DNA of 64,000 nucleotides. It comes from Planomonospora sp. ID67723. Its GTDB lineage: Bacteria > Actinomycetota > Actinomycetes > Streptosporangiales > Streptosporangiaceae. The position numbers and the translations under genes were made by a program. The stretch lies in contig NZ_JABTEZ010000002.1 of the NCBI RefSeq assembly GCF_015711605.1, positions 1,240,001 to 1,304,000 on the forward strand, in the 5' to 3' direction. The notes beneath the pieces are model-generated. The model was given only the letters and a program-made list of their open reading frames with translations, was not told the origin of the DNA and did not search any database. Positions 1-64,000 of the stretch are shown here, piece after piece. Position 1 is the first letter of the stretch. Each line of letters starts with the position of its first letter.

Positions 1-615
1 CAGGCCCAGCAGCTCCTCCAACGTCGACCGGTAGTCGCGCAGGGCCGTACGGAGCCGCTCGGTGTCGTTGTCGCCGTCCTCCTTCCAGAGCGCCTGGAGA
101 TCGGTGGCCCGGGTCTCCAGCGCCGTCCGGATCGAGGTCACCAGCTCGTCGAGGAGGGAGTGGGCGCGCTCCACCGCGTCACGGGGATCGTCCACGAACC
201 CCACCTGGACCTCCTGCCAGCGCCGCCGTACATCCTCGGGGTCCCGGTCGAACAGCGAGGCACGCGGAGTCCGCCGGGGCGCCGGGTCCGCGCCCGAGGG
301 CTCCGGCCGGTCGTCGAGGTCCGCGTGCTCCAGGGCGGAGGGGTCCTGATCCGCGTGGACCGGGTCCGGGGACTGCGGCCGGTCGCCGGGGCCGGCGTCC
401 TCCGGGACGGGACGGCCGGTCCCGGCGCGGTCCGCACCGGTCGGAGGCGTGTCACGGTCCGGCACGTCACCGGGCCCGCTGTGCGGCTCCTCCGGCCTGG
501 GGGGCACCGTGTCGCCGCGCTGCGGCGGGATGTGCGGCTGCGTGTCCTCGCCCGGGACGCCGTCGTCCGGACGGGTCGGGCGGCCGTGCACCAGCCGGTC
601 GGGTCGGTCATTCAT
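1..615 (-). CDS. Hypothetical protein, disordered N-terminus plus helical module; C-terminus beyond window
   Basis: An open frame reads leftward from an ATG at 615-613 and runs off the left edge, so 205 codons are visible and the C-terminus is missing. The first ~110 residues are rich in Pro, Asp, Gly and Arg and look disordered. A charged helical part follows with the pattern W-x-E-V-Q-x-x-F-V-D-x-P-x-x-A-V. The same pattern occurs in the next gene upstream (623-1297), so the two appear to be diverged relatives. The genes are 7 bp apart and probably cotranscribed. No signal peptide or membrane segment is visible. The function is unknown. Confidence 0.75.
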   Translation of the reverse strand, partial: MNDRPDRLVHGRPTRPDDGVPGEDTQPHIPPQRGDTVPPRPEEPHSGPGDVPDRDTPPTGADRAGTGRPVPEDAGPGDRPQSPDPVHADQDPSALEHADLDDRPEPSGADPAPRRTPRASLFDRDPEDVRRRWQEVQVGFVDDPRDAVERAHSLLDELVTSIRTALETRATDLQALWKEDGDNDTERLRTALRDYRSTLEELLGL

Positions 616-622
616 GATCGGG

Positions 623-1297
623 TCACCGTCCTCGGGGGTCGCGGGGGGTGTTCCGCTCGCTTTCGCCGGTCAGTTCGTCCCCGTCCCGTACGGGACGGGC
701 CTCCTGGCGGCGCTGACCGGCGTGCCGCGGGGCGTGGTCACCGTTCACCGCGCGGGACTCCTCGGCCTCCAGCAGCTCCTGGAACAGGGCGCGGTAGTGC
801 ACCATGGCCTGCCGGAGCTCCTCGGTGGAGGCCTGCTTGCGCGCGGCCCGGCCGCTGATCTCGTGGGCACGCCGGTAGTGGTCGAGCGTGCGGCCGTGCG
901 CCACCGACAGGTCGGCGATCCGCTGCTCGAAGTCGTCGGTCGGGTAACCCCGCTCGGCCATCACCGAGGTCACCAGATGATCGGCCTCCGTCACCGCGAA
1001 CCCGGGGGCGTCCACGAAGCGTTCCTGGACCTCGGTCCATTTCTTCGCGTACGACTCGCGCGTCCCGGCGTCGAGCGGGCGGATGTCAAGGGAGCTGAAA
1101 CGCTCCTCGCGGGCGAGGAGCTCCTGCTCGGCCTCGCGCCGGCTCTCGCGTTCCTGAAGGGTGCGTTCGTACTCGGGGCCGAATCGTTCGCGGAGCCGGT
1201 GCCGGCGTCGCTGTTGCAGTACGACGTAGCCGACTGCGATGATCGCCGCCACCGCCACCACGATGACGACCACCCAGATCAGAGTCTCGGCGGACAT
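623..1297 (-). CDS. Membrane-anchored helical protein of unknown function
   Basis: The 224-residue protein starts with one hydrophobic segment (about residues 5-27), followed by a basic stretch and then a charged, probably coiled-coil region. This suggests an N-terminal anchor with a cytoplasmic helical domain. Around residues 85-105 it carries the W-x-E-V-Q-x-x-F-V-D-x-P module also found in the downstream gene. A GGAGG sequence lies about 8 bases before the ATG. The tail (about residues 185-224) is polar and low in complexity. No enzymatic motif is recognised. Confidence 0.8.
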   Translation of the reverse strand: MSAETLIWVVVIVVAVAAIIAVGYVVLQQRRRHRLRERFGPEYERTLQERESRREAEQELLAREERFSSLDIRPLDAGTRESYAKKWTEVQERFVDAPGFAVTEADHLVTSVMAERGYPTDDFEQRIADLSVAHGRTLDHYRRAHEISGRAARKQASTEELRQAMVHYRALFQELLEAEESRAVNGDHAPRHAGQRRQEARPVRDGDELTGESERNTPRDPRGR

Positions 1298-1366
1298 GTG
1301 CGCCTCCGGTCGTGTCAGCGGTTGTCACCGCCCGCTGCCCCGTAGAGGCGTTCCGAAACCGCCCGC

Positions 1367-1828
1367 TTACTCCGGTATTACCTGGTCGTTGTCCGCGGGC
1401 CCCTCCCGGCCGGTGACGGCCCCCCGCGCCGCCGCGAGAACCGCCTCGACCAGCGATCCGCCCTCGGCCGCGGGAACCTCGCGGAACCCGTGCCCGGGGT
1501 CGTAGGCGATGTCCAGCCCCGCAGCGACCAGCCGGTCGGCCCAGCGCAGCGCGGTGTTGAGCTTCTCCACGGGAATCGCCCGCCCCTGGGCGACGGACGA
1601 CAGGTTGCGCAGGTTCGTGGCCGGGCCGGACTGGCTGTGCGCGCGGTCGAGCTTCCACGGGATCGCCCGGGAGTGGTCGAGCATCGGCTTGGACAGCCCC
1701 GCGGCGCGTTTGGCCTGCAGGATCCCCGACTCGCTCACCCCGAACCTGGCGGCCAGCTCCGCGTTCGACAGCCCCTGGCCTGCCAGCCGCCGCAGCTCCT
1801 CCTGGTCGATCAGCGCCTTGCGCCCCAC
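1367..1828 (-). CDS. Helix-turn-helix domain protein
   Basis: A 153-residue protein whose N-terminus (about residues 8-40) reads as a helix-turn-helix: an Asp/Glu-rich helix, 'LSNAELAARFGVSESGI', then a basic recognition helix. The rest is mixed alpha/beta without a known catalytic motif. The start is GTG, with GAGGGG about 6 bases upstream. It lies upstream of the tRNA-Pro gene on the opposite strand. The sequence does not show whether it is a regulator or an element-borne DNA-binding protein. Confidence 0.72.
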   Translation of the reverse strand: MGRKALIDQEELRRLAGQGLSNAELAARFGVSESGILQAKRAAGLSKPMLDHSRAIPWKLDRAHSQSGPATNLRNLSSVAQGRAIPVEKLNTALRWADRLVAAGLDIAYDPGHGFREVPAAEGGSLVEAVLAAARGAVTGREGPADNDQVIPE

Positions 1829-1955
1829 ATGCCCCTCGCTTTCATATGATCACGATCTCCCGGCGGACGCCTCGGCGTGCACATGCCCGCCGGATCTGCG
1901 CTAAGGTTATGACGTCCGCCCGAGAGGGGCGGCCCGCAAGGGCCAACGGACAAAC

Positions 1956-2032
<77 letters not shown>

Positions 2033-2049
2033 CGCTTTGGCTGGTCGGC

Positions 2050-2086
2050 AAGGGTGTCACCCGCGAGGGAGACACCCTTTCTGTAT
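2050..2086 (+). terminator. Hairpin terminator after tRNA-Pro
   Basis: AAGGGTGTC (2050-2058) pairs perfectly with GACACCCTT (2071-2079) across a 12-base loop. A T-rich stretch follows. It begins 17 bases after the tRNA CCA end. Confidence 0.7.
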
Positions 2087-2119
2087 TTCGGGTGACCAAC
2101 TGAGTGACTATCGCTCCGC

Positions 2120-2238
2120 TCACGAGAAGATCCGGTCCGTGACCTCCGCGCCGCCGAAAGCACCGTGCGGATCTGCTTGCGGTAGACCGCCTCCGTGACC
2201 GCCGTCCCGCTGTGGCCGACGAGCCGCGCGATGTCCCG
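2120..2238 (-). pseudogene. Tyrosine integrase C-terminal remnant, frameshifted
   Basis: On the minus strand, one frame from about 2238 reads 'DIARLVGHSGTAVTEAVYRK'. This is the box of actinobacterial phage-type or pSAM2-type integrases carrying the last catalytic His and the nucleophilic Tyr. About 10 residues later the match continues in another frame as 'GAEVTDRIFS' and stops at 2120, which is the usual C-terminus. A TGA lies directly upstream of the first segment, so only the last ~40 residues remain and they are frameshifted. The position, 88 bp past the 3' end of tRNA-Pro, is typical of integrases that use tRNA genes as attB. This is the scar of a lost or decayed integrative element. 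Confidence 0.72.
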
Positions 2239-2488
2239 TCATGTCCTGCCGATGGAAAGCGCCCCGGATTTCTCCGTGGCCCGAGTGACCGCTTGGCCCT
2301 GACGCTCGGTACTGCGGAATGTCTTCGGAAGCATCGATTCGTGAAGTCGCGATCCGAAATCGGAGCAAATGTCTTTGTATGGATAGAAGGTGCTGGGGGC
2401 GGTAGGTTCGGCGAGGCCCGCACGACTCACCGCCGGGCACTGAACCAGCAGTGAGAGCCGGAGCCTTCCGGCCAGGGAGAACCGAGGC

Positions 2489-3883
2489 ATGAGCAGAGAC
2501 TTCCCGGGAGGCATATCGAGGATCCGGGCGCTGCGCGTGGTCGTCTCGGCCGGGCCGCGTCTGCTGCTCCCCGGGTGGCTTCGTCGTCTGGGCATGCCGC
2601 TGGCGGCGGGGGTGACCGCGGTGGCGGTCACCGTGACGGCCGTGGTCCTGTTCGGGCAGGCCCTGCGCATCGAGCTCGGCGGCTTCCTGCTCGTGTCCGT
2701 CGCGCTGGCCGCCGTCGTCAGCGCCGTCCTGCTGCGTTCCGCTGGGTCCGGCCGGAGCCTGTACCGTCTGCCACGAGATGAACACGCCGATCTTCACGAC
2801 CTGGTCGCCGAAGTCGCCGACGCTCTGGGTGTGCGCCGACCGGGGCGCGTCTACGCCTGGGCATACCACGACTCGGTGGCCGTCCGGGCGCTTCCGCGGC
2901 GGGACGAGCTGCACCTGGGCCTGCCGTACCTGACGGAGATGAGCCGCGATGAGCTCAAGGCCGCCGTCGCCCACGAGCTCGCCCTGCTCCGGCAGCTCCG
3001 CTCGTGGCCGATGCGGGCGCTCTACACGCTGTGGCAGCGCGACGTGAGAGAATGCCGTACCCCACCGGCCGAGGTGCGGCGCCCGGTGGAATCGATGATC
3101 CATGTGGCCGATGCCGCCGGTGTGCGGGTCGCGGGGCTGCAGGCGACCGTCTCTGCCCTGTACAGGGGGACGCTGATCGCACAGTCCTTCATCTGGTTCA
3201 CCTTCCGCTACGCCTGGCCCTTGACGGGCGTGAAGGGATACCCGCCGGACCTGTACCGGGGATGGCGCTGGAAGGTACGGCAGGACGAACTGCTGCAGCG
3301 CTTTGCGCAGCACATCGGCCGGGACGCGCGTCCCGGCGATCTGACCGACCGGATCGCCGCGCTGGGTGGCGAGTGCGACAACGTGTTCCCGGATCCGGGA
3401 CCGGCGCTCCTGACAGGGCTGCCCGCTGACGTGGAATCGGCCTTCGCCCGCTCCTACCTGCGCGAGCAGCTGCCCGGCGGCCACACCGCGGCGCGCGCCA
3501 TCTCGTTCGGCGACGTACCCGAGGAGGTGTGGGACGGTGTGCTGGAGCAGCAGCTCACCGAGCTCTGCGCCGCGGTGGCGGCACGTGCCGGCATATCGGA
3601 GGCCACGCCGCGCGACGTGCTCGACCTCGTCGTGGCCGGACGGGTGGACGAGATCTGGGACCACCACGGCCGGTCGTGCCTTCACCCGGGTCCGGCGGTC
3701 TGCGCGCTGGTGCCTGTGCTCCACCACGAGCTGCGGGCCCGTGGTTATCGGCGCGGCCATCCACTCCGGCAGCGTGTGCTGACACGTGGGGACGGTGAAG
3801 AGGCGGAGACGGTGGATGTGGTGGCACTGGCCGAGCGCGTCGCCGTAGGTGGGCAACTGCCAGCGGGAAACCAGTCCGGATGA
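2489..3883 (+). CDS. M48-like membrane peptidase homologue with defective zinc motif
   Basis: 464 residues. Two hydrophobic segments (about 35-55 and 63-85) precede a soluble domain. Residues ~140-165 resemble the M48 (HtpX/BlaR1-like) active site: 'SRDELKAAVAHELALL' sits where an active enzyme has HExxH. The first His and Glu are present but the second zinc-binding His is replaced, so proteolysis is doubtful. The C-terminal half (about 250-464) is not recognised; it is acidic and helical. A plausible AGGGAGAACC lies upstream of the ATG. It could be an inactive sensor or scaffold derived from a peptidase. Confidence 0.78.
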   Translation: MSRDFPGGISRIRALRVVVSAGPRLLLPGWLRRLGMPLAAGVTAVAVTVTAVVLFGQALRIELGGFLLVSVALAAVVSAVLLRSAGSGRSLYRLPRDEHADLHDLVAEVADALGVRRPGRVYAWAYHDSVAVRALPRRDELHLGLPYLTEMSRDELKAAVAHELALLRQLRSWPMRALYTLWQRDVRECRTPPAEVRRPVESMIHVADAAGVRVAGLQATVSALYRGTLIAQSFIWFTFRYAWPLTGVKGYPPDLYRGWRWKVRQDELLQRFAQHIGRDARPGDLTDRIAALGGECDNVFPDPGPALLTGLPADVESAFARSYLREQLPGGHTAARAISFGDVPEEVWDGVLEQQLTELCAAVAARAGISEATPRDVLDLVVAGRVDEIWDHHGRSCLHPGPAVCALVPVLHHELRARGYRRGHPLRQRVLTRGDGEEAETVDVVALAERVAVGGQLPAGNQSG

Positions 3884-3965
3884 CCGGTTCGTTCGGCGCT
3901 GAGACCTTGAACACCACCTGAGCGCCCCACCGTGCGGGCATCGCGGTGGACCCCGCGACAGCAGC

Positions 3966-4124
3966 GTGGCGGTGGTGGCGGAAATGCTGCTCTGCCCGGA
4001 GACTCCGGAGGAGTACGCCCGCTACGCGGTGCTCGACCTGGACGTCCGGGCACACCGGGTAGAGGCGGGCTCCCACTTCCGCAGAGTCACGTCCGACCCG
4101 CGCGCTCCGCCGGGTGGCCGATGT
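3966..4124 (+). other. Coding-like fragment, unassigned
   Basis: One plus frame here has strongly G/C-biased third positions and reads as a plausible protein ('CPETPEEYARYAVLDLDVRA' and onward) for about 50 codons before codon quality collapses near 4120. It may be a short gene or the tail of a deleted one. The rest of 3884-4168 shows no supported feature. Confidence 0.25.
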
Positions 4125-4168
4125 AGCGGCCGGTCACAGAAAAGGACGTCGGGTATGCTTCGCGCGAT

Positions 4169-4552
4169 ATGCGCACTGTTCGCCTCGAGAGTCCGTTCTA
4201 CAACGTCAGTGACGATCCCAATCGGGTCATCTGCGACTTCCTGGGTTTCGCCCTCTCCCTGAGACACCTCTCCGGACGCCGTCCCGCCGAGGAACTCCCT
4301 GAGCTCTTCTCCCCCACGGGACGGGGGATGCGCCTTCCCGACGTCTTCGTGGCCTACCGTGCCGAGGAACCCGATGACATCCCCTCGGAACTGGGTGAGC
4401 AGTTCGCCGACGAGGTGAGCCGCAAGGAGCTGTGGGTGCTGACGCGGCTGCAGTACGGCAAGGCGCCCGACTCTGCCGTCGTCGACGGTCCCGAACTGCG
4501 CCACCTGCTGGTCGAGGCCCTCGCCCAACGCACCGCACAGACCGCTTCCTGA
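4169..4552 (+). CDS. Hypothetical protein, 127 aa
   Basis: An ATG-initiated frame with strong third-position G+C. The product is a small acidic soluble protein with no signal peptide or membrane segment and no motif I recognise. No clear Shine-Dalgarno sequence precedes the ATG, so it may be leaderless or start elsewhere. It is followed by an insertion-sequence remnant on the other strand. Confidence 0.62.
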   Translation: MRTVRLESPFYNVSDDPNRVICDFLGFALSLRHLSGRRPAEELPELFSPTGRGMRLPDVFVAYRAEEPDDIPSELGEQFADEVSRKELWVLTRLQYGKAPDSAVVDGPELRHLLVEALAQRTAQTAS

Positions 4553-4614
4553 GCCGCGCCGGTCTCCGGCCCCGCTGCCGCGCGCGGAGACACCGGGTTC
4601 CGGCCCGCTTCCGG

Positions 4615-4740
4615 TGATCGAGCGAAGGACGCGAAACGGTCGGCCCGTCGTTCATGGCGGCGGTAGCCGGCCAGCCAGGCCAGGGGTCGTTCGATCACCC
4701 GGGGACGACGGCCCAGCCGCCGGCCGGAGTCGACGCCGCC
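4615..4740 (-). pseudogene. IS5-family transposase C-terminal remnant
   Basis: On the minus strand one frame reads 'RVIERPLAWLAGYRRHERRA' followed by an FASFA-like end. This matches the characteristic C-terminal box of IS5-group DDE transposases (V-E-R-x-x-A-W-L-x-x-Y-R-R). Only about 40 residues are recognisable; the catalytic core and terminal inverted repeats were not seen. The rest of 4553-4869 contains no supported gene. Confidence 0.55.
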
Positions 4741-4869
4741 ACTGTGACCAGCGGAGCCGGCGCTGGAGGCCGTGGATCGGGCTGATCGGCCCCGTGTACG
4801 TCGGTCGGGAAGTGGCGTAGGGTCCATCTGAAATTTGCTGCAAGACTTGCACTCCGAGAGGGTCCAGCC

Positions 4870-5481
4870 ATGCCGGGATACGCCCCGCCCGCGGCCGATG
4901 AGCGCACGGCGCTGATCGCCTATCTTGCCCACCAGCGGCGCGCGCTGCGTGTCACCGCCTACGGTCTGACCGATGAGCAGGCCCGCATGGCGGCCTCTGC
5001 CAGCGAGCTGAGCATCGGTGGGCTGATCAAGCACGCCGCACGATGCGAGGGTTTCTGGGTCGACCTCATCCTTCAGCGGCAGCGTGGACCGCAGCGAAAG
5101 GCAGACGAGTCGGACGCGGACGAATTCCAGCTCGCCCCGGACGAGAGCCTGGCCGAGGCCCTGGCCGCGTATGCCGAGGCGGCCGAGCGGACTGACGCGG
5201 TGATCGCCGGTATTCCGGACCTCGGGCAGGCCGTTCCGGTGCCGCGGGGTCTTCCGTGGTTTCCCGCAGAGGTCAAGGAATGGTCGGTCCGTTGGGTCCT
5301 GCTGCACTTGATCGAGGAGACGGCGCGGCACGGAGGCCACGCTGACGTGATCCGAGAGAGCATTGACGGCGCAACCCTCTACCCGCTGCTCGCCGCGGCC
5401 GAGGCGTGGCCCGACCCGTGGTTCCAGCCGTGGGAGCCCGCCTCCCCGAGCGTCGGCCGACAGCAAACGCCGATCGATTGA
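4870..5481 (+). CDS. DUF664 / DinB-superfamily protein
   Basis: 203 residues with the four-helix-bundle signature of actinobacterial DUF664 proteins. The metal-ligand His positions are visible in 'GGLIKHAARCEGFW' (about residue 58) and in 'HLIEETARHGGHADVIRE' near residue 160. The superfamily includes mycothiol-dependent S-transferases and maleylpyruvate isomerase-like enzymes, so a thiol-dependent transfer or detoxification reaction is plausible but not shown. A GAGAGGG lies upstream of the ATG. It appears monocistronic. Confidence 0.85.
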   Translation: MPGYAPPAADERTALIAYLAHQRRALRVTAYGLTDEQARMAASASELSIGGLIKHAARCEGFWVDLILQRQRGPQRKADESDADEFQLAPDESLAEALAAYAEAAERTDAVIAGIPDLGQAVPVPRGLPWFPAEVKEWSVRWVLLHLIEETARHGGHADVIRESIDGATLYPLLAAAEAWPDPWFQPWEPASPSVGRQQTPID

Positions 5482-5656
5482 TCGTGCTCCCGCGTCCCGG
5501 TGAACCAGGTGTAACCGCCAGGGGCGTGATCACGCAGCGAGCAGGTCACCGTCACCGCGCGCCGACCCCGGCAGCGAATGAGGCAGACCTCCACGTGCAC
5601 AGGAGGTCGGACATCCGTGCAGCCGACCTCGGAAATCGGCATTTAGGATCTCTGCC

Positions 5657-6394
5657 ATGGCAACGAGACTGGTGCAGATCAATATGAAGGCCCATGACGA
5701 CGCCGCGCTCGGTCGGTTCTGGGCGGAGGCGCTCGGCTGGGGCGTCGACAGCGAGGGACCCGGCTGCACCAATCTCGAACCCGTCGGCTTCGCCTATCCC
5801 GACCCCGCTGCCGTCTGCATCGACCTCATCGCCCGCCCGGAACCCAAGACGGTGAAGAACCGGGTGCACATCGACCTGGCTACCACCTCGGCCGCCCATC
5901 AGGCGGACCTGGTCGCGCGCCTGGAGAAGCTCGGTGCGACACCCGCCGACGTGGGCCAGGGCGACGTCCCATGGACGGTCCTGGCCGACCCGGAGGGCAA
6001 CGAGTTCTGCGTGCTGGAGCCTCGGGAGATCTACCGGGACACCGGCCCGATCGCCGCGGTGGTGGTCGACTGCATCGACCCGCGGGTCATGGCCCGGTTC
6101 TGGGGCGAGGCGATGGACTGGACCCTGCACGAGGTCACCGACGACCATGCGGTCATGCGCTCCGCCAAGAGCGTCGGCCCGTACCTGGAGTTCGTCCGCA
6201 CCCCTGACACCAAGACCGTGTGGAACCGCGTCCACCTCGACATCCGCCCCTACCCCGGTGACGACATGGCGGCCGAGGAAGCCCGACTGCGCACCCTGGG
6301 AGCCACCGACCCCGGCATCGACCAGTCCGACATCCACTGGACGGTCCTGGCCGACCCTGAAGGCAACGAGTTCTGCCTCCTCACCCCCCGCTGA
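5657..6394 (+). CDS. Two-domain VOC (glyoxalase/dioxygenase-fold) protein
   Basis: 245 residues made of two tandem VOC modules. Each begins with a beta strand plus a 'FW.EAL/AMDW' helix (about residues 20-35 and 145-160). Each ends with the same 'WTVLADPEGNEFC' segment (about residues 110-122 and 228-240). The Glu/His metal positions of the fold are plausible, but the substrate is unknown. The internal duplication is clear. An ATG start at 5657 fits the first strand of the fold. This type is common in actinomycetes as a putative glyoxalase or bleomycin-resistance-like protein. Confidence 0.9.
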   Translation: MATRLVQINMKAHDDAALGRFWAEALGWGVDSEGPGCTNLEPVGFAYPDPAAVCIDLIARPEPKTVKNRVHIDLATTSAAHQADLVARLEKLGATPADVGQGDVPWTVLADPEGNEFCVLEPREIYRDTGPIAAVVVDCIDPRVMARFWGEAMDWTLHEVTDDHAVMRSAKSVGPYLEFVRTPDTKTVWNRVHLDIRPYPGDDMAAEEARLRTLGATDPGIDQSDIHWTVLADPEGNEFCLLTPR

Positions 6395-6423
6395 CTTCGT
6401 GCGACGGCTCCGGCCGCGATCGG

Positions 6424-6786
6424 ATGGTGAGTTGCGACAAACGGGTAGCGGCCGCCTGCGGCGATGATCTCACGGGCATGCTCCTGCCGGGTGCGCAGGG
6501 CGTCAGCGGTGATCACCACGCCGAACGGGTCCAGGCCGGACGGCAGGGGCGTGAGCGCGGGGATCTCGTTGCTTTCGGGTTCGATCTGCCGCTGGGCCAG
6601 GACGGTATGGGTGTCGTGGCGGAGAACGGCCAGCAGGTGCACTGTGGTGTCGGCGGTGCGGCTGCCATGCAGTGTCTCGCCGTCGACGGCCGGACCGGCA
6701 ACCGGCTCCCGAAGCCGCCGCTGCCCTGTTGCGCGGCTGGACTCTCCCACTGTGGGAGGCCTCATGCTACTCCCGGCGGTTCCCAA
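6424..6786 (-). pseudogene. ISAs1-family transposase remnant
   Basis: The minus frame carries the core of an ISAs1/H-repeat-type DDE transposase: 'AVDGETLHGSRTADTTVHLL', then 'VLAQRQIEPESNEIP', then 'GVVITADALRTRQEHARE', matching the family pattern from the first Asp through the 'TADA..tq..a' box. N- and C-terminal parts are missing and no terminal repeats were identified, so this is an internal fragment of about 90-115 residues. It fills most of the gap 6395-6858. Confidence 0.7.
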
Positions 6787-6858
6787 TGGTTGATCTTGAA
6801 GGTGTCCGGGACGGGGACGGTGTGACCGTTCGCCACGTCAGCATGAGGAGAGCGACGC

Positions 6859-7842
6859 ATGACCATCGTGAAGGACGTCGAGGCCCGCGGCATGCACCAC
6901 TGCGAGACGACGGCGCTGGGGGTGCTGTTGCGGCATGCGGGACTCGATCTGTCCGAGCCCATGCTGTTCGGGCTGGGCTCGGGCCTGTCCTTCGTTTATT
7001 GGGACAGCAAGGGCATGGGGTTCCCCTTTCTCGGAGGCCGCGTCAAGCCGTTCGAGCTCACCAGGAACCTGGCTGCCAGGCTGGGGCTGACGTTGACGGC
7101 CAAGGAGACCGCCTCACCGCGCAAGGCGTGGGAGGACGTGGCCGCCGCCATCGACGCCGGTCGGCCGGTCGGCCTCCAACTCGACTGCTACCACCTGGAC
7201 TATTTCCGCTCCGAGGTGCACTTCGGCGGTCATATCGTCGCCATGTACGGCTACGACGAGCACGACGCCTACCTGGTGGACACCGACCAGCAGGGAGGAG
7301 CGGTGCGCACCAGCCGGACCAGCCTCGCCGCGGCGCGGGCCGAACGCGGCCCGATGACCGCCAGGAACCGATCCTTCACCATCACCCTGCCGGCTCACCC
7401 GCTCTCCTGGCAGGACCGGATCGTCCCCGCCATCAGAGACTGCGCCGACGCCTTCCTCGCCGCTCCCATCGCGAACCTGGGCCACCGCGGCATCGAGAAA
7501 GCCGGCAAGCAGGTGCCCCGATGGCTGCTGCGCGCCGGCGAGCCGCAGCGGGACCTTCCGCAGGCCGCCCTCCTCATGGAGAAGGGCGGCACCGGCGGTG
7601 CCCTGTTCCGTGCCCTCTACCGTGATTTCCTCGACGAGTGCACCCGGCTGATCGACGACGGCAACCTCCGCCTCGGTCACCGGTTGTACGCCGAGGCCGC
7701 CGTCCTGTGGACGGACGTGTCCACCTTGATCGCGAAGGCTGGAGAGAGCGCCGACGCGGGATACCTCGAGCAGGCCGGCGTCATCCTCCACGACCTCTCG
7801 CGCCTCGAGAAGGACGCCATGCAGGTGTTGCGCCAGCTGTAG
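6859..7842 (+). CDS. BtrH_N-domain protein (DUF4872-type)
   Basis: 327 residues. The N-terminus, 'ARGMHHCETTALGVLLRHAG', carries the His-Cys pair expected of the cysteine-protease-like BtrH N-terminal domain. A second conserved part (about residues 105-160) contains 'GGHIVAMYGYDEHDAYLVDT', with the His and Asp expected to complete the active site. BtrH itself transfers an acyl-ACP-borne gamma-glutamyl-AHBA side chain in butirosin biosynthesis. Nothing else here resembles that cluster, so the acyl donor and acceptor are unknown. The C-terminal ~110 residues are helical. The start is supported by GAGGAG upstream. Confidence 0.82.
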   Translation: MTIVKDVEARGMHHCETTALGVLLRHAGLDLSEPMLFGLGSGLSFVYWDSKGMGFPFLGGRVKPFELTRNLAARLGLTLTAKETASPRKAWEDVAAAIDAGRPVGLQLDCYHLDYFRSEVHFGGHIVAMYGYDEHDAYLVDTDQQGGAVRTSRTSLAAARAERGPMTARNRSFTITLPAHPLSWQDRIVPAIRDCADAFLAAPIANLGHRGIEKAGKQVPRWLLRAGEPQRDLPQAALLMEKGGTGGALFRALYRDFLDECTRLIDDGNLRLGHRLYAEAAVLWTDVSTLIAKAGESADAGYLEQAGVILHDLSRLEKDAMQVLRQL

Positions 7843-8189
7843 TTCACAGGGGAAGCCGGCGGGGTTGTCAGACGCCGCTGTGGACGTCACCGTAAGGGGC
7901 GTGGATCATGCAGCGGGATGTCCGAGGTGTGGAGTCCAGGTGCAGGAGGATCACCGCCCCGGTGACGGTCGGTTGCGGGCGATTCCGTGCGCCAAGCGGT
8001 TGGCGCTGACCATCGCGCATCGTCCGCTCGTGTTCGCCGTCCCCGCCGGCTGCGAAACCGCCGCCGTGCAGGATGCTCCTTTCTCCTGCGGACCCTTTGT
8101 TCGCCATGGACACGCGTGATCCACGGCCGGGGTGAGCCTCGGAGCCGGGTGCGCATGCCCTGCCAAGACCTGTTGCTTCAGGAGGCGTC
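7843..8189. other. Intergenic region without a supported gene
   Basis: Short frames exist on both strands, but none shows consistent codon bias or a recognisable family. The last 20 bases hold the AGGAGG ribosome site of the next gene. Confidence 0.5.
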
Positions 8190-11100
8190 ATGAGCCGGAC
8201 CCTGCGATCGAATCGCATGCCGTGGCGGTTGCGGCTGACGGTCGTGGCGGTGATTGTGGCCGCGGCGGCGGCGGGACAGAGCATCCCGGGCACGCCCGCG
8301 TCCGCCGATCCGGCCCAGGTCTGCCGACTGACGTTCACCGTTCAGACCGGCAACGTCAGCGGGCCGGAGGACTCGATCGAAGACGGGTTGCGAAACGACT
8401 CGATCGAGACGATCAGCCTGGGCGGGCAGAAGGTCATCTTCGAGGATTCCAACGGCGACGGCAGCCCGGACGAGAACGACTTCCACTCGGGCGGTACGCA
8501 CGACACGAGAAGGGCCACCTTCACCTGGGATGCGCATCTGACGCCGTGCGTGCCCGCCGGACGCCTGGCCGACGGCTTCGAGTTCGAGCACACCAGCCCG
8601 GGCGACGGCCTATCGGCCGACAACTGGAACCTCTCCGGACTCAAGATCACCGACCGGGACACGGGCTTCGTCTATTACCACCTGCCCGCGCGCAACGGGC
8701 AGGTGCTGCACCGGTTCCGCAAAGACGAGGCCCAGAAGTGGAACACCAAGGACAGCTTCCCCGACCCGGTTCTCGACTCCGGTCGCGCGGACGTGTGCCG
8801 TCTGAGGTTCACCATCGTCACCGGTAAGGACGGCGGGCCGCAGGACGACTCGATCGAGGACGGGCTGGGGAACGGCTCGACCGAGACGATCAGTGTGGGC
8901 GGGCAGAAGGTCATATTCGCAGACGCCGACGGTGACGGCGTGCCCAACGAGAGCGTCTTCCACTCGGGCGGCACGCACGACGCGAGAAGGGCCGCCTTCA
9001 CCTGGGATGCCCGTCTATCGCCCTGCGTGCCGCACGCGAAGATCCTCGACGGTTTCGAGTTCGAGCACTACGACCCGTTCGCCGCGGACAACTGGAACCT
9101 CTCCGGACTCAAGATCACCGACCTCGACACGGGCTTCGTGTACTACGACCTGCCCTCGGCGGGGGGCCGTGTCCTGCACCGCTTCCACACCCAGCACGAC
9201 CAGCGCTGGAACACCGTCCACAGCAGGCCGACCTCGGACACGGACGGCGACGGCGACGCGCTGCCCGACGACTGGGAGTTGCACGGCTTCGACGCCGGCT
9301 CAGACGCCCGGGTCGATGTCCCGCTGCCGTCGCTGGGGGCCGATCCGCGCCGCAAAGACGTGTTCGTGGAGATCGACTGCATGGTGAGCGATCTCGACGG
9401 CGACGCCGACCTGGGCGATCCGCAAGACCACTCCCATTGCCCGTCGCGCGAGGCCATGACCGACGTCGTCAAGGCGTTCGCCGACTCCCCGGTCCCCAAC
9501 GCGGACGGCACCAGCGGTGTTCAGCTCCACCTCGACACCGGCACGCTGTACGGCCCGGCGCTCATCGACGTCGGCGGTTCGGGCCCCGGCAGGGTGAGCG
9601 GGAACCTCGGCCCGATGGGCGGCGGCGGCAGCCCGATCCCCGAGGCCGGCAACACGATCGTCGACTGGAGGGGTGTCGGGGCCACCTCTTTCTTCACCCT
9701 CAAGGCCTTCGACACCGCCCGCCGTGCGAAGGTCTTCCGGTACGCCATGTTCGCCCATCAGACCAACAACCGGGTGCCCGTGAACGACTGCACGAGCGGC
9801 TGGGCCGAGGGCATCAAGTCCAACGATTTCATGATCACTCTGGGTGGGCGGCGCGACCTCGACAACGACGGCACCGGCGACGTCTCCTGCTGGGGTGAGG
9901 CCACCCCCGCCAACGGCCTCGACGAGGACGGCGACGCCCGGGTGGATGAGGACCCGGTGGACGGCGTCGACAACGACGGCGACTGCGCGCCGGGCACCGA
10001 CACCAGCAGAGACGGCCGGATGTGCGGAATCTACGACCTCGGCGTCGACGAGGACGGCGGCTTCTCCGTAGGGGACCGCAACCAGCAGGCCGGCACGTTC
10101 ATGCACGAACTGGGGCATGGCCTGGGGCTCGACCACGGCGGCGACCGCGACCTCAACAACAAGCCCAATTACCTCAGCGTCATGAACTACCGGTTCCAGC
10201 AATGCCGGGTGCCCGCCACACCGCCCGGGGCGGCGTTCCCCCTTCCCGGGAACTGCGACTACAGCCGCATAGCGGTGGATCTCAACGAGGCGCAGCTGGA
10301 CGAATGCGTCGGTCTCGGACCGGCCTTGGGCTTCGGTCCGATGGACTGGAACAGCAACGGGACTCCCGAGGGCGCAACCTGCCCACCGCCCGGCAACGCG
10401 AACATCTCCGCCGACGTCAACAGCGACGACAAGATCACCGATCTGCCGGGATTCGAGGACTGGTCCCATCTGTTCTACGCCTTCCAGACCCTGGCGAACT
10501 TCGGTGACGACGGTCCGATCACCCCTGTCCCTGAGGAGGCCGACAGGATGGCCGTCGACCCCGCCCCGGCGCCCCTGCCCGCCCCGCGCTGGGCTTTCGC
10601 CTACGTCAACAAGGCCACCGTGACCGAGGCGCCCATCGGGGTCCCGACCGCCGTGGCGCCGGGCAACCAGTGGAGCACCGGAGGCTCCGGCGCCACCGTG
10701 ACGCACACCGGCCCCGGAGCGTACGAGGTACGCCTGCCCGGAGTCGCCTCCGACCAAGGGATCGCCCACGTGACACCTTTCCGGACGAACTACCGCGGTC
10801 GGACGTGCGCCGTGACCGGCTACACACCCTCGTGGCCGGACGAACTGGTCAAGGTCCAGTGCCACGACGAGACGGGCGCCCCAGCCGACTGGTGGTTCAC
10901 CATCACCTTCACCGCTCCGTCGGTCACCGCCCACCCGTACGCGACCGTCCGCTACACCGGCCCGCGCACCGATCCCGGAACGTACGACTCCGGGACGTAC
11001 AACTCCGGCAGGGGAGTGAACCACGTGCTCCGCGACGGAACCGGACGCTATCGCGCCGTCATCCCCGGGGCGCCGTTCGCCCGGGCTACCGGGCATGTCA

Positions 11101-11567
11101 TGTTGACCCCGTACGGCCCGACGAGGGCGCGCTGCGCCGCGCGGCCCGGCGCGGCGGCCGGAGACGCCGTGGAGATCAGCGTCTCCTGCTACTCGATCGC
11201 CACCGGCCGGCCCGTCGACGCATCCTGGCTGCTGTCCTACAGCGATGGCGGCGGCGTGGCCGCCTACACCAGGATGACTCCGGGCCCGGCCATCGATCCT
11301 GTCCGCTCATACAGCGTCACCGGCGACACCCCCTCGATCGAGCGACTCGGGCTCGGGTGGTACCGCGTCAAGTGGGAGCAGGTCGGCCGGCCGTACGGCA
11401 ACGTGCAGGTCACCTCGACGGCCACCGACGGGAGCTACTGCCACCTGGGGCTGATCAACGACTACGGCGCACCGCCGCAGCTGTGGGTCGACGTCTACTG
11501 CCACACCCCCGCCGGTGCGCGCGGCGACAGCGAGTTCGGCGTAACCTACCTCCGGCGTCCCGCCTGA
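8190..11567 (+). CDS. Large secreted metzincin-type zinc metalloprotease, multidomain
   Basis: 1125 residues, with AGGAGG 7 bases before the ATG. A signal peptide covers residues ~1-38. Two tandem ~115-residue repeats follow (about 42-195 and 196-350), each with a 'DSIEDGL', a 'GGQKVIF', an aspartate-rich segment, 'FHSGGTHD.RRA.FTWDA' and 'DNWNLSGLKITD'. Next is a calcium-binding-type 'DTDGDGDALPDDWE' segment. The catalytic region has HELGHGLGLDH at residues 639-649 (HExxHxxGxxH) and a Met-turn-like 'LSVMNY' shortly after. The C-terminus contains about three diverged ~120-residue modules. The protein is extracellular; its substrate is not evident. The gene stands alone. Confidence 0.88.
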   Translation: MSRTLRSNRMPWRLRLTVVAVIVAAAAAGQSIPGTPASADPAQVCRLTFTVQTGNVSGPEDSIEDGLRNDSIETISLGGQKVIFEDSNGDGSPDENDFHSGGTHDTRRATFTWDAHLTPCVPAGRLADGFEFEHTSPGDGLSADNWNLSGLKITDRDTGFVYYHLPARNGQVLHRFRKDEAQKWNTKDSFPDPVLDSGRADVCRLRFTIVTGKDGGPQDDSIEDGLGNGSTETISVGGQKVIFADADGDGVPNESVFHSGGTHDARRAAFTWDARLSPCVPHAKILDGFEFEHYDPFAADNWNLSGLKITDLDTGFVYYDLPSAGGRVLHRFHTQHDQRWNTVHSRPTSDTDGDGDALPDDWELHGFDAGSDARVDVPLPSLGADPRRKDVFVEIDCMVSDLDGDADLGDPQDHSHCPSREAMTDVVKAFADSPVPNADGTSGVQLHLDTGTLYGPALIDVGGSGPGRVSGNLGPMGGGGSPIPEAGNTIVDWRGVGATSFFTLKAFDTARRAKVFRYAMFAHQTNNRVPVNDCTSGWAEGIKSNDFMITLGGRRDLDNDGTGDVSCWGEATPANGLDEDGDARVDEDPVDGVDNDGDCAPGTDTSRDGRMCGIYDLGVDEDGGFSVGDRNQQAGTFMHELGHGLGLDHGGDRDLNNKPNYLSVMNYRFQQCRVPATPPGAAFPLPGNCDYSRIAVDLNEAQLDECVGLGPALGFGPMDWNSNGTPEGATCPPPGNANISADVNSDDKITDLPGFEDWSHLFYAFQTLANFGDDGPITPVPEEADRMAVDPAPAPLPAPRWAFAYVNKATVTEAPIGVPTAVAPGNQWSTGGSGATVTHTGPGAYEVRLPGVASDQGIAHVTPFRTNYRGRTCAVTGYTPSWPDELVKVQCHDETGAPADWWFTITFTAPSVTAHPYATVRYTGPRTDPGTYDSGTYNSGRGVNHVLRDGTGRYRAVIPGAPFARATGHVMLTPYGPTRARCAARPGAAAGDAVEISVSCYSIATGRPVDASWLLSYSDGGGVAAYTRMTPGPAIDPVRSYSVTGDTPSIERLGLGWYRVKWEQVGRPYGNVQVTSTATDGSYCHLGLINDYGAPPQLWVDVYCHTPAGARGDSEFGVTYLRRPA

Positions 11568-11807
11568 ACGCTCCCGGATACGGCTTTACCGGTCTCCTGG
11601 GGGAAAGTCGCAAACGCAACACAGGGATGGTTGTGCAGCACCCTGAGGTAATCGACCGGGGGAGGGGCCCGGCAGTGGCCGGTCGGGGGAGATTCCTTTC
11701 GCGCTCGGCCCGGTGTCCGGCGACCCGAGCTCCGCGGTGAAACGTTTGTGCAGGCCGGCGACGCTGTCGCCAGCCTGGTCCCCCGGATTCATCGGGGCCT
11801 GAGGGAC

Positions 11808-12194
11808 TCAGAGCCTCTTCTGAGCGTACGCGTACATGGCGTTGCCCAGGAAATCGACCATCTCAGGATGGTAGGAATTATGGAATTCCTTCATGGCGGA
11901 GTCCTCCGAATAGAGGATCGCCATGCCGATGTAGGCATTCCTGGTCGGGACGTAGAAACGGCAGGCTATCTCGAAGTGCCGTTCGATGAACAGCTGGATG
12001 TGGTCATCCTCCGGTCGCGCCCCCGCGAGGTGGCTCGCCATCTCACTGTAGAGATCATGCCAGTCCTTGTGGACCCGGTCCTTGTCGACATGGGCCCAGC
12101 CATCAGTGGCCGACAGGCTCCGAGCCTGCTCCTCGGCCAGGGATCTCCGGCAGAGAGCCGCATACTGCTCGTCCATGTCCTTGATATCCGTCAA
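11808..12194 (-). CDS. Stand-alone TipAS-like domain protein
   Basis: 128 residues matching the all-helical TipAS antibiotic-recognition domain, the C-terminal half of TipAL/MerR-type regulators. The second half, 'HFEIACRFYVPTRNAYIGM' followed by 'YHPEMVDFLGNAM', is the family core. The MerR DNA-binding half is absent and no deletion is obvious, so it resembles the short translation product TipAS or a single-domain relative. The Cys that binds thiopeptides in TipAS is not at the equivalent position; a Cys lies just upstream in the helix. Ligand and role are unknown. Confidence 0.72.
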   Translation of the reverse strand: MTDIKDMDEQYAALCRRSLAEEQARSLSATDGWAHVDKDRVHKDWHDLYSEMASHLAGARPEDDHIQLFIERHFEIACRFYVPTRNAYIGMAILYSEDSAMKEFHNSYHPEMVDFLGNAMYAYAQKRL

Positions 12195-12895
12195 TTTATT
12201 CGCGCCTTTCCGGCGAAAACGTTCCTGGAGTGGTTGCCGGATCGCCGACGATGGTCGGCCGCCGGGCCGTAGCGAACTATGGCATGCCGCAACCGGCCTG
12301 ACAAACGATTTACATATGCGGGCCGGGCGGACATCGGACGGTCCTCGGACGCCTCCGGGGTGGTGCTCGCGGACCCGGACGGCAACCCGGCGTGGTCAGA
12401 GGACCGGCACGGCTGAGACCCGGATCTGAGCACGGGCCGCGGCCAGGGCGGGCGCGGGGATGACCGGCGATCCGACGTACCGGTCGTGCATCCACACGAC
12501 CGCCTCCACGTAGCGGGTTCGGCAGGTGGCGAAGCCGACCAGGCTGGAGGTGTCGAGGACGCGACCGGTCACGAAGCGGCGGGGAGCTGAGCCGCCTGGA
12601 ATTCCTTCTCGCGCTGCTCGGCGTCCACACCCACCTGTACGGGCCCGGCCTGGCCCCCTGCGCCCAGATCGGCCGCGACGGTGCGATTGAGTACCTGCAC
12701 GCCGACAGCCGCATCGGCTACACCGGCAACTGGACCGACCCCCGCGTCGCTCTGCACCCCGGCTCGGTCGGCCTGGAGTAGCACCGAGGTGCGACCGCGG
12801 TCGCAGACAGGGATCGTCACGAGGGGGGAGGAGGACGGCCTCCGGCGCCGTCAGGATGGAGATCGTTTCCACGATCTCCATCAAAGGAACGACGT
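12195..12895. other. 700-bp region of gene debris
   Basis: No complete gene is supported. On the plus strand, a tail ending at about 12416 contains 'VVLADPDGNPAW', resembling the end of a VOC-domain protein. From about 12587 to 12780 a plus frame with strong third-position G+C reads 'LEFLLALLGVHTHLYGPGLA' and onward to a TAG. On the minus strand there is the PIN-like fragment. Short unrelated coding-like pieces side by side suggest repeated deletion. Confidence 0.45.
12396..12572 (-). pseudogene. PIN-domain-like fragment
   Basis: The minus frame from a GTG at 12572 reads 'MTGRVLDTSSLVGFATCRTR' and continues to a stop at 12396, giving 58 residues. The opening 'VLDTSSLV' matches the first strand of PIN-domain toxin nucleases, with the first acidic residue present, but the later acidic residues and two thirds of the fold are missing. 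The GTG overlaps, as GTGA, the stop of an upstream minus frame (12569-12820) ending 'EQREKEFQAAQLPAAS', which is the spacing expected of an antitoxin-toxin pair. The plus strand over 12590-12780 also looks coding, so assignment is uncertain. Confidence 0.35.
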
Positions 12896-14176
12896 ATGTC
12901 GCCGATGAGCGGTAAACGCATGGCGGCCGCCGTGCTCGTCGCCGCGGGCCTGCTGTCGCCCGCCCCGGCCGGCGCGCAGGAGCGGTACGAAGAGCCCGCC
13001 GGAGTGCGGCAGGCGCTCGACGCGATCGTGGCCGCCGGTGCCCCCGGTGTCCTGGCCCGGATCGACGACGACCGCGGAACCTGGATCGGCACCAGCGGGA
13101 CCGCCGACCTCGACACCCGAGAGCCGGTGCCGCGCCAGGCGCGGTTCCGCGTCGCCAGCGTGACCAAGAGCATGGTCGCCGCAACCGTGCTGCAGCTGAT
13201 CCAGGAAGGAAGGCTGAGTCTGGACGAGCCGATCGGCAAGCGGCTACCCGGCCGGATCGACGACGGCGACCAGATCACCGTGCGGGAGCTGCTGAACCAC
13301 ACCGGCGGCCTGGCCACCTACGACCGCGCCGCCGAGTTCGCCGACCCCGAGCAGTACGGCAAGCGGAGCTACACACCGCAGCGGCTCATCGATGAGGCGG
13401 AGCGGCTGCCCCGGCCCGAACGCGGCCGCTTCGCCTACTCCAACACCGGCTACATCCTGCTCGGGCTGCTGGTGGAGGAGGTGACGGGTCACGGGCTCAG
13501 CACCGAGCTCGACCGGAGGATCTTCGGTCCGGCCGGTATGACGCGTTCCTACCTGCCCGAGACCTGGGACGGCATCCGCGGCCCGCATGCCACCGGCTAC
13601 CACCTGCCCACAGGCGCCGACCCGGGCCTTCCGGGCTCGCTGCGTCCCATCACCCGGCTGAACCCGTCCTTCGCCTGGGCGGCGTACGGAGTGGTGTCCG
13701 ACGCCCGCGACCTGAACCGCTTCTACCAAGCGCTCTTCGGCGGCCGGCTCGTCAGCCGGACATCGCTGGCGCAGATGCGCACCGGCGTCACCACGCCCCA
13801 GGCCCCGGTCTTCCCCCGGTACGGGCTCGGACTGGAGTCGGTGGGACTCACCTGCGGCGAGATGTGGGGCGCGACCGGCTCGATCCCCGGCTACCAGACC
13901 TTCAGTTTCGCCGACGCCGCGGGCGAACGCCGGATGACGCTGTCGGTCAACGTGCAGCGCAACGATCCGGCGGTCGCGCGCATGCTGCTGGCCGCCGTCG
14001 ACGCGCTCAACCGCTACTTCTGCGGCGAGCCGTACGGATCGCCGGGTGGCGCGTCGAAGCCGTCGCCGGCGGGCGGAGGCCGGGTCGTCCGTGCGACCTC
14101 CCGCGAGCCCGCCGGGACGATCCCCGTCCCACTGCCTGCTGTCGGTGGTGAATTCAACGACTCACCCGCCACGTAG
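12896..14176 (+). CDS. Secreted serine hydrolase, class C beta-lactamase / DD-peptidase fold
   Basis: 426 residues. A signal peptide ends near 'PAGAQ' (residue ~28). The active-site motifs of the family are present: S-V-T-K at 88-91 (SxxK) and Y-S-N at 181-183 (YxN). 'WGATGSIPGY' near residue 325 supplies the third box (HxG-like, with T in place of H). The final ~45 residues form a Gly/Ser/Pro-rich tail. It could be a D-alanyl-D-alanine carboxypeptidase, esterase or beta-lactamase-like enzyme; sequence alone does not decide. An AAAGGA lies upstream of the ATG. Confidence 0.9.
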   Translation: MSPMSGKRMAAAVLVAAGLLSPAPAGAQERYEEPAGVRQALDAIVAAGAPGVLARIDDDRGTWIGTSGTADLDTREPVPRQARFRVASVTKSMVAATVLQLIQEGRLSLDEPIGKRLPGRIDDGDQITVRELLNHTGGLATYDRAAEFADPEQYGKRSYTPQRLIDEAERLPRPERGRFAYSNTGYILLGLLVEEVTGHGLSTELDRRIFGPAGMTRSYLPETWDGIRGPHATGYHLPTGADPGLPGSLRPITRLNPSFAWAAYGVVSDARDLNRFYQALFGGRLVSRTSLAQMRTGVTTPQAPVFPRYGLGLESVGLTCGEMWGATGSIPGYQTFSFADAAGERRMTLSVNVQRNDPAVARMLLAAVDALNRYFCGEPYGSPGGASKPSPAGGGRVVRATSREPAGTIPVPLPAVGGEFNDSPAT

Positions 14177-14224
14177 GACACGCTGCAACGTCCTCCGGGA
14201 GCGGACGCGGTCTCAGAACGCGCG

Positions 14225-14917
14225 TCAGATCGTCAGCGTCCGCGAGCAGATGACGTTGTCCGCGCGCGGATCCTGATCCGCCGGAGTGACCAGCACCCAG
14301 GGGAACTTTTCAAAGGGGTCCCAGGGGTCGGAGGGCCTCCAGTCGTCGACGTTCTCATTCAGCCAGTCGTGGGTGGCGTCATCGATGTCCGCGTAGGTGA
14401 TCCCCATCTCTTCGATGGGCCGTCCGACGGCATCCTCTCCGGCGCTGCCCTTCACCACGCTCAAGGTGTAGGAGAGCGGGCCGACATATGCGTTCGCGGT
14501 CTCGTTGAGACTGCATTTGGGGTAGCGCAGGCGTATCTCCTCGCCGGTCCATTCCACGGCCCGGATGCAGCTTTCGTCGATGCGGGCCCTGACCTGGCCG
14601 CCGCGCTCGCCGGGCCTCCACGCGTCGTCGAGCCAGGCCTGCGCGTCGGCGGCGAAGGTCCCGTGGGGGGTGCCGGCGGGCGGCCTCACCGTCCAGGCGC
14701 TGCCGCCTCGCGCGATGACCAGGTCGCCGCCGCCGGTCTGGTACAGCGTCACGGTCGTCACGCGTTCCTGGAGGAGGCTGAGGGGGACGACGGCGGCGAC
14801 GCGGTGCCCCTCCCGGACGACATGAGCGATCTCCCCGGCGTTCGCCGCCCGGTCGACCAGACGGTCGAACCCGCCGCGCCCCTCACCGAGATCCGGCTCT
14901 CGCCCACCCACGATCAT
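14225..14917 (-). CDS. Hypothetical protein with Phd/YefM-like N-terminal segment
   Basis: 230 residues. The N-terminal part, 'FDRLVDRAANAGEIAHVVRE' followed by 'GHRVAAVVPLSLLQE', resembles the DNA-binding half of Phd/YefM-type antitoxins. The remaining ~180 residues are unrelated to such antitoxins and form a beta-rich domain with many Trp and charged residues. No toxin gene is adjacent. No signal peptide or membrane segment is seen. The true start could be internal. Confidence 0.65.
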   Translation of the reverse strand: MIVGGREPDLGEGRGGFDRLVDRAANAGEIAHVVREGHRVAAVVPLSLLQERVTTVTLYQTGGGDLVIARGGSAWTVRPPAGTPHGTFAADAQAWLDDAWRPGERGGQVRARIDESCIRAVEWTGEEIRLRYPKCSLNETANAYVGPLSYTLSVVKGSAGEDAVGRPIEEMGITYADIDDATHDWLNENVDDWRPSDPWDPFEKFPWVLVTPADQDPRADNVICSRTLTI

Positions 14918-15020
14918 GAGCGTACCGGCTGCATGCCGTCGCCGGACCTCCGGCGGCAGCGGTTCGATCCGCTCTCACCGCCCATCGGGCACGAGCCGCG
15001 GAAGTCGACGCTCGCGTGTC

Positions 15021-15054
15021 GTCGGTGCTCGTGTCGGTGCTCGTGTCGGTGTTC
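15021..15054. repeat. 12-bp tandem repeat, three units
   Basis: GTCGGTGCTCGT recurs with a 12-base period nearly three times between two genes. It is short, without a gene, and shows no evident role. Confidence 0.6.
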
Positions 15055-15153
15055 GGGCTGAGTCGACGGACTCCGCCTCGTCGGCCGGCGGATCCGTCCT
15101 TCCCGGCCCGGCCGTCCGGGACCGCGCTCCGCCCGTCCCCGGCGCGGGCTGAT

Positions 15154-16035
15154 CTAGCTGTTCCGGCCCGCGAGGATTCTGTCCCAGTCCACCGTCTTGG
15201 CCCACTCGGCGTAGCTGTGCCAGCGCACGGCGGGATATCTGGCGTGCAGAGTCTCGATGTCAAGGAAGTCGGTGTTGTTCTCGAAGTTCTCGAACATCGT
15301 GGCCACCTCCTCGCCGGCCCACTGCCGCACCATGTCCAGCGGCAGCTGCTGGTAGGGGATCTCCCTGCCGAGCACCTCGCTCAGAATCCGGGCAGCCTCC
15401 TGCCCGGTCACGCGATCGGACGCGATGTCGATCCGCTCGCCGACGAGCTCGTCAGGGTTCTCAACGGCGTGTACGGCCATGCCGGCGATGTCCAGGACGC
15501 TCACCTGGTCGAGCGGCTTGCCTGGAGTCAGCGGGTTGGCGAGGATACCGTCGCCGAGCCGGCTGAAGCCGAGGTTGAGCACGTTCTCCATGAAATACAC
15601 CGGGCCGAGCACCGTCGCGCGGACCGGGCGCTCACGCAAATACGCCTCGATGAGCTGCTTGCTGTCGGCGTGGTCGATGTTGGTCGCCACCGGCCGGTCA
15701 CCGCCCCGCACAGAGGAGTACACCAGGTGGACGTCGAGGCGAGCGACGGTGTCGACGAGCAGGCGTCCTTGCGCGACCTCCTCATCCTTGCCGCCCTCAC
15801 CGAACGGCACCGACAGGCCAAAAACCGCGTCTGCGCCTGTGCAGGCCCGCTGGAGTGCGTCGGAATCGGCGAGGTCGCCGGTGGCGAGCCGCGCTCCCCG
15901 GGCCGACAGCGCCTTCGCGGCCGGCGACTCCCCTGAGCGCACGTACGCCACCACCTCGTGACCGCGTTGCAGAAGCAGGTCGGCGACCGCGCCGCCCTGC
16001 TTGCCGGTGGCTCCGATGACGACAACTTTGGTCAT
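15154..16035 (-). CDS. NmrA-family NAD(P)-binding oxidoreductase
   Basis: 293 residues starting 'MTKVVVIGATGKQGG', the glycine-rich NAD(P) motif of atypical SDR/NmrA proteins. The fold continues through 'VVAYVRSGES' and 'LVYSSVRGGD'. The catalytic Tyr-x-x-x-Lys of classical SDRs is not obvious, as in NmrA-type redox sensors and quinone reductases. I chose the ATG at 16035 because GTGGAG lies 8-9 bases upstream; an ATG nine bases earlier lacks that spacing. A MerR/SoxR-like promoter about 100 bp upstream suggests induction by redox-active compounds. Confidence 0.88.
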   Translation of the reverse strand: MTKVVVIGATGKQGGAVADLLLQRGHEVVAYVRSGESPAAKALSARGARLATGDLADSDALQRACTGADAVFGLSVPFGEGGKDEEVAQGRLLVDTVARLDVHLVYSSVRGGDRPVATNIDHADSKQLIEAYLRERPVRATVLGPVYFMENVLNLGFSRLGDGILANPLTPGKPLDQVSVLDIAGMAVHAVENPDELVGERIDIASDRVTGQEAARILSEVLGREIPYQQLPLDMVRQWAGEEVATMFENFENNTDFLDIETLHARYPAVRWHSYAEWAKTVDWDRILAGRNS

Positions 16036-16124
16036 GACAAACATCTCCACGGTGTGGGAGGGGACTCGATCCAGGGCATGCGGGCAGGTTCCGTCCGGCC
16101 CGTCCGGCCGCGCCACCCGCCGTC

Positions 16125-16160
16125 AGCGATTCTGGGACCTCAACCACAGTTGGGGTCAAG
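16125..16160 (-). promoter_or_regulatory. MerR/SoxR-type promoter and operator
   Basis: On the minus strand TTGACC and CAGAAT are separated by 19 bases, the long spacer typical of MerR-family-activated promoters. Inside it lies an inverted repeat, GACCTCAAC (16136-16144) and GTTGGGGTC (16149-16157) on the plus strand, with one mismatch. This resembles the CCTCAA-type half-site of actinobacterial SoxR boxes. No MerR-family gene was found nearby. Confidence 0.6.
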
Positions 16161-16528
16161 CGTCGGACGGCCTGGACGCTGCCGCGACCACCACTCGTCA
16201 GGCTGGTCACCCCACCTCGCACGATCGCGGACGCGGCGGCACACCGGGCAGGGCATCCGGCTGAGACGCGAAACGCCGGCGGCACCGGCCGCGTGAGGCC
16301 TCTCGCGGAGAAGCAGGTTCACCGGCAACGGGACCTGGACGACCCCACCCGAAACCCCCGCCCCGACATGACACGTTTTGGCTGCTGCGCGACCGGCTAC
16401 ACCTTAGCGATGGTCAGAAGGCGGGTATCGGCGTCGACCGTCATGGAGCCACCCGCGCCCGACGACCACCCGCCCCCGGCGTCCGGTCCGGAGGCGGGCC
16501 GAAGGGCCGTCGAACCGCAAAGGAGACC

Positions 16529-18259
16529 GTGCTCGTGGGTGTCGATGAGTTGGAAGTGCGGCTGGGATCGGACGCCGACCGCGAGTGGATCTCCCGGCTC
16601 CGTCACGAGGTGTACGCCCGCGAACTCGGCCAGCACCCCACCAACGACGCCGGGAGGCTGAGCGACGAGCTCGACGAGGACAACGTCTACATCGTGGCGG
16701 CTCACCGGGGGCGACCGGCCGGGTTCGTCAGCGTGACACCCCCCTGGGTCGGACGCTACTCGATCGACAAGTACCTCCGGCGCGCCGAGCACCCCGCTCT
16801 GGGCGACGACGCGTTCGAGATCCGCATCCTGACCGTGGACCCGGACCGGCGGGGCATGATGACGGGGAAACTCCTGATGTACGCGGCGCTGCGCTGGGTG
16901 ATGGCGCACGGGGGCCGCATCCTCGTGGCCCTGGGCCGGACCGAGCTCCTCCCGACGTACCTGCGACTGGGACTGACGTCCACGGGCACGCCGGTGCGCT
17001 CGGGGGCCGTCACCTTCGAACTGCTGACCGGTGAGGTGGCCGATCTCGCCGAGCGGACGCTGCGCAGGTACGGTCCGGTGCTGCGGGATCTGGAGCCGGG
17101 GCTGCGCTGGAGGCTGGAGATGCCCTTCCTGCCCGCCACGGGCGGCTGCGAGCACGGCGGCACCTCGATCGGGGCGCTGGGCCGCCGCTTCGACACCCTC
17201 CATGCGCACGGTGACGTCGTGCCCGCCGACGTGCTCGACGCCTGGTTCCCGCCCGCCCCCGGCGCCGCCGCGGCCCTGGCCGCCCACCAGGATTGGATCA
17301 CGCGCACGTCCCCGCCCGCGCAGGCCGAAGGGCTCATCGAGGAGATCTGCACCCGCCGCGGCCTTCCCGCCGAGACCGTCGCCGCCGGGGCCGGCTCATC
17401 CGACCTGATCTTCTGCGCGTTCCGCGGCTGGCTGGACGCCTCCTCCCGGGTGCTGCTGGTCGACCCCTCCTACGGCGAGTACGCCCACGTCGTCGAGCGG
17501 GTGATCGGCTGCCGCGCCGACCGGTTCACGCTACGGCGCGCCGAAGGCTGGCGGATCGACCCGGACCGCCTCGGCGACGCCCTGCGCGAGCGCTACGACC
17601 TCGTGGTCCTCGTCAACCCCAACAACCCCACCGGGGTGCACCTCGACGCAGGCGACCTGCGGCAGGTGCTGGCGGCGGCCCCGGGCGGGACCCGTTTCTG
17701 GGTCGACGAGGCCTACGTCGGCTACGCCGGGCCGGGACAGTCGCTGGAGCCGTACGCCGCGACCGCCGGCAACACCGTCGTGTGCACCTCGATGTCGAAG
17801 ATGTACGCCCTGTCGGGCCTGCGTGCCGCCTACCTCACCGGGCCCCCGAGGATCGCGGCGGAGCTGCGCCGCTGGAGTCCGCCCTGGGCGGTGAGCCTGC
17901 CCGCGCAGATCGCCGCGGTCCACGCCCTGCGTGACCCCGGCTACTACGCTGGCCGCTGGGCGCAGACTGCAGCGCTGCGCGGCGAACTGGCCGCCGCGCT
18001 CGCCGCGATCGACCAGGACGCGCACGTCCAGGAGTCGGTGGCCAACTTCGTCCTGCTCACCCTGCCCCGTCGTGGTCCCGGCGCCGCCCGCCTGGTCCGC
18101 CGCTGCCGCGACCAGGGGGTGTTCCTGCGCGACCTGTCGCCGATGTCACCGGCCTTCGAGGGGCGGACGGTGCGGATCGCGGTGCGCGACGCCGCAGCCA
18201 ACTCCCCGACCGCCGCGACCGTCGCCGCGGCACTGCACGACCCGCGGAACGCGGTGTGA
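16529..18259 (+). CDS. GNAT-like acyltransferase fused to fold-type I PLP aminotransferase
   Basis: 576 residues. Residues ~8-180 form a GNAT-like domain with a 'RHEVYARELG' helix and 'FEIRILTVDPDRRG', resembling FeeM/LuxI-type N-acyl synthases. Residues ~230-570 form a class I/II aminotransferase domain of the histidinol-phosphate aminotransferase type. It has 'VNPNNPTG', 'VDEAYVGYAG' and the PLP lysine in 'TSMSKMYALSGLR' (K424). The GTG start has AAAGGAG just upstream. The stop overlaps the next gene as GTGA, so the two are translationally coupled. The combination suggests formation of an N-acylated amine or amino acid; the substrate is not known. Confidence 0.85.
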   Translation: MLVGVDELEVRLGSDADREWISRLRHEVYARELGQHPTNDAGRLSDELDEDNVYIVAAHRGRPAGFVSVTPPWVGRYSIDKYLRRAEHPALGDDAFEIRILTVDPDRRGMMTGKLLMYAALRWVMAHGGRILVALGRTELLPTYLRLGLTSTGTPVRSGAVTFELLTGEVADLAERTLRRYGPVLRDLEPGLRWRLEMPFLPATGGCEHGGTSIGALGRRFDTLHAHGDVVPADVLDAWFPPAPGAAAALAAHQDWITRTSPPAQAEGLIEEICTRRGLPAETVAAGAGSSDLIFCAFRGWLDASSRVLLVDPSYGEYAHVVERVIGCRADRFTLRRAEGWRIDPDRLGDALRERYDLVVLVNPNNPTGVHLDAGDLRQVLAAAPGGTRFWVDEAYVGYAGPGQSLEPYAATAGNTVVCTSMSKMYALSGLRAAYLTGPPRIAAELRRWSPPWAVSLPAQIAAVHALRDPGYYAGRWAQTAALRGELAAALAAIDQDAHVQESVANFVLLTLPRRGPGAARLVRRCRDQGVFLRDLSPMSPAFEGRTVRIAVRDAAANSPTAATVAAALHDPRNAV

Positions 18260-19059
18260 CCGGCGTCGGTGACCTGATCCCCTACATCGCCGCCGCGCTC
18301 GCAGCCGGCGGCGTCGCCGTCGCGCTGTCGCGGCGGCGGGAGTACGTGCTGCGGTGGTGCGCCTGGGCGGCGGCCGTGCCGGTGGTCGTCGCCGCCCTGT
18401 ACGCCGGACCCGGCGGGGCCGCGGTCCTGGCCGCGACGGTGGGCGTGGTGTGCGTCGCCGAGTACGGCCGGCTGACCCGGCTGCCCCGGCCGGACCGTGC
18501 GGTGCTCGCCGTCGCCGTGGCCGGGGCGCCGGTGACCGCCTGGCTGGCTCCCCTGCACCTGCCTCGCATGCTCGCCGTCGCCGCCTTGGCCGTCGCCCTG
18601 GTCCCGCTGCTCACCGGGGACATGGCCGGTGGGCTGAACCGGTTGAGCCTGGGCGTGCTCGGCGTCGTCTGGTTCGCGCCGTTGACCGGGGTGGTCCTGC
18701 TCGGTCCTGCCGCCCTGGCGGTGTTCGCTGCGGTGTCGGTCGCCGACATCGCCGCCTCGTTCGGTGGTCGGCTGCTGGGCGGGCCCGCCCTTTCCCCGCT
18801 GTCACCGGCCAAACGCTGGAGCGGCGCCCTGGCCGGGGCCGCGGCGGGACTGGGCATGCTGGCCCTGCTGGGCGCGTTCACCCCTGCCCTGGTGGTCGCC
18901 GTGGCGTTCGGCGCCCCCTTGGGGGACCTGCTGGAGTCGATGGTCAAGCGGGGCGCCGAGGTCAAGGACTCGGCCTCATGGCTGGCGGGTGCCGGCGGGC
19001 TGCTGGACCGGCTCGACTCCCTCCTGCTCGCTCTCGCGCTGGCCATGCTGCTCAGCTGA
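18256..19059 (+). CDS. CdsA-like phosphatidate cytidylyltransferase family membrane protein
   Basis: 267 residues with about seven hydrophobic segments. The C-terminal block, 'LLESMVKRGAEVKDSASWL' followed by 'GLLDRLDSLL', is the CDP-diglyceride synthase signature (S-x-x-K-R-x4-K-D, then D-R-x-D). Where the signature normally has P-G-H-G-G this protein has A-G-A-G-G, so the conserved His is missing. It may act on a different phospho-lipid or alcohol, or be less active. It overlaps the upstream fusion gene by four bases, implying a shared pathway. Confidence 0.82.
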   Translation: MTGVGDLIPYIAAALAAGGVAVALSRRREYVLRWCAWAAAVPVVVAALYAGPGGAAVLAATVGVVCVAEYGRLTRLPRPDRAVLAVAVAGAPVTAWLAPLHLPRMLAVAALAVALVPLLTGDMAGGLNRLSLGVLGVVWFAPLTGVVLLGPAALAVFAAVSVADIAASFGGRLLGGPALSPLSPAKRWSGALAGAAAGLGMLALLGAFTPALVVAVAFGAPLGDLLESMVKRGAEVKDSASWLAGAGGLLDRLDSLLLALALAMLLS

Positions 19060-19579
19060 CGGGACAGCCGAACGGCCCGTCTCCTGCCCGGCAGCGCCGC
19101 CGGCATCCTGCCGAACATCGTTCCGTCCGTGCTGACCGGCTGTGAACCGCAAGTGCGCGACCACGCCCGCCCGGTGCGGCAGCCGGGTGGTCCTGCTGGT
19201 CATGTCACGCAAACAGGCCGTAGCCGAACCTCTCGGTCGGCCACCCGAAGATCAGGGCTAGGGATGGCCCCGATGCTAAGGGCCGCCGGGAATTGCGACA
19301 GTGGAAACGTTCAGACGGTCGCCGGTGACCAGAAAGACGGAAATCCCGATCCGTGCGGAGGAACGCCGCATGGAGCGGAGCGGCAAGCACCCGGCCGAAA
19401 TGCCGACGGCAGTGGTACGCCGGGTGACGCCGGCGCCGTGCCGGACGCCGCTCAGGAGCGATCGGCGTACGGGCTCAGCTCGGTGGAACTCCGTCCGGAC
19501 TTCGGCCACGCGACCGCGTGGCCGGGAAAGGCGCGGCTCGAAGTCGTGCCTCGTTTGTGGAAAGAGGTTTTCTTTGCGC
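19060..19579. other. Intergenic region without a supported gene
   Basis: Frames through this region have poor codon bias and no recognisable motif. The distal part presumably holds the promoter and leader of the secreted repeat protein. An open frame extends upstream from that gene to 19301, but the added residues are basic and look non-coding. Confidence 0.5.
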
Positions 19580-20182
19580 ATGAACAAGCTACGAGGCTCC
19601 GTTCTGAGCCGCCGGACGCGGAGTGGTGCGGCGATGACGGCCGTCCGCATCAGCACCGCGGCGGCGGCAGGGGCGGTCGCGCTGGCGGTCGCCGCCCTGA
19701 CCGGCGCGGCCCCCGCCGCGGCGGACTCGAAGGCCGCGGCGGGCAGCTGGGTGTGCTCCGGAGCGCCCGTCCAGTCCGGGCACGTCATCACCGACCACGA
19801 CCCCTACGGCTGCGGAGGGCTCGGCTCCTGGTACAACCAACCCGTCCGCGACGGTATCTGGACCTGTGGCGGCTCCCCGGTCGTGCCCGGGTACGTCCTC
19901 ACCAACCATGACCGCAACGGCTGCCGTGGAGTCGGCACCTGGTACCAGCGACTCGTCAAGGACGGTATCTGGACCTGCGGTGGCTCCCCGGTCGTGTCCG
20001 GATACGTCACCACCCGCCATGACCGCAACGGCTGCAGCGGAGTCGGCTCCTGGTACCAGCGACTCGCCAAGGACGGCCTTTGGACCTGCGGCGGTTCGCC
20101 CATCCCGCCCGGCTACCGCACCACCAGCTTCGACCGTCACGGGTGCGACGGCGTGGGCTCGTGGTACCTCACGCGTGCCTGA
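19580..20182 (+). CDS. Secreted cysteine-rich tandem-repeat protein
   Basis: 200 residues from an ATG at 19580; a second ATG at 19634 is also possible. A signal peptide is followed by four copies of a ~36-residue repeat with the pattern G-x-W-x-C-x-G-S-P-x-x-x-G-Y-x-x-T-x-x-D-R-x-G-C-x-G-x-G-S-W-Y. Each copy has two Cys and conserved Trp and Tyr, as in small disulfide-stabilised beta repeats. No catalytic residue pattern is visible. Possible roles are carbohydrate or cell-wall binding. I do not recognise a named family. A strong hairpin follows downstream. Confidence 0.78.
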   Translation: MNKLRGSVLSRRTRSGAAMTAVRISTAAAAGAVALAVAALTGAAPAAADSKAAAGSWVCSGAPVQSGHVITDHDPYGCGGLGSWYNQPVRDGIWTCGGSPVVPGYVLTNHDRNGCRGVGTWYQRLVKDGIWTCGGSPVVSGYVTTRHDRNGCSGVGSWYQRLAKDGLWTCGGSPIPPGYRTTSFDRHGCDGVGSWYLTRA

Positions 20183-20380
20183 CACCGGCGGCGGCACCGA
20201 AGGTTCACGTCTCCCGCAGTGCCTCCGGTGACGCGACCGGCCGGCGGCTCAGTCGCGTCGAGCTCTTCGGGACGCCGGCCGTCAGGGTGAGGAGGGGCGA
20301 TCGGCCGGACGGGGGCGATTGCACCGGCACCTGTCGACAACGTGTGAAAAAGCGTCGTCGACGGCACCGTTCAGGATGAG

Positions 20381-20414
20381 AGGACCGCGCGCCGACGCAC
20401 CGGCGCGCGGTCCT
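20381..20414. terminator. Bidirectional hairpin terminator
   Basis: A perfect 14-bp stem, AGGACCGCGCGCCG and CGGCGCGCGGTCCT, closes a six-base loop. It lies between the converging genes ending at 20182 and 20463. Confidence 0.75.
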
Positions 20415-20462
20415 CCGCCGCGGGGACCCCGATCACGTCCGCCGCTTCCGGGGGCGACCGGC

Positions 20463-23462
20463 TCAGCGGTCGGGATGTTCGCCGTGCCGGGCGGTGAACA
20501 TGGCCGCCAGTGCCGGCCGGGAGCGGGTGCGCAGCTTCCGGTAGATCTTGGTGAGGTGGGCTTCCACGGTTTTGACCGACAGGTGGAGCATCGTGGCGAT
20601 GGCCTGGTTCGACATGCCGAGGCTGACCAGCTGGGCGATCTCGCTCTCCCTCCGGGTGAGCGTGGAGTCCGTCGCCGTCGGCCGACGCGGCTGTGAGGCG
20701 CCGATACGGCGCTGGGCGTTCACCGCCTTGGTGTACAGGAACCGGGCGCCGCAGGCGTTGGCCAGGGTCTTGACCCGCTCCACCTCCACCGCGGCTTCAC
20801 CGAGGCGGCGGAGGGTGATGAGGTTGCGGGCCAGCAGCAACCGCGTCGAGCACTCCACGAGGGCGAGCCCGCTGGCCGACAGTTTCTCGGCCGCCTCGCC
20901 CAACCGCTCGATCCGGCCGCGGTCCTGCGGCGCGCATGTCTGGGCTCGGGCGAGGGCGGCGAACGCGATCGCGCCGTCCAGCCCGTGCGCGGCCGCCTCC
21001 CTTCCGGCCCGCTCCGCCCACAGCCTGGCCTCCCCGGGCCGATCCGCCGCCTCCGCGGCCAGGGCGGCCAGGCAGTGCCACATCGGTCTGAGGGAGGACA
21101 CCGGGCTCGGGTGGCGGATGTGCGCGTCGACGGACCGCAGCAGGCCGAGGCAGTCATCCGGCCGCCGTTGCGCGAGCCGGATGTGGGCGAGGACGCCGGA
21201 GGCGACCTCCCACAGCAGGCCGCGCGCGTTGACGTGGCGCAGTCCCCGTTCAGCGAGGGGAGCGGCCGCTTCGGGACCGTCACGCATCGCGGTCGCCCAC
21301 CCCCGCAGGGCCAGGGCGAAGCCGAGCATGTCGGATCTGCTGAGCAGGGAGGCGGCCTCTTCGGCGTCGACGGCCGCCCGCAGCGCCTCGTCCACCCGCC
21401 CCGTGGTGATGTGGACGTAGGCGAGGCCGAGCAGCAGATACGGCATGACGACGTGCTGTCCGGTCAGCCGGGCGAGGGCGAGCCCGCGGGTGAAGTGGCG
21501 CAGCGCGTCCTGGTGGCGCTCCGCCAGCGCCTCCGCCCAGGCCAGTTGGGAGAGCGGGTCCAGGTGCGGCATCAGGTCCGGGTCGTCCATGGTGTCGTAG
21601 GCGGTGGCGGCGTGCCGCACGTGCTCGGCGAACGAGTGGCGGTCGCCCCGGTAGGCCGCCCCCAGCGCCAGGCAGGCCGCCGCGGCGGCGAGCAGGTCGC
21701 CCGCTGAGCCGGCTGGAGCGCGTTCGGCGGCTTCCCCTACGAGTTCCCGGCACTCGTCATACCGGCGCTGCATCATCTTCGCCACGGCCAGCTCCAGCAG
21801 CGCCCGGCTGCCCGCCGAGGCGCGCGCGTTCTTCAGGGCGGAGAGCTCGGGCCCCAGGATCGCGCAGGCTCCGCGGTAGTCGCCGAGGAGTCTCGCGGCC
21901 GCGGCGTGGACGGTGATGATCTCCAGTCGGCGGTCCGGCCGATCCGCGTCGAGCAGGCTGAGGATCTCGGGGAGAAGCCGCCTGCACTCCTCCAGCCGGC
22001 CCGTCATGACGAGCGCGCGGGAGAGCGCCTCCAGCACGTCGAGCCGTGTACTCCGATCGCCGCCCAGCGGCAGGGCGGCACGCAGCCATGCCGCGGCGGT
22101 CGCCGGCGCGGTGCGCATGATCTGCCCGGCGGCTTCGGCCAGGAGGCGGAGCGCCGCCGTGTCCCCCCGCTGCGCGGAGCGGGCGACGTGCGGAGCGCGC
22201 TCCACCGGGCCGGCGCCTCGGCGCCGCAGCGCCAGGTCGGCCCGGCGGTGCACGGCGAGCCGTGCGCCCATCGCGGTCTCCTCGTAGACCAGCTGACGCA
22301 GGAGCGGATGGCGGAAGCAGAGGGACGGCCGGATCCCGTCCCGGCTCGCCGGTCTGATCAGATCCCTGCCGGCCAGGGCGTCCAGAGCCGCCATCGTGGC
22401 GGACGCGTCCTTTCCCGTGACCTCCGCGAGCAGGACCGGGTCGATCGGGTCGCCGAGTGCCGCCGCCACCCGCAGCACCTCACGGTGATCGGGTTCCAGC
22501 GGGACCAGTTCACCGAGGAGCGGTGAGCGTACGGAGTCCGGCATGCCGTCGAGGAATGTCCCGACGGCGTCCGGGCTGTCCGGCGAGAGCCGCCGAACGC
22601 GTGACAGAGCCTCCAGGTACCGGGGGTTGCCGCCACTGGTCCGGTACAGCCGGGCCCGCCTGTCGATCGCGACGTCCGGGCCGAGGATCTGGTCGACCGC
22701 GTTGCGGTCCAGCGGGGAGAGCTCGATGCGGTCGGCCCGGATGGCGTTCGCCGTGTCCCGCAGGCACGCCGTCAGCCGCGCGGACGCCTGCCGCGGCCGG
22801 TACGAACAGGCGACGATCAGGGGAACGGCGGGCGGATGGCGTATCAGATGGTGCAGCAGCGCGATCGTCCCGTCATCCGCCCAGTGCAGATCATCGAGAC
22901 ACAGCAGCACGCCCTCGGGCCGCGCCGCGTGCTCGACCATCCGCGTCACCGTCTCGAAGAACTCGAACCGCTCGGCATCGGGCAGCGCGTACGGGCTCTT
23001 CCGGCCGCGCAGGGCGAGACCGGATCCGACTGCTTCGAGCAGTGCGCGCGTGCGGTCGTCCAGGCCGCGCACGAGCGACGGGCGGGCCCTGAGGATCTCG
23101 CGAACCGGCTCGGCGAACACCCCGAAGGCCTGTTCGCGTTCGAATCCCGACACCCTGCCGGACAGCACGTTCATCGTGTCGCCGGCCGTCAGGGCGAGCT
23201 CGCTCAGCAGGCGGGTCTTCCCGACCCCCGGGTCGCCGACGATCTCCAGCAGGACGGGGGTCCCCCGCCGGCCGGCGGTGACGGCCGCGTCCAGGCGGGC
23301 CATCTCCCTGCCGCGCCCGGCGAACGGTGCCGGGTGCGGCAGGGAGACGGCGGGGAGGGACAGGATGCGCCCGGACCGGGGGCCGGCACGACCGGGCGGT
23401 GATGGGGCGCGGCCGGGGGAGAGCCGTCTTCCGAGGGCACGATCCTCACGAACTGCTGTCAC
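20463..23462 (-). CDS. LAL-type LuxR family transcriptional regulator with AAA ATPase domain
   Basis: 999 residues. The N-terminal ATPase has Walker A GDPGVGKT at 76-83 and a Walker B-like 'GVLLCLDDLHWAD' near residue 190. A long helical TPR-like middle follows. The C-terminal LuxR helix-turn-helix begins 'LTRRESEIAQLVSLGMSNQA' near residue 930, with 'LSVKTVEAHLTKIYRKL'. The architecture is that of large ATP-binding LuxR (MalT-like) activators that often control secondary metabolism or sugar use. It lies downstream of the GH39 gene on the same strand with a 90-bp gap, but no specific target is evident. The exact start is uncertain because the first ~40 residues are low in complexity. Confidence 0.92.
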   Translation of the reverse strand: MTAVREDRALGRRLSPGRAPSPPGRAGPRSGRILSLPAVSLPHPAPFAGRGREMARLDAAVTAGRRGTPVLLEIVGDPGVGKTRLLSELALTAGDTMNVLSGRVSGFEREQAFGVFAEPVREILRARPSLVRGLDDRTRALLEAVGSGLALRGRKSPYALPDAERFEFFETVTRMVEHAARPEGVLLCLDDLHWADDGTIALLHHLIRHPPAVPLIVACSYRPRQASARLTACLRDTANAIRADRIELSPLDRNAVDQILGPDVAIDRRARLYRTSGGNPRYLEALSRVRRLSPDSPDAVGTFLDGMPDSVRSPLLGELVPLEPDHREVLRVAAALGDPIDPVLLAEVTGKDASATMAALDALAGRDLIRPASRDGIRPSLCFRHPLLRQLVYEETAMGARLAVHRRADLALRRRGAGPVERAPHVARSAQRGDTAALRLLAEAAGQIMRTAPATAAAWLRAALPLGGDRSTRLDVLEALSRALVMTGRLEECRRLLPEILSLLDADRPDRRLEIITVHAAAARLLGDYRGACAILGPELSALKNARASAGSRALLELAVAKMMQRRYDECRELVGEAAERAPAGSAGDLLAAAAACLALGAAYRGDRHSFAEHVRHAATAYDTMDDPDLMPHLDPLSQLAWAEALAERHQDALRHFTRGLALARLTGQHVVMPYLLLGLAYVHITTGRVDEALRAAVDAEEAASLLSRSDMLGFALALRGWATAMRDGPEAAAPLAERGLRHVNARGLLWEVASGVLAHIRLAQRRPDDCLGLLRSVDAHIRHPSPVSSLRPMWHCLAALAAEAADRPGEARLWAERAGREAAAHGLDGAIAFAALARAQTCAPQDRGRIERLGEAAEKLSASGLALVECSTRLLLARNLITLRRLGEAAVEVERVKTLANACGARFLYTKAVNAQRRIGASQPRRPTATDSTLTRRESEIAQLVSLGMSNQAIATMLHLSVKTVEAHLTKIYRKLRTRSRPALAAMFTARHGEHPDR

Positions 23463-23552
23463 AGGGGAGGCACCTCCTTGGATGACCGCCCCGGCACGCT
23501 CCGGGGCCTGCCCGGGCCGCGGGCGAGGCGGTCGTGGACGGGGAGAAGCGGA

Positions 23553-25379
23553 TCAGCCGCGGGGGAGGAGCTCCAGGAAGGACATGCCGGGCATGGGGAG
23601 GTGGAAGGCGGTCTCCACCTCCCCGGCGACGGGTTCGACCGTGTAGGGGGCGTGCAGGTGGTCGAGCTGGTCCGCCTCGCGGAGCGTCTCCCACTGGTCC
23701 GGCGTCGGCCATGCCCCGCCGTCGCGGATCCGGCCCCACACCGAGGCGATGTTGGAGTGCTCCTGGTCCACGCGCAGGTGCCGCAGCTCGTAGCGTCCGG
23801 CGTCCAAGCCGGTCAGCCGCACGGTCACGTGCCTGTCCAGCAGCGGGTCGCCCGCGGCCTTGGACTGGTCCAGCGTGCCGTTCCAGACCGCGAGGGTGAC
23901 CCTGCCGTCGTCGTCCCCGGCGGCCCATGCCTCCACCATGGCGCCCGCTCCGTCACCGTCGCAGTCCACGGCCACCTCGTGGCGGCCGAGCCGTTCGAGC
24001 AGGGCGAGCACGTGGAAGCGCGGCTTGCGCAGGTTGCCGACGGTGAGCAGTCCGAAGCCGCCGTGCAGCAGTTCGGAAGGGCGGCCGAGCTCCTCGAAGT
24101 GGTCCGACGCCACCCAGTAGGACAGCGCGTCGATCCGCCCGGCCGCCGACTTCATGCCCCTGGCCAGGAAGACCGCCGCGAACGCGGCGTCGCTGACCTC
24201 GTTGAAGTGCACGGGGGTCACGCCCCATTCGGTCCACCAGATGGGCGTCCCCGCCTTGCCGTACCGGTCCAGGACCGGGCGCAGGTCGAGCGGCGGGCTG
24301 CCGTAGGTGTGGGTGGAGACGAAGTCGACGGGCTCTCGTGCGGAGGCGAGCAGTTCGTCCACCCAGCCCGCCGCGGCGGACGAGGGGCCGCCGACGCGCA
24401 GGGCGGGATCGACCTCCTTGACCGCTCGCGCGGACACGTCGTACAGGCGGATGTACTCGGCCGGGGTGCCGCTCCAGAACACCTCCAGATTGGCCTCGTT
24501 CCACACCTCGAACGACCACCGGTCCCGCACCTCGGCGGCGCCGTACCGGTCGACGAGATGGGCGGTGAAGGAGCGGATCAGGTCGCCCCAGCGCTCCCAG
24601 TCCTTGGGCGGCGAGACGATCGCGTCATAGGCGAAGACGGTCTTCGCGGGGTCGCAGGCCAGGTCGCGGGGCATGAACGACAGTTCCACGACCGGCCGCA
24701 GGCCGATCTCGAGCAACCGGTCGTAGACGCGGTCGACGCCGCTGAAGTCGTACGGCCTGCCTTCGCGGTAGACGCCGAGGTCGTCGCAGAGGATCCCGTG
24801 GGCGCGGACCGTCTCCACCCCGAGTTCGTCACGGGCGATCCGGAGGGCCTCGGTGAGCTCCCGGCCGATGGGGCGGCCGCCGGACAGGTCCGGGCAGAGC
24901 ATGTGGCTGAGGTGCTCCGAGCCGATCATCGGCCGCCAGGGGCGGGGCAGCTCCCGCACGACGTCGCGGGTCCGCACCGCGATCCGCACCTCGCCGTGCG
25001 TCCCGGCGTGAGGAGTGGCCGGTACGGGCGCCGACAACTCGCCGACCGCCTCCACGCCGGCGACCGCCGCCACCGCGTACCAGGCCTCCTGGCCCGGGAC
25101 ACCGGTCGTGTCGGCGTACGGCGGGTGCGGTACGGCCAGGACGTCCCGGCCGAGGTGATCGACCGGCTCGTACGGCGTGCCGGGCCCCGGGGCCCGATGG
25201 ACCAGATAACCGGCGGCGCCCTCGACGGGTTCCCAGGTCAGGGTCACCTGGCCCTGCCCCGGCCGGGCCGCCAGCCCCGCCGGGGCGGGCAGCCGGGGCG
25301 CCCCGGCCGGCGCTTCCCCGGACCGGCGGCCGATCCGCTCTTCCCAGTCGCTTCTGGCGTCGGACGTCGCGCTAGACAT
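23553..25379 (-). CDS. GH39-like glycoside hydrolase with N-terminal fibronectin-like domain
   Basis: 608 residues without a signal peptide, so probably cytoplasmic. Residues ~28-125 form a fibronectin type III-like domain. The TIM barrel follows with 'WSFEVWNEANLEVFW' (acid/base Glu about residue 293) and 'TPIWWTEWGVT' (nucleophile Glu about residue 383), the pattern of clan GH-A family 39 (beta-xylosidase, alpha-iduronidase and relatives). A C-terminal beta-sandwich ends the protein. The start overlaps the upstream gene by eight bases, making it the last gene of the LacI-ABC operon. It probably hydrolyses the imported oligosaccharide; the exact sugar is not readable. Confidence 0.87.
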   Translation of the reverse strand: MSSATSDARSDWEERIGRRSGEAPAGAPRLPAPAGLAARPGQGQVTLTWEPVEGAAGYLVHRAPGPGTPYEPVDHLGRDVLAVPHPPYADTTGVPGQEAWYAVAAVAGVEAVGELSAPVPATPHAGTHGEVRIAVRTRDVVRELPRPWRPMIGSEHLSHMLCPDLSGGRPIGRELTEALRIARDELGVETVRAHGILCDDLGVYREGRPYDFSGVDRVYDRLLEIGLRPVVELSFMPRDLACDPAKTVFAYDAIVSPPKDWERWGDLIRSFTAHLVDRYGAAEVRDRWSFEVWNEANLEVFWSGTPAEYIRLYDVSARAVKEVDPALRVGGPSSAAAGWVDELLASAREPVDFVSTHTYGSPPLDLRPVLDRYGKAGTPIWWTEWGVTPVHFNEVSDAAFAAVFLARGMKSAAGRIDALSYWVASDHFEELGRPSELLHGGFGLLTVGNLRKPRFHVLALLERLGRHEVAVDCDGDGAGAMVEAWAAGDDDGRVTLAVWNGTLDQSKAAGDPLLDRHVTVRLTGLDAGRYELRHLRVDQEHSNIASVWGRIRDGGAWPTPDQWETLREADQLDHLHAPYTVEPVAGEVETAFHLPMPGMSFLELLPRG

Positions 25380-26865
25380 TGAACTCCTCGATACGCAGCA
25401 GCGGTTTGACGGCCCGTTCGACCTGGCCTCGGGTGAAGTAACGGCGTAGGGCGTCGCGGCCCAGCAGGTTGCCGAGCGCGGCCATGATCATTCCTTGGTC
25501 CAGTGCGAGGTGGCGTCGCGCGACCGTTCCCGACCGCACGGCGACGGCGTCGTAGAAGCCGCCCGGTCCGTAGGCGTCGAAGTCCCGCGCGATGCGGGCG
25601 AGGTTGTCCACCGCCTCGCGCCTGGCGTACGGCAGCGCCAGGAACACCGCGTGCGGGGTGACGACACCGTCACCGTAGGAGGCGGGCTCGGCCTGGGCCG
25701 GCCGGCAGTCACCGAAGCCGTGGTCGACCGTGGTGCGCTCCTGGTCGGAGGTGTAGCCGTCGGACTGCTGGCCGATCGCGTCCACGCCGTACTCGCGGTA
25801 GCCGCCGGCCGGGTTGCTGGCCGGGGAGAAGCCCCAGTAGCCGTACTTCGCCTCCTGGAGGCCGTGGATGATCTGCGCCCGGACGTGGCGCGGGTGGTTG
25901 ATCCCCCAGCTGCGCGGGCCCCACGTGGACTCGGGCACGAACAGGTCCGGCATCAGCTCCTCGAACATGTCCCCGCCCCAGGTGGGGACGAGCTGGAGGC
26001 CCTTGTACCGGTAGGCGCCCTCGAACACCGGAACGCCCATGTGACTGGTCCACGACCCCACGGGCTTCTGCTCGGCCCAGCCCCAGTCGCAGGTGTCGGG
26101 CAGTGTGCGCCACAGGGCGAAGTAGTGCTCGGCGGGGATCTGGCCGAGGGCGATGCCGATGTAACTGGCGATCCGCGGCTCGCTGTTCAGCGTGTCGTAG
26201 TGGTGGCAGGTGTAGAAGACGTCCTGGCCGCGCCCCCGGTAATTGCCCTGCACCGAGCAGCCGGACGGCTTCACGTCCCAGAACCCCCCGCGCAGCGCCC
26301 CCGCCTTGACATCCGGCCCGCGCGAGACGGGGTTGTAGTAGAACCCGAAGTCCATGGGCCTCAGCAGCGCCTCGGCCTGCCCCCTCAGCGCGGGTACGGC
26401 GTTGCGCACCACCATCAGCGCGGCCGCGAGCCAGCCGTTGTCCACACTCGACAGGAACGGGTGGACGGTGCTGCCGTCATCGGGCCAGGTGCGCAGGACC
26501 GCTCCGCTGGCGGGGTCGTACCAGTTGTAGAACATCCCCGACGGCCCGTGCCGCTCCAGCGAGGCCAGCGCGGCCAGCGTCTTCGCGATCCGCCCGTGGG
26601 CCTCCCGGGGCTTGATGATCCCCAGGTCACGGGCCACGACGGCGCTCCACATGTAGGCGCCGATGTTGGTGGGGGAGGTGTAGCGGCTCGGCGTGGTCAG
26701 CGTGCCGTCGATGTTGTCGGCGATCAGGTGCGTGCCGGGGTCGACGGAGGCGGTGAGAGAGCGCCAGGTGTCCCTGGCGTATCTCATCAGCGGGTCCTCC
26801 CGCACCGGGGCGGTGAAGGCCGTGCAGAGCAGGGCGGCACAGACGATGGCGATGATCCGTTTCAT
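25372..26865 (-). CDS. Glucoamylase-like (PF10091/GH144-type) secreted protein
   Basis: 497 residues with an N-terminal signal peptide (about residues 1-19). Features of the PF10091 alpha/alpha-barrel family are present: 'SSVDNGWLAAALMVVR' (about residue 130), 'YWGFSPASNPAGGYREYG' (about residue 335) and 'VVTPHAVFLALPYARREAV' (about residue 400). Near the C-terminus is 'LALDQGMIMAALGNLL'. Characterised relatives include endo-beta-1,2-glucanases. The ATG overlaps the permease stop as ATGA. A larger frame running upstream is rejected because it would overlap the permease out of frame. It probably depolymerises a glycan outside the cell for the adjacent transporter. Confidence 0.82.
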   Translation of the reverse strand: MKRIIAIVCAALLCTAFTAPVREDPLMRYARDTWRSLTASVDPGTHLIADNIDGTLTTPSRYTSPTNIGAYMWSAVVARDLGIIKPREAHGRIAKTLAALASLERHGPSGMFYNWYDPASGAVLRTWPDDGSTVHPFLSSVDNGWLAAALMVVRNAVPALRGQAEALLRPMDFGFYYNPVSRGPDVKAGALRGGFWDVKPSGCSVQGNYRGRGQDVFYTCHHYDTLNSEPRIASYIGIALGQIPAEHYFALWRTLPDTCDWGWAEQKPVGSWTSHMGVPVFEGAYRYKGLQLVPTWGGDMFEELMPDLFVPESTWGPRSWGINHPRHVRAQIIHGLQEAKYGYWGFSPASNPAGGYREYGVDAIGQQSDGYTSDQERTTVDHGFGDCRPAQAEPASYGDGVVTPHAVFLALPYARREAVDNLARIARDFDAYGPGGFYDAVAVRSGTVARRHLALDQGMIMAALGNLLGRDALRRYFTRGQVERAVKPLLRIEEFNV

Positions 26866-27731
26866 TTCAGTCCCGTCGTTGCGATGCCTTGGACGAAGAA
26901 GCGCTGGAGGGCGACGAACACCACGAGGACCGGCACGACCACGACCACGGCTCCGGCCAGCAGCAGGCCGAACCTGGTCTGGTTCTGTCCGATCGAGTAC
27001 AGGGCGAGGGCCACCGGAAGGGTGTACTTCTCCTCGCTCTGCGCCACGACCAGCGGCCACAGGAAGCTGTTCCAGGTGCCGAGGAAGGTGAGGATGCCGA
27101 GGGTCGCGAGCGCGGGCCTCGCCAGCGGCGCGACGATCCGCAGGAAGATTCGGATTTGTCCGGCGCCGTCGATCCGGGCCGCGTCGATGACCTCGTCGGG
27201 CAGCCCCGAGATGTACTGCCGCATCAGGAACACGCCGAACGGCCCGGCGAGGAAGGGCAGGATCATGCCCAGGTAGCTGTCCACCAGGCCCAGGTTGCTG
27301 ACCAGCACGAACAACGGGACGAAGGTGACGGCTCCCGGGACCATGAGCGTGCCCAGGACCAGCGCGAACAGCGCACGCCTCCCCGGAAAGTCGATCTTCG
27401 CCAGCGCGTAGCCGAGCATCGAGCAGAACACCAGGTTGCCCAGGGTGACCGCGCCGGTGACGATCAGCGAGTTGACGAAGTAGCGGGTGAAGTCCAGACG
27501 CTCGAACAACTCCCGGTAGTTGTCCAGCGTCGCCTGGTCCGGCAGCCACGTCGGCGGCACCCGGCGGATCTCGGCGTCGGTCTTGACCGAGCCGGACAGC
27601 ATCCAGGCGAACGGACTCGCCGCCGCGACCAGTGCGATCGCGAGCGCCGCGTGGACCACCCATGCCCGGCCGCCGGCCGACCGGCTCTGCGCGCGCCGCT
27701 TCCCGCGGGCCCCGGAGACGGCCGCCGTCAT
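26862..27731 (-). CDS. Carbohydrate ABC transporter permease (MalG type)
   Basis: 289 residues, about six membrane segments, with the EAA loop 'EVIDAARIDGAGQIRIFLRI' near residue 190 that contacts the ATPase. The ATG at 27731 overlaps the MalF-type gene stop as ATGA, and its own stop overlaps the next ATG, so translation is coupled on both sides. No ATP-binding subunit is encoded in this operon; as in many actinomycetes a shared MsiK-type ATPase elsewhere probably energises it. Confidence 0.93.
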   Translation of the reverse strand: MTAAVSGARGKRRAQSRSAGGRAWVVHAALAIALVAAASPFAWMLSGSVKTDAEIRRVPPTWLPDQATLDNYRELFERLDFTRYFVNSLIVTGAVTLGNLVFCSMLGYALAKIDFPGRRALFALVLGTLMVPGAVTFVPLFVLVSNLGLVDSYLGMILPFLAGPFGVFLMRQYISGLPDEVIDAARIDGAGQIRIFLRIVAPLARPALATLGILTFLGTWNSFLWPLVVAQSEEKYTLPVALALYSIGQNQTRFGLLLAGAVVVVVPVLVVFVALQRFFVQGIATTGLK

Positions 27732-28669
27732 GTCCTGGGCCTCAGCAGCCGGAACTGGACGACGGTCAGCACGACGATCGCGACGAACAGCACGTAGCCC
27801 ATGGCGGCCGCGTAGCTGTAGTTGCCGAAGCCGAACTGGTTGTAGATGTAGTAGGAGACCGAGAGCGTCCTGTTGAGCGGCCCGCCCCGGGTCATCACGA
27901 GCGGCTCCTCGAAGAACTGCAGGTAGCCGATTCCGGTTATCACGGTGCCGAACAGCAGGGTGGGCCGGAGCATCGGCAGCGTGACCTCGCGGAAGCGCGC
28001 CCACGGTCCCGCGCCGTCGACCTCGGCGGCCTCGTACAGCTCCCGCGGGATCGACTGGAGCCCGGCGAGGAAGACGACCATCAGGTAGCCCATGTTGCGC
28101 CAGGCCGCCATCAGGATCAGGGCGGGCATGGCCCACACCGGGTCGGCGAGCCAGTGCGGACCGTCGATTCCGGCGAGCCGCAGCAGCTGGTTGACCGGGC
28201 CCGTGTCGGGCTGGAGCAGGAAACGCCAGACCACCGCGACCGCGACGATGCTGGTCACCACCGGCAGGTAGAACCCGACGCGGAAGAAGGTGCGCAGCCG
28301 TGTCACGCCCTTGTTGAGCAACACGGCCACGGCCAGTGCGCACACGATCGTCAGCGGTACGCCGATCACCACGAAGTAGAGCGTGTTCACCGCTGCCTGA
28401 AGGAACACCTCGTCCCGCAGCAGCCGCGTGTAGTTGTCCAGCCCGACGGGGTTCACGGCGAGCGGGTCGCGCAGGTCGGCGCTGCGCAGGTCGGTGAGGC
28501 TCATCAGGAGCGAGGCCAGCACCGGTCCGGCCATGAAGGTCACGAACAGCACCAGGAACGGCAGGGCGAAGCCCCAGGCGGCCAGGCCCCGCCGCGTCCG
28601 GTCGCTCATGCCCGCCCTGCGCGGTACGGCGGGGGCCGGCGCGGGATCGCGGGCGGTGCGGACGACCAT
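27728..28669 (-). CDS. Carbohydrate ABC transporter permease (MalF type)
   Basis: 313 residues with six predicted membrane segments. The EAA loop 'LYEAAEVDGAGPWARFREV' is near residue 215. A 25-residue cytoplasmic leader precedes the first segment; an internal ATG ('MSDRTRRG', residue 21) is an alternative start. It forms the transmembrane pair with the following MalG-type gene and takes substrate from the binding protein encoded just upstream. Confidence 0.93.
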   Translation of the reverse strand: MVVRTARDPAPAPAVPRRAGMSDRTRRGLAAWGFALPFLVLFVTFMAGPVLASLLMSLTDLRSADLRDPLAVNPVGLDNYTRLLRDEVFLQAAVNTLYFVVIGVPLTIVCALAVAVLLNKGVTRLRTFFRVGFYLPVVTSIVAVAVVWRFLLQPDTGPVNQLLRLAGIDGPHWLADPVWAMPALILMAAWRNMGYLMVVFLAGLQSIPRELYEAAEVDGAGPWARFREVTLPMLRPTLLFGTVITGIGYLQFFEEPLVMTRGGPLNRTLSVSYYIYNQFGFGNYSYAAAMGYVLFVAIVVLTVVQFRLLRPRT

Positions 28670-28670
28670 G

Positions 28671-29921
28671 TCAGGGTCCGGTCCCGATGGCCGCCGCCTT
28701 CTGCTGCATCGCCTTGAGCGCCGCGTCGGACGGCATGCCGGCCTTGACGGCCTTCTCCAGCTCGCCGTCGATCACCGCGGCCACCTGCTCCCAGGTCGGG
28801 ACGGCGGGCGGCGCCTGGGCGTCGCCCAACTGCTCGCCGAAGAGCCTCAGCATCGGGTCGGTGATGCCGCTCCAGCCGTCCTTGACCGCGGGCAGGTCGT
28901 TCACGGTCCGGTACCACGTGGCCTGGACCTCCGGCCTGGACAGGTACTCCACGAACTTCCAGGCGCCGTGGCGGTTCCTGGCGTCCTTGAACACCACGAG
29001 GTCGGCACCGCCGACGAACGACGCGCCGGTCCGCTCCCTGGGCATCAGCGCCACGCCGAACCTGCCGTCCAGCTTGCCCTTGGCCTGATCCTTCAGCACC
29101 CCGATGTGCCACGGGCCGGAGACGAACGAGGCGATCTTCCCGTCGATGAAGCCCTGCTCCAGCTCGCCGGGCTGCAGGGCGGCGGGGGAGAGCCTCTTCC
29201 TGAAGTACGACAGGTAGTAGTCCAGGGCCCGGGCCATCTCCGGGGTGTCGAGGGTGAACGCGCCGTCCGCGCCGGTGATCGAGGCGCCCCGCTGCCAGGC
29301 GAACGGCAGGAACGTCTGCCAGGCGCCGGTCCCACCGGGCGGCAGGCTGATGCCGTACGCGGCGCCGCCCCTGTCGCGCAGCGCCGTCACGAAGGACGTG
29401 AGCTCCGCCCAGTTCGCGGGTGGCTTCACTCCGGCCTTCTCGGCCAGGTCGGTGCGGTAGTAGATGAGCCGGGTCTCGACGTACCACGGGACACCGTAGG
29501 ACGTGCCGTTCACGGTGGTGGTGTCCCAGGCTCCGGGGAAGTAGGCGTCCTTGTCGAAACCGGCCGGTGTCGGATCGAGCGCGCCGGTCGTGGCGAACTC
29601 ACCCATCCAGGTCGTGCCGACCATGCTCATGTCCGGGGTGGCGCGCCCCGCGATCGCGGACGCGATCTTGTCGTGGGCTCCGTCCCAGGGGATCGCGGTG
29701 ACGTCGACCTTCACGCCGGGGTTGGCCGCCTCGAAGCCCTCGGCCAGGACCGACAGCTTCTCGCCCTCGGTGCCCATCGCCCAGACGGTGACCGTTCCCC
29801 GCGCCGGTCCCGCACCGGTCTCGGCGGGCCGGTCCGGGGGGCCGCCGCCGGCGTTCCGGCCGCATCCGTTCAGTGCGGTGAGCGCGGCGATCGTCACCGC
29901 GACGGTGACCAGGCGTTTCAT
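28671..29921 (-). CDS. Extracellular sugar-binding lipoprotein of ABC transporter
   Basis: 416 residues. The lipoprotein signal ends in the lipobox L-N-G-C (C20). The mature part has the family 1 solute-binding layout: 'GTVTVWAMGTEGEKLSVLAE' at the start and 'VDVTAIPWDGAHDKIASAIA' about 50 residues later. Aromatic residues along the cleft fit sugar binding. The ATG overlaps the lacI stop as ATGA. It should present an oligosaccharide to the two permeases downstream. Confidence 0.93.
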   Translation of the reverse strand: MKRLVTVAVTIAALTALNGCGRNAGGGPPDRPAETGAGPARGTVTVWAMGTEGEKLSVLAEGFEAANPGVKVDVTAIPWDGAHDKIASAIAGRATPDMSMVGTTWMGEFATTGALDPTPAGFDKDAYFPGAWDTTTVNGTSYGVPWYVETRLIYYRTDLAEKAGVKPPANWAELTSFVTALRDRGGAAYGISLPPGGTGAWQTFLPFAWQRGASITGADGAFTLDTPEMARALDYYLSYFRKRLSPAALQPGELEQGFIDGKIASFVSGPWHIGVLKDQAKGKLDGRFGVALMPRERTGASFVGGADLVVFKDARNRHGAWKFVEYLSRPEVQATWYRTVNDLPAVKDGWSGITDPMLRLFGEQLGDAQAPPAVPTWEQVAAVIDGELEKAVKAGMPSDAALKAMQQKAAAIGTGP

Positions 29922-30934
29922 GTCTCCTCCTTGGGGTGGGGCCCGCAGCTCGAACGGACGACGAGCTGGGTGGGAAGGATGTCGTGGTGCGGTTCCCCTC
30001 TCGCTCCGGTGATGCGTTCGTCGAGGAGCCGTGCCGCGCGGGCTCCCAGCTCCCGCATGGGCTGCCGGACGGTGGTGAGGCCGGCGTATCGGGCCGCCAT
30101 CACGTCGTCCCAGCCGGTGACGGGCACACTCCCCCTCGTGGCGCGGGTCAGGCCGAGCGCGACTTCGTCGTTGCCGCAGATCACCGCGTCCGGCTTCTGC
30201 AGCCGCACGGCCTCCGCGGCCCGGAACCCGCCGTCCTCGTCGAAGCCGCAGGTGATCGGGATGATGGCGGGGATGACTTGCCGGACCCCTTCGAACCGCT
30301 CGGCGAAGTCCGACGAACGGTCGGCGTCGCCGAGGAAGACGAAGCGCCGGTATCCGTGGCCGAGCAGGTGATCAGCGAGCCGTGCCGCGGAGTCCCGGTT
30401 CTCGGTGGTGATCGTGTCGACGTCGGCGACCGGCGGACGAGCGATCAGCACGACCGGCGTGCCGGTCGCCGCGACCTCGCGGACCGTCTCGTCGTCCACG
30501 GTTCGAGTGCAGACCACCAGTCCGTCCACCCGCGCCGCCAGGTCCAGGACCATGTCCCTGGCCGTGGGGCGGCCGTGGCTGGACAGGATGAGCACCGAAC
30601 GGCCGAGTTCGGCGGCCACGGACTCGTAGCCGAGGACGACCTCGGCGTAGTAGGGGCCGGACAGGTCGGGGAAGACGATGCCGTTGGCGGCGTGCTGGCG
30701 CTCGGCGAGCCCCCTGCCCAGGTGGCTGGGCCGGTATCGGAGCTCGGCGACGGCCTCGCGCACCCGCTCGGCCGTGCCGGGGGCGACGGGGATGGTGCCC
30801 CGCAGGACCCGGGAGACGGTCGCGATCGACACACCGGCCCGCTCCGCGACCTCGTAGATCGTCGCGGTTCTCCGGCGGGCTTCCCCGCCGTCCGGATCCC
30901 TGTGGGGTGACGGTGGCGATTCCATGGTCGGCAC
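29918..30934 (-). CDS. LacI family transcriptional regulator
   Basis: 338 residues from a GTG at 30934; an ATG at 30925 is also possible. The helix-turn-helix 'TIYEVAERAGVSIATVSRVL' lies near residues 25-45 and is followed by a hinge and a periplasmic-binding-type effector domain. It is the first gene of a six-gene operon in which nearly all neighbours overlap by 4-8 bases. The palindrome 10-20 bp upstream is a typical LacI-family site, so the protein probably represses its own operon until the imported sugar is present. Confidence 0.93.
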   Translation of the reverse strand: MPTMESPPSPHRDPDGGEARRRTATIYEVAERAGVSIATVSRVLRGTIPVAPGTAERVREAVAELRYRPSHLGRGLAERQHAANGIVFPDLSGPYYAEVVLGYESVAAELGRSVLILSSHGRPTARDMVLDLAARVDGLVVCTRTVDDETVREVAATGTPVVLIARPPVADVDTITTENRDSAARLADHLLGHGYRRFVFLGDADRSSDFAERFEGVRQVIPAIIPITCGFDEDGGFRAAEAVRLQKPDAVICGNDEVALGLTRATRGSVPVTGWDDVMAARYAGLTTVRQPMRELGARAARLLDERITGARGEPHHDILPTQLVVRSSCGPHPKEET

Positions 30935-30943
30935 ACTGGCACA

Positions 30944-30957
30944 TGTAAGCGCTTACA
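30944..30957. promoter_or_regulatory. LacI-family operator before the six-gene sugar operon
   Basis: TGTAAGCGCTTACA is a perfect 14-bp palindrome with the central CG typical of LacI-family operators. It sits just upstream of the lacI start, where bound repressor would block transcription. Confidence 0.8.
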
Positions 30958-31086
30958 ACAAGACCGATTCCGATCTTCCTGCCGGGGTCGTCGAGAAGGC
31001 CCCGTTCTGTCTCCCTCCGGCCGTGCATGCACACGCGCGGTCAAGGCTTGTGGGGCAAGGAGGTCAAAGTTAGCATCGAAATATCT

Positions 31087-31103
31087 TTAGGAAACTTTCC
31101 TAA
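31087..31103. promoter_or_regulatory. Palindromic operator upstream of chitinase
   Basis: TTAGGAAACTTTCCTAA is a perfect palindrome around a central C, about 100 bp before the chitinase start. The AGGAAA-N-TTTCCT form resembles, from memory, operators of ROK-family repressors that control chitosanase and related genes in Streptomyces (CsnR type). No ROK gene is in the window. Confidence 0.6.
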
Positions 31104-31205
31104 GAGAAAACCTCCGGTCCGCGAACCTCCCGCACCGCTACAGCGCGGACGCGGACCGGAGCACCCCCCACGCTGTACGGGCCTGCCGTACGAAGGAGTG
31201 ATCAA

Positions 31206-32273
31206 GTGTTACGACTCCGCATTCTGGCGTCCATCGCCTCCCTGGCGCTCGCGGGCGCGCTCGCGGTCGCCATGCCGGCCGCCTCGGCGACCGCCGAAAG
31301 CTGCGCGAGCCCGTGGAGCGCGTCGGCGACCTACACCGGCGGCGCGACGGTCTCCCGCAACGGCCACAACTGGTCGGCGAAGTGGTGGACCCAGGGTGAG
31401 GCGCCGGGCGGCGCCGACGTCTGGGCCGACAAGGGCGCCTGCGGCGGCACGGGCACGCCGCCCCCCTCCGGCGGCTGCTCCTACCCGAGCTGGGTGGCCG
31501 GAATCTGGTACGCCGCGGGCAGCATCGTCACGTACGCCGACGGCAGTCTCTACCGCGCCGAGCACGACAACCCGGGCTACGACCCCGTGATCAGCACGTG
31601 GTACTGGGAGCCGTACACCTGCGGCACCACGCCGCCCACGAACCCGCCGGCCTCCGGCTTCGTCGTGAGCCAAGCCCAGTTCGAGCAGATGTTCCCCAAC
31701 CGGAATCCCTTCTACACCTACAGCGGCCTCACCGCGGCGCTGAGCGCCTATCCCGCCTTCGCCGCGACGGGCAGCGACACGGTCAGGAAGCAGGAAGCCG
31801 CCGCGTTCCTGGCCAACGTGAGCCACGAGACCGGTGGCCTGGTGCACATCGTGGAGCAGAACACCGCCAACTACCCCCACTACTGCGATGCCGGCCGGCC
31901 CTACGGCTGCCCCGCCGGTCAAGCCGCCTACTACGGCCGCGGCCCGATCCAGCTGAGCTGGAACTTCAACTACAAGGCGGCGGGCGACGCGCTCGGCATC
32001 GACCTGCTCCGCAACCCGTGGCTGGTCCAGAACGACTCGGCGGTGGCCTGGAAAACCGCCCTGTGGTACTGGAACACCCAGACCGGCCCCGGCACGATGA
32101 CGCCCCACAACGCCATGGTCAACGGCCACGGCTTCGGTGAGACGATCCGCAGCATCAACGGCTCCCTGGAATGCGGCGGCCGCAATCCCGCACAGGTCCA
32201 GAGCCGCATCAACGCCTACCAGCGGTTCGTCCAGATCCTGGGCACCACCCCGGGCGGCAACCTCAGCTGCTGA
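31206..32273 (+). CDS. Secreted GH19 chitinase with two chitin-binding modules
   Basis: 355 residues. A GTG start has AAGGAG 8 bases upstream. A signal peptide (about 1-30) is followed by two short Trp-rich modules of CBM5/12 type (about 33-78 and 95-140), with 'WSASATYTGGATVSRNGHNW' in the first. A Pro/Thr linker leads to a GH19 catalytic domain (about 155-355). Its catalytic Glu is probably that of 'FLANVSHETGG', and 'YYGRGPIQLSWNFNY' and 'NGHGFGETIRSINGSLECG' are family boxes. The enzyme should cleave chitin outside the cell. The gene is monocistronic, with a palindromic operator upstream and a strong hairpin downstream. Confidence 0.95.
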   Translation: MLRLRILASIASLALAGALAVAMPAASATAESCASPWSASATYTGGATVSRNGHNWSAKWWTQGEAPGGADVWADKGACGGTGTPPPSGGCSYPSWVAGIWYAAGSIVTYADGSLYRAEHDNPGYDPVISTWYWEPYTCGTTPPTNPPASGFVVSQAQFEQMFPNRNPFYTYSGLTAALSAYPAFAATGSDTVRKQEAAAFLANVSHETGGLVHIVEQNTANYPHYCDAGRPYGCPAGQAAYYGRGPIQLSWNFNYKAAGDALGIDLLRNPWLVQNDSAVAWKTALWYWNTQTGPGTMTPHNAMVNGHGFGETIRSINGSLECGGRNPAQVQSRINAYQRFVQILGTTPGGNLSC

Positions 32274-32284
32274 ACCCGATGCAC

Positions 32285-32322
32285 GCGGAAGGGCGCGGCC
32301 CCGGCCGTGCCCTTCCGCATTT
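32285..32322 (+). terminator. Hairpin terminator after chitinase
   Basis: GCGGAAGGGC (32285-32294) pairs perfectly with GCCCTTCCGC (32309-32318), followed by ATTT. It lies 12 bases beyond the stop codon. Confidence 0.75.
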
Positions 32323-32504
32323 CCACGGTGCCGGACGATGACCGGGGCGGCCCTGCCCGACCAGATCACCGACATCCTGATCACCCGAGAAGGGGCCGAT
32401 CCGGCGACGCCGCCAGCCGAGCCGAACGGGCCGGGACCTCCACCTGACCGGGCGGCGGTCGGAGCGGGTTCCCGGGACGCGCCCACTGGGCTGTCCGCAG
32501 CCCG

Positions 32505-33773
32505 TCAGCCCAGCTGCTGAAAAGTGGAAGGCGGGGGTTGTTCCGATGTGTCGAGCCCCGCGTAGGCGCGGCACTCCACATGCGTGTCCGGGAGATTCCA
32601 GGCCTCCAGAATGGAAGTGAAGTTCAGCCAGCGCCAGGTCTCCGGCCCGAGCTCGGCCAGGATCCGCACGGCTCGCCGTTGCAGGCCGGTCAGTTCCGCG
32701 AAGGGCGGCAGCGGACACGGTGCGCCGTCCGGGAACACCAACCGCAGCGCGGCGGCGGCCACCGGGAACGCCGCGACCTGCGAGGTACGCGACAAGCCTT
32801 CCAGTACGGCGTCGATGATCTCGACGGGCAACCGGCCGCTCAGCGCGGCCAGCGTCTGGGCCGAATAGCCGCGCACATCACCGCTCATGAAGCTGATCTC
32901 CGCATTCGTGTCCGTCGTCGGCGGGTCCACGCTCGCCGCCGCCAGCACACCGATCACCTCAGGCTCGACGACGCCGAGCCGCACCAGCGCCGTCGCGGCG
33001 GCCCAGCGCGATACTGGTTCAGAACCGCTGAGATGGTCACGCAATCGTGGAGTCAGCTCCGTAGCCGAGAGCAGGCCGGCGGAGATGATCGCATCGGCTA
33101 TGACGCCGGTGACGGATTCACGTTCGAGCAGTGCCTCCAGCGCGGTGATGGAACCGGCCGCCTCCTCGGGGAACCAGCCCAGGAGATAGGCGGTGGCGGC
33201 CCGGACCAGCGGATCGTCATCGTCCAGCAACCCGCGCAGCGCGGGAACCTCGGCCCGTACGGCGTCGTAGGCGTCCAGCTCGGCCTGCGCGGACCGCAGC
33301 ACCCGACCGTAGTCGTCCACCGCCCGATGCACGCTCCTGCCGCGAGATTCGCCTTCGTCGCGTGCGGCATCGACCCACATGTCGAACTTGCGTAACTCCG
33401 CGGCCGGATCAGCGGAGCGCATCCGGCCGAGCTCCGCCCGCCATCCCGCGATGTCGACACCGCCCGGCAGCTGGCTCTCGTCGTATGCGATCGCCACCGC
33501 GACGAGCAGGTACACGATCCCGTTCCGTTCCGGGGTCGCCGGGTCGAGGGCCAGCTGTGCCAGGAACGGGACCGCGGGTGCAGTCGCCGGGTATCTGTTG
33601 CCCTGGTGAAAGATATTGCTGTACAGCTCGGGCAGGGCGCGTTCGCGCTCATCGGCCCGTTCCGAGCGCAACGCTCGCAGCAGCCCAGGAACGTCATCTG
33701 CGGGACCGTAGGCATGATCGAGGTCCGCCCAGGGGACCTCGTCCAGTCCTGCCAGAACGTCGCTGTCGGTCAT
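32505..33773 (-). CDS. HEAT-repeat-like hypothetical protein
   Basis: 422 residues from an ATG at 33773. The frame is open ten codons further upstream, but the conserved-looking protein starts here. Repeated helical pairs such as 'VPALRGLLDDDDPLVRAATA' and 'LRDHLSGSEPVSRWAAATAL' indicate an alpha-solenoid of HEAT type, usually a protein-protein interaction scaffold. No signal peptide or membrane segment is present. Neighbours give no clue to its partner. Confidence 0.8.
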   Translation of the reverse strand: MTDSDVLAGLDEVPWADLDHAYGPADDVPGLLRALRSERADERERALPELYSNIFHQGNRYPATAPAVPFLAQLALDPATPERNGIVYLLVAVAIAYDESQLPGGVDIAGWRAELGRMRSADPAAELRKFDMWVDAARDEGESRGRSVHRAVDDYGRVLRSAQAELDAYDAVRAEVPALRGLLDDDDPLVRAATAYLLGWFPEEAAGSITALEALLERESVTGVIADAIISAGLLSATELTPRLRDHLSGSEPVSRWAAATALVRLGVVEPEVIGVLAAASVDPPTTDTNAEISFMSGDVRGYSAQTLAALSGRLPVEIIDAVLEGLSRTSQVAAFPVAAAALRLVFPDGAPCPLPPFAELTGLQRRAVRILAELGPETWRWLNFTSILEAWNLPDTHVECRAYAGLDTSEQPPPSTFQQLG

Positions 33774-33901
33774 GGTGCGCAGTGTGCCAGCTGTCACCGA
33801 CATCGCTTTACGGCCGACGGAACAGAGCCTTCGCAGAGCTGATGGCGGGCCGGGGGGAAGCCGGCCGCCACTCAGGACGAAAAGGGCTCAGCGACCCGGA
33901 A

Positions 33902-34291
33902 TCACGGGCCCTCAACAGAGCCTGGAGCGGGCGGCACGTCGTCGATGTCGGCGAAGACGGCCTTGCCCTGCGCACGCGCCTGCTCGACCATGGCATCCGC
34001 CCCGGCGGACGGGCCGCCGATGCGCAGGACCGCGTCGCACCGGGACAACAGGCGCTCGGCGATGGGGTGGAAGATCTCGTTGAAGATCGCGTCGCCGACC
34101 CGGGTGGAACCGGCGAGTTCGATCAGGGGCAGTGCCATCGCCTCGCCGGTGACCGGCAGGTGACCGGCGCGGTACAGGCGCATGGCCGCGGCGTTCATCG
34201 CCGCCACGTTGGCTGCGAGCCTCACCGGATCGTCGCCGGTGCCCGAACGGTAGGGGCCCGCGACGAGGATCATCATCGAGGTGGTCGGCAT
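33902..34291 (-). CDS. DUF4406 / nucleoside deoxyribosyltransferase-like protein
   Basis: 129 residues. The N-terminus 'MMILVAGPYRSGTGDDPVRL' and a later 'RCDAVLRIGGPSAGADAMVE' match DUF4406, related to nucleoside 2-deoxyribosyltransferases. GGAGG lies just before the ATG. It begins 39 bp after the DeoR-type regulator on the same strand, so the two are probably cotranscribed and the protein may act on a sugar- or nucleoside-derived ligand. Confidence 0.8.
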   Translation of the reverse strand: MPTTSMMILVAGPYRSGTGDDPVRLAANVAAMNAAAMRLYRAGHLPVTGEAMALPLIELAGSTRVGDAIFNEIFHPIAERLLSRCDAVLRIGGPSAGADAMVEQARAQGKAVFADIDDVPPAPGSVEGP

Positions 34292-34330
34292 GTGTCCTCC
34301 AGAAGGACAAACGGAGGCCGGAAGGATTGA

Positions 34331-35116
34331 TCAGGCCCGTAAAACCTCGACGCCGGCATCGGCGATCGCGGTCAGGGTCTCGGTGGCCGTCCGGTCGACG
34401 ACCGGGTCGAGGGCGGCGTCGTCGGTGACGAAGGTGTCGACTGCCGCCAGCTCCGCGACCTTGGCGAAGGCGCGTGCCCCCAGCTTGGTGCTGTCGGCGA
34501 CCACGATGGTGCGCTCGGACCGGCCGAGCGCGGCCCGCTTGACGGCCGCGTCGTCGGGATCGAACTCGCTCCAGCCGCCGGTGTGATGGACGGCGCCGAT
34601 CGACATCAGGAAGCAGTCGAAGCTCAGCGACTCCAGCGCCCGCAGAGCGAGGTAGCCGACGAGGCTGCGCTCGCCCGGGCGTGATTCGCCGCCCAGGACC
34701 AGAAGTCGAACGTCGGGCTGGTCGGCCAGGTGTGTTGCGGCCTGGAGGCCGAGCACGACGACGGTGAGCGGTGCGCGCGTGACCAGATGCCCCGCCACCT
34801 GTGCCATCGTGGTGCCGGCGTCGAGCAGGATGGTCTGCCCGGGCTGTACGAGCTCGGCGGTGGCCGCGCCCAGCCGGGCCTTGGTCGCGACCTGCCATCC
34901 CTCGCGCGCCGCGAAGCCCGCCGCCTCCGGTCGAGGTCGCAAGGCGACCGCCCCGCCGCGCACCCGGCTCACCAGCCCCCGCTCCTGGAGCCGGTCGAGG
35001 TCGCGGCGGACGGTCATCTCCGACACCCCGAGCCGGCTCGCCAGCTCGGTGAGGGTCACTTTGCCCGCTCCTCGTACCAGGCGGAGCGTGAGGTCGAGTC
35101 GATCAGCGATGGCCAC
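34331..35116 (-). CDS. DeoR/GlpR family transcriptional regulator
   Basis: 261 residues from a GTG. The N-terminal winged helix, 'VTLTELASRLGVSEMTVRRD' near residue 20, is typical of the family. The DeoR sugar-phosphate sensor domain has 'ILLDAGTTMAQVAGHL', 'VLGGESRPGERSLVGYLAL' and a Lys-Leu-Gly pattern near residue 220. It probably responds to a phosphorylated sugar and controls the DUF4406 gene downstream. The upstream spacing of GGGAGG is unusually short, so the message may be leaderless. Confidence 0.9.
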   Translation of the reverse strand: MAIADRLDLTLRLVRGAGKVTLTELASRLGVSEMTVRRDLDRLQERGLVSRVRGGAVALRPRPEAAGFAAREGWQVATKARLGAATAELVQPGQTILLDAGTTMAQVAGHLVTRAPLTVVVLGLQAATHLADQPDVRLLVLGGESRPGERSLVGYLALRALESLSFDCFLMSIGAVHHTGGWSEFDPDDAAVKRAALGRSERTIVVADSTKLGARAFAKVAELAAVDTFVTDDAALDPVVDRTATETLTAIADAGVEVLRA

Positions 35117-35302
35117 CCTCCCATCTTCACACAGCGACTGTTAGATATGGAAGATACGTGTTAAAAACGGCCGGGTGGCCATGACCGCGGGCCCGGAGCC
35201 GTACGAGGGCTCCGGTCGTGGAGGAGCCGTTCGGTCCTGGGAGAAGATCCGGGATCACTCGACGGATGCCGCAACGGCCTCGTTCCGGTACAGACTGAGG
35301 AA

Positions 35303-36409
35303 ATGATGGTCGAACGCGTTCGAAAGATGCGAGTCGCTGACAAGACGCTCATCACCGGCCTCATCGGCGTCCTGGGCGGACCGGGACCAGACCGCGGCGG
35401 CCGCGAACGCGCCCCGGCCTTCGGCATGAACCCGAAGACGTGGGCGAGCGCGGCGCTGTTGGTGGCGGCGGGTTGCGCAGCGGTGTTCCTGGCCGTCTGG
35501 ACGGTCGAGGCCGTCGCCCCGGTGGCCGAGGTGCAGGCGGTCATCGCCGCCGGCATCGACCATGGCGAAGCGGACTATGACGACGAGGTTCCCGGCGACG
35601 GCCCGTCCCTGGAGGGGACACCCTACGACGACGAGTACATCACCGAGGCGCACACCGCCGACGGCCGGATCATAGATCTCGGCGCCCCGCCGGGGGTGCG
35701 GGCGAAACTGGCCATGGGCGAGCCGGTCGTGGTCGCGCTGTCGTCGGTCACCGGTCGGCCCGTCACGGTTCGCACGACCGAAGGCGATCTGAGCCTGCAT
35801 CACTCCGCCGACAGGATGGTCATCGTGGCCGTCGCCGGAGCACTCATCGCCGCGGCCTCGTGGAACCGGAGGAGACTGCGGCGGGTCATGTCACCTGTGG
35901 TGTCGGTAGCCCTCGTCGTCGCCGTCACCGGCACGGGCGCCGTATCGCTCCTGCCGGAACCGGTACGGCAGGCTGCCGGGATCACGCCGGTGGACGCCAT
36001 GGGCATCTACGGCGATGCGCGGCACTTCCCCAGACGGGTCGTCCGCATCGGGCAGGAAGCGACCTGGCCTGGCTTGACCCTACGGGTGGACGGTCCGGTG
36101 ACCACCGGCCCGCCCCCCGGGGCACCGTCATGGCTGGACGGTTTCCGGGTGATGGTCGTGCCGGTCAGCGTCACCGGATCGGCCCGCACCGGCCATGTGC
36201 GCACGCTTTTGATCGGTGCCGGTCAAGGCAGGGCGGAGCTGGTGGACGGCCCTGCCTGCGGTGGTCTGCCGGGCGCGTTCGACGGCACCACCACCGGTCG
36301 GTCGACCGCCGGCCCGATGTGCTTCGCGGTGCCGCCCCGGTTCGAGCCGCGGTATCTCGTCATCGAGGAGGAGGACTCTGTCGCCGTCGCGCTGACGTCG
36401 GTCCCGTGA
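35303..36409 (+). CDS. Hypothetical membrane protein
   Basis: 368 residues with three clear hydrophobic segments (about 47-68, 172-187 and 197-217). An extracytoplasmic acidic loop lies between the first two, and a ~150-residue soluble C-terminal domain contains two Cys. I do not recognise the family. Start choice is uncertain: an internal ATG at residue 42 ('MNPKTWASAAL') directly precedes the first membrane segment. Confidence 0.65.
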   Translation: MMVERVRKMRVADKTLITGLIGVLGGPGPDRGGRERAPAFGMNPKTWASAALLVAAGCAAVFLAVWTVEAVAPVAEVQAVIAAGIDHGEADYDDEVPGDGPSLEGTPYDDEYITEAHTADGRIIDLGAPPGVRAKLAMGEPVVVALSSVTGRPVTVRTTEGDLSLHHSADRMVIVAVAGALIAAASWNRRRLRRVMSPVVSVALVVAVTGTGAVSLLPEPVRQAAGITPVDAMGIYGDARHFPRRVVRIGQEATWPGLTLRVDGPVTTGPPPGAPSWLDGFRVMVVPVSVTGSARTGHVRTLLIGAGQGRAELVDGPACGGLPGAFDGTTTGRSTAGPMCFAVPPRFEPRYLVIEEEDSVAVALTSVP

Positions 36410-36511
36410 CCCCGGGCGGAGATGCGGGCCCGGTGGGCGCGGCCGGCGCCGGAGCGGCGCAAGGCGTGGGCGACTACGCGGGGGACGCGGTGACCCGGTA
36501 CCGTCACGACC

Positions 36512-37012
36512 ATGACGACGCAGGACTCGTCCGCGGTGCCGCTCGATCCGTACGCGGCGTCGCTGGGACGCAAATGGGTCTCCTCCGGCGCGCTGATCCG
36601 CGATGCGGCGGGTGCGGTGCTGCTGGTCGATCCGGTCTACAAACCGCAGTGGGACGTGCCCGGCGGCGTCGTCGAGGCCGGGGAGTCCCCCACGGCGGCA
36701 TGCCGCCGGGAACTGGCCGAGGAACTCGGCCTGGACCGGCCGACCGGACGCCTGCTGGCGGTGGACTGGATCGCGCCGCGGCCCGGCTGGCCGGACGGGA
36801 TGATGCTCCTCTACGACGGCGGCGTCCTGACCCCCGGCGAGATCGCCGCGATCCGGCTGCCGGCCGACGAGCTGGCCGGCTGGATGCTCGCCGACCCCGA
36901 CCGGGTGCCCTCGCTGGTGCCGGCGGCGCTGGCCCGGCGGATCGCCGCGGCTCTGCGGGCAGCGGCCGACGGCACGGTGATCTCCCTGGACGGCGGTCAC
37001 CCGGTGGGCTGA
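36512..37012 (+). CDS. NUDIX hydrolase
   Basis: 166 residues. The NUDIX box lies at about residues 51-73, with 'GGVVEAGESPTAACRRELAE' continuing to E-L-G-L, and satisfies G-x5-E-x7-R-E-U-x-E-E-x-G-U. The enzyme should hydrolyse a nucleoside diphosphate linked to another moiety; the substrate is not predictable. The start ATG has only a weak ribosome site. Confidence 0.92.
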   Translation: MTTQDSSAVPLDPYAASLGRKWVSSGALIRDAAGAVLLVDPVYKPQWDVPGGVVEAGESPTAACRRELAEELGLDRPTGRLLAVDWIAPRPGWPDGMMLLYDGGVLTPGEIAAIRLPADELAGWMLADPDRVPSLVPAALARRIAAALRAAADGTVISLDGGHPVG

Positions 37013-37043
37013 CCGCCCGCCCGCAGCGCCCTGCCGGCGGTTC

Positions 37044-38285
37044 TCACCGGACGACCCGGCCGGACGGGCGGGTGGACGCTGCCGTGCCGGCCTCGGTGGG
37101 CGGTGGGGCGGCGGGCAGGGTGATGGTGAAGCAGCTGCCCGGAGCGGCCGGAGCGTAGCCGACGTCACCGCCGTGGGCGCGGGCCAGCTCCCGGGTGATC
37201 CACAAGCCCAGTCCGACCGATTCGGGGTTGGCGTCGGCGCCGCTGAACCGGGAGAACAACACCTGCTCCTTGTCTTTCGCCACGCCCGGCCCGTGGTCGC
37301 GCACGTGCACGGCGACCATGCCGTCGGCGACGGGTTCGGCGCTGACGGCGACCGGCAGGGCGCCGTGGCTGACGGCGTTGGCGACCAGATTGATGAGGAT
37401 CTGCTCCAGCCGTTCGGGGTCGGCGCGCACCCGCAGGCCGTCGGGCACCTCGACGGCGACCGGGTCGCTGACGTACCCGACGGCCTCGCGCACGGCCCGG
37501 AGCAGGTCGACGGTCTCCACATCCAGCCGCAGGCCGCCGTGGACGTCGAGGCGTTCGGCGTCCAGCAGGCTCGCGGACAGACGGCGGATCCGGTCGATCT
37601 GCCGTAGCGCCATCGAGGCGATCTGGTCGCGTTGGGGCGAGGGGAGGTCGGGGCCTTCTTCGGCGAGGATCTCCACGGCGAACTGCGCCGACGTCAGCGG
37701 GGAGCGCACATCGTGGGCCAGGGTGGCGCTGAGGGCGGCCCGCCAGCGTTCCATCCGCTCGACCTGGCTGTGGGCGCGCCGCTGGTGCTCGACCTGGCGG
37801 GCGATCAGCACCCCGACCGTCACCATGATCGGGATGAATATCACACCGCCGCTGATGGCCACGGGGCCGCGGTCGGCCGCGATCAGCGGGCCCAGATAGC
37901 TCACCGCCGCCGGCACCGCCAGCGCCAGCACCGCCCGGGGGGAGAAGTGCAGGCCGACCCAGGCGAACAGCAGCATGAAGAACGGGGCGATGCTCGTGGC
38001 CACCCCCTCGAACGCCCAGGTGGCCGTGGCCAGCAACGCCAGGGCGGGTACGCATAGCACCAGCGGCCCGTGGGACCCGAATCGCTGCCAAGGCAGCCAC
38101 CACGCCGCGGCTGCGGTGATCAGGTCCACGACCGCGACCGTGCCGAGCAGGAGCGAATTCTGGGACGGCAGAACCATCCCGGCGGCGGCCAGAGCACCGG
38201 CCACCGCGAACAACAGCCCTGCCTGGCGGGCGGTGCTGCGGACGCCTTCGCCTAGAACGGGCCCGAGTCGGGTCATCATCCTCAC
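37044..38285 (-). CDS. Orphan sensor histidine kinase
   Basis: 413 residues. About six membrane segments (residues ~20-190) are followed by a HisKA domain with the phospho-acceptor in 'LSATLAHDVRSPLTS'. The HATPase domain has an N box ('ILINLVANAVSHG'), a G1 box ('DHGPGVAKD') and a G2 box ('GLGLWITRELARAHGG'). No response regulator gene is adjacent. The signal is unknown; the multi-pass sensor suggests a membrane-embedded cue. An alternative ATG lies two codons further in. Confidence 0.92.
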   Translation of the reverse strand: MRMMTRLGPVLGEGVRSTARQAGLLFAVAGALAAAGMVLPSQNSLLLGTVAVVDLITAAAAWWLPWQRFGSHGPLVLCVPALALLATATWAFEGVATSIAPFFMLLFAWVGLHFSPRAVLALAVPAAVSYLGPLIAADRGPVAISGGVIFIPIMVTVGVLIARQVEHQRRAHSQVERMERWRAALSATLAHDVRSPLTSAQFAVEILAEEGPDLPSPQRDQIASMALRQIDRIRRLSASLLDAERLDVHGGLRLDVETVDLLRAVREAVGYVSDPVAVEVPDGLRVRADPERLEQILINLVANAVSHGALPVAVSAEPVADGMVAVHVRDHGPGVAKDKEQVLFSRFSGADANPESVGLGLWITRELARAHGGDVGYAPAAPGSCFTITLPAAPPPTEAGTAASTRPSGRVVR

Positions 38286-38611
38286 CCTGCAGACATTCCC
38301 GTTTTATCCCAAGTGATGATTATGTGAGGCTTTTATCCTAGATAGGAGGTTGTCTGCTGGGGTAGTCCTCCACGGCGGAGGCTGTCCGCACAGCCCGGCC
38401 CCGAGGTCCCGAAGAGGTGTCGATCGCCGTTGACGGCGACGCCGCCGTCCTCGCCGGCGAGGACGCGGTGACGGTCACGATCGGCGGGGCCGGGGGAACC
38501 TGGAACCTGGAGCCTGGAATCGACCATGGGGTACATCGAGCGGGGCGGGCGAAGGAGGAGGACCCGCCGTGACGTACGGCCGTGCCCCGGGGGTCCGGGC
38601 GCGCATGTGCC
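38286..38611. other. Intergenic region with a coding-like fragment
   Basis: From about 38417 to 38572 a plus frame with strong third-position G+C reads 'VSIAVDGDAAVLAGEDAVTV' and onward to a TGA. It has no visible start region and looks like the tail of a lost gene. The AT-rich part near 38300-38350 is probably the promoter region of the histidine kinase. Confidence 0.35.
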
Positions 38612-39088
38612 TCACATGTTCTCGGCGCCGGCTTTGATGGCTTCGCGGATACGAAAGTAGGTACCGCAGCGGCAGATGTTGCGGAGACCGTCGAGGTCGG
38701 CGTCGGTGATTGCGCGGCCTTCGGCGGCGGCGCGGCGGACCAGCGCCACGGCGGCCATGATCTGGCCGGGCTGGCAGTATCCGCACTGGGCGACGTCGTG
38801 GTCGAGCCATGCCTGCTGCATAGGGTGCAGGTCCTTGCCGACCGTGGCCGGAAGTCCTTCGATGGTGGTGACCTCGTCGGTCGGCTGGAGATCTGCGACG
38901 GGGATCGCGCAGGGGTTGACGGCTTTGCCGTTGATGTGGCTGGTACACGCTTTGCAGACATTGATGCCGCAGCCGTACTTCGGTCCGGTGACGCCGAGAA
39001 TGTCGCGCAGCACCCACAGCAGGCGCACGTCGCCGTCGACGTCGACGGTGACCTGCTCGCCGTTGACTCGGAAAGTGTGCTCAGGCAA
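38612..39088 (-). CDS. oxiA: OxiA: 2Fe-2S subunit of molybdenum hydroxylase (aldehyde oxidoreductase)
   Basis: 158 residues with the two-cluster ferredoxin-like pattern of small subunits of xanthine oxidase-family enzymes. 'YGCGINVCKACTSHINGK' followed by N-P-C binds the first cluster; 'CGYCQPGQI' and 'NICRCGTYFRI' bind the second. It is closest in type to isoquinoline 1-oxidoreductase alpha subunits. It lies 15 bp downstream of the molybdopterin subunit gene and closes the operon. In Streptomyces sp. K30 a homologous oxiB-oxiA pair sits beside lcp and is thought to oxidise aldehydes released from cleaved rubber. The symbol rests on that context. Confidence 0.9.
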   Translation of the reverse strand: MPEHTFRVNGEQVTVDVDGDVRLLWVLRDILGVTGPKYGCGINVCKACTSHINGKAVNPCAIPVADLQPTDEVTTIEGLPATVGKDLHPMQQAWLDHDVAQCGYCQPGQIMAAVALVRRAAAEGRAITDADLDGLRNICRCGTYFRIREAIKAGAENM

Positions 39089-39103
39089 CCGGATCTCCTT
39101 GTT

Positions 39104-41401
39104 TCAGCGGGCGTGCTTCAGGCCGTCGGTCGGGGAAGGGGGAATGGGCGGGATGGTCGGCTTGGGCGTGAAGGAAAGCGTGCCGTGGTTGATCGGGAAG
39201 CTGGTGGGCATCGTTCCGGTCGCGCGGCCGTACGCACAGGCGACCGCGGCCATCGACGCGGCGACGCCCAGTTCCCCGGCGCCGCCGGGCTTCTCGGAGG
39301 TGCTGGGCATGACGATGATCTGGAGTTCGGGCGGGGTGTTCCACTGCCGGGTGTAGAAGTAGTTGTCCCAGCTCGCTTCGAGGAAGTACCCGTCGCGCAG
39401 GTGCAGGCTGGAGGTCAGGGCCAGCGCGATGCCATCCATGATGCAGCCCATCATCTGCGCTTCCAGACCCCGCGGATTCACGGCAAGGCCGACGTCCACA
39501 GCGAACACCGCCCTGGTGACACGTGGTCCGGTCACGCCGTCGCGGACGGGACGGTTGACGGTTTCGGATCGGCAGTCGATCTCCACCAGCGCTGCGCTGA
39601 CGGCCTTGTACTCGGCGTGGAACGCGATGCCCTGCGCGGTGCCGGCCGGCATCGGCCGCCCCCAGCCGCCGACCTCGGCCACCTTCGCCAGCACCGCCCG
39701 GGAGCGGTCATCGCGGAGGAAGTCATGCCGGAACCGGTAGGGGTCCTTGCCCATCCTCGTGGCGAGCTGGTCGATGATGAGCTCCCGGGCGCAGGTGACG
39801 TCGGGCGAGTAGACGTTGCGCATGCTGCCGGTGTTGAAGCCCTTGCCCGTTTCGTTGAGCAACCGGCTGCCGCCGCCGAAGTCGTAGGACATCGCCTGGC
39901 TGAGATGGAAGAAGGTCTGGGAGAAACCGATGTCGCCCACCGGAAGCCTCGCGGCCATGGCGGTGATGATCTCACCGAGCCCGTGGCCGAGGTCCGTGGA
40001 GACGCTGGTGTGCCGCTGCTTGTAGCTCAGCACGGTGTCGCCGAGGTAGGCGACGCGTACCCGCGAGGTCGACATCGGGTGGGTGCGGCCCTGACGGGAG
40101 TCGTCGGCGCGGTGCCACATGAGCTTGACGGGTTTGCCGATCCGCTGGGACACCTCGGCGGCTTCCAGCGCGGCGTCGAAGAACAGCTTGCGCCCGAAGG
40201 AGCCACCCCCTTCGGTGACGTGCACGGTGACCTTGCCGAGCGGCAGCCCTACCTTGGCGGCGATGGCCTGCTTGGCGACGATCGGCGATTTCAAAGCCGA
40301 CCAGATCTCGGCGCGGTCGGCCCGCACGTCGGCGATCGCGCAGTTGGGTTCCAGCGCGCTGTTGCTGCGGAAGTAGAAGGTGAACCTGCCTTCGACGGTC
40401 GGAGTCGGCGGCCTGGGCCCGAGCGGCAACTCCGCGGCCTCCAGTTCCCGCAGCACGCTCTCGTCGGACTTTCCTTCCGCGGTACCGGGTTTCCAGGAGA
40501 CCCGCAGGGCGCGTACGGCGTCGATGCACTGACCGAAGGTCTCGGCGCGCACCGCCACCCCGGTGGAGATCGTCACGACATCGGTGACCCCCGGCATGGC
40601 GCGGACCTCGGCGAGGTTGGCCACCGAGCCGACTTTGCCGTTGACGGTCGGCGGGCGGCACACCATCGTCGGCTTCGCGCCCGGGATGTCGAGGTCCATC
40701 GCGAACTTCTTGCGCCCGGTCACCGCGTCCAGCGCGTCGATCCGGTTGTGCGGTCTGCCGATGACGGTGAAGTTCTCGCGTGGCATGAGCTCCACCGACA
40801 CCTGCTGGGTCCGCATGCTCGCGGCCTTCTCGGCGAGCGCGCCGATGTCGATGCCGCCACCGGAGCGATCGGTGATCACCCCGGCCCTCATCGTCAGGTC
40901 GGTGACCGCCGAGCCGAGCTCGGTGGCCGCGGCCGCCAGCAACCGGAGCCGGGCGATGGCGGCGGCGACCCGGATAGGGGTGTAGGTCGCGATGGTCGTG
41001 TTCGATCCGCCGGTGAGCTGGTTGAACACCAGCTCCGGCCGGGCATCGGCCAGCGTGACACGCACCCGTTCCAGCGGCACGGTCATTTCCTCGGCGATCA
41101 GCATGGCCGTCGAGGTGGTGATGCCCTGCCCCACCTCGGCCCGCGGCAACGCGAACGACACCGTGCCGTCCCGGTTGACCTCGACCGTGATCAGGCCCGA
41201 GGTCGGCAGCGCCGCCGCGGTCATCATGTCGTTGAGGTCGAGCAGCTCCGTGAGTTCCGGCGAAGGCAGCCGGACATCGGGCGCCGGCGTCAGGCCGAGT
41301 TCGGCGGCGGCCACCAGGGTGGGAGCCGCCACCACGTACCCGAGGAACCGTCGCCGTCCGATGGCCTCATCCAGCCCGCCTCCATTCGGTCCCGTCATCA
41401 T
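39104..41401 (-). CDS. oxiB: OxiB: molybdopterin-binding subunit of molybdenum hydroxylase
   Basis: 765 residues, typical of IorB/OxiB-type large subunits. An N-terminal twin-arginine-like segment 'RRRFLGYVVAAPTLVAAA' precedes the catalytic part. Cofactor-binding features include 'FALPRAEVGQGITTSTAMLI', 'GGSFGRKLFFDAALEAAE' and 'GGAGELGVAASMAA', the last holding the conserved catalytic Glu. With OxiA it should oxidise aldehyde ends of oligo-isoprenoids to acids. The ATG directly abuts the TGA of the upstream lcp gene, so the two are translationally coupled. Confidence 0.92.
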   Translation of the reverse strand: MMTGPNGGGLDEAIGRRRFLGYVVAAPTLVAAAELGLTPAPDVRLPSPELTELLDLNDMMTAAALPTSGLITVEVNRDGTVSFALPRAEVGQGITTSTAMLIAEEMTVPLERVRVTLADARPELVFNQLTGGSNTTIATYTPIRVAAAIARLRLLAAAATELGSAVTDLTMRAGVITDRSGGGIDIGALAEKAASMRTQQVSVELMPRENFTVIGRPHNRIDALDAVTGRKKFAMDLDIPGAKPTMVCRPPTVNGKVGSVANLAEVRAMPGVTDVVTISTGVAVRAETFGQCIDAVRALRVSWKPGTAEGKSDESVLRELEAAELPLGPRPPTPTVEGRFTFYFRSNSALEPNCAIADVRADRAEIWSALKSPIVAKQAIAAKVGLPLGKVTVHVTEGGGSFGRKLFFDAALEAAEVSQRIGKPVKLMWHRADDSRQGRTHPMSTSRVRVAYLGDTVLSYKQRHTSVSTDLGHGLGEIITAMAARLPVGDIGFSQTFFHLSQAMSYDFGGGSRLLNETGKGFNTGSMRNVYSPDVTCARELIIDQLATRMGKDPYRFRHDFLRDDRSRAVLAKVAEVGGWGRPMPAGTAQGIAFHAEYKAVSAALVEIDCRSETVNRPVRDGVTGPRVTRAVFAVDVGLAVNPRGLEAQMMGCIMDGIALALTSSLHLRDGYFLEASWDNYFYTRQWNTPPELQIIVMPSTSEKPGGAGELGVAASMAAVACAYGRATGTMPTSFPINHGTLSFTPKPTIPPIPPSPTDGLKHAR

Positions 41402-42622
41402 TCAGCTCGGGTCCGGACGGTTGGTCGTGGGAATCTCGATCTTGGTCTCCTTGGCCTTGGTGAGGTAGAGCATGATGTATCTCCGCGCCGCCTCGTCGAT
41501 GACCCAGGCGGTCTCGGGCACCAGCGGCAGCGGGATGAGGCCCTCGCGGAACTTCACCAGCTTCGGCCAGGCGGCGGGGATCACCCGGTCCCACACCGGC
41601 TCGCGCTCGATGCCGTCCCAGTCGGCCACCTGATCGCCGACCAGGTACCGGGCGAGCGCGTTGCACAGGGACCGGCTGGCCCTGGTCCCGAGGCTGGTCT
41701 GCTCGGCGAGCTGGTCCAGCAGGATGTCGGTCAGCTTCACCCCCTCGGGCGTCGGCCCCATGTTCCGGGGCAGGATCTGGTCCGACTGGGCGTCGGCCGC
41801 ATCCCAGGTGGCGGGGATGTATTCGTCCTTGATGCCGAGCATGTGCGCGGTCACCTGCCACACGTGCAGGTACGCCTCGGACTCGGCGGCAGTGACCGGG
41901 ACCTTCCATTCGAGCATCCTGCGCATCGCGAAGGTCGGCAAGGTGTGCCAGGTGACCAGCATGTCTTCCTGGCTGATCGGGATGTCGCCGGTCCAGTGGG
42001 GGGATTTCTGCAGCAGGTGTCGTACCGCCGCGTGCACCAGCCGGGTCTTCACGGCCTCGACCGCGCAGGAGCCGTCGGGCCGATAGGCGTTCAGGGACCC
42101 GACGGCGAATCCCAGGATGCTCGTCTTGGCGACGCGATCCTCCATGTCCGCGCCGCCCTTGGAGTAGTAGACCGCGCGAGCCTCCTTGGGGATGGCGGTG
42201 CTCAGCATGCCGCCGCCCACGCCGTTGAGCAGATTGAGGTACAGCCCTCTGGACTTGTTGAACTCGGCCGCGGTGTTCAGCTTGCCGTGGTCCGCCCACG
42301 ACGGCAGCCGACGTGCTTCCTCCATGAAGTCCCGCAGGTCTGCCGGCAGTCCTTCGGGCAAGGGCTGGTCGTTACGGTTCCAATCCCACAGCAGGCGGTT
42401 GACCTCGGGTACGGCGCCGCGATCGATCAGCGAGGCGACCAGCGGGTCGGCCTCCTCGTCCCACACCCACCGCGGATCGGCACCGGCGCCGGCACCCGCG
42501 ACCGAACCGCCGGGTGCCCAGGTCCAGGGCATCGCCCGGGCCGGGAACGCCATCCCCAGCGTTCCGAGAGCCCCCAGGGCTCCGCCTGAGATCAGCATCT
42601 TGCGCCTGCTCAGCTCCGCCAT
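41402..42622 (-). CDS. lcp: Latex-clearing protein (rubber oxygenase) Lcp, copy 1
   Basis: 406 residues of the Lcp/DUF2236 haem b family, which cleaves poly(cis-1,4-isoprene) oxidatively to oligo-isoprenoids with aldehyde and ketone ends. A Tat signal 'LSRRKMLISGG' marks export. The residues known from Lcp of Streptomyces K30 (E148, R164, K167, T168, axial H198) align here as E147, R163, K166, T167 and H197, within 'STAIPKEARAVYY', 'EDRVAKTS' and 'AVKTRLVHAAVRHLL'. The ATG at 42622 was chosen for the AGGAGGAG upstream and for the Tat signal. It heads the lcp-oxiB-oxiA operon. Confidence 0.94.
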   Translation of the reverse strand: MAELSRRKMLISGGALGALGTLGMAFPARAMPWTWAPGGSVAGAGAGADPRWVWDEEADPLVASLIDRGAVPEVNRLLWDWNRNDQPLPEGLPADLRDFMEEARRLPSWADHGKLNTAAEFNKSRGLYLNLLNGVGGGMLSTAIPKEARAVYYSKGGADMEDRVAKTSILGFAVGSLNAYRPDGSCAVEAVKTRLVHAAVRHLLQKSPHWTGDIPISQEDMLVTWHTLPTFAMRRMLEWKVPVTAAESEAYLHVWQVTAHMLGIKDEYIPATWDAADAQSDQILPRNMGPTPEGVKLTDILLDQLAEQTSLGTRASRSLCNALARYLVGDQVADWDGIEREPVWDRVIPAAWPKLVKFREGLIPLPLVPETAWVIDEAARRYIMLYLTKAKETKIEIPTTNRPDPS

Positions 42623-42663
42623 GCCGGACTCCTCCTGAGAGTTCTGCAAGCTGATGATATGAT

Positions 42664-42688
42664 GATACATATCAGGTATATTTGTATC
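42664..42688 (-). promoter_or_regulatory. Promoter/operator region of lcp copy 1
   Basis: An imperfect inverted repeat, GATACATAT and ATTTGTATC, spaced by 7 bases, lies ~42 bp before the lcp start. On the minus strand it contains a -10-like TATGTA. The segment resembles the one upstream of lcp copy 2, suggesting shared control, probably by the adjacent TetR protein. Confidence 0.5.
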
Positions 42689-42828
42689 TCACTAAGGATG
42701 CGAGCCGATCCCGAAAACGTCCAGGGGAACAGCCGGTCGCTTCGCGGCTCCCGGCCGGAACCCGGTGTTCCGGCCGGTTCCTCATCGATATCGAGCACGC
42801 CCGCACCGTCGTTGACCGGTGGTCCCGA

Positions 42829-44055
42829 TCAGTAGTCCGGGTTGTTGGTCAGCGGAATCTCGATGCTGATCTGCCGCGCTTCGGACAGGTAGATCAGGAC
42901 TATCTTGCGAAGGAGCTCGTCGAAGAGCCAGTAGGTGTTGTCCGCCCCGGGGAACGTCTTGAGCACGCCTTCGCGGACGGCGATGAAGGGCTCCCAGAGC
43001 GTGTCGAGGATCCCGTCCCAGAACGGATACCGGGAGATCTCCAGCCACTCGGCGATCTGGTCGCCGAGCAGGAAGCGCGTGAACGCGCCGAGTACGCGCT
43101 TGCTGAGGATGCCGGCATCCAGCGCGGCGCCGAGGTTGAGGAGGATGTCGGCCAGCTTGATGCCCTCGGGCGTCGGGGCCAGCACCGGGTCCAGGACCTG
43201 CCTGGCCTGGGAATTGGCCTCGTCCCACGACGCGGGGATGTATTCGTCCTTGATGCCGAGCATGTGCGCGGCCAGCTGCCACGAGTGCAGGAAGGCCACG
43301 GACTCGTTGGCGGGGATCGGCACCTTCCATGCGGTCAGGTTCTTCATGACGGTCGTGGGCAGGCTGTGCCAGGTGACCATCATGTCCGCCTGGCTGATCG
43401 GAATCTCCTCGTCGGCGGACTTCTGCCAGTGCGGGGACTTCGGCAGCAGGTGGCGCACGGCCGCGTGCACCAGCCGGGTCTTGACGCAGGTCACGATCAT
43501 CTCGCCGTCGGCGTCGTAAGCTTTCCTGGACCCGATGTCGTATCCGAGCTTGGCGGTCTTGGAGATGCGGTCCTTCATGTCCGCGCCGCCCTTGGAGTAG
43601 TAGACCGCGCGAGCCTCCTTGGGGATGACCGTGCTCATCATGCCGCTGGCGAAGCCGTACAGCACGCCGAGGTAGAGCCCCCGCTTGTCGTTGAACTCGA
43701 CCGCGGTGGCGAGCTTGCCCCTGTCGGCCCACGACGGCAGCCGGCGGGCTCGCTCCATGAAGTCCCGCAGGTCCGCCGGCAGTCCGGCCGGCAGCGGCTG
43801 GCCGTTCTTGGTCCAGGTCCGTAACAGGGCGTTGACCCTGGGCACGTCGCCCCGGTCGATCAGCGAGGCGACCAGCGGGTCGGCCTCCTCGTCCCATACC
43901 CACCGCGGGTCGATGCCCGCCCCTGTGCCCGCCACCGAGCCACTGGGCGACCACGTCCAGACGCGCGCCTGTGCAGGTGTCGCGACGCTCAGCGCACCGA
44001 GTGCGCCCAACGTCCCGCCCGCCTTGAGCATGTCGCGCCTGCTGAGTTTGTCCAT
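42829..44055 (-). CDS. lcp: Latex-clearing protein (rubber oxygenase) Lcp, copy 2
   Basis: 408 residues, highly similar to the downstream copy throughout, so a tandem duplication. Tat signal 'LSRRDMLKAGG'. The functional residues are again in register with Streptomyces K30 Lcp: E147, R163, K166, T167 and haem ligand H197, in 'STVIPKEARAVYY', 'KDRISKTAKLG' and 'CVKTRLVHAAVRHLLPKS'. The ATG at 44055 follows a GGACGGAGG sequence. It is separated from copy 1 by ~206 bp and diverges from the tetR gene, so it probably has its own promoter. Two enzymes may differ in polymer preference or product length. Confidence 0.94.
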   Translation of the reverse strand: MDKLSRRDMLKAGGTLGALGALSVATPAQARVWTWSPSGSVAGTGAGIDPRWVWDEEADPLVASLIDRGDVPRVNALLRTWTKNGQPLPAGLPADLRDFMERARRLPSWADRGKLATAVEFNDKRGLYLGVLYGFASGMMSTVIPKEARAVYYSKGGADMKDRISKTAKLGYDIGSRKAYDADGEMIVTCVKTRLVHAAVRHLLPKSPHWQKSADEEIPISQADMMVTWHSLPTTVMKNLTAWKVPIPANESVAFLHSWQLAAHMLGIKDEYIPASWDEANSQARQVLDPVLAPTPEGIKLADILLNLGAALDAGILSKRVLGAFTRFLLGDQIAEWLEISRYPFWDGILDTLWEPFIAVREGVLKTFPGADNTYWLFDELLRKIVLIYLSEARQISIEIPLTNNPDY

Positions 44056-44099
44056 GCCTCCGTCCCTCCTCCTCGTGAGGCCGAGAGCACTGCTGGTAC

Positions 44100-44126
44100 G
44101 ATGAAACATAAGGTGAATCTGTGTAC
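44100..44126. promoter_or_regulatory. Shared motif in the lcp copy 2 / tetR intergenic region
   Basis: The sequence from GATGAAACATAAGG to TGTGTAC matches the lcp copy 1 upstream region at most positions and lies at the same distance (~45 bp) from its start codon. On the minus strand it holds TATGTT as a -10-like hexamer with TTGGTG upstream. Its position between divergent lcp and tetR fits a TetR operator. Confidence 0.5.
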
Positions 44127-44213
44127 CACCAATACAGCACAGTGTGTCGGGCATCACAAGACCGTGGCGGCGGCTGCTGGCGATTGAGGCAGAATCAATC
44201 ACAGGAGGTGATC

Positions 44214-44894
44214 GTGGAATCTGCGCTGTCCGTGCTCATGGCGCCGTCGGACTCGGAGTCGTTGCTGGAGCGCGCGTACATTGATGCCGTCGAACGGGTT
44301 GACGACATGGACGAGACCCGTGCCCGCATCCTCGACGCGGCGTATGAGCAGTTCTGCCGCATGGGCATCCGGCGGTCCACCATGGAGGACGTGGCCCGCC
44401 GGGCCGGGGTTTCGCGGATCACGGTCTACCGGCGGTTCGCCACGAAGGACGCGCTGGTCGAACACGTGGTACGCCGAGAGTTCCGCCGGTATTTCGACCA
44501 GTTCCTCGTCGACATCGAACAAGCCCACACCGCCGCCGACCGGGCGGTCCTGGGCTTTGTGAGCTCATTGCGCGCCATCCGGCGCAACCCGTTGATCGGC
44601 GGTCTGATCGCCGCGGAACCGGATCTGATCGTACCCTCCATGATCAGCGACGGAGGCCGGACCCTCGCCACCGTGCGGCAGTTCGTCGCGGGCCAGCTCC
44701 GCCACGAGCAACGCGCGGGTAACGTGCCGAGCGGCTTGGACGCCGACCTCGTGGCCGAACTGATGGTCCGGATCTCCGCCTCCTTCCTGGCGATCCCCAG
44801 CCACATCATCGACCTCGACGACGACGAGCAGCTGGCTGCGGTGGCCCGGCGGTTCCTCGTGCCCATGCTGGAACCGGCCGGCTCCCCGGACTGA
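44214..44894 (+). CDS. TetR family regulator of the lcp/oxi cluster
   Basis: 226 residues from a GTG preceded by AGGAGGTGATC, a near-perfect ribosome site, which favours this start over frames reading further upstream. After a ~35-residue leader the TetR helix-turn-helix runs 'GIRRSTMEDVARRAGVSRIT' then 'VYRRFATKDALVEHVV'. The C-terminal ligand domain is all helical. It diverges from lcp copy 2, the arrangement of LcpR-type repressors in rubber-degrading actinomycetes. It probably represses lcp-oxi transcription until a rubber degradation product binds. Confidence 0.9.
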   Translation: MESALSVLMAPSDSESLLERAYIDAVERVDDMDETRARILDAAYEQFCRMGIRRSTMEDVARRAGVSRITVYRRFATKDALVEHVVRREFRRYFDQFLVDIEQAHTAADRAVLGFVSSLRAIRRNPLIGGLIAAEPDLIVPSMISDGGRTLATVRQFVAGQLRHEQRAGNVPSGLDADLVAELMVRISASFLAIPSHIIDLDDDEQLAAVARRFLVPMLEPAGSPD

Positions 44895-45096
44895 CCGCAG
44901 GCAAGAGGGCATCGTGGAGCGGCGGCGAAGCACTCCCGAACATGATGTACTCCCTGCCGCCGCCGGCCACTGCCGCCGCCGACCCGCCGACGGCCTTCGG
45001 CTGCTCGGTCTCACGGCATGAGAGCGCTTTGGGTCTCCCGGTGGGGGCTTCTCGGAAGGCGCCACGCATCATCCGAGGGGTGTCATACCGTCTGCC

Positions 45097-45117
45097 GCCG
45101 GGCGTCACGCCCGGCGA
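45097..45117. terminator. GC hairpin, possible terminator
   Basis: CGCCGGGCG and CGCCCGGCG form a perfect 9-bp stem around TCA, 203 bp after the tetR stop. There is no T-tract, so its function as a terminator is uncertain. Confidence 0.45.
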
Positions 45118-45147
45118 GCCGAACCGCGGGGGCCGTAGGATCCCCGT

Positions 45148-45191
45148 CTACCGCGGCAGGTGGAGCCGCGCTACCGCGGCAGGCGGAGCCG
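45148..45191. repeat. Direct repeat, two 21-bp units
   Basis: CTACCGCGGCAGGTGGAGCCG is repeated with one base change after a 2-bp gap (period 23 bp). It is intergenic; its role is unknown. Confidence 0.7.
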
Positions 45192-45611
45192 AGTTTCAAC
45201 CCAGCGGATGTATGCTGCGAGCCCTCTCCGGACTAATGTTCCCCCAGCGGCCTCTCGTATGGACATCTGGAATCCGGCTGCCCTCAAAGGGAAGGTTCAA
45301 TGCACATGAGTCCGGCTCATACTGGCTTTACCGGCCGGAACGATCCGGTCCTGCTCGTGAATAGGCGTCGGCTATCCGATCTCGTCGCATGAGAACGTTG
45401 TGACGCTGTTCCATCTCGGACGAGGGCGCCGGTGTATCCACCACGGCCGGCACGACCTCATGGCGTGACCGGTCCGCTGCCTCGCAATGAGATCCGCTTT
45501 TCGGTGAATCGCCGTCTCCTGCATCCGGCGACTCCGCTCCACAGGATTTTGAAGGTCCATTCCCTGTGCCGGTTTCGTGGGCGCGTAGGAGAATCAGGAG
45601 AAAGGGCCTGC

Positions 45612-46760
45612 ATGAGAGCAGCACTCGCCGTCATCTCCACTCTGCTCGTGGCTGTGCTGACGGCCTGCGGCACACTGCCGGACGGAGCCGGGAGCGGCAG
45701 CCGGGAGCGCCGGCCCTCCGCGGCCCAGCGGTCCGCCCCGCCGGTCGCCGCCTCATCTCAACCCCCCGCAGAGCACGAAACCGCCTCGCCGCAGCCCGCC
45801 GCCGAACCGGCCGGCTGTCCTCGCGGCCAGCTCATCCCCGCCCTGGAGATCCCGGCCGTGCACGCCGAACCGGTCCACGTCCCCGAGATGACGATCGGCG
45901 GTGAGAAGGTGCCGGCGGTCACCGTTCCCGGGGTGGACATCCCGGCCCAGCGGATTCCCGCCCAGTGCACCGAGATCAAGCCCGCCCCCGGCGGCTGCCT
46001 CGGCGCGGCCAGTATCCCGCCGGTGACGATCCCGGCCGTGGAGATCCCTGCGGTGGAGATTCCGGGGGTGAACGCGGGCGGCGTCAGAATCGACCCTGTG
46101 CGCACCGAGGCTGTCAGCGCCGAGGCGGTTCACGCTGAAGGCGTCTCCACGCCTGAGGTGTGTCAGACCAAGCCGAAAGACGGCGGAATCGTCCCGTTCG
46201 TGATCAGGCCGTTCGTGATCAGACCGTTCGTCATCCGCCCCTTCGTCATCCGTCCTTCGAAGTGCAACGATCAGGGCGAATGCGTCCCCAGCGTGGAGGT
46301 GCCCGCGGTGGAGGTGAAGGCCGTCGAGGTGAAGGCCGTGGAGATCCCCGCAGCCGAGCTGAAGATGTACGAGATCGGCGAGAGCGAGGTCCTGGAAGGC
46401 GAGGGCGCGATCGCCTTCAGCCTCAACGCGGATGTCCTGTTCGACTTCGACAGCGCCGTCGTCAAACCGGCCGCTGCGGCCGAGCTGAAGCGCATCGCCC
46501 GTCAGATCACCGGGAAGTCCGCCCCGGACGCGGCTGTTCGCGTCGACGGCCACACCGACTCCCGGGGCGAGGGCGCCTACAACATGACCCTGTCCCGGAA
46601 ACGCGCGCGGGCCGTCCTGGAATGGCTGGCCACCGAGGGCGGGCTGGACCGCTCACGGCTTGAGGCCGCCGGGTACGGCGAGAGCAAGCCGGTCCAGCCG
46701 AACAGCACCGAGGAGGGCCAGACGAAGAACCGCCGTGTGGTGATCTCCACCGGCACCTGA
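45612..46760 (+). CDS. OmpA-family lipoprotein with pentapeptide-like repeats
   Basis: 382 residues. The lipoprotein signal ends in L-T-A-C (C19). A Pro-rich region leads into a long repetitive section. It contains many VEIPAVEIP-like units, then F-V-I-R-P four times around residues 195-216, then VEVPAVEVKAVEVK. The C-terminal ~125 residues form an OmpA/MotB-type peptidoglycan-binding domain with 'VRVDGHTDSRGEGAYNMTLS' and 'AAGYGESKPV'. It is predicted to be membrane-anchored by lipid and bound to peptidoglycan. The repeats could form an elongated beta-solenoid spacer between the two. The role is structural or envelope-linked by inference. Confidence 0.87.
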   Translation: MRAALAVISTLLVAVLTACGTLPDGAGSGSRERRPSAAQRSAPPVAASSQPPAEHETASPQPAAEPAGCPRGQLIPALEIPAVHAEPVHVPEMTIGGEKVPAVTVPGVDIPAQRIPAQCTEIKPAPGGCLGAASIPPVTIPAVEIPAVEIPGVNAGGVRIDPVRTEAVSAEAVHAEGVSTPEVCQTKPKDGGIVPFVIRPFVIRPFVIRPFVIRPSKCNDQGECVPSVEVPAVEVKAVEVKAVEIPAAELKMYEIGESEVLEGEGAIAFSLNADVLFDFDSAVVKPAAAAELKRIARQITGKSAPDAAVRVDGHTDSRGEGAYNMTLSRKRARAVLEWLATEGGLDRSRLEAAGYGESKPVQPNSTEEGQTKNRRVVISTGT

Positions 46761-47062
46761 GTCCGGGCCGTCGCCTCGTCCGGCTCACGTTCGTCCCACC
46801 AGGGGAGAACACTTCAGCCTTGACCCTGGAGACCGGGAAGGTGGTGGTCCGGCTCAGCCGCTTCCCTCAGCCGCGGCCACGCAGGCCATTCTCGTACTGC
46901 AGGCCACCGAAGCCGACCGCTGCCCAGCGACTCCGAGCGTGCCTGCCTGGCGGTGGCCCAGACGCTGCCGGCCCGGCGCCTTCGGTGATCGTCCGGAACG
47001 CTCGCCATTGTGGGATCCGGCGATTCTGCATCGTATTCTCACACTCTCTGCGCCCGACCGTC

Positions 47063-47521
47063 ATGGGATTCTGTTTTGATTGCGTCGTGACTGAGGGAAA
47101 CGCTCCGGGAACGAATGATGCGTTCTGGGTCATGGGCTGCGGAATGCTGGTCGCCGTCGCGTTGACCTGCGCGACGCTCGGGACGTTCGTCGATATTGTT
47201 CTGGTGGTTCGAACGCAACACCATTGCCTCGGTGACCTGAGCGCCGGAGAAGGGTTCGCCGGGTTCGTCTGGGCGACGAGCCGCCTCCTCATATTTCCGA
47301 TCGTTGCAGGCGGCTCGGCTCTCGCTTCCTTGCCGATCAGCCTGATCGCCCACCTGCCGTGGTTCGCGAGACATGTTTGGCTGAAGGCCGTCCTGATGCT
47401 TATCGCCGTTCTCGTCGCTGCGGCCGGTCCGATGGCAATGATTGTTCACGGCGTAGCCGCCGAAGGAACTCCGGGCAATTGCATCCCGCCCTGGTGGCCA
47501 TCATGGCTCCCTCTGCAGTAA
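47063..47521 (+). CDS. Hypothetical membrane protein
   Basis: 152 residues from an ATG at 47063; a GTG at 47087 is an alternative. About three or four hydrophobic segments are visible (around 25-50, 70-95 and 110-130). I do not recognise the family. The frame is open further upstream, but those codons look non-coding. 46761-47062 has no other supported feature. Confidence 0.55.
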   Translation: MGFCFDCVVTEGNAPGTNDAFWVMGCGMLVAVALTCATLGTFVDIVLVVRTQHHCLGDLSAGEGFAGFVWATSRLLIFPIVAGGSALASLPISLIAHLPWFARHVWLKAVLMLIAVLVAAAGPMAMIVHGVAAEGTPGNCIPPWWPSWLPLQ

Positions 47522-47717
47522 GGCGTGGAGTTTCGCGCACCAGCGCCGTGCCCAGTGCGGACCGCGGTGTCGGAAGGAAGCGTCAACAGACGCTTCTCGA
47601 TCGAGCCGATGACGGTGTCGAACGACGAGTGGGGCCGCCGGGTCGCCCCCGGGCCGCCGTCGAACAGGGTGTCGCCGTCCGCCGGTCCGGTCCCGCCGGC
47701 CCATGCGCCCGCGGATG

Positions 47718-50366
47718 TCAGGGAACGCGGGCCGGAAGGCCCGCTGCCGGCGGACCGAAGAAGGCAGGAGGCCGGGCGGCCGGGTCGTCGGCGGGATCCC
47801 GGAAGGCGTCCTGGAAGCGGTGGCGTCCGGAGCCGACCTCGATCCCGCGTGCGGGATCGGAGGGGAGGACGACCGTGGCCGTCGCACCGGCGGGGACGAC
47901 GACCTCCAGCTGGAGGCGGCCGTCGGCACGTTCCCAGCGCACCTCCGCCCTGCCGTACGGGGTCAGGTGCGCGGCGGAGGCGCGGCGCAGGCCGCCGCCG
48001 GGCAGCGGGCGCACCAGGATGCGCCGGTATCCCGGGGCGGCGGGGGCCAGGCCGGCGACCGTGCGGTGCAGGAAGTCGGCGACCGCGCCGAGAGCGTAGT
48101 GGTTGAAGGAGGTCATGTCCCCGGGGTTGACGGTGCCGTCGGGCAGCATGCTGTCCCAGCGCTCCCAGACCGTCGTCGCCCCCATGTCCACCGGGTACAG
48201 CCAGGACGGGCATTCGCGCTGCATGAGCAGGTGGTAGGCGTCGTCAGGGGCCCCGGCGTCGACGAGGGCGTCGCAGATGAGAGGTGTGCCGACGAAGCCG
48301 GTTCCGATGCGGTGACCGTTCTCCCGGACGAGCTCGACCAGCCGCCGGCCCGCCCGGGCGCGGTGCCCCTCTCCGGCGATGAGCCCGAAGCGCAGGGCGA
48401 GCGCGTAGGCGGTGGGGGAGTCACTGACCAGGCGGCCCGAGGGAGAGACGTATTCGGAGGTGAAGGCGGCGCGCACGCGGCCGGCGAGCTCGCTGTAGCG
48501 GCGGTGGTCCTTGTCCTCGCCCAGCAGCGCGGCCGTCTCCGACAGCAGGCGCGCCGAGTGCGCCAGGTAGGCGGTGGAGACGAGGAAGCGGTCGGTGCGG
48601 GCCTCGAAGGGGCGATCCGGGGGAGCGGTGGGGTCCAGCCAGTCGCCGAGCTGGAAACCCTCGTCCCACAGGTGCTCGTCTCCGGCGCGTTCGGCACACT
48701 GCTCGACCCAGCCCTTCATGCTGGGGTACTGCCTGCGCAGCATTTCCAGGTCGCCGTAGCGTTCGTACAGGGTCCACGGCACGATGACGGCGGCGTCGCC
48801 CCAGGCGGCGACGGGCTCGGCAGGGAACAGCAGCTGGATCCACGGCACGTAGACCGGGACCGTGCCGAGCTCGGCCTGTTCGGCCGCCAGGTCGGCCAGC
48901 CAGGAGGCCAGCATGCCCGCGCAGCCGTACAGGAAGGTCGCGGTGGGGGCGAAGACCTGGATGTCGCCGGTCCAGCCCAGGCGCTCGTCGCGCTGCGGGC
49001 AGTCGGTGGGGATGTCGACGAAGTTGCCGCGCATGCTCCACACCACGTTGCCGTGGAGCCGGTTCAGGTCACCGTCGGAGGTGTCGAACCAGCCGGTCCG
49101 CTCCATGTCGGTGTGGCAGACCACGGCGCGGACCGCCCCGGGCTCGATCGGACCCGGCCAACCCTCGATCTCGGCGTAGCGGAAGCCGTGGATGGTGAAG
49201 CGCGGTTCCCACTCCTCCACGCCGCCGCCGCGCAGGGTGTAGCTGTCGACGGAGGAGGCGGCGCGCAGCGGCCGCACGCACAGCTCGCCGTCCTCCAGCA
49301 CTTCGGCGTGGCGCAGGGTGATGGTACGGCCGGCCTCGCCGCGAACCCGGATGTGCAGCCGTCCGGCGAGGTTCTGGCCGAAGTCCAGGATCGTCTTCCC
49401 GGAGGGGGAGGTGATGACCTCCCGCACGTCCCGGTACTCGATCCGGCGCACAGGCGGCCCGGTGGGCGCCACGAGCAGGGTGGGATCGTGCTCCACGGCG
49501 TGGACCGGCTCCCACGCCGAGTCGTCGAAGGCGGGCAGGGACCAGCCTCGGTGCTCCAGCCGGGCGTCGTACCGTTCGCCCTCGTAGAGGCCGGCGGCGG
49601 TGACGGGACTCGGTGCACAGCGCCAGCTTCCATCGGTGACCACCAGGTCGGAGGTGCCGTCGGCGTAGCTGATCTCCAGCTGGGCGATGAGCGCGGTACG
49701 GTCGCCGTACAGCCGGGTCCTGCCGCCCTCGAAGCCCACCTTGCCGCGGAACCAGCCGTCGCCGAGCCAGGCGCCGACGGCGTTCGAGCCGACGGCGAGA
49801 GCCGCGGTCACGTCGAAGGTCTGGTAGCGCAGCCGGTGGGAGTAGCTGGTCCAGCCCGGCGCCAGGACGTGGTCGCCGACGCGCCGCCCGTTGATCTCCA
49901 GCTCGTACAGGCCGTGGGCGGTGACGTACAGGCGGGCTCCGGCCACCGGAGCGCGCACGGTGAAGTCGCGCCGCAGCAGCAGCGCGGGACCGGCCGGCGC
50001 GCCCAGCAGTTCCAACGGCGGTACGGCGGCCGCGGCCCGCCACTCGGCCGGGTCGAGCAGTCCCGCCTCCACCCATGACCAAGGGCTCCAGCCGCTGGTC
50101 GAACCGTCGTGTCCGTGCACGCGCACCCGGGCTCCGCGCCGCTCGCGCGAGCCCAGCTTCGTGCCCGGCCAGGGGACCAGCACCGACTGCTCCGAGTCGA
50201 CCGGGCCGGTCGTCGTCCCGTCGCTGAGCTCGATCTCGTACGCCCGCTGCCGCCAGCCGGGGATATCGGTGGTGGCGGTCCAGGACAGGCGCGGGGCGCT
50301 CTCGCCGATGCCGATGGGACGGCGGTGGTGCTCGAAGGAGGGGGTGGCGACGTTCAGGAAGGTCAC
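47718..50366 (-). CDS. Alpha-L-rhamnosidase (GH78)
   Basis: 882 residues without a signal peptide, so likely intracellular. The N-terminal beta domain starts 'VTFLNVATPSFEHHRRPIGI'. The catalytic (alpha/alpha)6 barrel carries 'DCPQRDERLGWTGDIQVF' (about residues 452-469), the GH78 signature with the general-acid Asp/Glu cluster, and 'GATTVWERWDSM' near residue 730. The GTG at 50366 has AAGGAG upstream. A longer frame to 50954 is rejected because it would overlap the permease gene. It is the last gene of the transporter operon and should release L-rhamnose from imported plant oligosaccharides or glycosides. Confidence 0.93.
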   Translation of the reverse strand: MTFLNVATPSFEHHRRPIGIGESAPRLSWTATTDIPGWRQRAYEIELSDGTTTGPVDSEQSVLVPWPGTKLGSRERRGARVRVHGHDGSTSGWSPWSWVEAGLLDPAEWRAAAAVPPLELLGAPAGPALLLRRDFTVRAPVAGARLYVTAHGLYELEINGRRVGDHVLAPGWTSYSHRLRYQTFDVTAALAVGSNAVGAWLGDGWFRGKVGFEGGRTRLYGDRTALIAQLEISYADGTSDLVVTDGSWRCAPSPVTAAGLYEGERYDARLEHRGWSLPAFDDSAWEPVHAVEHDPTLLVAPTGPPVRRIEYRDVREVITSPSGKTILDFGQNLAGRLHIRVRGEAGRTITLRHAEVLEDGELCVRPLRAASSVDSYTLRGGGVEEWEPRFTIHGFRYAEIEGWPGPIEPGAVRAVVCHTDMERTGWFDTSDGDLNRLHGNVVWSMRGNFVDIPTDCPQRDERLGWTGDIQVFAPTATFLYGCAGMLASWLADLAAEQAELGTVPVYVPWIQLLFPAEPVAAWGDAAVIVPWTLYERYGDLEMLRRQYPSMKGWVEQCAERAGDEHLWDEGFQLGDWLDPTAPPDRPFEARTDRFLVSTAYLAHSARLLSETAALLGEDKDHRRYSELAGRVRAAFTSEYVSPSGRLVSDSPTAYALALRFGLIAGEGHRARAGRRLVELVRENGHRIGTGFVGTPLICDALVDAGAPDDAYHLLMQRECPSWLYPVDMGATTVWERWDSMLPDGTVNPGDMTSFNHYALGAVADFLHRTVAGLAPAAPGYRRILVRPLPGGGLRRASAAHLTPYGRAEVRWERADGRLQLEVVVPAGATATVVLPSDPARGIEVGSGRHRFQDAFRDPADDPAARPPAFFGPPAAGLPARVP

Positions 50367-50386
50367 GGGCGTGGTGCTCCTTGTGC

Positions 50387-51214
50387 TCAGCCCTTGACGG
50401 CACCGGCGGTCATGCCGGCGACGATCTTGCGGTTGAAGAAGACGAAGGCCAGCAGCGGCGGAACGGTGATCAGCACGATGTCCATGAACAGCAGGTTCCA
50501 CTGGGTGCTGTACTGACTCTGGAAGTTGTAGAGGGTGACCTGCACGGTGGCGTTCTCGTCGCCGGGCAGGAAGTACAGCGGGTTGACGAAGTCGTTGAAG
50601 ACCGCCACCGACTGGGTGAGGATGACGGTGATCGTCACCGGCTTGAGCAGCGGGAAGATCACCTTGAAGAACAGGGCGAACCCGCTGCATCCGTCGATCA
50701 TCGCGGCCTCGTCCAGCTCGCGGGGAATGGCCGCGATGAACGCGCGGAACAGCAGCACCGCGTAGGACAGGCCGAAGGCGACCTCGACCAGGACGAGCCC
50801 GGGCAGCGTCTTGAACAGCCCCAGCGCCTGCAGCAGCCAGATGGTCGGCACGATCGCCGGCGGGATGATCAGCCCGGACAGCACCAGGAAGTTGGCCAGG
50901 GCGCCGATCTTCCCGGTCCGGCGCTGCAGGACGTATCCGGCCATGGCGGCGCACACCACGATCAGGGTGACCGACGCCACGGTGAGGATCGTGCTGTTGA
51001 CGTAGGCGCGCAGCAGCACGTAGTCCCGTGCCGAGATCACCTCGACGAGGTTGTCCACGATCGGCCAGCTGGCCGGCCAGGAGAAGTCCAGATCGGCGGC
51101 CTGTTTCTCGTCCTTGACGGCCGTCAGCAGCATGAAGGAGAAGGGGAGCAGGAAGACCACGGCGGCCACGGCGAACGCGGCGGCTTCGGCACCGGCCCTG
51201 CGCAGGTTTCTCAT
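50387..51214 (-). CDS. Carbohydrate ABC transporter permease (MalG type), rhamnosidase operon
   Basis: 275 residues, six membrane segments, EAA loop 'ELDEAAMIDGCSGFALFFKV' near residue 175. The ATG overlaps the MalF-type stop as ATGA. It is followed by the rhamnosidase gene after 20 bp. No ATPase gene is in the operon. Confidence 0.93.
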   Translation of the reverse strand: MRNLRRAGAEAAAFAVAAVVFLLPFSFMLLTAVKDEKQAADLDFSWPASWPIVDNLVEVISARDYVLLRAYVNSTILTVASVTLIVVCAAMAGYVLQRRTGKIGALANFLVLSGLIIPPAIVPTIWLLQALGLFKTLPGLVLVEVAFGLSYAVLLFRAFIAAIPRELDEAAMIDGCSGFALFFKVIFPLLKPVTITVILTQSVAVFNDFVNPLYFLPGDENATVQVTLYNFQSQYSTQWNLLFMDIVLITVPPLLAFVFFNRKIVAGMTAGAVKG

Positions 51215-52170
51215 GGGGCGACCTGCCTTCTGCCGAGGAACCAGTTGAGCGGGATCACGATGGCGGTGACGACGACGAACAGCAGCACGTTGCCCGCGGT
51301 GGACAGGCCGAAGAAACCCGACTGGTACTGCTTGTAGATGATCGAGGCGATGACGTCGCTGGTGAATCCGGGACCGCCGCGGGTCATCGTCCAGATCAGG
51401 TCGAACGAGCGCAGGCCCCCGATGAACGACAGGATGATCACCGAGTAGGTCGCCGGCCAGGACAGCGGCAGCGTGACGTGCCGGAAGCGGTGCCAGGCGT
51501 TGCCGCCGTCCGCCGAGACGGCCTGGTAGTAGTCCTGGGGGATGGACAGGATGCCGGCGATGTAGATGACGGTGGCCAGGCCGACCCCCTTCCACACGTC
51601 CACCAGCGCCACCGACAGCAGCGCGGTGCCGGCCTCGCCGAGCCAGTCGGGACCGGAGATCCCGACCAGGGCCAGGACCCGGTCGACCAGGCCGGTGCCG
51701 GGCTTGAGCAGCACGCTGAAGGTGATGCCGACCGCGACCGTGGAGACCAGCACGGGGAAGAACACCACCGAGCGCAGGAAGCCGCGCAGCCGCAGCTTCG
51801 AGGTGAGCAGCACGCCCAGGCCCAGCCCGAGCACGACCTTCAGGCCGCTGGTGACCACCGCGTAGACGACGGTGTTGCGGAAGCCGATGCTCAGGTTCTG
51901 CTCGGCCAGGAAGTCGCGGAAGTTGTCCAGGCCCACGAACTCGCTGTCGAACAGCGTCCAGCGGGTCAGCGCGAAGTAGAAGGCCATCGCCGTCGGGATC
52001 AGGAAGATCACGATGTAGACGGCGGCGGCCGGGAGGTAGAGGGCGTAGGGGTAGGCGGGGCCGGTCTTCCGCCGGGCGCGGCGGGCGTGTGCGCGCCGCG
52101 CCGGGAGGCCGGGCCCCGCGCCGTCGCGGGGTCCGGCGTCCCTGGTGTCCGGCCGGTGCCGGGTTACCAC
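51211..52170 (-). CDS. Carbohydrate ABC transporter permease (MalF type), rhamnosidase operon
   Basis: 319 residues from a GTG that overlaps the end of the binding-protein gene by seven bases. An Arg-rich cytoplasmic leader (about 1-40) precedes six membrane segments. The EAA loop 'YYQAVSADGGNAWHRFRHV' is near residue 225; its usual Glu-Ala-Ala is degenerate (Gln-Ala-Val). It pairs with the following MalG-type permease. Confidence 0.92.
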   Translation of the reverse strand: MVTRHRPDTRDAGPRDGAGPGLPARRAHARRARRKTGPAYPYALYLPAAAVYIVIFLIPTAMAFYFALTRWTLFDSEFVGLDNFRDFLAEQNLSIGFRNTVVYAVVTSGLKVVLGLGLGVLLTSKLRLRGFLRSVVFFPVLVSTVAVGITFSVLLKPGTGLVDRVLALVGISGPDWLGEAGTALLSVALVDVWKGVGLATVIYIAGILSIPQDYYQAVSADGGNAWHRFRHVTLPLSWPATYSVIILSFIGGLRSFDLIWTMTRGGPGFTSDVIASIIYKQYQSGFFGLSTAGNVLLFVVVTAIVIPLNWFLGRRQVAP

Positions 52171-53462
52171 CCTTCCAGCCCCAGCTGCTTGGCCTGCTTC
52201 TCCACGTCCTTGTCGTACTGGGCCGCGCCCTCGGCGGGCGGGGTCAGGCCCGAGCCGACGGCGACGGTGATCTGCTCCAGGGCCGGGCCCTTGACCGGGG
52301 ACAGGAACTCCAGCGCGGGCGTGGTCGCGCCCTTGTCGATGTAGGCCTGCAGGTCCTTGGCGGCCTGGATCGCGTCGTCGGGGAGCGTGGCGCCCTCGAT
52401 CCGGTACGGCCCCGCGGGCTGGACGACCTTGCCGACCGCCTCGGCCGCGGCGGGCGAGGCGACGAAGGCCAGGAACTTCTTGGCGGCGTCCAGCTTCTCG
52501 GTGCTCTTGGCGATGTAGATGCCCGGCGGCTCCCAGAGGGTGGCGCCGTTCTCGGCCGGGTCGGTGCCCGGGATGCCGAAGAAGCCGATGTCGGTGGCGA
52601 CCTGCGGGGTGTCCTTCAGCATGGGCGGCAGCATGGCGCTGAGCATCGGGTAGTGCGCGCCCTTGCCCTCCACCAGCATCTTCAGCCCTTCCTCGGCGGT
52701 GGCCGAGCCGAAACCCTTGTTGAGGTGGCCCTTGGCGTGCACCTCGGCCAGGTGCTCGAAGCCCGCCGCGGCGGCCGGGGTGGCGGCGAACTTGGCCTTG
52801 CCCGCGGTGTAGTCCTGCGCGAAGGCCGGCACCTGGGCCCGGACGTTGTGGAAGTCGCCCAGCACGAACAGCTGCGAGGTCCAGGTGTCCTTGAAGGTGG
52901 AGATCACCGGGGTGATCCCGTCCGCCTTGATCCTGTCGTTGTTGGCCATGAACTCCGCCCAGGTGGTGGGCACCTTCAGGCCGAGCCTGTCGTAGACCTC
53001 GCGGTTGTACAGGATGCCGCCGCCCATGCCGGCGCCGGCCGGCACGCCGTACACCTTGCCGGCGTGGCTCACCACCGGCAGGAAGTCCTTCTGGACGTTC
53101 GCCAGCACCGGGTCGCCGGTGAGGTCGACCATGGTCTGGGCCGGGTTGAGCGCCTGGAGCAGCGACCCGGAGTTGTACCAGAACACATCCGCCATGTCGC
53201 CCGTCGAGAGCCGGGTCTTGACGATGTTGTCGCCCTCGGTGCCCCCCGGCCGCGTCTCCACCTCGACCTTGACGCCGGGGTCGGTCTTCATGAAGGCGTC
53301 CGCGAGCGCCTTGGCGCCGTCCAGGGTCAGCCGGCCGTTGTCGACGAGGAAGGACAGGGTGACCGGACCGCCGTCGGCGGCGGGCTCCGCGTCCGAGCCG
53401 CCGCCGCAGGCGGCCAGCAGGAGGGACGCCGAGATCAGCGCCAGTGATGCCTTGAGTTTCAC
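52164..53462 (-). CDS. Extracellular sugar-binding lipoprotein, rhamnosidase operon
   Basis: 432 residues from a GTG at 53462, with GGGAG six bases upstream. The lipobox is L-A-A-C (C19) followed by GGG. The mature protein has the solute-binding family 1 layout: 'VTLSFLVDNGRLTLDGAKAL' at the start, 'PTTWAEFMANNDRIKADGI' mid-protein and 'VASPAAAEAVGKVV' near the end. It is the first gene of the binding protein-permease-permease-GH78 operon and divergent from an AraC gene. Its likely cargo is a rhamnose-containing oligosaccharide. Confidence 0.92.
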   Translation of the reverse strand: MKLKASLALISASLLLAACGGGSDAEPAADGGPVTLSFLVDNGRLTLDGAKALADAFMKTDPGVKVEVETRPGGTEGDNIVKTRLSTGDMADVFWYNSGSLLQALNPAQTMVDLTGDPVLANVQKDFLPVVSHAGKVYGVPAGAGMGGGILYNREVYDRLGLKVPTTWAEFMANNDRIKADGITPVISTFKDTWTSQLFVLGDFHNVRAQVPAFAQDYTAGKAKFAATPAAAAGFEHLAEVHAKGHLNKGFGSATAEEGLKMLVEGKGAHYPMLSAMLPPMLKDTPQVATDIGFFGIPGTDPAENGATLWEPPGIYIAKSTEKLDAAKKFLAFVASPAAAEAVGKVVQPAGPYRIEGATLPDDAIQAAKDLQAYIDKGATTPALEFLSPVKGPALEQITVAVGSGLTPPAEGAAQYDKDVEKQAKQLGLEGW

Positions 53463-53771
53463 TTCATCTCCCAGGGGGTCTGATCGAACCGGCCGGACGA
53501 CCGCGGTGGTGAAGGCTGTGCGCGTGAGCCGCCGAACCCCCGAACGCCCCGGCCGGGAGGAGCCGTACGGCATCCCGTACGGTCCCGGCCGATAGAACGT
53601 TTTAATCGGCTGCGGAAGCCGGCAGTCCGGCACCGGATGTCTCCGGCAGGTTTCTCAGTGCTTGCACTGGATCGTGCACCTCGGAGAGGGAAAGCCGATA
53701 GGCCGCTATTCACCAATTAGTAGGACGAAATTAACCTCGGCCTGCGGGAGAGGGACATGTAGGGTGCGCCC
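53463..53771. other. Divergent promoter region between binding protein and AraC genes
   Basis: About 310 bp separate the divergent genes. The part near 53590-53620 (GAACGTTTTAATC) and the AT-richer stretch near 53710-53740 are likely promoter elements. No perfect palindrome of LacI type was found, which fits control by the AraC regulator instead. Confidence 0.4.
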
Positions 53772-54686
53772 ATGCATAACGATCCGGTGGCGGAGTCGGA
53801 AGGGCTGCTCTACTTCACCGACGGCTCACTCGCCTACGCCGGCCGGTACCTCCACCACGGCTTCTTCCCCACGCACACGCACAGCTTCGTCGAGGTGGCG
53901 GTCGTCACCGGCGGCAGCGCCGTCCACCACACGACGACGGGCAGGGAGCCGCTGAGCCGCGGCGACGCCGTCCTGCTGCGGCCCGGCGCCTGGCACGGAT
54001 ACGAGGAGTGCGACCGGCTGGAGCTGTACAACTGCTGCTTCAGCGTCGACCTGCTGCACCGGGAACTCGCCTGGAGCAGGGAGGACGCGCTGCTGGGCCA
54101 CCTGCTCTGGACCGGCCCGTACTCGATGGGCCGCAGGGGCACGCTCTCCTTCCGGCTCTCCGAGGAGGCTCTGGGCGAGTGCCTGACCCACCTGGACGGA
54201 CTGGACCGGCTGCACGCGCGCCCCATCTCCCGCCACCGCGGCGACATCATCGGCCACCTGTCGGTCTTCCTCGGCAACCTCGCGCGCGCCGCCGCCCAGG
54301 CGCGGGAGGGCGCCGAAGAGCCGGCCGGTCCCGCTCATCCGGCCGTCGTGCGGGCGATGCGGCTGATGGAGGCCAGGGTGGCCCACGACTGGACCCTGAC
54401 GGAGCTGGCCGACCGTCTGCATCTGACGCCGGGATACCTGGTGCGCCTGTTCAAGACCGCGACGGGCTTACCGCCGATGGCCTACCTGGCCAGGCAGCGG
54501 GTGGAGACCGCCGCGGCCCTGCTCCTGCTCGGCGAGGAGCCGATCGCCCAGATCGGCGAGCAGGTGGGCTGGGGGGACCCGAACTACTTCGCCAGGAGGT
54601 TCAAGGCCCACTTCGGCATGAACCCCTCCGGCTACCGCAAGAAGTTCACCCATCGGTCCGTCGCGATGCGCGACGAGCTCCGCTGA
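53772..54686 (+). CDS. AraC family regulator of the rhamnosidase operon (TTA codon)
   Basis: 304 residues. A cupin sensor domain with 'HTHSFVEVAVVTGG' (about residue 35) is followed by the double helix-turn-helix: 'LTELADRLHLTPGYLVRLFK' near residue 210 and 'IAQIGEQVGWGDPNYFARRF' near residue 260. It diverges from the ABC-GH78 operon and is the obvious candidate activator. Codon 54468-54470 is TTA (leucine), rare in such DNA; in Streptomyces TTA makes translation depend on the bldA tRNA, so expression may be tied to development. Confidence 0.93.
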   Translation: MHNDPVAESEGLLYFTDGSLAYAGRYLHHGFFPTHTHSFVEVAVVTGGSAVHHTTTGREPLSRGDAVLLRPGAWHGYEECDRLELYNCCFSVDLLHRELAWSREDALLGHLLWTGPYSMGRRGTLSFRLSEEALGECLTHLDGLDRLHARPISRHRGDIIGHLSVFLGNLARAAAQAREGAEEPAGPAHPAVVRAMRLMEARVAHDWTLTELADRLHLTPGYLVRLFKTATGLPPMAYLARQRVETAAALLLLGEEPIAQIGEQVGWGDPNYFARRFKAHFGMNPSGYRKKFTHRSVAMRDELR

Positions 54687-54989
54687 AGCACCGCCCGCGA
54701 GGTCCTCGCGGTGACCGGCGGATGGTGCGCGTCCTCCGGGGCGGAGGGCACGCCTCCGGCGCGCAGGTGCAGAGTCACGGGATGACCGGCCATCCGCCTG
54801 ATGGATGCGTCCATGCTGCTTATCTATTTCTCAAATCAATTCCGATGCCCCAGAGTGAGAAGGGCCGCACGGGCGGGCCGTCTGCGGAAACTCCCGTACC
54901 CGGCCCGCCCGGCCGGTGCCTGCCGGCCACCCCGCCTCGTTCGCGCCGGCGGCCCCGGCCCCCTGACCCGCTCGCGGAAGGAGACTCAT
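54687..54989. other. Intergenic region between two AraC genes
   Basis: No gene is supported. The last bases hold GGAAGGAG, the ribosome site of the second AraC gene. An open frame extends upstream of that gene but lacks coding character. Confidence 0.5.
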
Positions 54990-56129
54990 ATGAACGTGAT
55001 CGTCGCCGGCGCTCCTGCCGCCGAGGCGGATCCGCTCGTCGGAGAGGTCCTTCCCGCCTGTGCGGACTCCTCGCCGGTCCCCCGCTCCGGGCACGGTGAT
55101 CCCGTGACCGGCGGACGACCGGCGGCCCCGCGTGCGCGCCGCCGGGCCGCTCCGCACCGGACCGGAGGCAGGGAGGACCGGACGGCCTGCCGGGAAACCG
55201 GCACCCCTGATCTGCGGATCGGCCGCTTCCGGCCCGGACCCGCGGCCGGGATCCCGCATACGCACTCCCACGCCGAGATCGCCGTCGTCACGGCGGGGGA
55301 GGCGGCCCACCATACGCCCGCCGGACGTCACCGCGTCCTGCCGGGCAGCGTCATCCTTCTGCCCGCCGGAACACGGCACGCCTATGAGGGGTGTGACCGG
55401 CTGGAGCTGTACGGCTGCGGCCTGCGGCCCGGCCTGCTTCTACGCGAACTGGCCTGGATCGGGGAGGATCGGCTGCTCGTCCGGCTGTTCGTCGGCGGCG
55501 GTGACGGGCACGATGGTCGCTACCGGGTGAAACCGGCTGTTCCACCGGTCGGCCGGCCCGCAGGGATCCCGGACCGCCGCGAGCCGGTTCTCGACCCGCA
55601 GGCGCTGGCCGACTGCGTCGCGCATCTCGACGCCCTGCGCGAACTGGCCGCCGAATCCGCGACCTCCCACCGCGCCGATCTCATCGGGCGGCTCCTGTTG
55701 TTCCTCGGCGTGCTCACCCGAGCCGGGACCGGACCGTACGGCGGGGACGGAGCGGCAGAACCGGCGCTTCCCCCCGCGGTGGCCGAGGTCATCCGGCTGA
55801 TGGAGAGCGATCTGGGACACGGCTGGTCACTCGGTGAGCTGGCCGAGGCGTCCTTCCTGACCCAGGGATACCTGGTGCGCCTGTTCAAGGCGAGCGTCGG
55901 CATGCCTCCCATGGCCTACCTCATGCGCCTCCGGGCCGAACGGGCGGCGATGCTGCTCGTGCAGACCGACCACCCGGTTTCCTGCATCGGACATCTGGTC
56001 GGCTGGCCGGACCAGAACCACTTCGCCCGCCGTTTCAGGGCGCACTTCGGCGTGAGCGCCACGAGTTTCCGCGGGAACCCCGCCCGCCGGCCCGGGCAAG
56101 TGGAGTGTTTCCCCGGCTCAGAGCATTGA
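54990..56129 (+). CDS. AraC family transcriptional regulator, paralogue of the preceding one
   Basis: 379 residues from an ATG with GGAAGGAG 8 bases upstream. A ~75-residue low-complexity leader precedes a cupin domain ('HTHSHAEIAVVTAGEAAHHT'). The C-terminal AraC domain has 'LGELAEASFLTQGYLVRLFK' and 'PDQNHFARRFRAHFG'. Similarity to the preceding AraC protein is high in both domains, so the pair arose by duplication. This copy has a long N-terminal extension and a mid insertion. Target genes are not evident. Confidence 0.88.
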   Translation: MNVIVAGAPAAEADPLVGEVLPACADSSPVPRSGHGDPVTGGRPAAPRARRRAAPHRTGGREDRTACRETGTPDLRIGRFRPGPAAGIPHTHSHAEIAVVTAGEAAHHTPAGRHRVLPGSVILLPAGTRHAYEGCDRLELYGCGLRPGLLLRELAWIGEDRLLVRLFVGGGDGHDGRYRVKPAVPPVGRPAGIPDRREPVLDPQALADCVAHLDALRELAAESATSHRADLIGRLLLFLGVLTRAGTGPYGGDGAAEPALPPAVAEVIRLMESDLGHGWSLGELAEASFLTQGYLVRLFKASVGMPPMAYLMRLRAERAAMLLVQTDHPVSCIGHLVGWPDQNHFARRFRAHFGVSATSFRGNPARRPGQVECFPGSEH

Positions 56130-56209
56130 TGGGAAGGGTGTTCCCCGTCCGTGGGAACACGCGCGTGGCCGCCGGCGTTGTCGCCGGTACGGGCCCGACC
56201 GGGGTCCGT

Positions 56210-56251
56210 CCGGACGAGACGCGCCGTACCCGGCCTGCAAAGACGACGCCC
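56210..56251 (+). promoter_or_regulatory. Guanidine-III (ykkC-III) riboswitch
   Basis: CCGGACGAG, then GCGCCGTACCCGG, then an AAGACG segment reproduce the compact ykkC-III/guanidine-III consensus known from actinobacteria such as Thermobifida fusca. CCGG/CCGG forms one stem. The GCGCCGT segment pairs with ACGACGC downstream as the pseudoknot helix, with one A-C mismatch where the consensus has G-C. The ribosome site AAGGAGGGG follows directly, so guanidine binding would free it to translate the SMR exporter. Confidence 0.82.
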
Positions 56252-56271
56252 CTTGAAGGAGGGGAGCCGTC

Positions 56272-56595
56272 GTGGTCTGGCCCATGCTCATCGCCGCCGG
56301 CCTGTTCGAGGTCGCCATGGCCTACTCGCTCAAGCTCAGCAGCGGGTTCTCCGCACTGCTGCCGAGCATCGGCTTCGTCGTCTTCGCCGTCCTCAGCTTC
56401 GGTCTTCTCGCGCTCGCCCTCAAGAGCATGGACGTCGGTACGGCCTACGCCGTGTGGACGGGCATCGGCGCCGTCGGCACCGCCGCGCTGGGCATGGTCT
56501 TCCTGGGAGAGGACACGTCCCTCATCAAGATCGCTTCGGTCGCTCTCATCCTCGTCGGCGTCGTCGGCCTCAACCTGGCGGGTGGCGGCCACTAG
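56272..56595 (+). CDS. SMR family transporter, probable guanidinium exporter (Gdx type)
   Basis: 107 residues with four membrane helices. The conserved proton/substrate-binding Glu is E13 in 'LIAAGLFEVAMAYSLK', and 'TAYAVWTGIGAVGTAALG' marks helix 3, as usual for small multidrug resistance proteins. GTG start with GGAGGGG upstream. The guanidine-III riboswitch just before the gene identifies guanidinium as the likely substrate. SMR proteins work as dual-topology dimers; a single gene is sufficient. Confidence 0.93.
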   Translation: MVWPMLIAAGLFEVAMAYSLKLSSGFSALLPSIGFVVFAVLSFGLLALALKSMDVGTAYAVWTGIGAVGTAALGMVFLGEDTSLIKIASVALILVGVVGLNLAGGGH

Positions 56596-56668
56596 TGTCC
56601 TGAGGAATCCGACGACGGAGTCGCGCACACGGTGGTCCGTAGACAAATGTTCTGGTACGCATGCACGT

Positions 56669-57556
56669 ATGGATGTGCTGCGGACTCCCGACGAGCGTTT
56701 CGCCGACCTGCCCGACTTTCCCTACTCACCCCGCTATGTTGACCTGCCCGACGGCCCGCGCATGGCCTATGTCGACGAGGGCGAGGGGCCCGTCGTCTTG
56801 CTCCTGCACGGCGAGCCGTCGTGGTCGTTCCTGTACCGGCACGTCATCCGGGTGCTGGTGGACGGCGGCTGCCGCGCCGTGGCCCCCGACATGATCGGTT
56901 TTGGCCGCTCCGACAAGCCGGCCGCGATCGCCGACCACACCTACGCCCGCCACATCGCCTGGACGGCCGCGTTCGTCGACGCCCTCGGTCTGAAGGACGT
57001 CACGCTCGTCGGCCAGGACTGGGGCGGTCTCATCGGTCTGCGCCTGGTCGTCGCCGACCCTGACCGCTACGCGCGGATCGTGGCCGCCAACACCGGCCTG
57101 CCGACCGGCGACTTCCCGATGCCGGAGACCTGGTTGCGCTTCCGTGAGGCCGTGCGCGGCGCGGGTGCGGAGTTCGACGTGCCGCGCGGTATCCAGTCGG
57201 GTTGCACGAGCACGCTGCCGCCCGGGGTCCTGGCCGCCTACGACGCGCCCTTTCCCGACACCGCCTACAAGGCGGGCCCCCGGGCCATGCCGGGTCTGGT
57301 GCCCGCCGAACCGGACGACGTCGAGGCCCAGCCGAACCGTGACGCCTGGGAGGTCCTGCGCACCTGGAGCAAGCCCTTCCTCGTCGCCTTCAGCGACCGC
57401 GACCCGATCACCGGCCCCATGGCCGGAGTGTTTCAGAGCCTCGTGCCGGGCGCGCGGGGGATCGACCATCCGGTGCTGGAGGGGGCCGGTCACTTCCTGC
57501 AGGAGGACGCCGGCGAGCGCCTCGGCCGCGAAATCGTGCGCTTCGTCTTGCACTGA
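56669..57556 (+). CDS. Haloalkane dehalogenase-like alpha/beta hydrolase
   Basis: 295 residues. The fold shows 'LLLHGEPSWSFLYRHVI' (oxyanion region), 'DMIGFGRSDKP', the nucleophile elbow 'LVGQDWGG' with D117 followed by the halide-stabilising Trp, and the catalytic His in 'EGAGHFLQED'. 'FSDRDPITGP' supplies the Asp. HGEPSW and the Asp-Trp nucleophile are hallmarks of haloalkane dehalogenases (EC 3.8.1.5, HLD-I-like). The ATG at 56669 is chosen because the fold begins right after it; the frame is open further upstream across the SMR gene, which cannot be coding. Confidence 0.9.
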   Translation: MDVLRTPDERFADLPDFPYSPRYVDLPDGPRMAYVDEGEGPVVLLLHGEPSWSFLYRHVIRVLVDGGCRAVAPDMIGFGRSDKPAAIADHTYARHIAWTAAFVDALGLKDVTLVGQDWGGLIGLRLVVADPDRYARIVAANTGLPTGDFPMPETWLRFREAVRGAGAEFDVPRGIQSGCTSTLPPGVLAAYDAPFPDTAYKAGPRAMPGLVPAEPDDVEAQPNRDAWEVLRTWSKPFLVAFSDRDPITGPMAGVFQSLVPGARGIDHPVLEGAGHFLQEDAGERLGREIVRFVLH

Positions 57557-57665
57557 GCCGGATACGGCGATCATCATTGCGCTGGCTCACCCAGGAGGAG
57601 TGCGATGATCAACCGGCTGGCTGTCCCGGGCCTGTTTCCGCCCTCCGGTATGCGAGGATCCCTCT

Positions 57666-58070
57666 GTGATCTCCGCTGCCGAAGTGATCAGACGCACCGG
57701 TGAGGAAGGCGTGATGCCGTTGCTCACCCTGGACGAGTTCTTCGACGGCAATGACGACGAAGAATGCATCGCACCCAACCAGTGGGGCTACGGGCGGCCG
57801 CCTTTGGCGGAACTGGTCGGGTGTCTGCGCGCAATCGAGCAGCGCGAGGATGTCGCCTGGGTCCGGGTGCAGCCGCATCCGGAGACACTCGACCTGGGGA
57901 AACTGGCCGGGGAGGCCGTCGCCATCTGCACGACGGCGGACGAGAGCGCCTGTACTGCGTGGATCGAGGGGTTCGAGGCCGACGGTGTCATCCCGGAGCT
58001 GGTGGACGTCTACCGCGACATTCCGGAAGTGCCGTACGGCGCGATCGTGTGGTCGGTCGTGTGGGACTAG
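57666..58070 (+). CDS. Hypothetical protein, 134 aa
   Basis: A GTG-initiated frame with good codon bias. The product is acidic and soluble with many Trp and Glu residues, compatible with a small alpha/beta fold. No family is recognised. It converges on the LysR gene downstream with a 50-bp gap. Confidence 0.68.
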   Translation: MISAAEVIRRTGEEGVMPLLTLDEFFDGNDDEECIAPNQWGYGRPPLAELVGCLRAIEQREDVAWVRVQPHPETLDLGKLAGEAVAICTTADESACTAWIEGFEADGVIPELVDVYRDIPEVPYGAIVWSVVWD

Positions 58071-58119
58071 CATCCGTCCGCAGAAGGCGTCCGTGTCCGA
58101 GAGGGAGGACCCGTCGGGC

Positions 58120-59028
58120 TCACTGCTCATCGCCGCTCGGCGGTCTTGAAGACTCCGCCGCCGAGACGCCCAGTACGGACAGGAAGGCCGCGGCGGCGGG
58201 GGAGGGCCGGAAGCGGCTCCAGATGAGATGCTCCGCGCGGGCCGGAGCGTCGCGGAGCCGGACGGTGGGCAGGTCGGGGAGCTCGGACACGAAGGCGGCG
58301 GGCAGCATCCCGGTCCCCAGGCCCTGCCGGATCAGGCGGGCCATGAAGTCCACGGTCGTCACTTCGAAGGCGACCTCGCGCCGGACTCCGGCCGCCGCGA
58401 ACGCCTCGTCCGACTGAGCCCGCGCGGCGCTGCCCGCGGGGAAGTCGACGAACGGTTCGTCCGCCAGCCGGTGCAGGTCCAGATGTTCCTGGTCCGCCAG
58501 CGGGTGGTCGGGCGCCATCACGGCGAGGAGGTCGCCGCGCGCCAGTTCGCGGCCGCGGACGCCCTTGGGGCGTGCGCCCACGGGCAGTCCCAGGAACGCG
58601 ACGTCGAGGGTGCCCTGCCGTACCCGTTCGATCAGCTCCTCGCTCCCGCCCGAGCGGAGGCTGATCCGCACCTGCCGATGGCGCAGATGGAAGTGCTTCA
58701 GCGCGGTCGGGAGATCGACCGCCGTGACGGTGGGGATGGCGCCGATGGCGAGCCGGCCTCGGATCTCGCCGGCGGCGGCCGCCACCTCGGCGCGGGCTCG
58801 TTCGGCGGCGTCGAGAGCCTGACGGGCCGCGGGGAGGAAGGCCTCGCCGGCGGGGGTCAGCCGGACGCGACGGCTGGTGCGGTCGAACAGCCTGGCACCC
58901 AGCTCACGTTCCAGCCGTGCGATCTGGTGGCTCAGCGCGGACTGGACGACCAGGCACTGCTCGGCGGCACGGGTGAAGTTGCCCGTCTCCGCGACGGCGA
59001 CGACATAGCGCATTTGCTGAAGCTCCAT
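58120..59028 (-). CDS. LysR family transcriptional regulator
   Basis: 302 residues. The N-terminal winged helix runs 'MELQQMRYVVAVAETGNFTR' with 'VQSALSHQIARLERELGARL'. A LysR substrate-binding domain follows. It diverges from the MFS-NmrA pair with only 79 bp between start codons, the standard LysR arrangement, so it probably controls that pair and itself. Confidence 0.94.
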   Translation of the reverse strand: MELQQMRYVVAVAETGNFTRAAEQCLVVQSALSHQIARLERELGARLFDRTSRRVRLTPAGEAFLPAARQALDAAERARAEVAAAAGEIRGRLAIGAIPTVTAVDLPTALKHFHLRHRQVRISLRSGGSEELIERVRQGTLDVAFLGLPVGARPKGVRGRELARGDLLAVMAPDHPLADQEHLDLHRLADEPFVDFPAGSAARAQSDEAFAAAGVRREVAFEVTTVDFMARLIRQGLGTGMLPAAFVSELPDLPTVRLRDAPARAEHLIWSRFRPSPAAAAFLSVLGVSAAESSRPPSGDEQ

Positions 59029-59107
59029 GGATCAATCGTGATACGCGATTGATGCGATGACAAACATGTGTTGGACTCATTGATCATCCATCGCCGAGGC
59101 TGGGGGC

Positions 59108-60337
59108 ATGACGGCGATGAGACCTCACCCGGACGGCGGCCTGCCGCGCGGGCTGCTCCTGCTGATGTCGGTGGCGACCGGGCTGGCGGTCGCGGGCAAC
59201 TACTTCGCGCAACCGCTGCTCGACCTGATCGGCCGGGAGCTGGGGGTCGGGCCGTCGTCGGCGGCGCTGGTGGTGACGGCCGCCCAGGCCGGGTACGCGC
59301 TGGGGCTGATCCTGCTGGTGCCGCTCGGCGACCTGGTGGAGCGGCGGCGTCTGGCGGTGTCGCTCTACGCGGCGACCGCGGTGTTCCTGCTGGTGTCGGC
59401 CACCGCCCCCAACGGCACGGTGCTCTTGGCCACTACGGCCCTGACCGCGCTGACCTCGGTGGGAGCGCAGGTCGTGGTGCCGTTCGCGGCGACGCTGGCG
59501 GCCCCGGCCGAACGCGGCCGGGTGGTCGGCACGGTGATGACCGGGCTGATGCTCGGCCTGCTGCTGGCGCGCACCGCGTCCGGAGCATTGTCGGAGCTGG
59601 GCGGGTGGCGGACGGTCTACTGGGCGAACGCGGTCCTGATGGCGCTGACGGCCGTACTGCTGCGCGCCTTCCTGCCCCGGCTCGGCGGAGACGGCGGACG
59701 TCGGTCCTACCCCGGTCTGCTGCGCTCGACGGCGGCGATGTTCCGGCACGAGCCGTTGCTGCGGTGGCGGGCGGGTATCGGCGCGCTGAGCCTCGCCTCG
59801 TTCGGCGTGCTGTGGACGGCGCTGACCTTCCTGCTGGTGCGGTCGCCGTACGGCTGGTCGGAGGCAGCCATCGGCCTCTTCGGGCTGGTCGGTGCCGTGG
59901 GCGCGCTGACCGCCACGGTGGCGGGGCGGCTGGCCGACCGCGGGTACGTACAGATCGTGACCGGTGCCGGGACGGTCCTGCTGGTGGCGTCCTGGCCGGC
60001 GATCGCGGCGGGCGCGCGCTCGCTGGTCTGGCTGCTCGTCGGCGTGATCGTGCTGGATCTGGCGCATCAGGCGGTGCTCAACAGCAGTCAGAACGTCCTC
60101 TACGCGCTCCGGCCCGAGGCCCGCAACCGGATCAACTCCGCCTTCATGACCTGCCTTTTCGCCGGCGGCGCGGTGGGGTCTGCGCTGGCTTCGGTGGTCT
60201 GGGTGCACGGCGGCTGGACCGGCGTGTGCGCCTTGGGCGCCACCTTCTCGGCCGGGGCCGTCGCGCTCTGGGTCCTGGAGCGCCTCACTGCCGGCCGCAA
60301 CCTGGTCCGTGTCCCCGCTACCACCAAGGGAGAATGA
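59108..60337 (+). CDS. MFS transporter
   Basis: 409 residues with about 12 membrane segments. 'GDLVERRRLAV' between helices 2 and 3 is the family loop motif (GxLaDrxGrr type), and a related 'GRLADRGYVQI' recurs in the second half. The AraJ-like pattern suggests export of a small molecule or drug. Its stop overlaps the next ATG as ATGA, so it is coupled to an NmrA-like oxidoreductase, and a LysR gene diverges upstream. Confidence 0.92.
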   Translation: MTAMRPHPDGGLPRGLLLLMSVATGLAVAGNYFAQPLLDLIGRELGVGPSSAALVVTAAQAGYALGLILLVPLGDLVERRRLAVSLYAATAVFLLVSATAPNGTVLLATTALTALTSVGAQVVVPFAATLAAPAERGRVVGTVMTGLMLGLLLARTASGALSELGGWRTVYWANAVLMALTAVLLRAFLPRLGGDGGRRSYPGLLRSTAAMFRHEPLLRWRAGIGALSLASFGVLWTALTFLLVRSPYGWSEAAIGLFGLVGAVGALTATVAGRLADRGYVQIVTGAGTVLLVASWPAIAAGARSLVWLLVGVIVLDLAHQAVLNSSQNVLYALRPEARNRINSAFMTCLFAGGAVGSALASVVWVHGGWTGVCALGATFSAGAVALWVLERLTAGRNLVRVPATTKGE

Positions 60338-61224
60338 ACGTGTCACGCACCGTGCTGATCACCGGAGCCACCGGAACCGTGTCCACCGCACTGATCAACG
60401 CGCTGGAAGGGGCCGATGTGAAGCTGCGTGCTCTCGTCCGCGAAGAGTCCGCAGCGGACGGCCCGCGCGGGCGGAGCGCCGAGGTCTTCGCCGGTGACCT
60501 CGATGACGCTCGGTCGCTGCCGCCCGCCTTCGAGGGCGTGCAGGACGTGTGGCTGCTCACCCCGAACGGCCCGCGCGCTCCGGAGAACAACATGAACGCC
60601 GTGTGGGCCGCACGTCAGGCCGGTGTGGAGCGTATCGTGCGCTTGTCCGTCGTCGGCGCGGCACACGACGCGCCGAACCGCAGCGGCAGGCTGCACGCGT
60701 TGTCCGACCGGGAGATCGAACGATGCGGCATGCGCTGGACGATTCTGCGTCCGCACTGGTTCATGCAGAACCTCCTGAACGAGGCGGGCGACATCTCCGC
60801 CACCGGCGCGTTCTCGCTGAACATGGCCTCGGCGCGGATCGGCATGATCGATGTACGCGACATCGCCGAGTGCGCTGCCCGCGTGCTCCTCGACGACCCG
60901 GATCGCCACCACGGCGAGACGTACACCCTCACCGGCCCGCGCCCGCTGACGTTCGACGATGTCGCCGGTCAATTGAGTCTCGCTCTCGGCAGGTCCATCA
61001 CGTACCTGCCGGTCGGCGACGACGCCAAGCGCAAGACCCTGCTCGGCCACGGCGTCCCGGAATGGATCGTCGACATGCTCGAGGAGTACGCGCAGGCGTA
61101 CGTCTCCGGCTGGGGAGACTTCACCACCGATACGGTCGCCGACCTTCTGGGCCATCCGCCGCGCGGCATCGCCGACTTCATCCGCGACCACGCCGCGGCG
61201 TTCGCCCCGGCCGGCGACGGCTGA
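60334..61224 (+). CDS. NmrA-family NAD(P)-binding protein
   Basis: 296 residues beginning 'MNVSRTVLITGATGTVSTAL', the NAD(P) glycine motif. 'VWLLTPNGPRAPENNMNAV' and 'GMRWTILRPHWFMQNLLNEA' are typical of NmrA/QOR2-type atypical SDRs. AAGGGA precedes the ATG, which overlaps the MFS stop by four bases. It is probably a reductase or redox sensor acting with the exporter in a detoxification unit. Confidence 0.92.
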   Translation: MNVSRTVLITGATGTVSTALINALEGADVKLRALVREESAADGPRGRSAEVFAGDLDDARSLPPAFEGVQDVWLLTPNGPRAPENNMNAVWAARQAGVERIVRLSVVGAAHDAPNRSGRLHALSDREIERCGMRWTILRPHWFMQNLLNEAGDISATGAFSLNMASARIGMIDVRDIAECAARVLLDDPDRHHGETYTLTGPRPLTFDDVAGQLSLALGRSITYLPVGDDAKRKTLLGHGVPEWIVDMLEEYAQAYVSGWGDFTTDTVADLLGHPPRGIADFIRDHAAAFAPAGDG

Positions 61225-61279
61225 AACCGTCGCCCGCCCCGGTGGCCCCGCCCGCCGTTCGGCCGGCGCGCCAGACCAC

Positions 61280-61310
61280 CCGGCGGGCGCCGGAGTGCGC
61301 CGCCCGCCGG
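61280..61310. terminator. Bidirectional hairpin terminator
   Basis: CCGGCGGGCG and CGCCCGCCGG form a perfect 10-bp stem around an 11-base loop between the converging genes ending at 61224 and 61332. Confidence 0.65.
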
Positions 61311-61331
61311 GACCCGGACCGGGCGGGGAGG

Positions 61332-62954
61332 TCAGCCGCCGATCTTCCCCACCCCGGCGCCCGCGGTGACGATCGCCTTCACGGAGGCCGGGTCGTCGAG
61401 GGTGTAGCGGTAGTAGGCGGACGCCTCCTGCACGCCGCCGCTGCAGTCGGGCGCGCCGGAATCCTCGACGAACACGTTGTTGCGCGCGACGCACCTGCCG
61501 GTCGGCCCGGCGTAGGAGTTCGTCACCGGCTCCTCGACCCGCTCGAAGTAGTTGCCCTCGACCAGGCAGCCGGCGTTGGCCTGGCAGGCCACCCCGGTGT
61601 CGGTGTTGTACAGGTAGTAGTTGTTGAACACGTGCACCGGCTCGCCGAACCGCACGCGCGGGTTGCGCTGCGGCGTGCGGTCGAACCAGTTGTGGTGGTA
61701 GGTGACCTTCAGCCGGCCGGTGTCCTGCGCGGCGTTGCCGTCGTCGTGGCCGAGCAGCATGTTCTTGGTGTGGTCGTGCGTGCGGTTCCACGACACGGTG
61801 ATGTACGACGAGCCGCGCTTGATGTCGACCAGCCCGTCGTAGCCGCAGCACAGGTCGTTGTGGTCGATCCAGACGTGGTGCGAGAACATCTGCACGTTGA
61901 TCGCGTCGTCGCTGGCGCCGCGGAACGTCAGGTTGCGGATGATGATGTTGTGCACGGCGTCGGCGGGCGGCGAGGTGACCGCGTTGTCGGCGGGCAGGCC
62001 GATGGTGAGCCCGCCGCCGCTGATGCCGGCGTCGGAGCCGATGCCCACGATCGTCTTGTCCGAGGCGACGTTGTGCATCCCCGCCGGAACCGTGATCATC
62101 CCGCGCACGCAGATGTTCAGGGGGCCGCTCCGGCCGATCGCGGAGATCAGCTCGCCGGCCGTGTCGACCTCGACGGTCGGCCCGCCCGCGCCTCCCACGG
62201 TGCCGTTCTGACCCCAGGCGTTCACCGAGGCGAAGCCGCCGGGCGCCCCCGAAGCGGCGCAGGATCCCGGGGGCACGGTGACCGTGGGGGTGGCCGTGGG
62301 GGAGGGCGGTTGGCTCGGCCCGGCGACGTCGGTCACCAGCACGTCGTCGAACGAGGCGCTCGCGTAGTGGCCGGCCAGGCCCGCCCTGCCGGAGGCGATG
62401 GACGCGTCCGTCGCCGAGACGACCTCCACGCCGCCGACGAAGCCGCGCAGCGTCGTGCCGAACGCCTCCAGCCTGAGGGTGTGCCACGTGCCCGGGGTCA
62501 CGGTCGCCGGTGCCGAGTCGAGGGTCACCGGGGCGCCGCCGAGCCGCTTGCCCAGGACGACCGAGCCGGTGTTGCTCAGGCCCAGGAAGTAGTAACTGCT
62601 GGTGCTCTGCGCCCTGGCCAGCACCGCGACGTGCCGGCCGGCGCCGTTGAACGCGATCGGCTTCACCCGTGCCTGCACCGCCTGGTTCGCCCAGCCGGCG
62701 CCGGCCACGGCTCGGGCGTCCGCGCTGGTGCCGGACTGCCGGTACACCCGCGAGCCGTCGGCGACCACGGACCAGCTTCCTCCGGACCTGGACCAGCCGG
62801 TGGCGTCGCCGTCCTCGAAGTCGTCGCCGAACAGCGTGGCGGCGAACGCGCTGGGCACCGCCGTCAGCGTCAGCGCCCCGAACAGCGTGGCCGTGACGGC
62901 CGCCGTGAACGCGGCGAGCAGCGTGACAGCGCCGCGCCCTCTCCTTCTTCGCAC
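61332..62954 (-). CDS. Secreted pectate lyase (PL1) with N-terminal concanavalin-like domain
   Basis: 540 residues from a GTG at 62954, with GGGAGG 7 bases upstream. A signal peptide (about 1-38) is followed by a jelly-roll domain (about 40-205) of the laminin G/concanavalin type and a Pro/Thr linker. The PL1 beta-helix spans about 225-540. Family features are 'SHHVWIDHNDLCCGYDGLVD' (calcium-site Asp residues), 'GRLKVTYHHNWFDRTPQRNP' ending R-V-R-F-G (catalytic Arg) and a C-terminal 'VTAGAGVGKIGG'. It cleaves polygalacturonate by beta-elimination. A LacI-type operator lies ~75 bp upstream. Confidence 0.95.
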   Translation of the reverse strand: MRRRRGRGAVTLLAAFTAAVTATLFGALTLTAVPSAFAATLFGDDFEDGDATGWSRSGGSWSVVADGSRVYRQSGTSADARAVAGAGWANQAVQARVKPIAFNGAGRHVAVLARAQSTSSYYFLGLSNTGSVVLGKRLGGAPVTLDSAPATVTPGTWHTLRLEAFGTTLRGFVGGVEVVSATDASIASGRAGLAGHYASASFDDVLVTDVAGPSQPPSPTATPTVTVPPGSCAASGAPGGFASVNAWGQNGTVGGAGGPTVEVDTAGELISAIGRSGPLNICVRGMITVPAGMHNVASDKTIVGIGSDAGISGGGLTIGLPADNAVTSPPADAVHNIIIRNLTFRGASDDAINVQMFSHHVWIDHNDLCCGYDGLVDIKRGSSYITVSWNRTHDHTKNMLLGHDDGNAAQDTGRLKVTYHHNWFDRTPQRNPRVRFGEPVHVFNNYYLYNTDTGVACQANAGCLVEGNYFERVEEPVTNSYAGPTGRCVARNNVFVEDSGAPDCSGGVQEASAYYRYTLDDPASVKAIVTAGAGVGKIGG

Positions 62955-63026
62955 TGTGGAACCTCCCGTTCCGCCGGTGCGTCCGGCCGTGCGTGGACCC
63001 GGCCGGACGCTCTGGTACGAAGTCAG

Positions 63027-63040
63027 GGAAAGCGCTATCC
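63027..63040 (-). promoter_or_regulatory. LacI-type operator for the leftward pectate lyase
   Basis: GGAAAGCGCTATCC differs by one base from the palindrome GGAAAGCGCTTTCC found 230 bp to the right. It lies 73 bp before the pectate lyase start. Confidence 0.75.
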
Positions 63041-63229
63041 GGGTCTTCCGCACTTGTACGCCTCCAAGCGGAGCGGGTCAAGCGTCCCGTTCGCATCCGC
63101 ACTTCCGTTCGGCCGGGGTGCGGATGTCCTCCCAGGTGAGGACGGTCCGGAGGGGAGGGGAAAGGTTCTCGAGAAAGGAGGGCGCCCTCCCCCGCGGGAC
63201 CGCGGAGGGGTCGTTCCGCACCCTTACCG

Positions 63230-63258
63230 TTGACTGGCGTGAGTTGTTAAAGTATGTT
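63230..63258 (+). promoter_or_regulatory. Sigma-70-type promoter, rightward
   Basis: TTGACT (63230-63235) and TATGTT (63253-63258) are separated by 17 bases. Transcription would begin near 63265, immediately before a LacI-type palindrome, the layout of a repressed promoter. Confidence 0.65.
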
Positions 63259-63270
63259 CGCCTCAGTCAA

Positions 63271-63284
63271 GGAAAGCGCTTTCC
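63271..63284 (+). promoter_or_regulatory. LacI-type operator for the rightward pectate lyase region
   Basis: GGAAAGCGCTTTCC is a perfect 14-bp palindrome with a central CG. It overlaps or directly follows the predicted transcription start. Confidence 0.8.
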
Positions 63285-63471
63285 ATTTCCCTCGACGGAA
63301 AGGGATGGTGTCTCACCCGCCGCTTCTGCCCGGTTGCGGGCGCCCGACTCCGCGATGCGCCTCCGCCACCCCCGCCCGACCGCCTCCACGGTGTGCCGGG
63401 CCCCGCCTCGCGCCGGATCCCGTACCGCGACCGGCTGACGCCGCCCTCCCGGACGAGGACGCCGGCCGCGG

Positions 63472-63715
63472 GACATCGGCCGGCTGCACGCGACCTGCCA
63501 CCACGGCCACTTCCACGGCGTCAAAAATCCAGCCCGGGCGGATCCCCGCGGCGGCTTCGGCCGGCCGGTCGGGCGCGGCGACATCCTCGTCGCCCGCAAC
63601 CGCCCCCGCCGGGAACCGCGGCACCGTGACCGGGCCGCGCACCCCTATCCGTACACCGCGGACCCCGCCGCCGCCGGTCATCGTGGCCGCCGGCCCCGGA
63701 GTCGGAAAGATCTGA
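63472..63715 (+). pseudogene. Degraded pectate lyase C-terminal fragment
   Basis: One plus frame from 63472 reads 'DIGRLHATCHHGHFHGVKN', comparable to the 'DTGRLKVTYHHNWFD' box of the intact lyase. It reaches 'HPYPYTADPAAA', the usual Y-x-Y-T-x-D segment near the C-terminus. The ending 'VIVAAGPGVGKI' plus stop lies in another frame, so there is a frameshift. About 100 residues between these boxes are missing. It lies between the operator-controlled promoter and the next, intact pectate lyase gene. Confidence 0.6.
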
Positions 63716-63720
63716 GGCAG

Positions 63721-64000
63721 ATGACCACCAGCACCCGCCGAGGCCCGGGCCTGCGGCACCTGACCACCGCTCTGTCCGCCGCCGTCCTCCTCACCGCCGC
63801 GCTCACCGGCCTGGGCGCCATCGCCCGGGCCGGTACGCATCCCCACCAGGCCGGCGCGGGCGCGGCCCTGTCCGCCGCCGACGCTCCCGTCGGCTTCGCC
63901 TCCGTCAACGCCCTCGGCCAGAACGGAACCACCGGTGGCGCCGGCGGGCGCACGGTCACCGCCACCACCGCCGGGGAGTTCCTGGAGTACATCGACAGCA
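63721..64000 (+). CDS. Second secreted pectate lyase, N-terminal part
   Basis: 93 residues are visible before the right edge cuts the gene. A signal peptide (about 1-38) precedes 'GFASVNALGQNGTTGGAGG', nearly the same as the start of the PL1 domain of the leftward lyase ('GFASVNAWGQNGTVGGAGG'). It lacks the jelly-roll domain of that protein. GAGG lies about 5 bases before the ATG. Expression probably comes from the promoter at 63230-63258 through a ~450-base leader that includes the broken lyase fragment. Confidence 0.85.
   Translation, partial: MTTSTRRGPGLRHLTTALSAAVLLTAALTGLGAIARAGTHPHQAGAGAALSAADAPVGFASVNALGQNGTTGGAGGRTVTATTAGEFLEYIDS

Follow-up and report, generated by a model that had tools for sequence, protein, structure and literature searches.

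The window analyzed here, a 64,000-nucleotide stretch from Planomonospora sp. ID67723, carries a cluster in which a tetR gene is divergent from lcpA-lcpB-oxiB-oxiA (Table 1). The 8.3-Mb genome has two lcp genes, and both lie in this cluster. An earlier sequence-only reading had described tandem lcp genes accompanied by oxiB-oxiA and a divergent tetR, and our gene calls and domain matches agree with it. The coupling it described is likewise present: the TGA of lcpB abuts the ATG of oxiB, and the 15-bp gap between oxiB and oxiA contains AAGGAG. The cluster is a known kind of rubber operon, whose arrangement has already been published for relatives. The new details are a 33-bp operator before each lcp gene, a tetR relic in the gap between them, and the distribution of a CRP-like box.

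Table 1. Genes and predicted features of the cluster, in window coordinates
Feature	Position	Strand	Description	Domains or remarks
oxiA	38612-39088	-	[2Fe-2S] subunit, TTG start	Fer2_2 and Fer2
oxiB	39104-41401	-	Molybdopterin-binding subunit, N-terminal twin-arginine motif RRRFLG	MoCoBD_1 and MoCoBD_2
lcpB	41402-42622	-	Rubber oxygenase, 406 aa, twin-arginine signal MAELSRRKM...	PF09995
Operator 2 (predicted)	42656-42688	-	GATACAAATATACCTGATATGTATCATCATATC	34-66 bp upstream of lcpB ATG; PWM 41.0
Hairpin	42751-42777	-	11-bp perfect inverted repeat without T run	lcpA-lcpB gap, overlaps tetR relic
tetR relic	42762-42825	+	64 bp	Directly behind lcpA stop; oriented as for a tetR divergent from lcpB
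lcpA	42829-44055	-	Rubber oxygenase, 408 aa, twin-arginine signal MDKLSRRDM...	PF09995
Operator 1 (predicted)	44095-44127	-	GGTACACAGATTCACCTTATGTTTCATCGTACC	40-72 bp upstream of lcpA ATG; PWM 45.7
CRP/GlxR-like box (predicted)	44143-44158	-	TGTGATGCCCGACACA	tetR-lcpA intergenic; one mismatch to TGTGAN6TCACA
tetR	44214-44894	+	LcpR-like single-domain regulator, 226 aa, GTG start behind AGGAGGT	TetR_N; divergent from lcpA

Both Lcp proteins match PF09995 (MPAB_Lcp_cat), the family check that the earlier reading had proposed, scoring 58.8 and 58.7 bits where the cut-off is 23. The solved structure of Lcp from Streptomyces sp. K30 (5O1L) covers both over almost their whole length (E = 2e-155 for lcpB and 2.5e-157 for lcpA). 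Alignment also recovers the five functional positions of K30 Lcp that had been claimed at an offset of one residue, with Glu148, Arg164, Lys167, Thr168, and His198 corresponding to E147, R163, K166, T167, and H197 in LcpA and LcpB alike. The haem ligand His198 and the active-site residues Arg164, Thr168, Lys167, and Glu148 are conserved without exception throughout clades A, B, and K of the Lcp tree; four rows of the residue alignment (L031_5308, L068_1781, L045_8116, and L051_7001) lie outside these clades. Twin-arginine export signals lie near the start of each protein (SRRDML in LcpA, SRRKML in LcpB); the twin-arginine model PF10518 finds lcpA only, at 20.4 bits and under its cut-off of 22.7, and neither Lcp reaches any NCBIfam model.

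It might be argued that LcpA and LcpB are PF09995/DUF2236 oxygenases without activity on rubber, given that the family, by its name, takes in non-rubber enzymes and that rubber activity is here predicted from sequence. However, the nearly full-length match to K30 Lcp, the presence of all five catalytic residues, and the action on rubber of counterparts in two strains render such an identity very improbable. The tree places both proteins with K30 Lcp and with Lcp2 and Lcp3 of Dactylosporangium sp. AC04546, a grouping that relies on scores and on a tree restricted to Lcps, the far weaker matches having been kept out of it.

The two proteins are 61% identical to each other, compared to up to 93% (lcpA) and up to 89% (lcpB) for their counterparts in other species. 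In the Lcp tree they fall into separate clades that each span several families, namely clade A with 66 rows (SH-aLRT 97) and clade B with 43 rows (SH-aLRT 99), as obtained from quick searches without bootstrap; K30 Lcp occupies a third clade together with the second copies of Streptomyces tandems. One could suppose from the adjacency of the genes and their 61% identity that one lcp gene was recently duplicated for dosage. This explanation has almost nothing left to recommend it, as it is ruled out by the Lcp tree: each Lcp is far closer to its counterparts elsewhere than to its partner, the two clades span several families, and the same lcpA/lcpB pair is also found in reversed and split order. 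Thus, as judged from their sequences, lcpA and lcpB are old, separate lineages, and the tandem is not a recent duplication because its members fall in separate clades. Near-fixed differences between the lineages, at a threshold of 88% within each clade, number 30, of which 10 lie in two short stretches (131-141 and 165-175) close in sequence to catalytic residues. The P value of 9e-7 for this clustering is too good, because the stretches were chosen after the list had been seen.

The lineages also keep different partners. In 28 of the 75 loci fetched, lcpB comes immediately after a clade-A lcp; because the Lcps of the window itself supplied the search patterns for these loci, the count gives no unbiased frequency (a 29th tandem, L031, was left out, its front gene being a distant Lcp-like one). 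This count, and tandems described in the consulted portions of PMC7413915 and PMC11169899, lend no support to the earlier suggestion that the tandem is the more unusual feature of the cluster. The core of that interpretation, a cluster for rubber cleavage and aldehyde oxidation with a TetR regulator of its own, holds up on sequence, phylogeny, gene order, and published counterparts. Full oxiB is found in 0 of 30 loci with lcpA and without lcpB and in 39 of 42 loci with lcpB; the absence of oxiB from L038 carries little weight because that locus stops at a contig end. Thus, lcpA can stand without oxiB, and lcpB nearly always stands with it. Partial oxiB-like stretches lie behind lcpA in two loci that lack lcpB (L062 and L068), and therefore lcpA is not always free of oxiB. 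A large molybdopterin subunit and a [2Fe-2S] small subunit encoded beside lcp define OxiAB, and both are encoded here; the genes that follow oxiB in relatives share 81-96% identity with oxiA of the window, except in L050 (66%), and the twin-arginine motif is present in 40 of 41 OxiB proteins of relatives. This comparison bears on the question of why several lcp genes are found in some rubber degraders.

The tetR product scores 52.8 bits with TetR_N (on a longer frame) and has this single domain. One TetR domain and divergence from lcp are the features of LcpR of the VH2 type, the comparison being made with a Gordonia hankookensis neighbor (64% identical); regulators of the LcpRB-A3(2) type, in contrast, have about 400 residues and two TetR domains. 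The length of 226 residues agrees with that given for the OR16 TetR counterpart in the available text of PMC7413915, and in relatives the divergent tetR genes beside lcp share 64-92% identity with that of the window.

The predicted 33-bp operator precedes not only both window genes but also 62 of 116 lcp genes of relatives. A PWM built from those 62 sites only, with the window excluded, scores them at 34.0-53.6, and the best window site that overlaps neither operator reaches -5.9. Zero-mismatch sites in the 8.3-Mb genome number just two, one before each lcp gene. A regular expression for the operator matched 68 times in 1.11 Mb, always at lcp promoters, and never in five shuffled sets; it was written, like the pattern, after the window had been viewed together with its relatives, and the shuffled controls for it and for the CRP-like box preserve base composition only. 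When further targets were sought across the genome with the pattern at one mismatch or fewer, the search returned both operators, one of these again in reverse orientation, and a site at C4:144369; the last was rejected after a longer pattern with up to three mismatches failed to recover it. The 5-15-5 layout fits two Gordonia VH2 sites for LcpR that are given in the consulted part of PMC7413915, and only its right half fits the OR16 lcp1 binding site as quoted in the literature excerpts. A compact operator consensus makes the regulation of rubber genes testable where irregular palindromes had been quoted.

The CRP-like box shows a different distribution. BLAST labels were used to class 101 of 116 upstream regions, the other 15 being lcpA-labeled regions without tetR directly before. 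Within two mismatches, the box occurs in 36 of 52 tetR-lcpA regions (shuffled, about 5%) and in 0 of 49 regions that precede lcpB or separate two lcp genes, of which 28 are long enough to judge (85 bp or more). These 49 comprise 9 tetR/lcpB regions, 13 regions of 90 bp or more between two lcp genes (some with second genes of lcpA or K30 type), and 27 regions at other lcpB starts, most of which (21) are short. With about one chance match expected in the 28 regions, the absence there matters mainly through the contrast with 36 of 52.

The 206-bp gap between lcpA and lcpB, absent from the earlier reading, holds more informative features. Beside operator 2 stands the tetR relic, with 15 codons in frame, which aligns to tetR of P. 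venezuelensis and Planobispora rosea with a score of 78, versus 58 for the cluster's own tetR and 40 for the best of 200 shuffles. Thirteen other lcp-lcp gaps searched for such a relic gave a weak score for S. canum (44) and 36 or less for the others. The stretch 42623-42850 folds at z = -3.2, and we speculate that the hairpin in the gap is possibly an attenuator.

We propose a scheme in which rubber cleavage by such Lcps, aldehyde oxidation by OxiAB, and TetR binding to the lcp promoter are taken from published relatives, and in which we infer the regulation and substrate specificity of the cluster. LcpA and LcpB would act as exported b-type haem oxygenases that cleave polyisoprene (cis-1,4) into oligo-isoprenoids with aldehyde and keto ends, and OxiB-OxiA, a predicted molybdenum/[2Fe-2S] hydroxylase, would convert the aldehyde ends to acids that could then be taken up and beta-oxidized. 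The TetR protein would repress two promoters, the one between tetR and lcpA and an internal one ahead of lcpB-oxiB-oxiA, an isoprenoid signal would relieve this repression, and a CRP-type regulator would act additionally on the lcpA promoter and not on the internal one. The internal operator and the tetR scrap may be what remains of a free-standing unit, tetR divergent from lcpB-oxiB-oxiA, that was joined behind tetR divergent from lcpA. Our best reading, to which we assign a probability of roughly 0.85, is a rubber operon of a known type in which two older units were joined and an internal promoter under TetR control was retained from that event.

A plainer arrangement deserves consideration, in which the tetR-controlled promoter before lcpA drives all four genes of a single operon and operator 2 is a nonfunctional leftover. 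This would agree with the RT-PCR linkage of lcp1-lcp2-oxiB-oxiA in OR16 and with the operator being found in the gap of 3 of 28 other lcpA-lcpB tandems and in none of the remaining 25, although 10 of the 28 gaps are too short for scoring. However, the score of operator 2 falls inside the range of the relatives' sites and far over background, its distance from lcpB is about the same as in loci with free-standing lcpB-oxiBA, and the gap can form a stable hairpin. We regard the single operon as plausible but on balance doubtful. The OR16 data favor one transcript from lcp1 onward, which is a point against an internal promoter.

Lateral transfer offers a further explanation, in which a Streptosporangium-like donor supplied the block of lcpB-oxiB-oxiA with its operator and the block became inserted downstream of a tetR-lcpA already present. 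In a same-genus genome and both Planobispora genomes, OxiB finds no match at 1e-100 and each has a single close lcp, and the block is 93.2% identical to that of S. amethystogenes, compared to 90.2% for gyrB and 89.5% for a second gyrB/parE gene (the housekeeping genes compared, as an rpoB search of the S. amethystogenes genome gave none). Moreover, S. amethystogenes is the partner of the window in the OxiB tree (98). However, the Lcp tree pairs lcpB with Planomonospora ID82291 (97), a pairing consistent with vertical inheritance accompanied by losses and with rapid evolution of the ID82291 copy, and tetR too leans to S. amethystogenes (91). Transfer is therefore a possibility that we hold only tentatively. 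The trees of genes within the cluster are in conflict, so they do not settle the joining history. A flanking histidine kinase was matched in 4 of 6 relatives, never beside lcp (about 57 kb away in G016). A flanking OmpA-like gene was matched in a single relative of the six, on a different contig. Because these matches lie off-locus, the flanks cannot tell loss of the block in P. venezuelensis from gain here.

A bolder form of the joined-unit reading, which we consider unlikely, is that the cluster is a partway fusion of two TetR-controlled units in which lcpB-oxiB-oxiA keeps a CRP-independent promoter, LcpA and LcpB plus OxiAB can be set separately, and LcpB has a distinct substrate range. If this fusion reading were true, LcpA would attack the polymer and LcpB with OxiAB would work up oligomers, with the fixed differences near the catalytic residues giving LcpB its distinct range. 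As for the two enzyme specificities that the earlier reading thought possible, published relatives, in the portions of the reports consulted, differ in strength of rubber activity, and no difference in substrate is reported there.

Among known systems, Streptomyces sp. K30 shares the Lcp fold, the catalytic residues, and the neighboring oxiBA genes (in the consulted text of PMC3426405 and PMC5522427), but it has one lcp gene (PMC9108482, likewise in part), whose product lies outside clades A and B. Gordonia polyisoprenivorans VH2 has a TetR regulator of lcp, LcpR (as quoted in excerpts of PMC7413915 and PMC8235351), but Gordonia is described there without oxiAB, and the two lcp genes of VH2 are on chromosome and plasmid.

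Closer still is Actinoplanes sp. OR16, for which the consulted sections of PMC7413915 report the same gene order, with Tat-exported Lcps, a single TetR gene (ACTI_59620) divergent beside lcp1, and oxiBA downstream. There, lcp1-lcp2-oxiB-oxiA are co-transcribed, purified Lcp1 and Lcp2 are both active and consume oxygen with latex, and the adjacent tetR product binds the lcp1 promoter. OR16 differs in having a third lcp at another site, next to a two-domain TetR, whereas the window's genome has only its two. The available text of PMC11169899 pairs OR16 Lcp2, whose latex activity is reported to be lower, with the lcpB counterpart of AC04546; this lower activity would be explained if LcpB mainly works on oligomers with OxiAB.

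In Dactylosporangium sp. AC04546 (L026), lcp2-lcp3-oxiB-oxiA have the same order, and crude extracts with Lcp2 and Lcp3 gave aldehydes from rubber (PMC11169899, in the part consulted). Primer positions identify Lcp2 and Lcp3 as the counterparts of lcpA and lcpB, and identities to the window are 80% for tetR and lcpA, 83% for lcpB, and 84% for oxiB and oxiA. AC04546 differs in a third lcp gene elsewhere, as that text describes, and in an lcp-lcp gap of 97 bp in which alignment found no tetR relic; it resembles the window in carrying the operator before its second lcp as well (GGTACAAAGAAACACTTAACGTATCTGCGTATC).

Both lcp genes keep the five conserved positions of the rubber oxygenase Lcp of Streptomyces sp. 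K30 at an offset of one, as the sequence-only reading had claimed and residue alignment bears out, and the TGA-ATG junction and 15-bp gap that it described in the lcpB-oxiB-oxiA run are present in the sequence. LcpA and LcpB each align with K30 Lcp (5O1L) across almost the whole length and score far above the PF09995 family cut-off; no third lcp was found in the 8.34-Mb genome at E values up to 0.001. Of 41 relatives, 40 have a twin-arginine motif in OxiB, and the 41st reads RRRFF there. This agrees with published accounts in which OxiAB, a molybdenum/[2Fe-2S] hydroxylase, is thought extracellular owing to Tat signals (PMC11169899) or is termed secreted (PMC8235351).

Features of the cluster and its flanks, in window positions
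Feature	Position	Strand	Remarks
NUDIX hydrolase	36512-37012	plus	downstream of oxiA
Sensor histidine kinase	37044-38285	minus	downstream of oxiA
oxiA	39088-38612	minus	[2Fe-2S] domains
oxiB	41401-39104	minus	molybdopterin domains
lcpB	42622-41402	minus	second of four genes reading towards lower coordinates
Operator 2 (putative)	42656-42688		lcpA-lcpB gap
tetR relic	42762-42825		64 bp, directly behind lcpA stop
lcpA	44055-42829	minus	first of the four
Operator 1 (putative)	44095-44127		before lcpA
CRP-like box	44143-44158		TGTGAN6TCACA type
tetR	44214-44894		divergent from lcpA
OmpA-domain protein	45432-46760	plus	lipobox-like start; strings of AVEIP- and PFVIRP-type repeats

Among the flanking genes, the histidine kinase is not adjacent to lcp in the relatives searched, and the OmpA-domain protein has a counterpart in one of six relatives searched (genome G016, 75% identical), on a contig other than that with lcp.

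The tandem looks like the repeated meeting of two gene units rather than a recent copy, given the separate clades of the two proteins, the varied gene orders, the partnership of lcpB with oxiB and the distribution of OxiB. In a tree of 121 Lcps, the lcpA type (clade A, 66 rows, SH-aLRT 97), the lcpB type (clade B, 43 rows, 99) and the K30 type (8 rows, 99) are distinct. Among 75 named lcp loci of relatives (L numbers), which span about 7 kb either side, were found in one scan of genome contigs by patterns from the window's own Lcps, and are not a random sample, a clade-A lcp is directly followed by lcpB in 28. The order is reversed in two (L023 and L044), lcpB-oxiB-oxiA precedes lcpA in four (L021, L028, L030 and L033), and five Streptomyces loci combine lcpB with a K30-type gene. 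Full oxiB is present in 39 of the 42 loci with B, the exceptions being L023 (oxiB fragments), L038 (contig end) and L045. Within the stretch fetched, it occurs in none of the 30 loci with A but without B, 20 of which have a divergent tetR. Across 297 genomes in the family, including that of the window, 16 have OxiB at 83% identity or more; at 1e-100 neither the same-genus genome nor either Planobispora genome gave a match, and each of them has one close lcp.

Several loci contain partial genes. The lone lcpA of two Micromonospora is directly followed by an oxiB-like stretch (L062 8420-9034, 205 residues; L068 8302-8844, 187 residues), possibly a remnant of a lost oxiB. In Herbihabitans (L050 7001-8179) lcpB is decaying, with a stop within its matched region, and oxiB is divergent; Saccharopolyspora indica has oxiB as fragments only (L023 9650-9910), and in genome G071 (C112:32770-33051) a second lcp is reduced to about its last 95 residues, adjoining an oxiB 89% identical.

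A 33-bp element with the consensus GATACacaGAagCannnnntGTtTCAnCGTATC is common to regions upstream of relatives' lcp genes and is taken here as a putative LcpR operator. A regular expression finds it in 62 of 116 upstream regions, many of the others being short gaps. Across 1.11 Mb of loci there are 68 matches: 62 precede an lcp gene on the plus strand, and six more, by their positions, also fall within lcp promoter regions; five shuffled sets gave none. A weight matrix (PWM) built from relatives' sites only scores 45.7 at operator 1 and 41.0 at operator 2 (44.6 and 37.0 without five near relatives), and -5.9 at the best site in the window overlapping neither. In the whole genome, these two are the only zero-mismatch sites of a shorter pattern and the only sites of a longer pattern at up to three mismatches. 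As quoted in PMC7413915, two LcpR sites of Gordonia VH2 share the 5-15-5 spacing of the element, and the site of Actinoplanes OR16 fits the right half of the layout only.

Operator 2 lies 34-66 bp before the lcpB ATG, about the same place as in relatives where lcpB comes first or directly adjoins tetR. The regular expression finds an operator at eight of nine tetR|lcpB loci, the exception (L045) having one slightly further out. Six loci start with lcpB and have no tetR listed immediately ahead of it. The regular expression picks out an operator in L021, L028 and L030, the matrix one in L031 (36.1), and inspection by eye a form one letter off in L033; none was seen in L043. Among the 28 A-B tandems, 18 of which have gaps long enough for operator scoring, an operator precedes lcpB only in L014, L020 and L026.

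The tetR relic points the way that a tetR transcribed divergently from lcpB would, an arrangement present elsewhere (e.g., L023, L044 and L050). With a one-base gap, it matches the central part of the tetR genes of Planomonospora venezuelensis and Planobispora rosea at a score of 78, compared with 40 for the best of 200 shuffles and 58 for the window's own tetR, and 15 codons are still readable as TetR. The simplest reading is that a unit of lcpB-oxiB-oxiA with divergent tetR was joined behind lcpA and that its tetR was almost wholly deleted.

Streptosporangium canum may preserve an earlier stage of this process: its 358-bp lcpA-lcpB gap (L013 6643-7000) shows weak similarity to tetR (score 44) and holds an operator that has decayed (PWM -0.9). 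Both Dactylosporangium clusters carry an extra tetR, 73-74% identical to the window's (L020 3032-3706; L026 2899-3573), 1.2-1.4 kb beyond the lcp-adjacent tetR.

The CRP-like box TGTGAN6TCACA resembles TGTGAN6TCACT, the CRP motif of Gordonia VH2 as quoted in PMC8235351. At up to two mismatches, it occurs in 36 of 52 tetR|lcpA regions (about 5% in shuffled sequence) and is absent from the other 16. Of the regions that precede lcpB or separate two lcp genes, 49 in all and 28 of them at least 85 bp long, none contains it. The window's box before lcpA has one mismatch; the lcpA-lcpB gap has no such box, its best match having four.

Recombination between related clusters is likely in the history of the block; gene trees and identities disagree on its nearest relative. 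P. venezuelensis is closest among the genomes compared (gyrB 96.3%, second gyrB/parE gene 95.3%, rpoB part 98.1%). The lcpB-oxiBA DNA is nearest Streptosporangium amethystogenes (93.2%; Planomonospora ID82291, 89.5%), although by gyrB S. amethystogenes (90.2%) is more distant than ID82291 (94.7%). OxiB pairs with S. amethystogenes (98), as tetR does more weakly (91), and LcpB pairs with ID82291 (97). LcpA groups with Planobispora, Planomonospora and S. amethystogenes (100), with Planobispora nearest by path.

Clades A and B are near-fixed to different residues at 30 positions, ten of them at K30 131-141 and 165-175, stretches picked after the fact that are near, in sequence, to Glu148 and Arg164-Lys167-Thr168. 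Such differences close to catalytic residues are a lead, no more, to two specificities for LcpA and LcpB.

Actinoplanes OR16 has the same arrangement as the window: tetR adjoins co-transcribed lcp1-lcp2-oxiB-oxiA, its TetR protein binds the lcp1 promoter, and the purified Lcps use oxygen latex-dependently (PMC7413915). Dactylosporangium sp. AC04546 (L026) has a similar cluster, and crude extracts of each of its three Lcps yield aldehydes from rubber (PMC11169899). By primer positions, its Lcp2 is the lcpA counterpart and Lcp3 the lcpB counterpart, the Lcp2 reverse primer lacking an exact match. In PMC11169899, Lcp2 gave the strongest colour and is matched to Lcp1 of OR16, the enzyme of highest activity in that strain, so in the window, too, LcpA probably cleaves latex more strongly than LcpB. 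In open full-text literature (titles and abstract openings, with the original LcpR papers outside this scope), none of the matches listed concerned the operator consensus, the second operator, the tetR relic or the split between lcpA and oxiBA-linked lcpB lineages, which is weak evidence that these are new to print. The cluster is a well-supported addition to a known type, to which it brings modest new regulatory and evolutionary detail.
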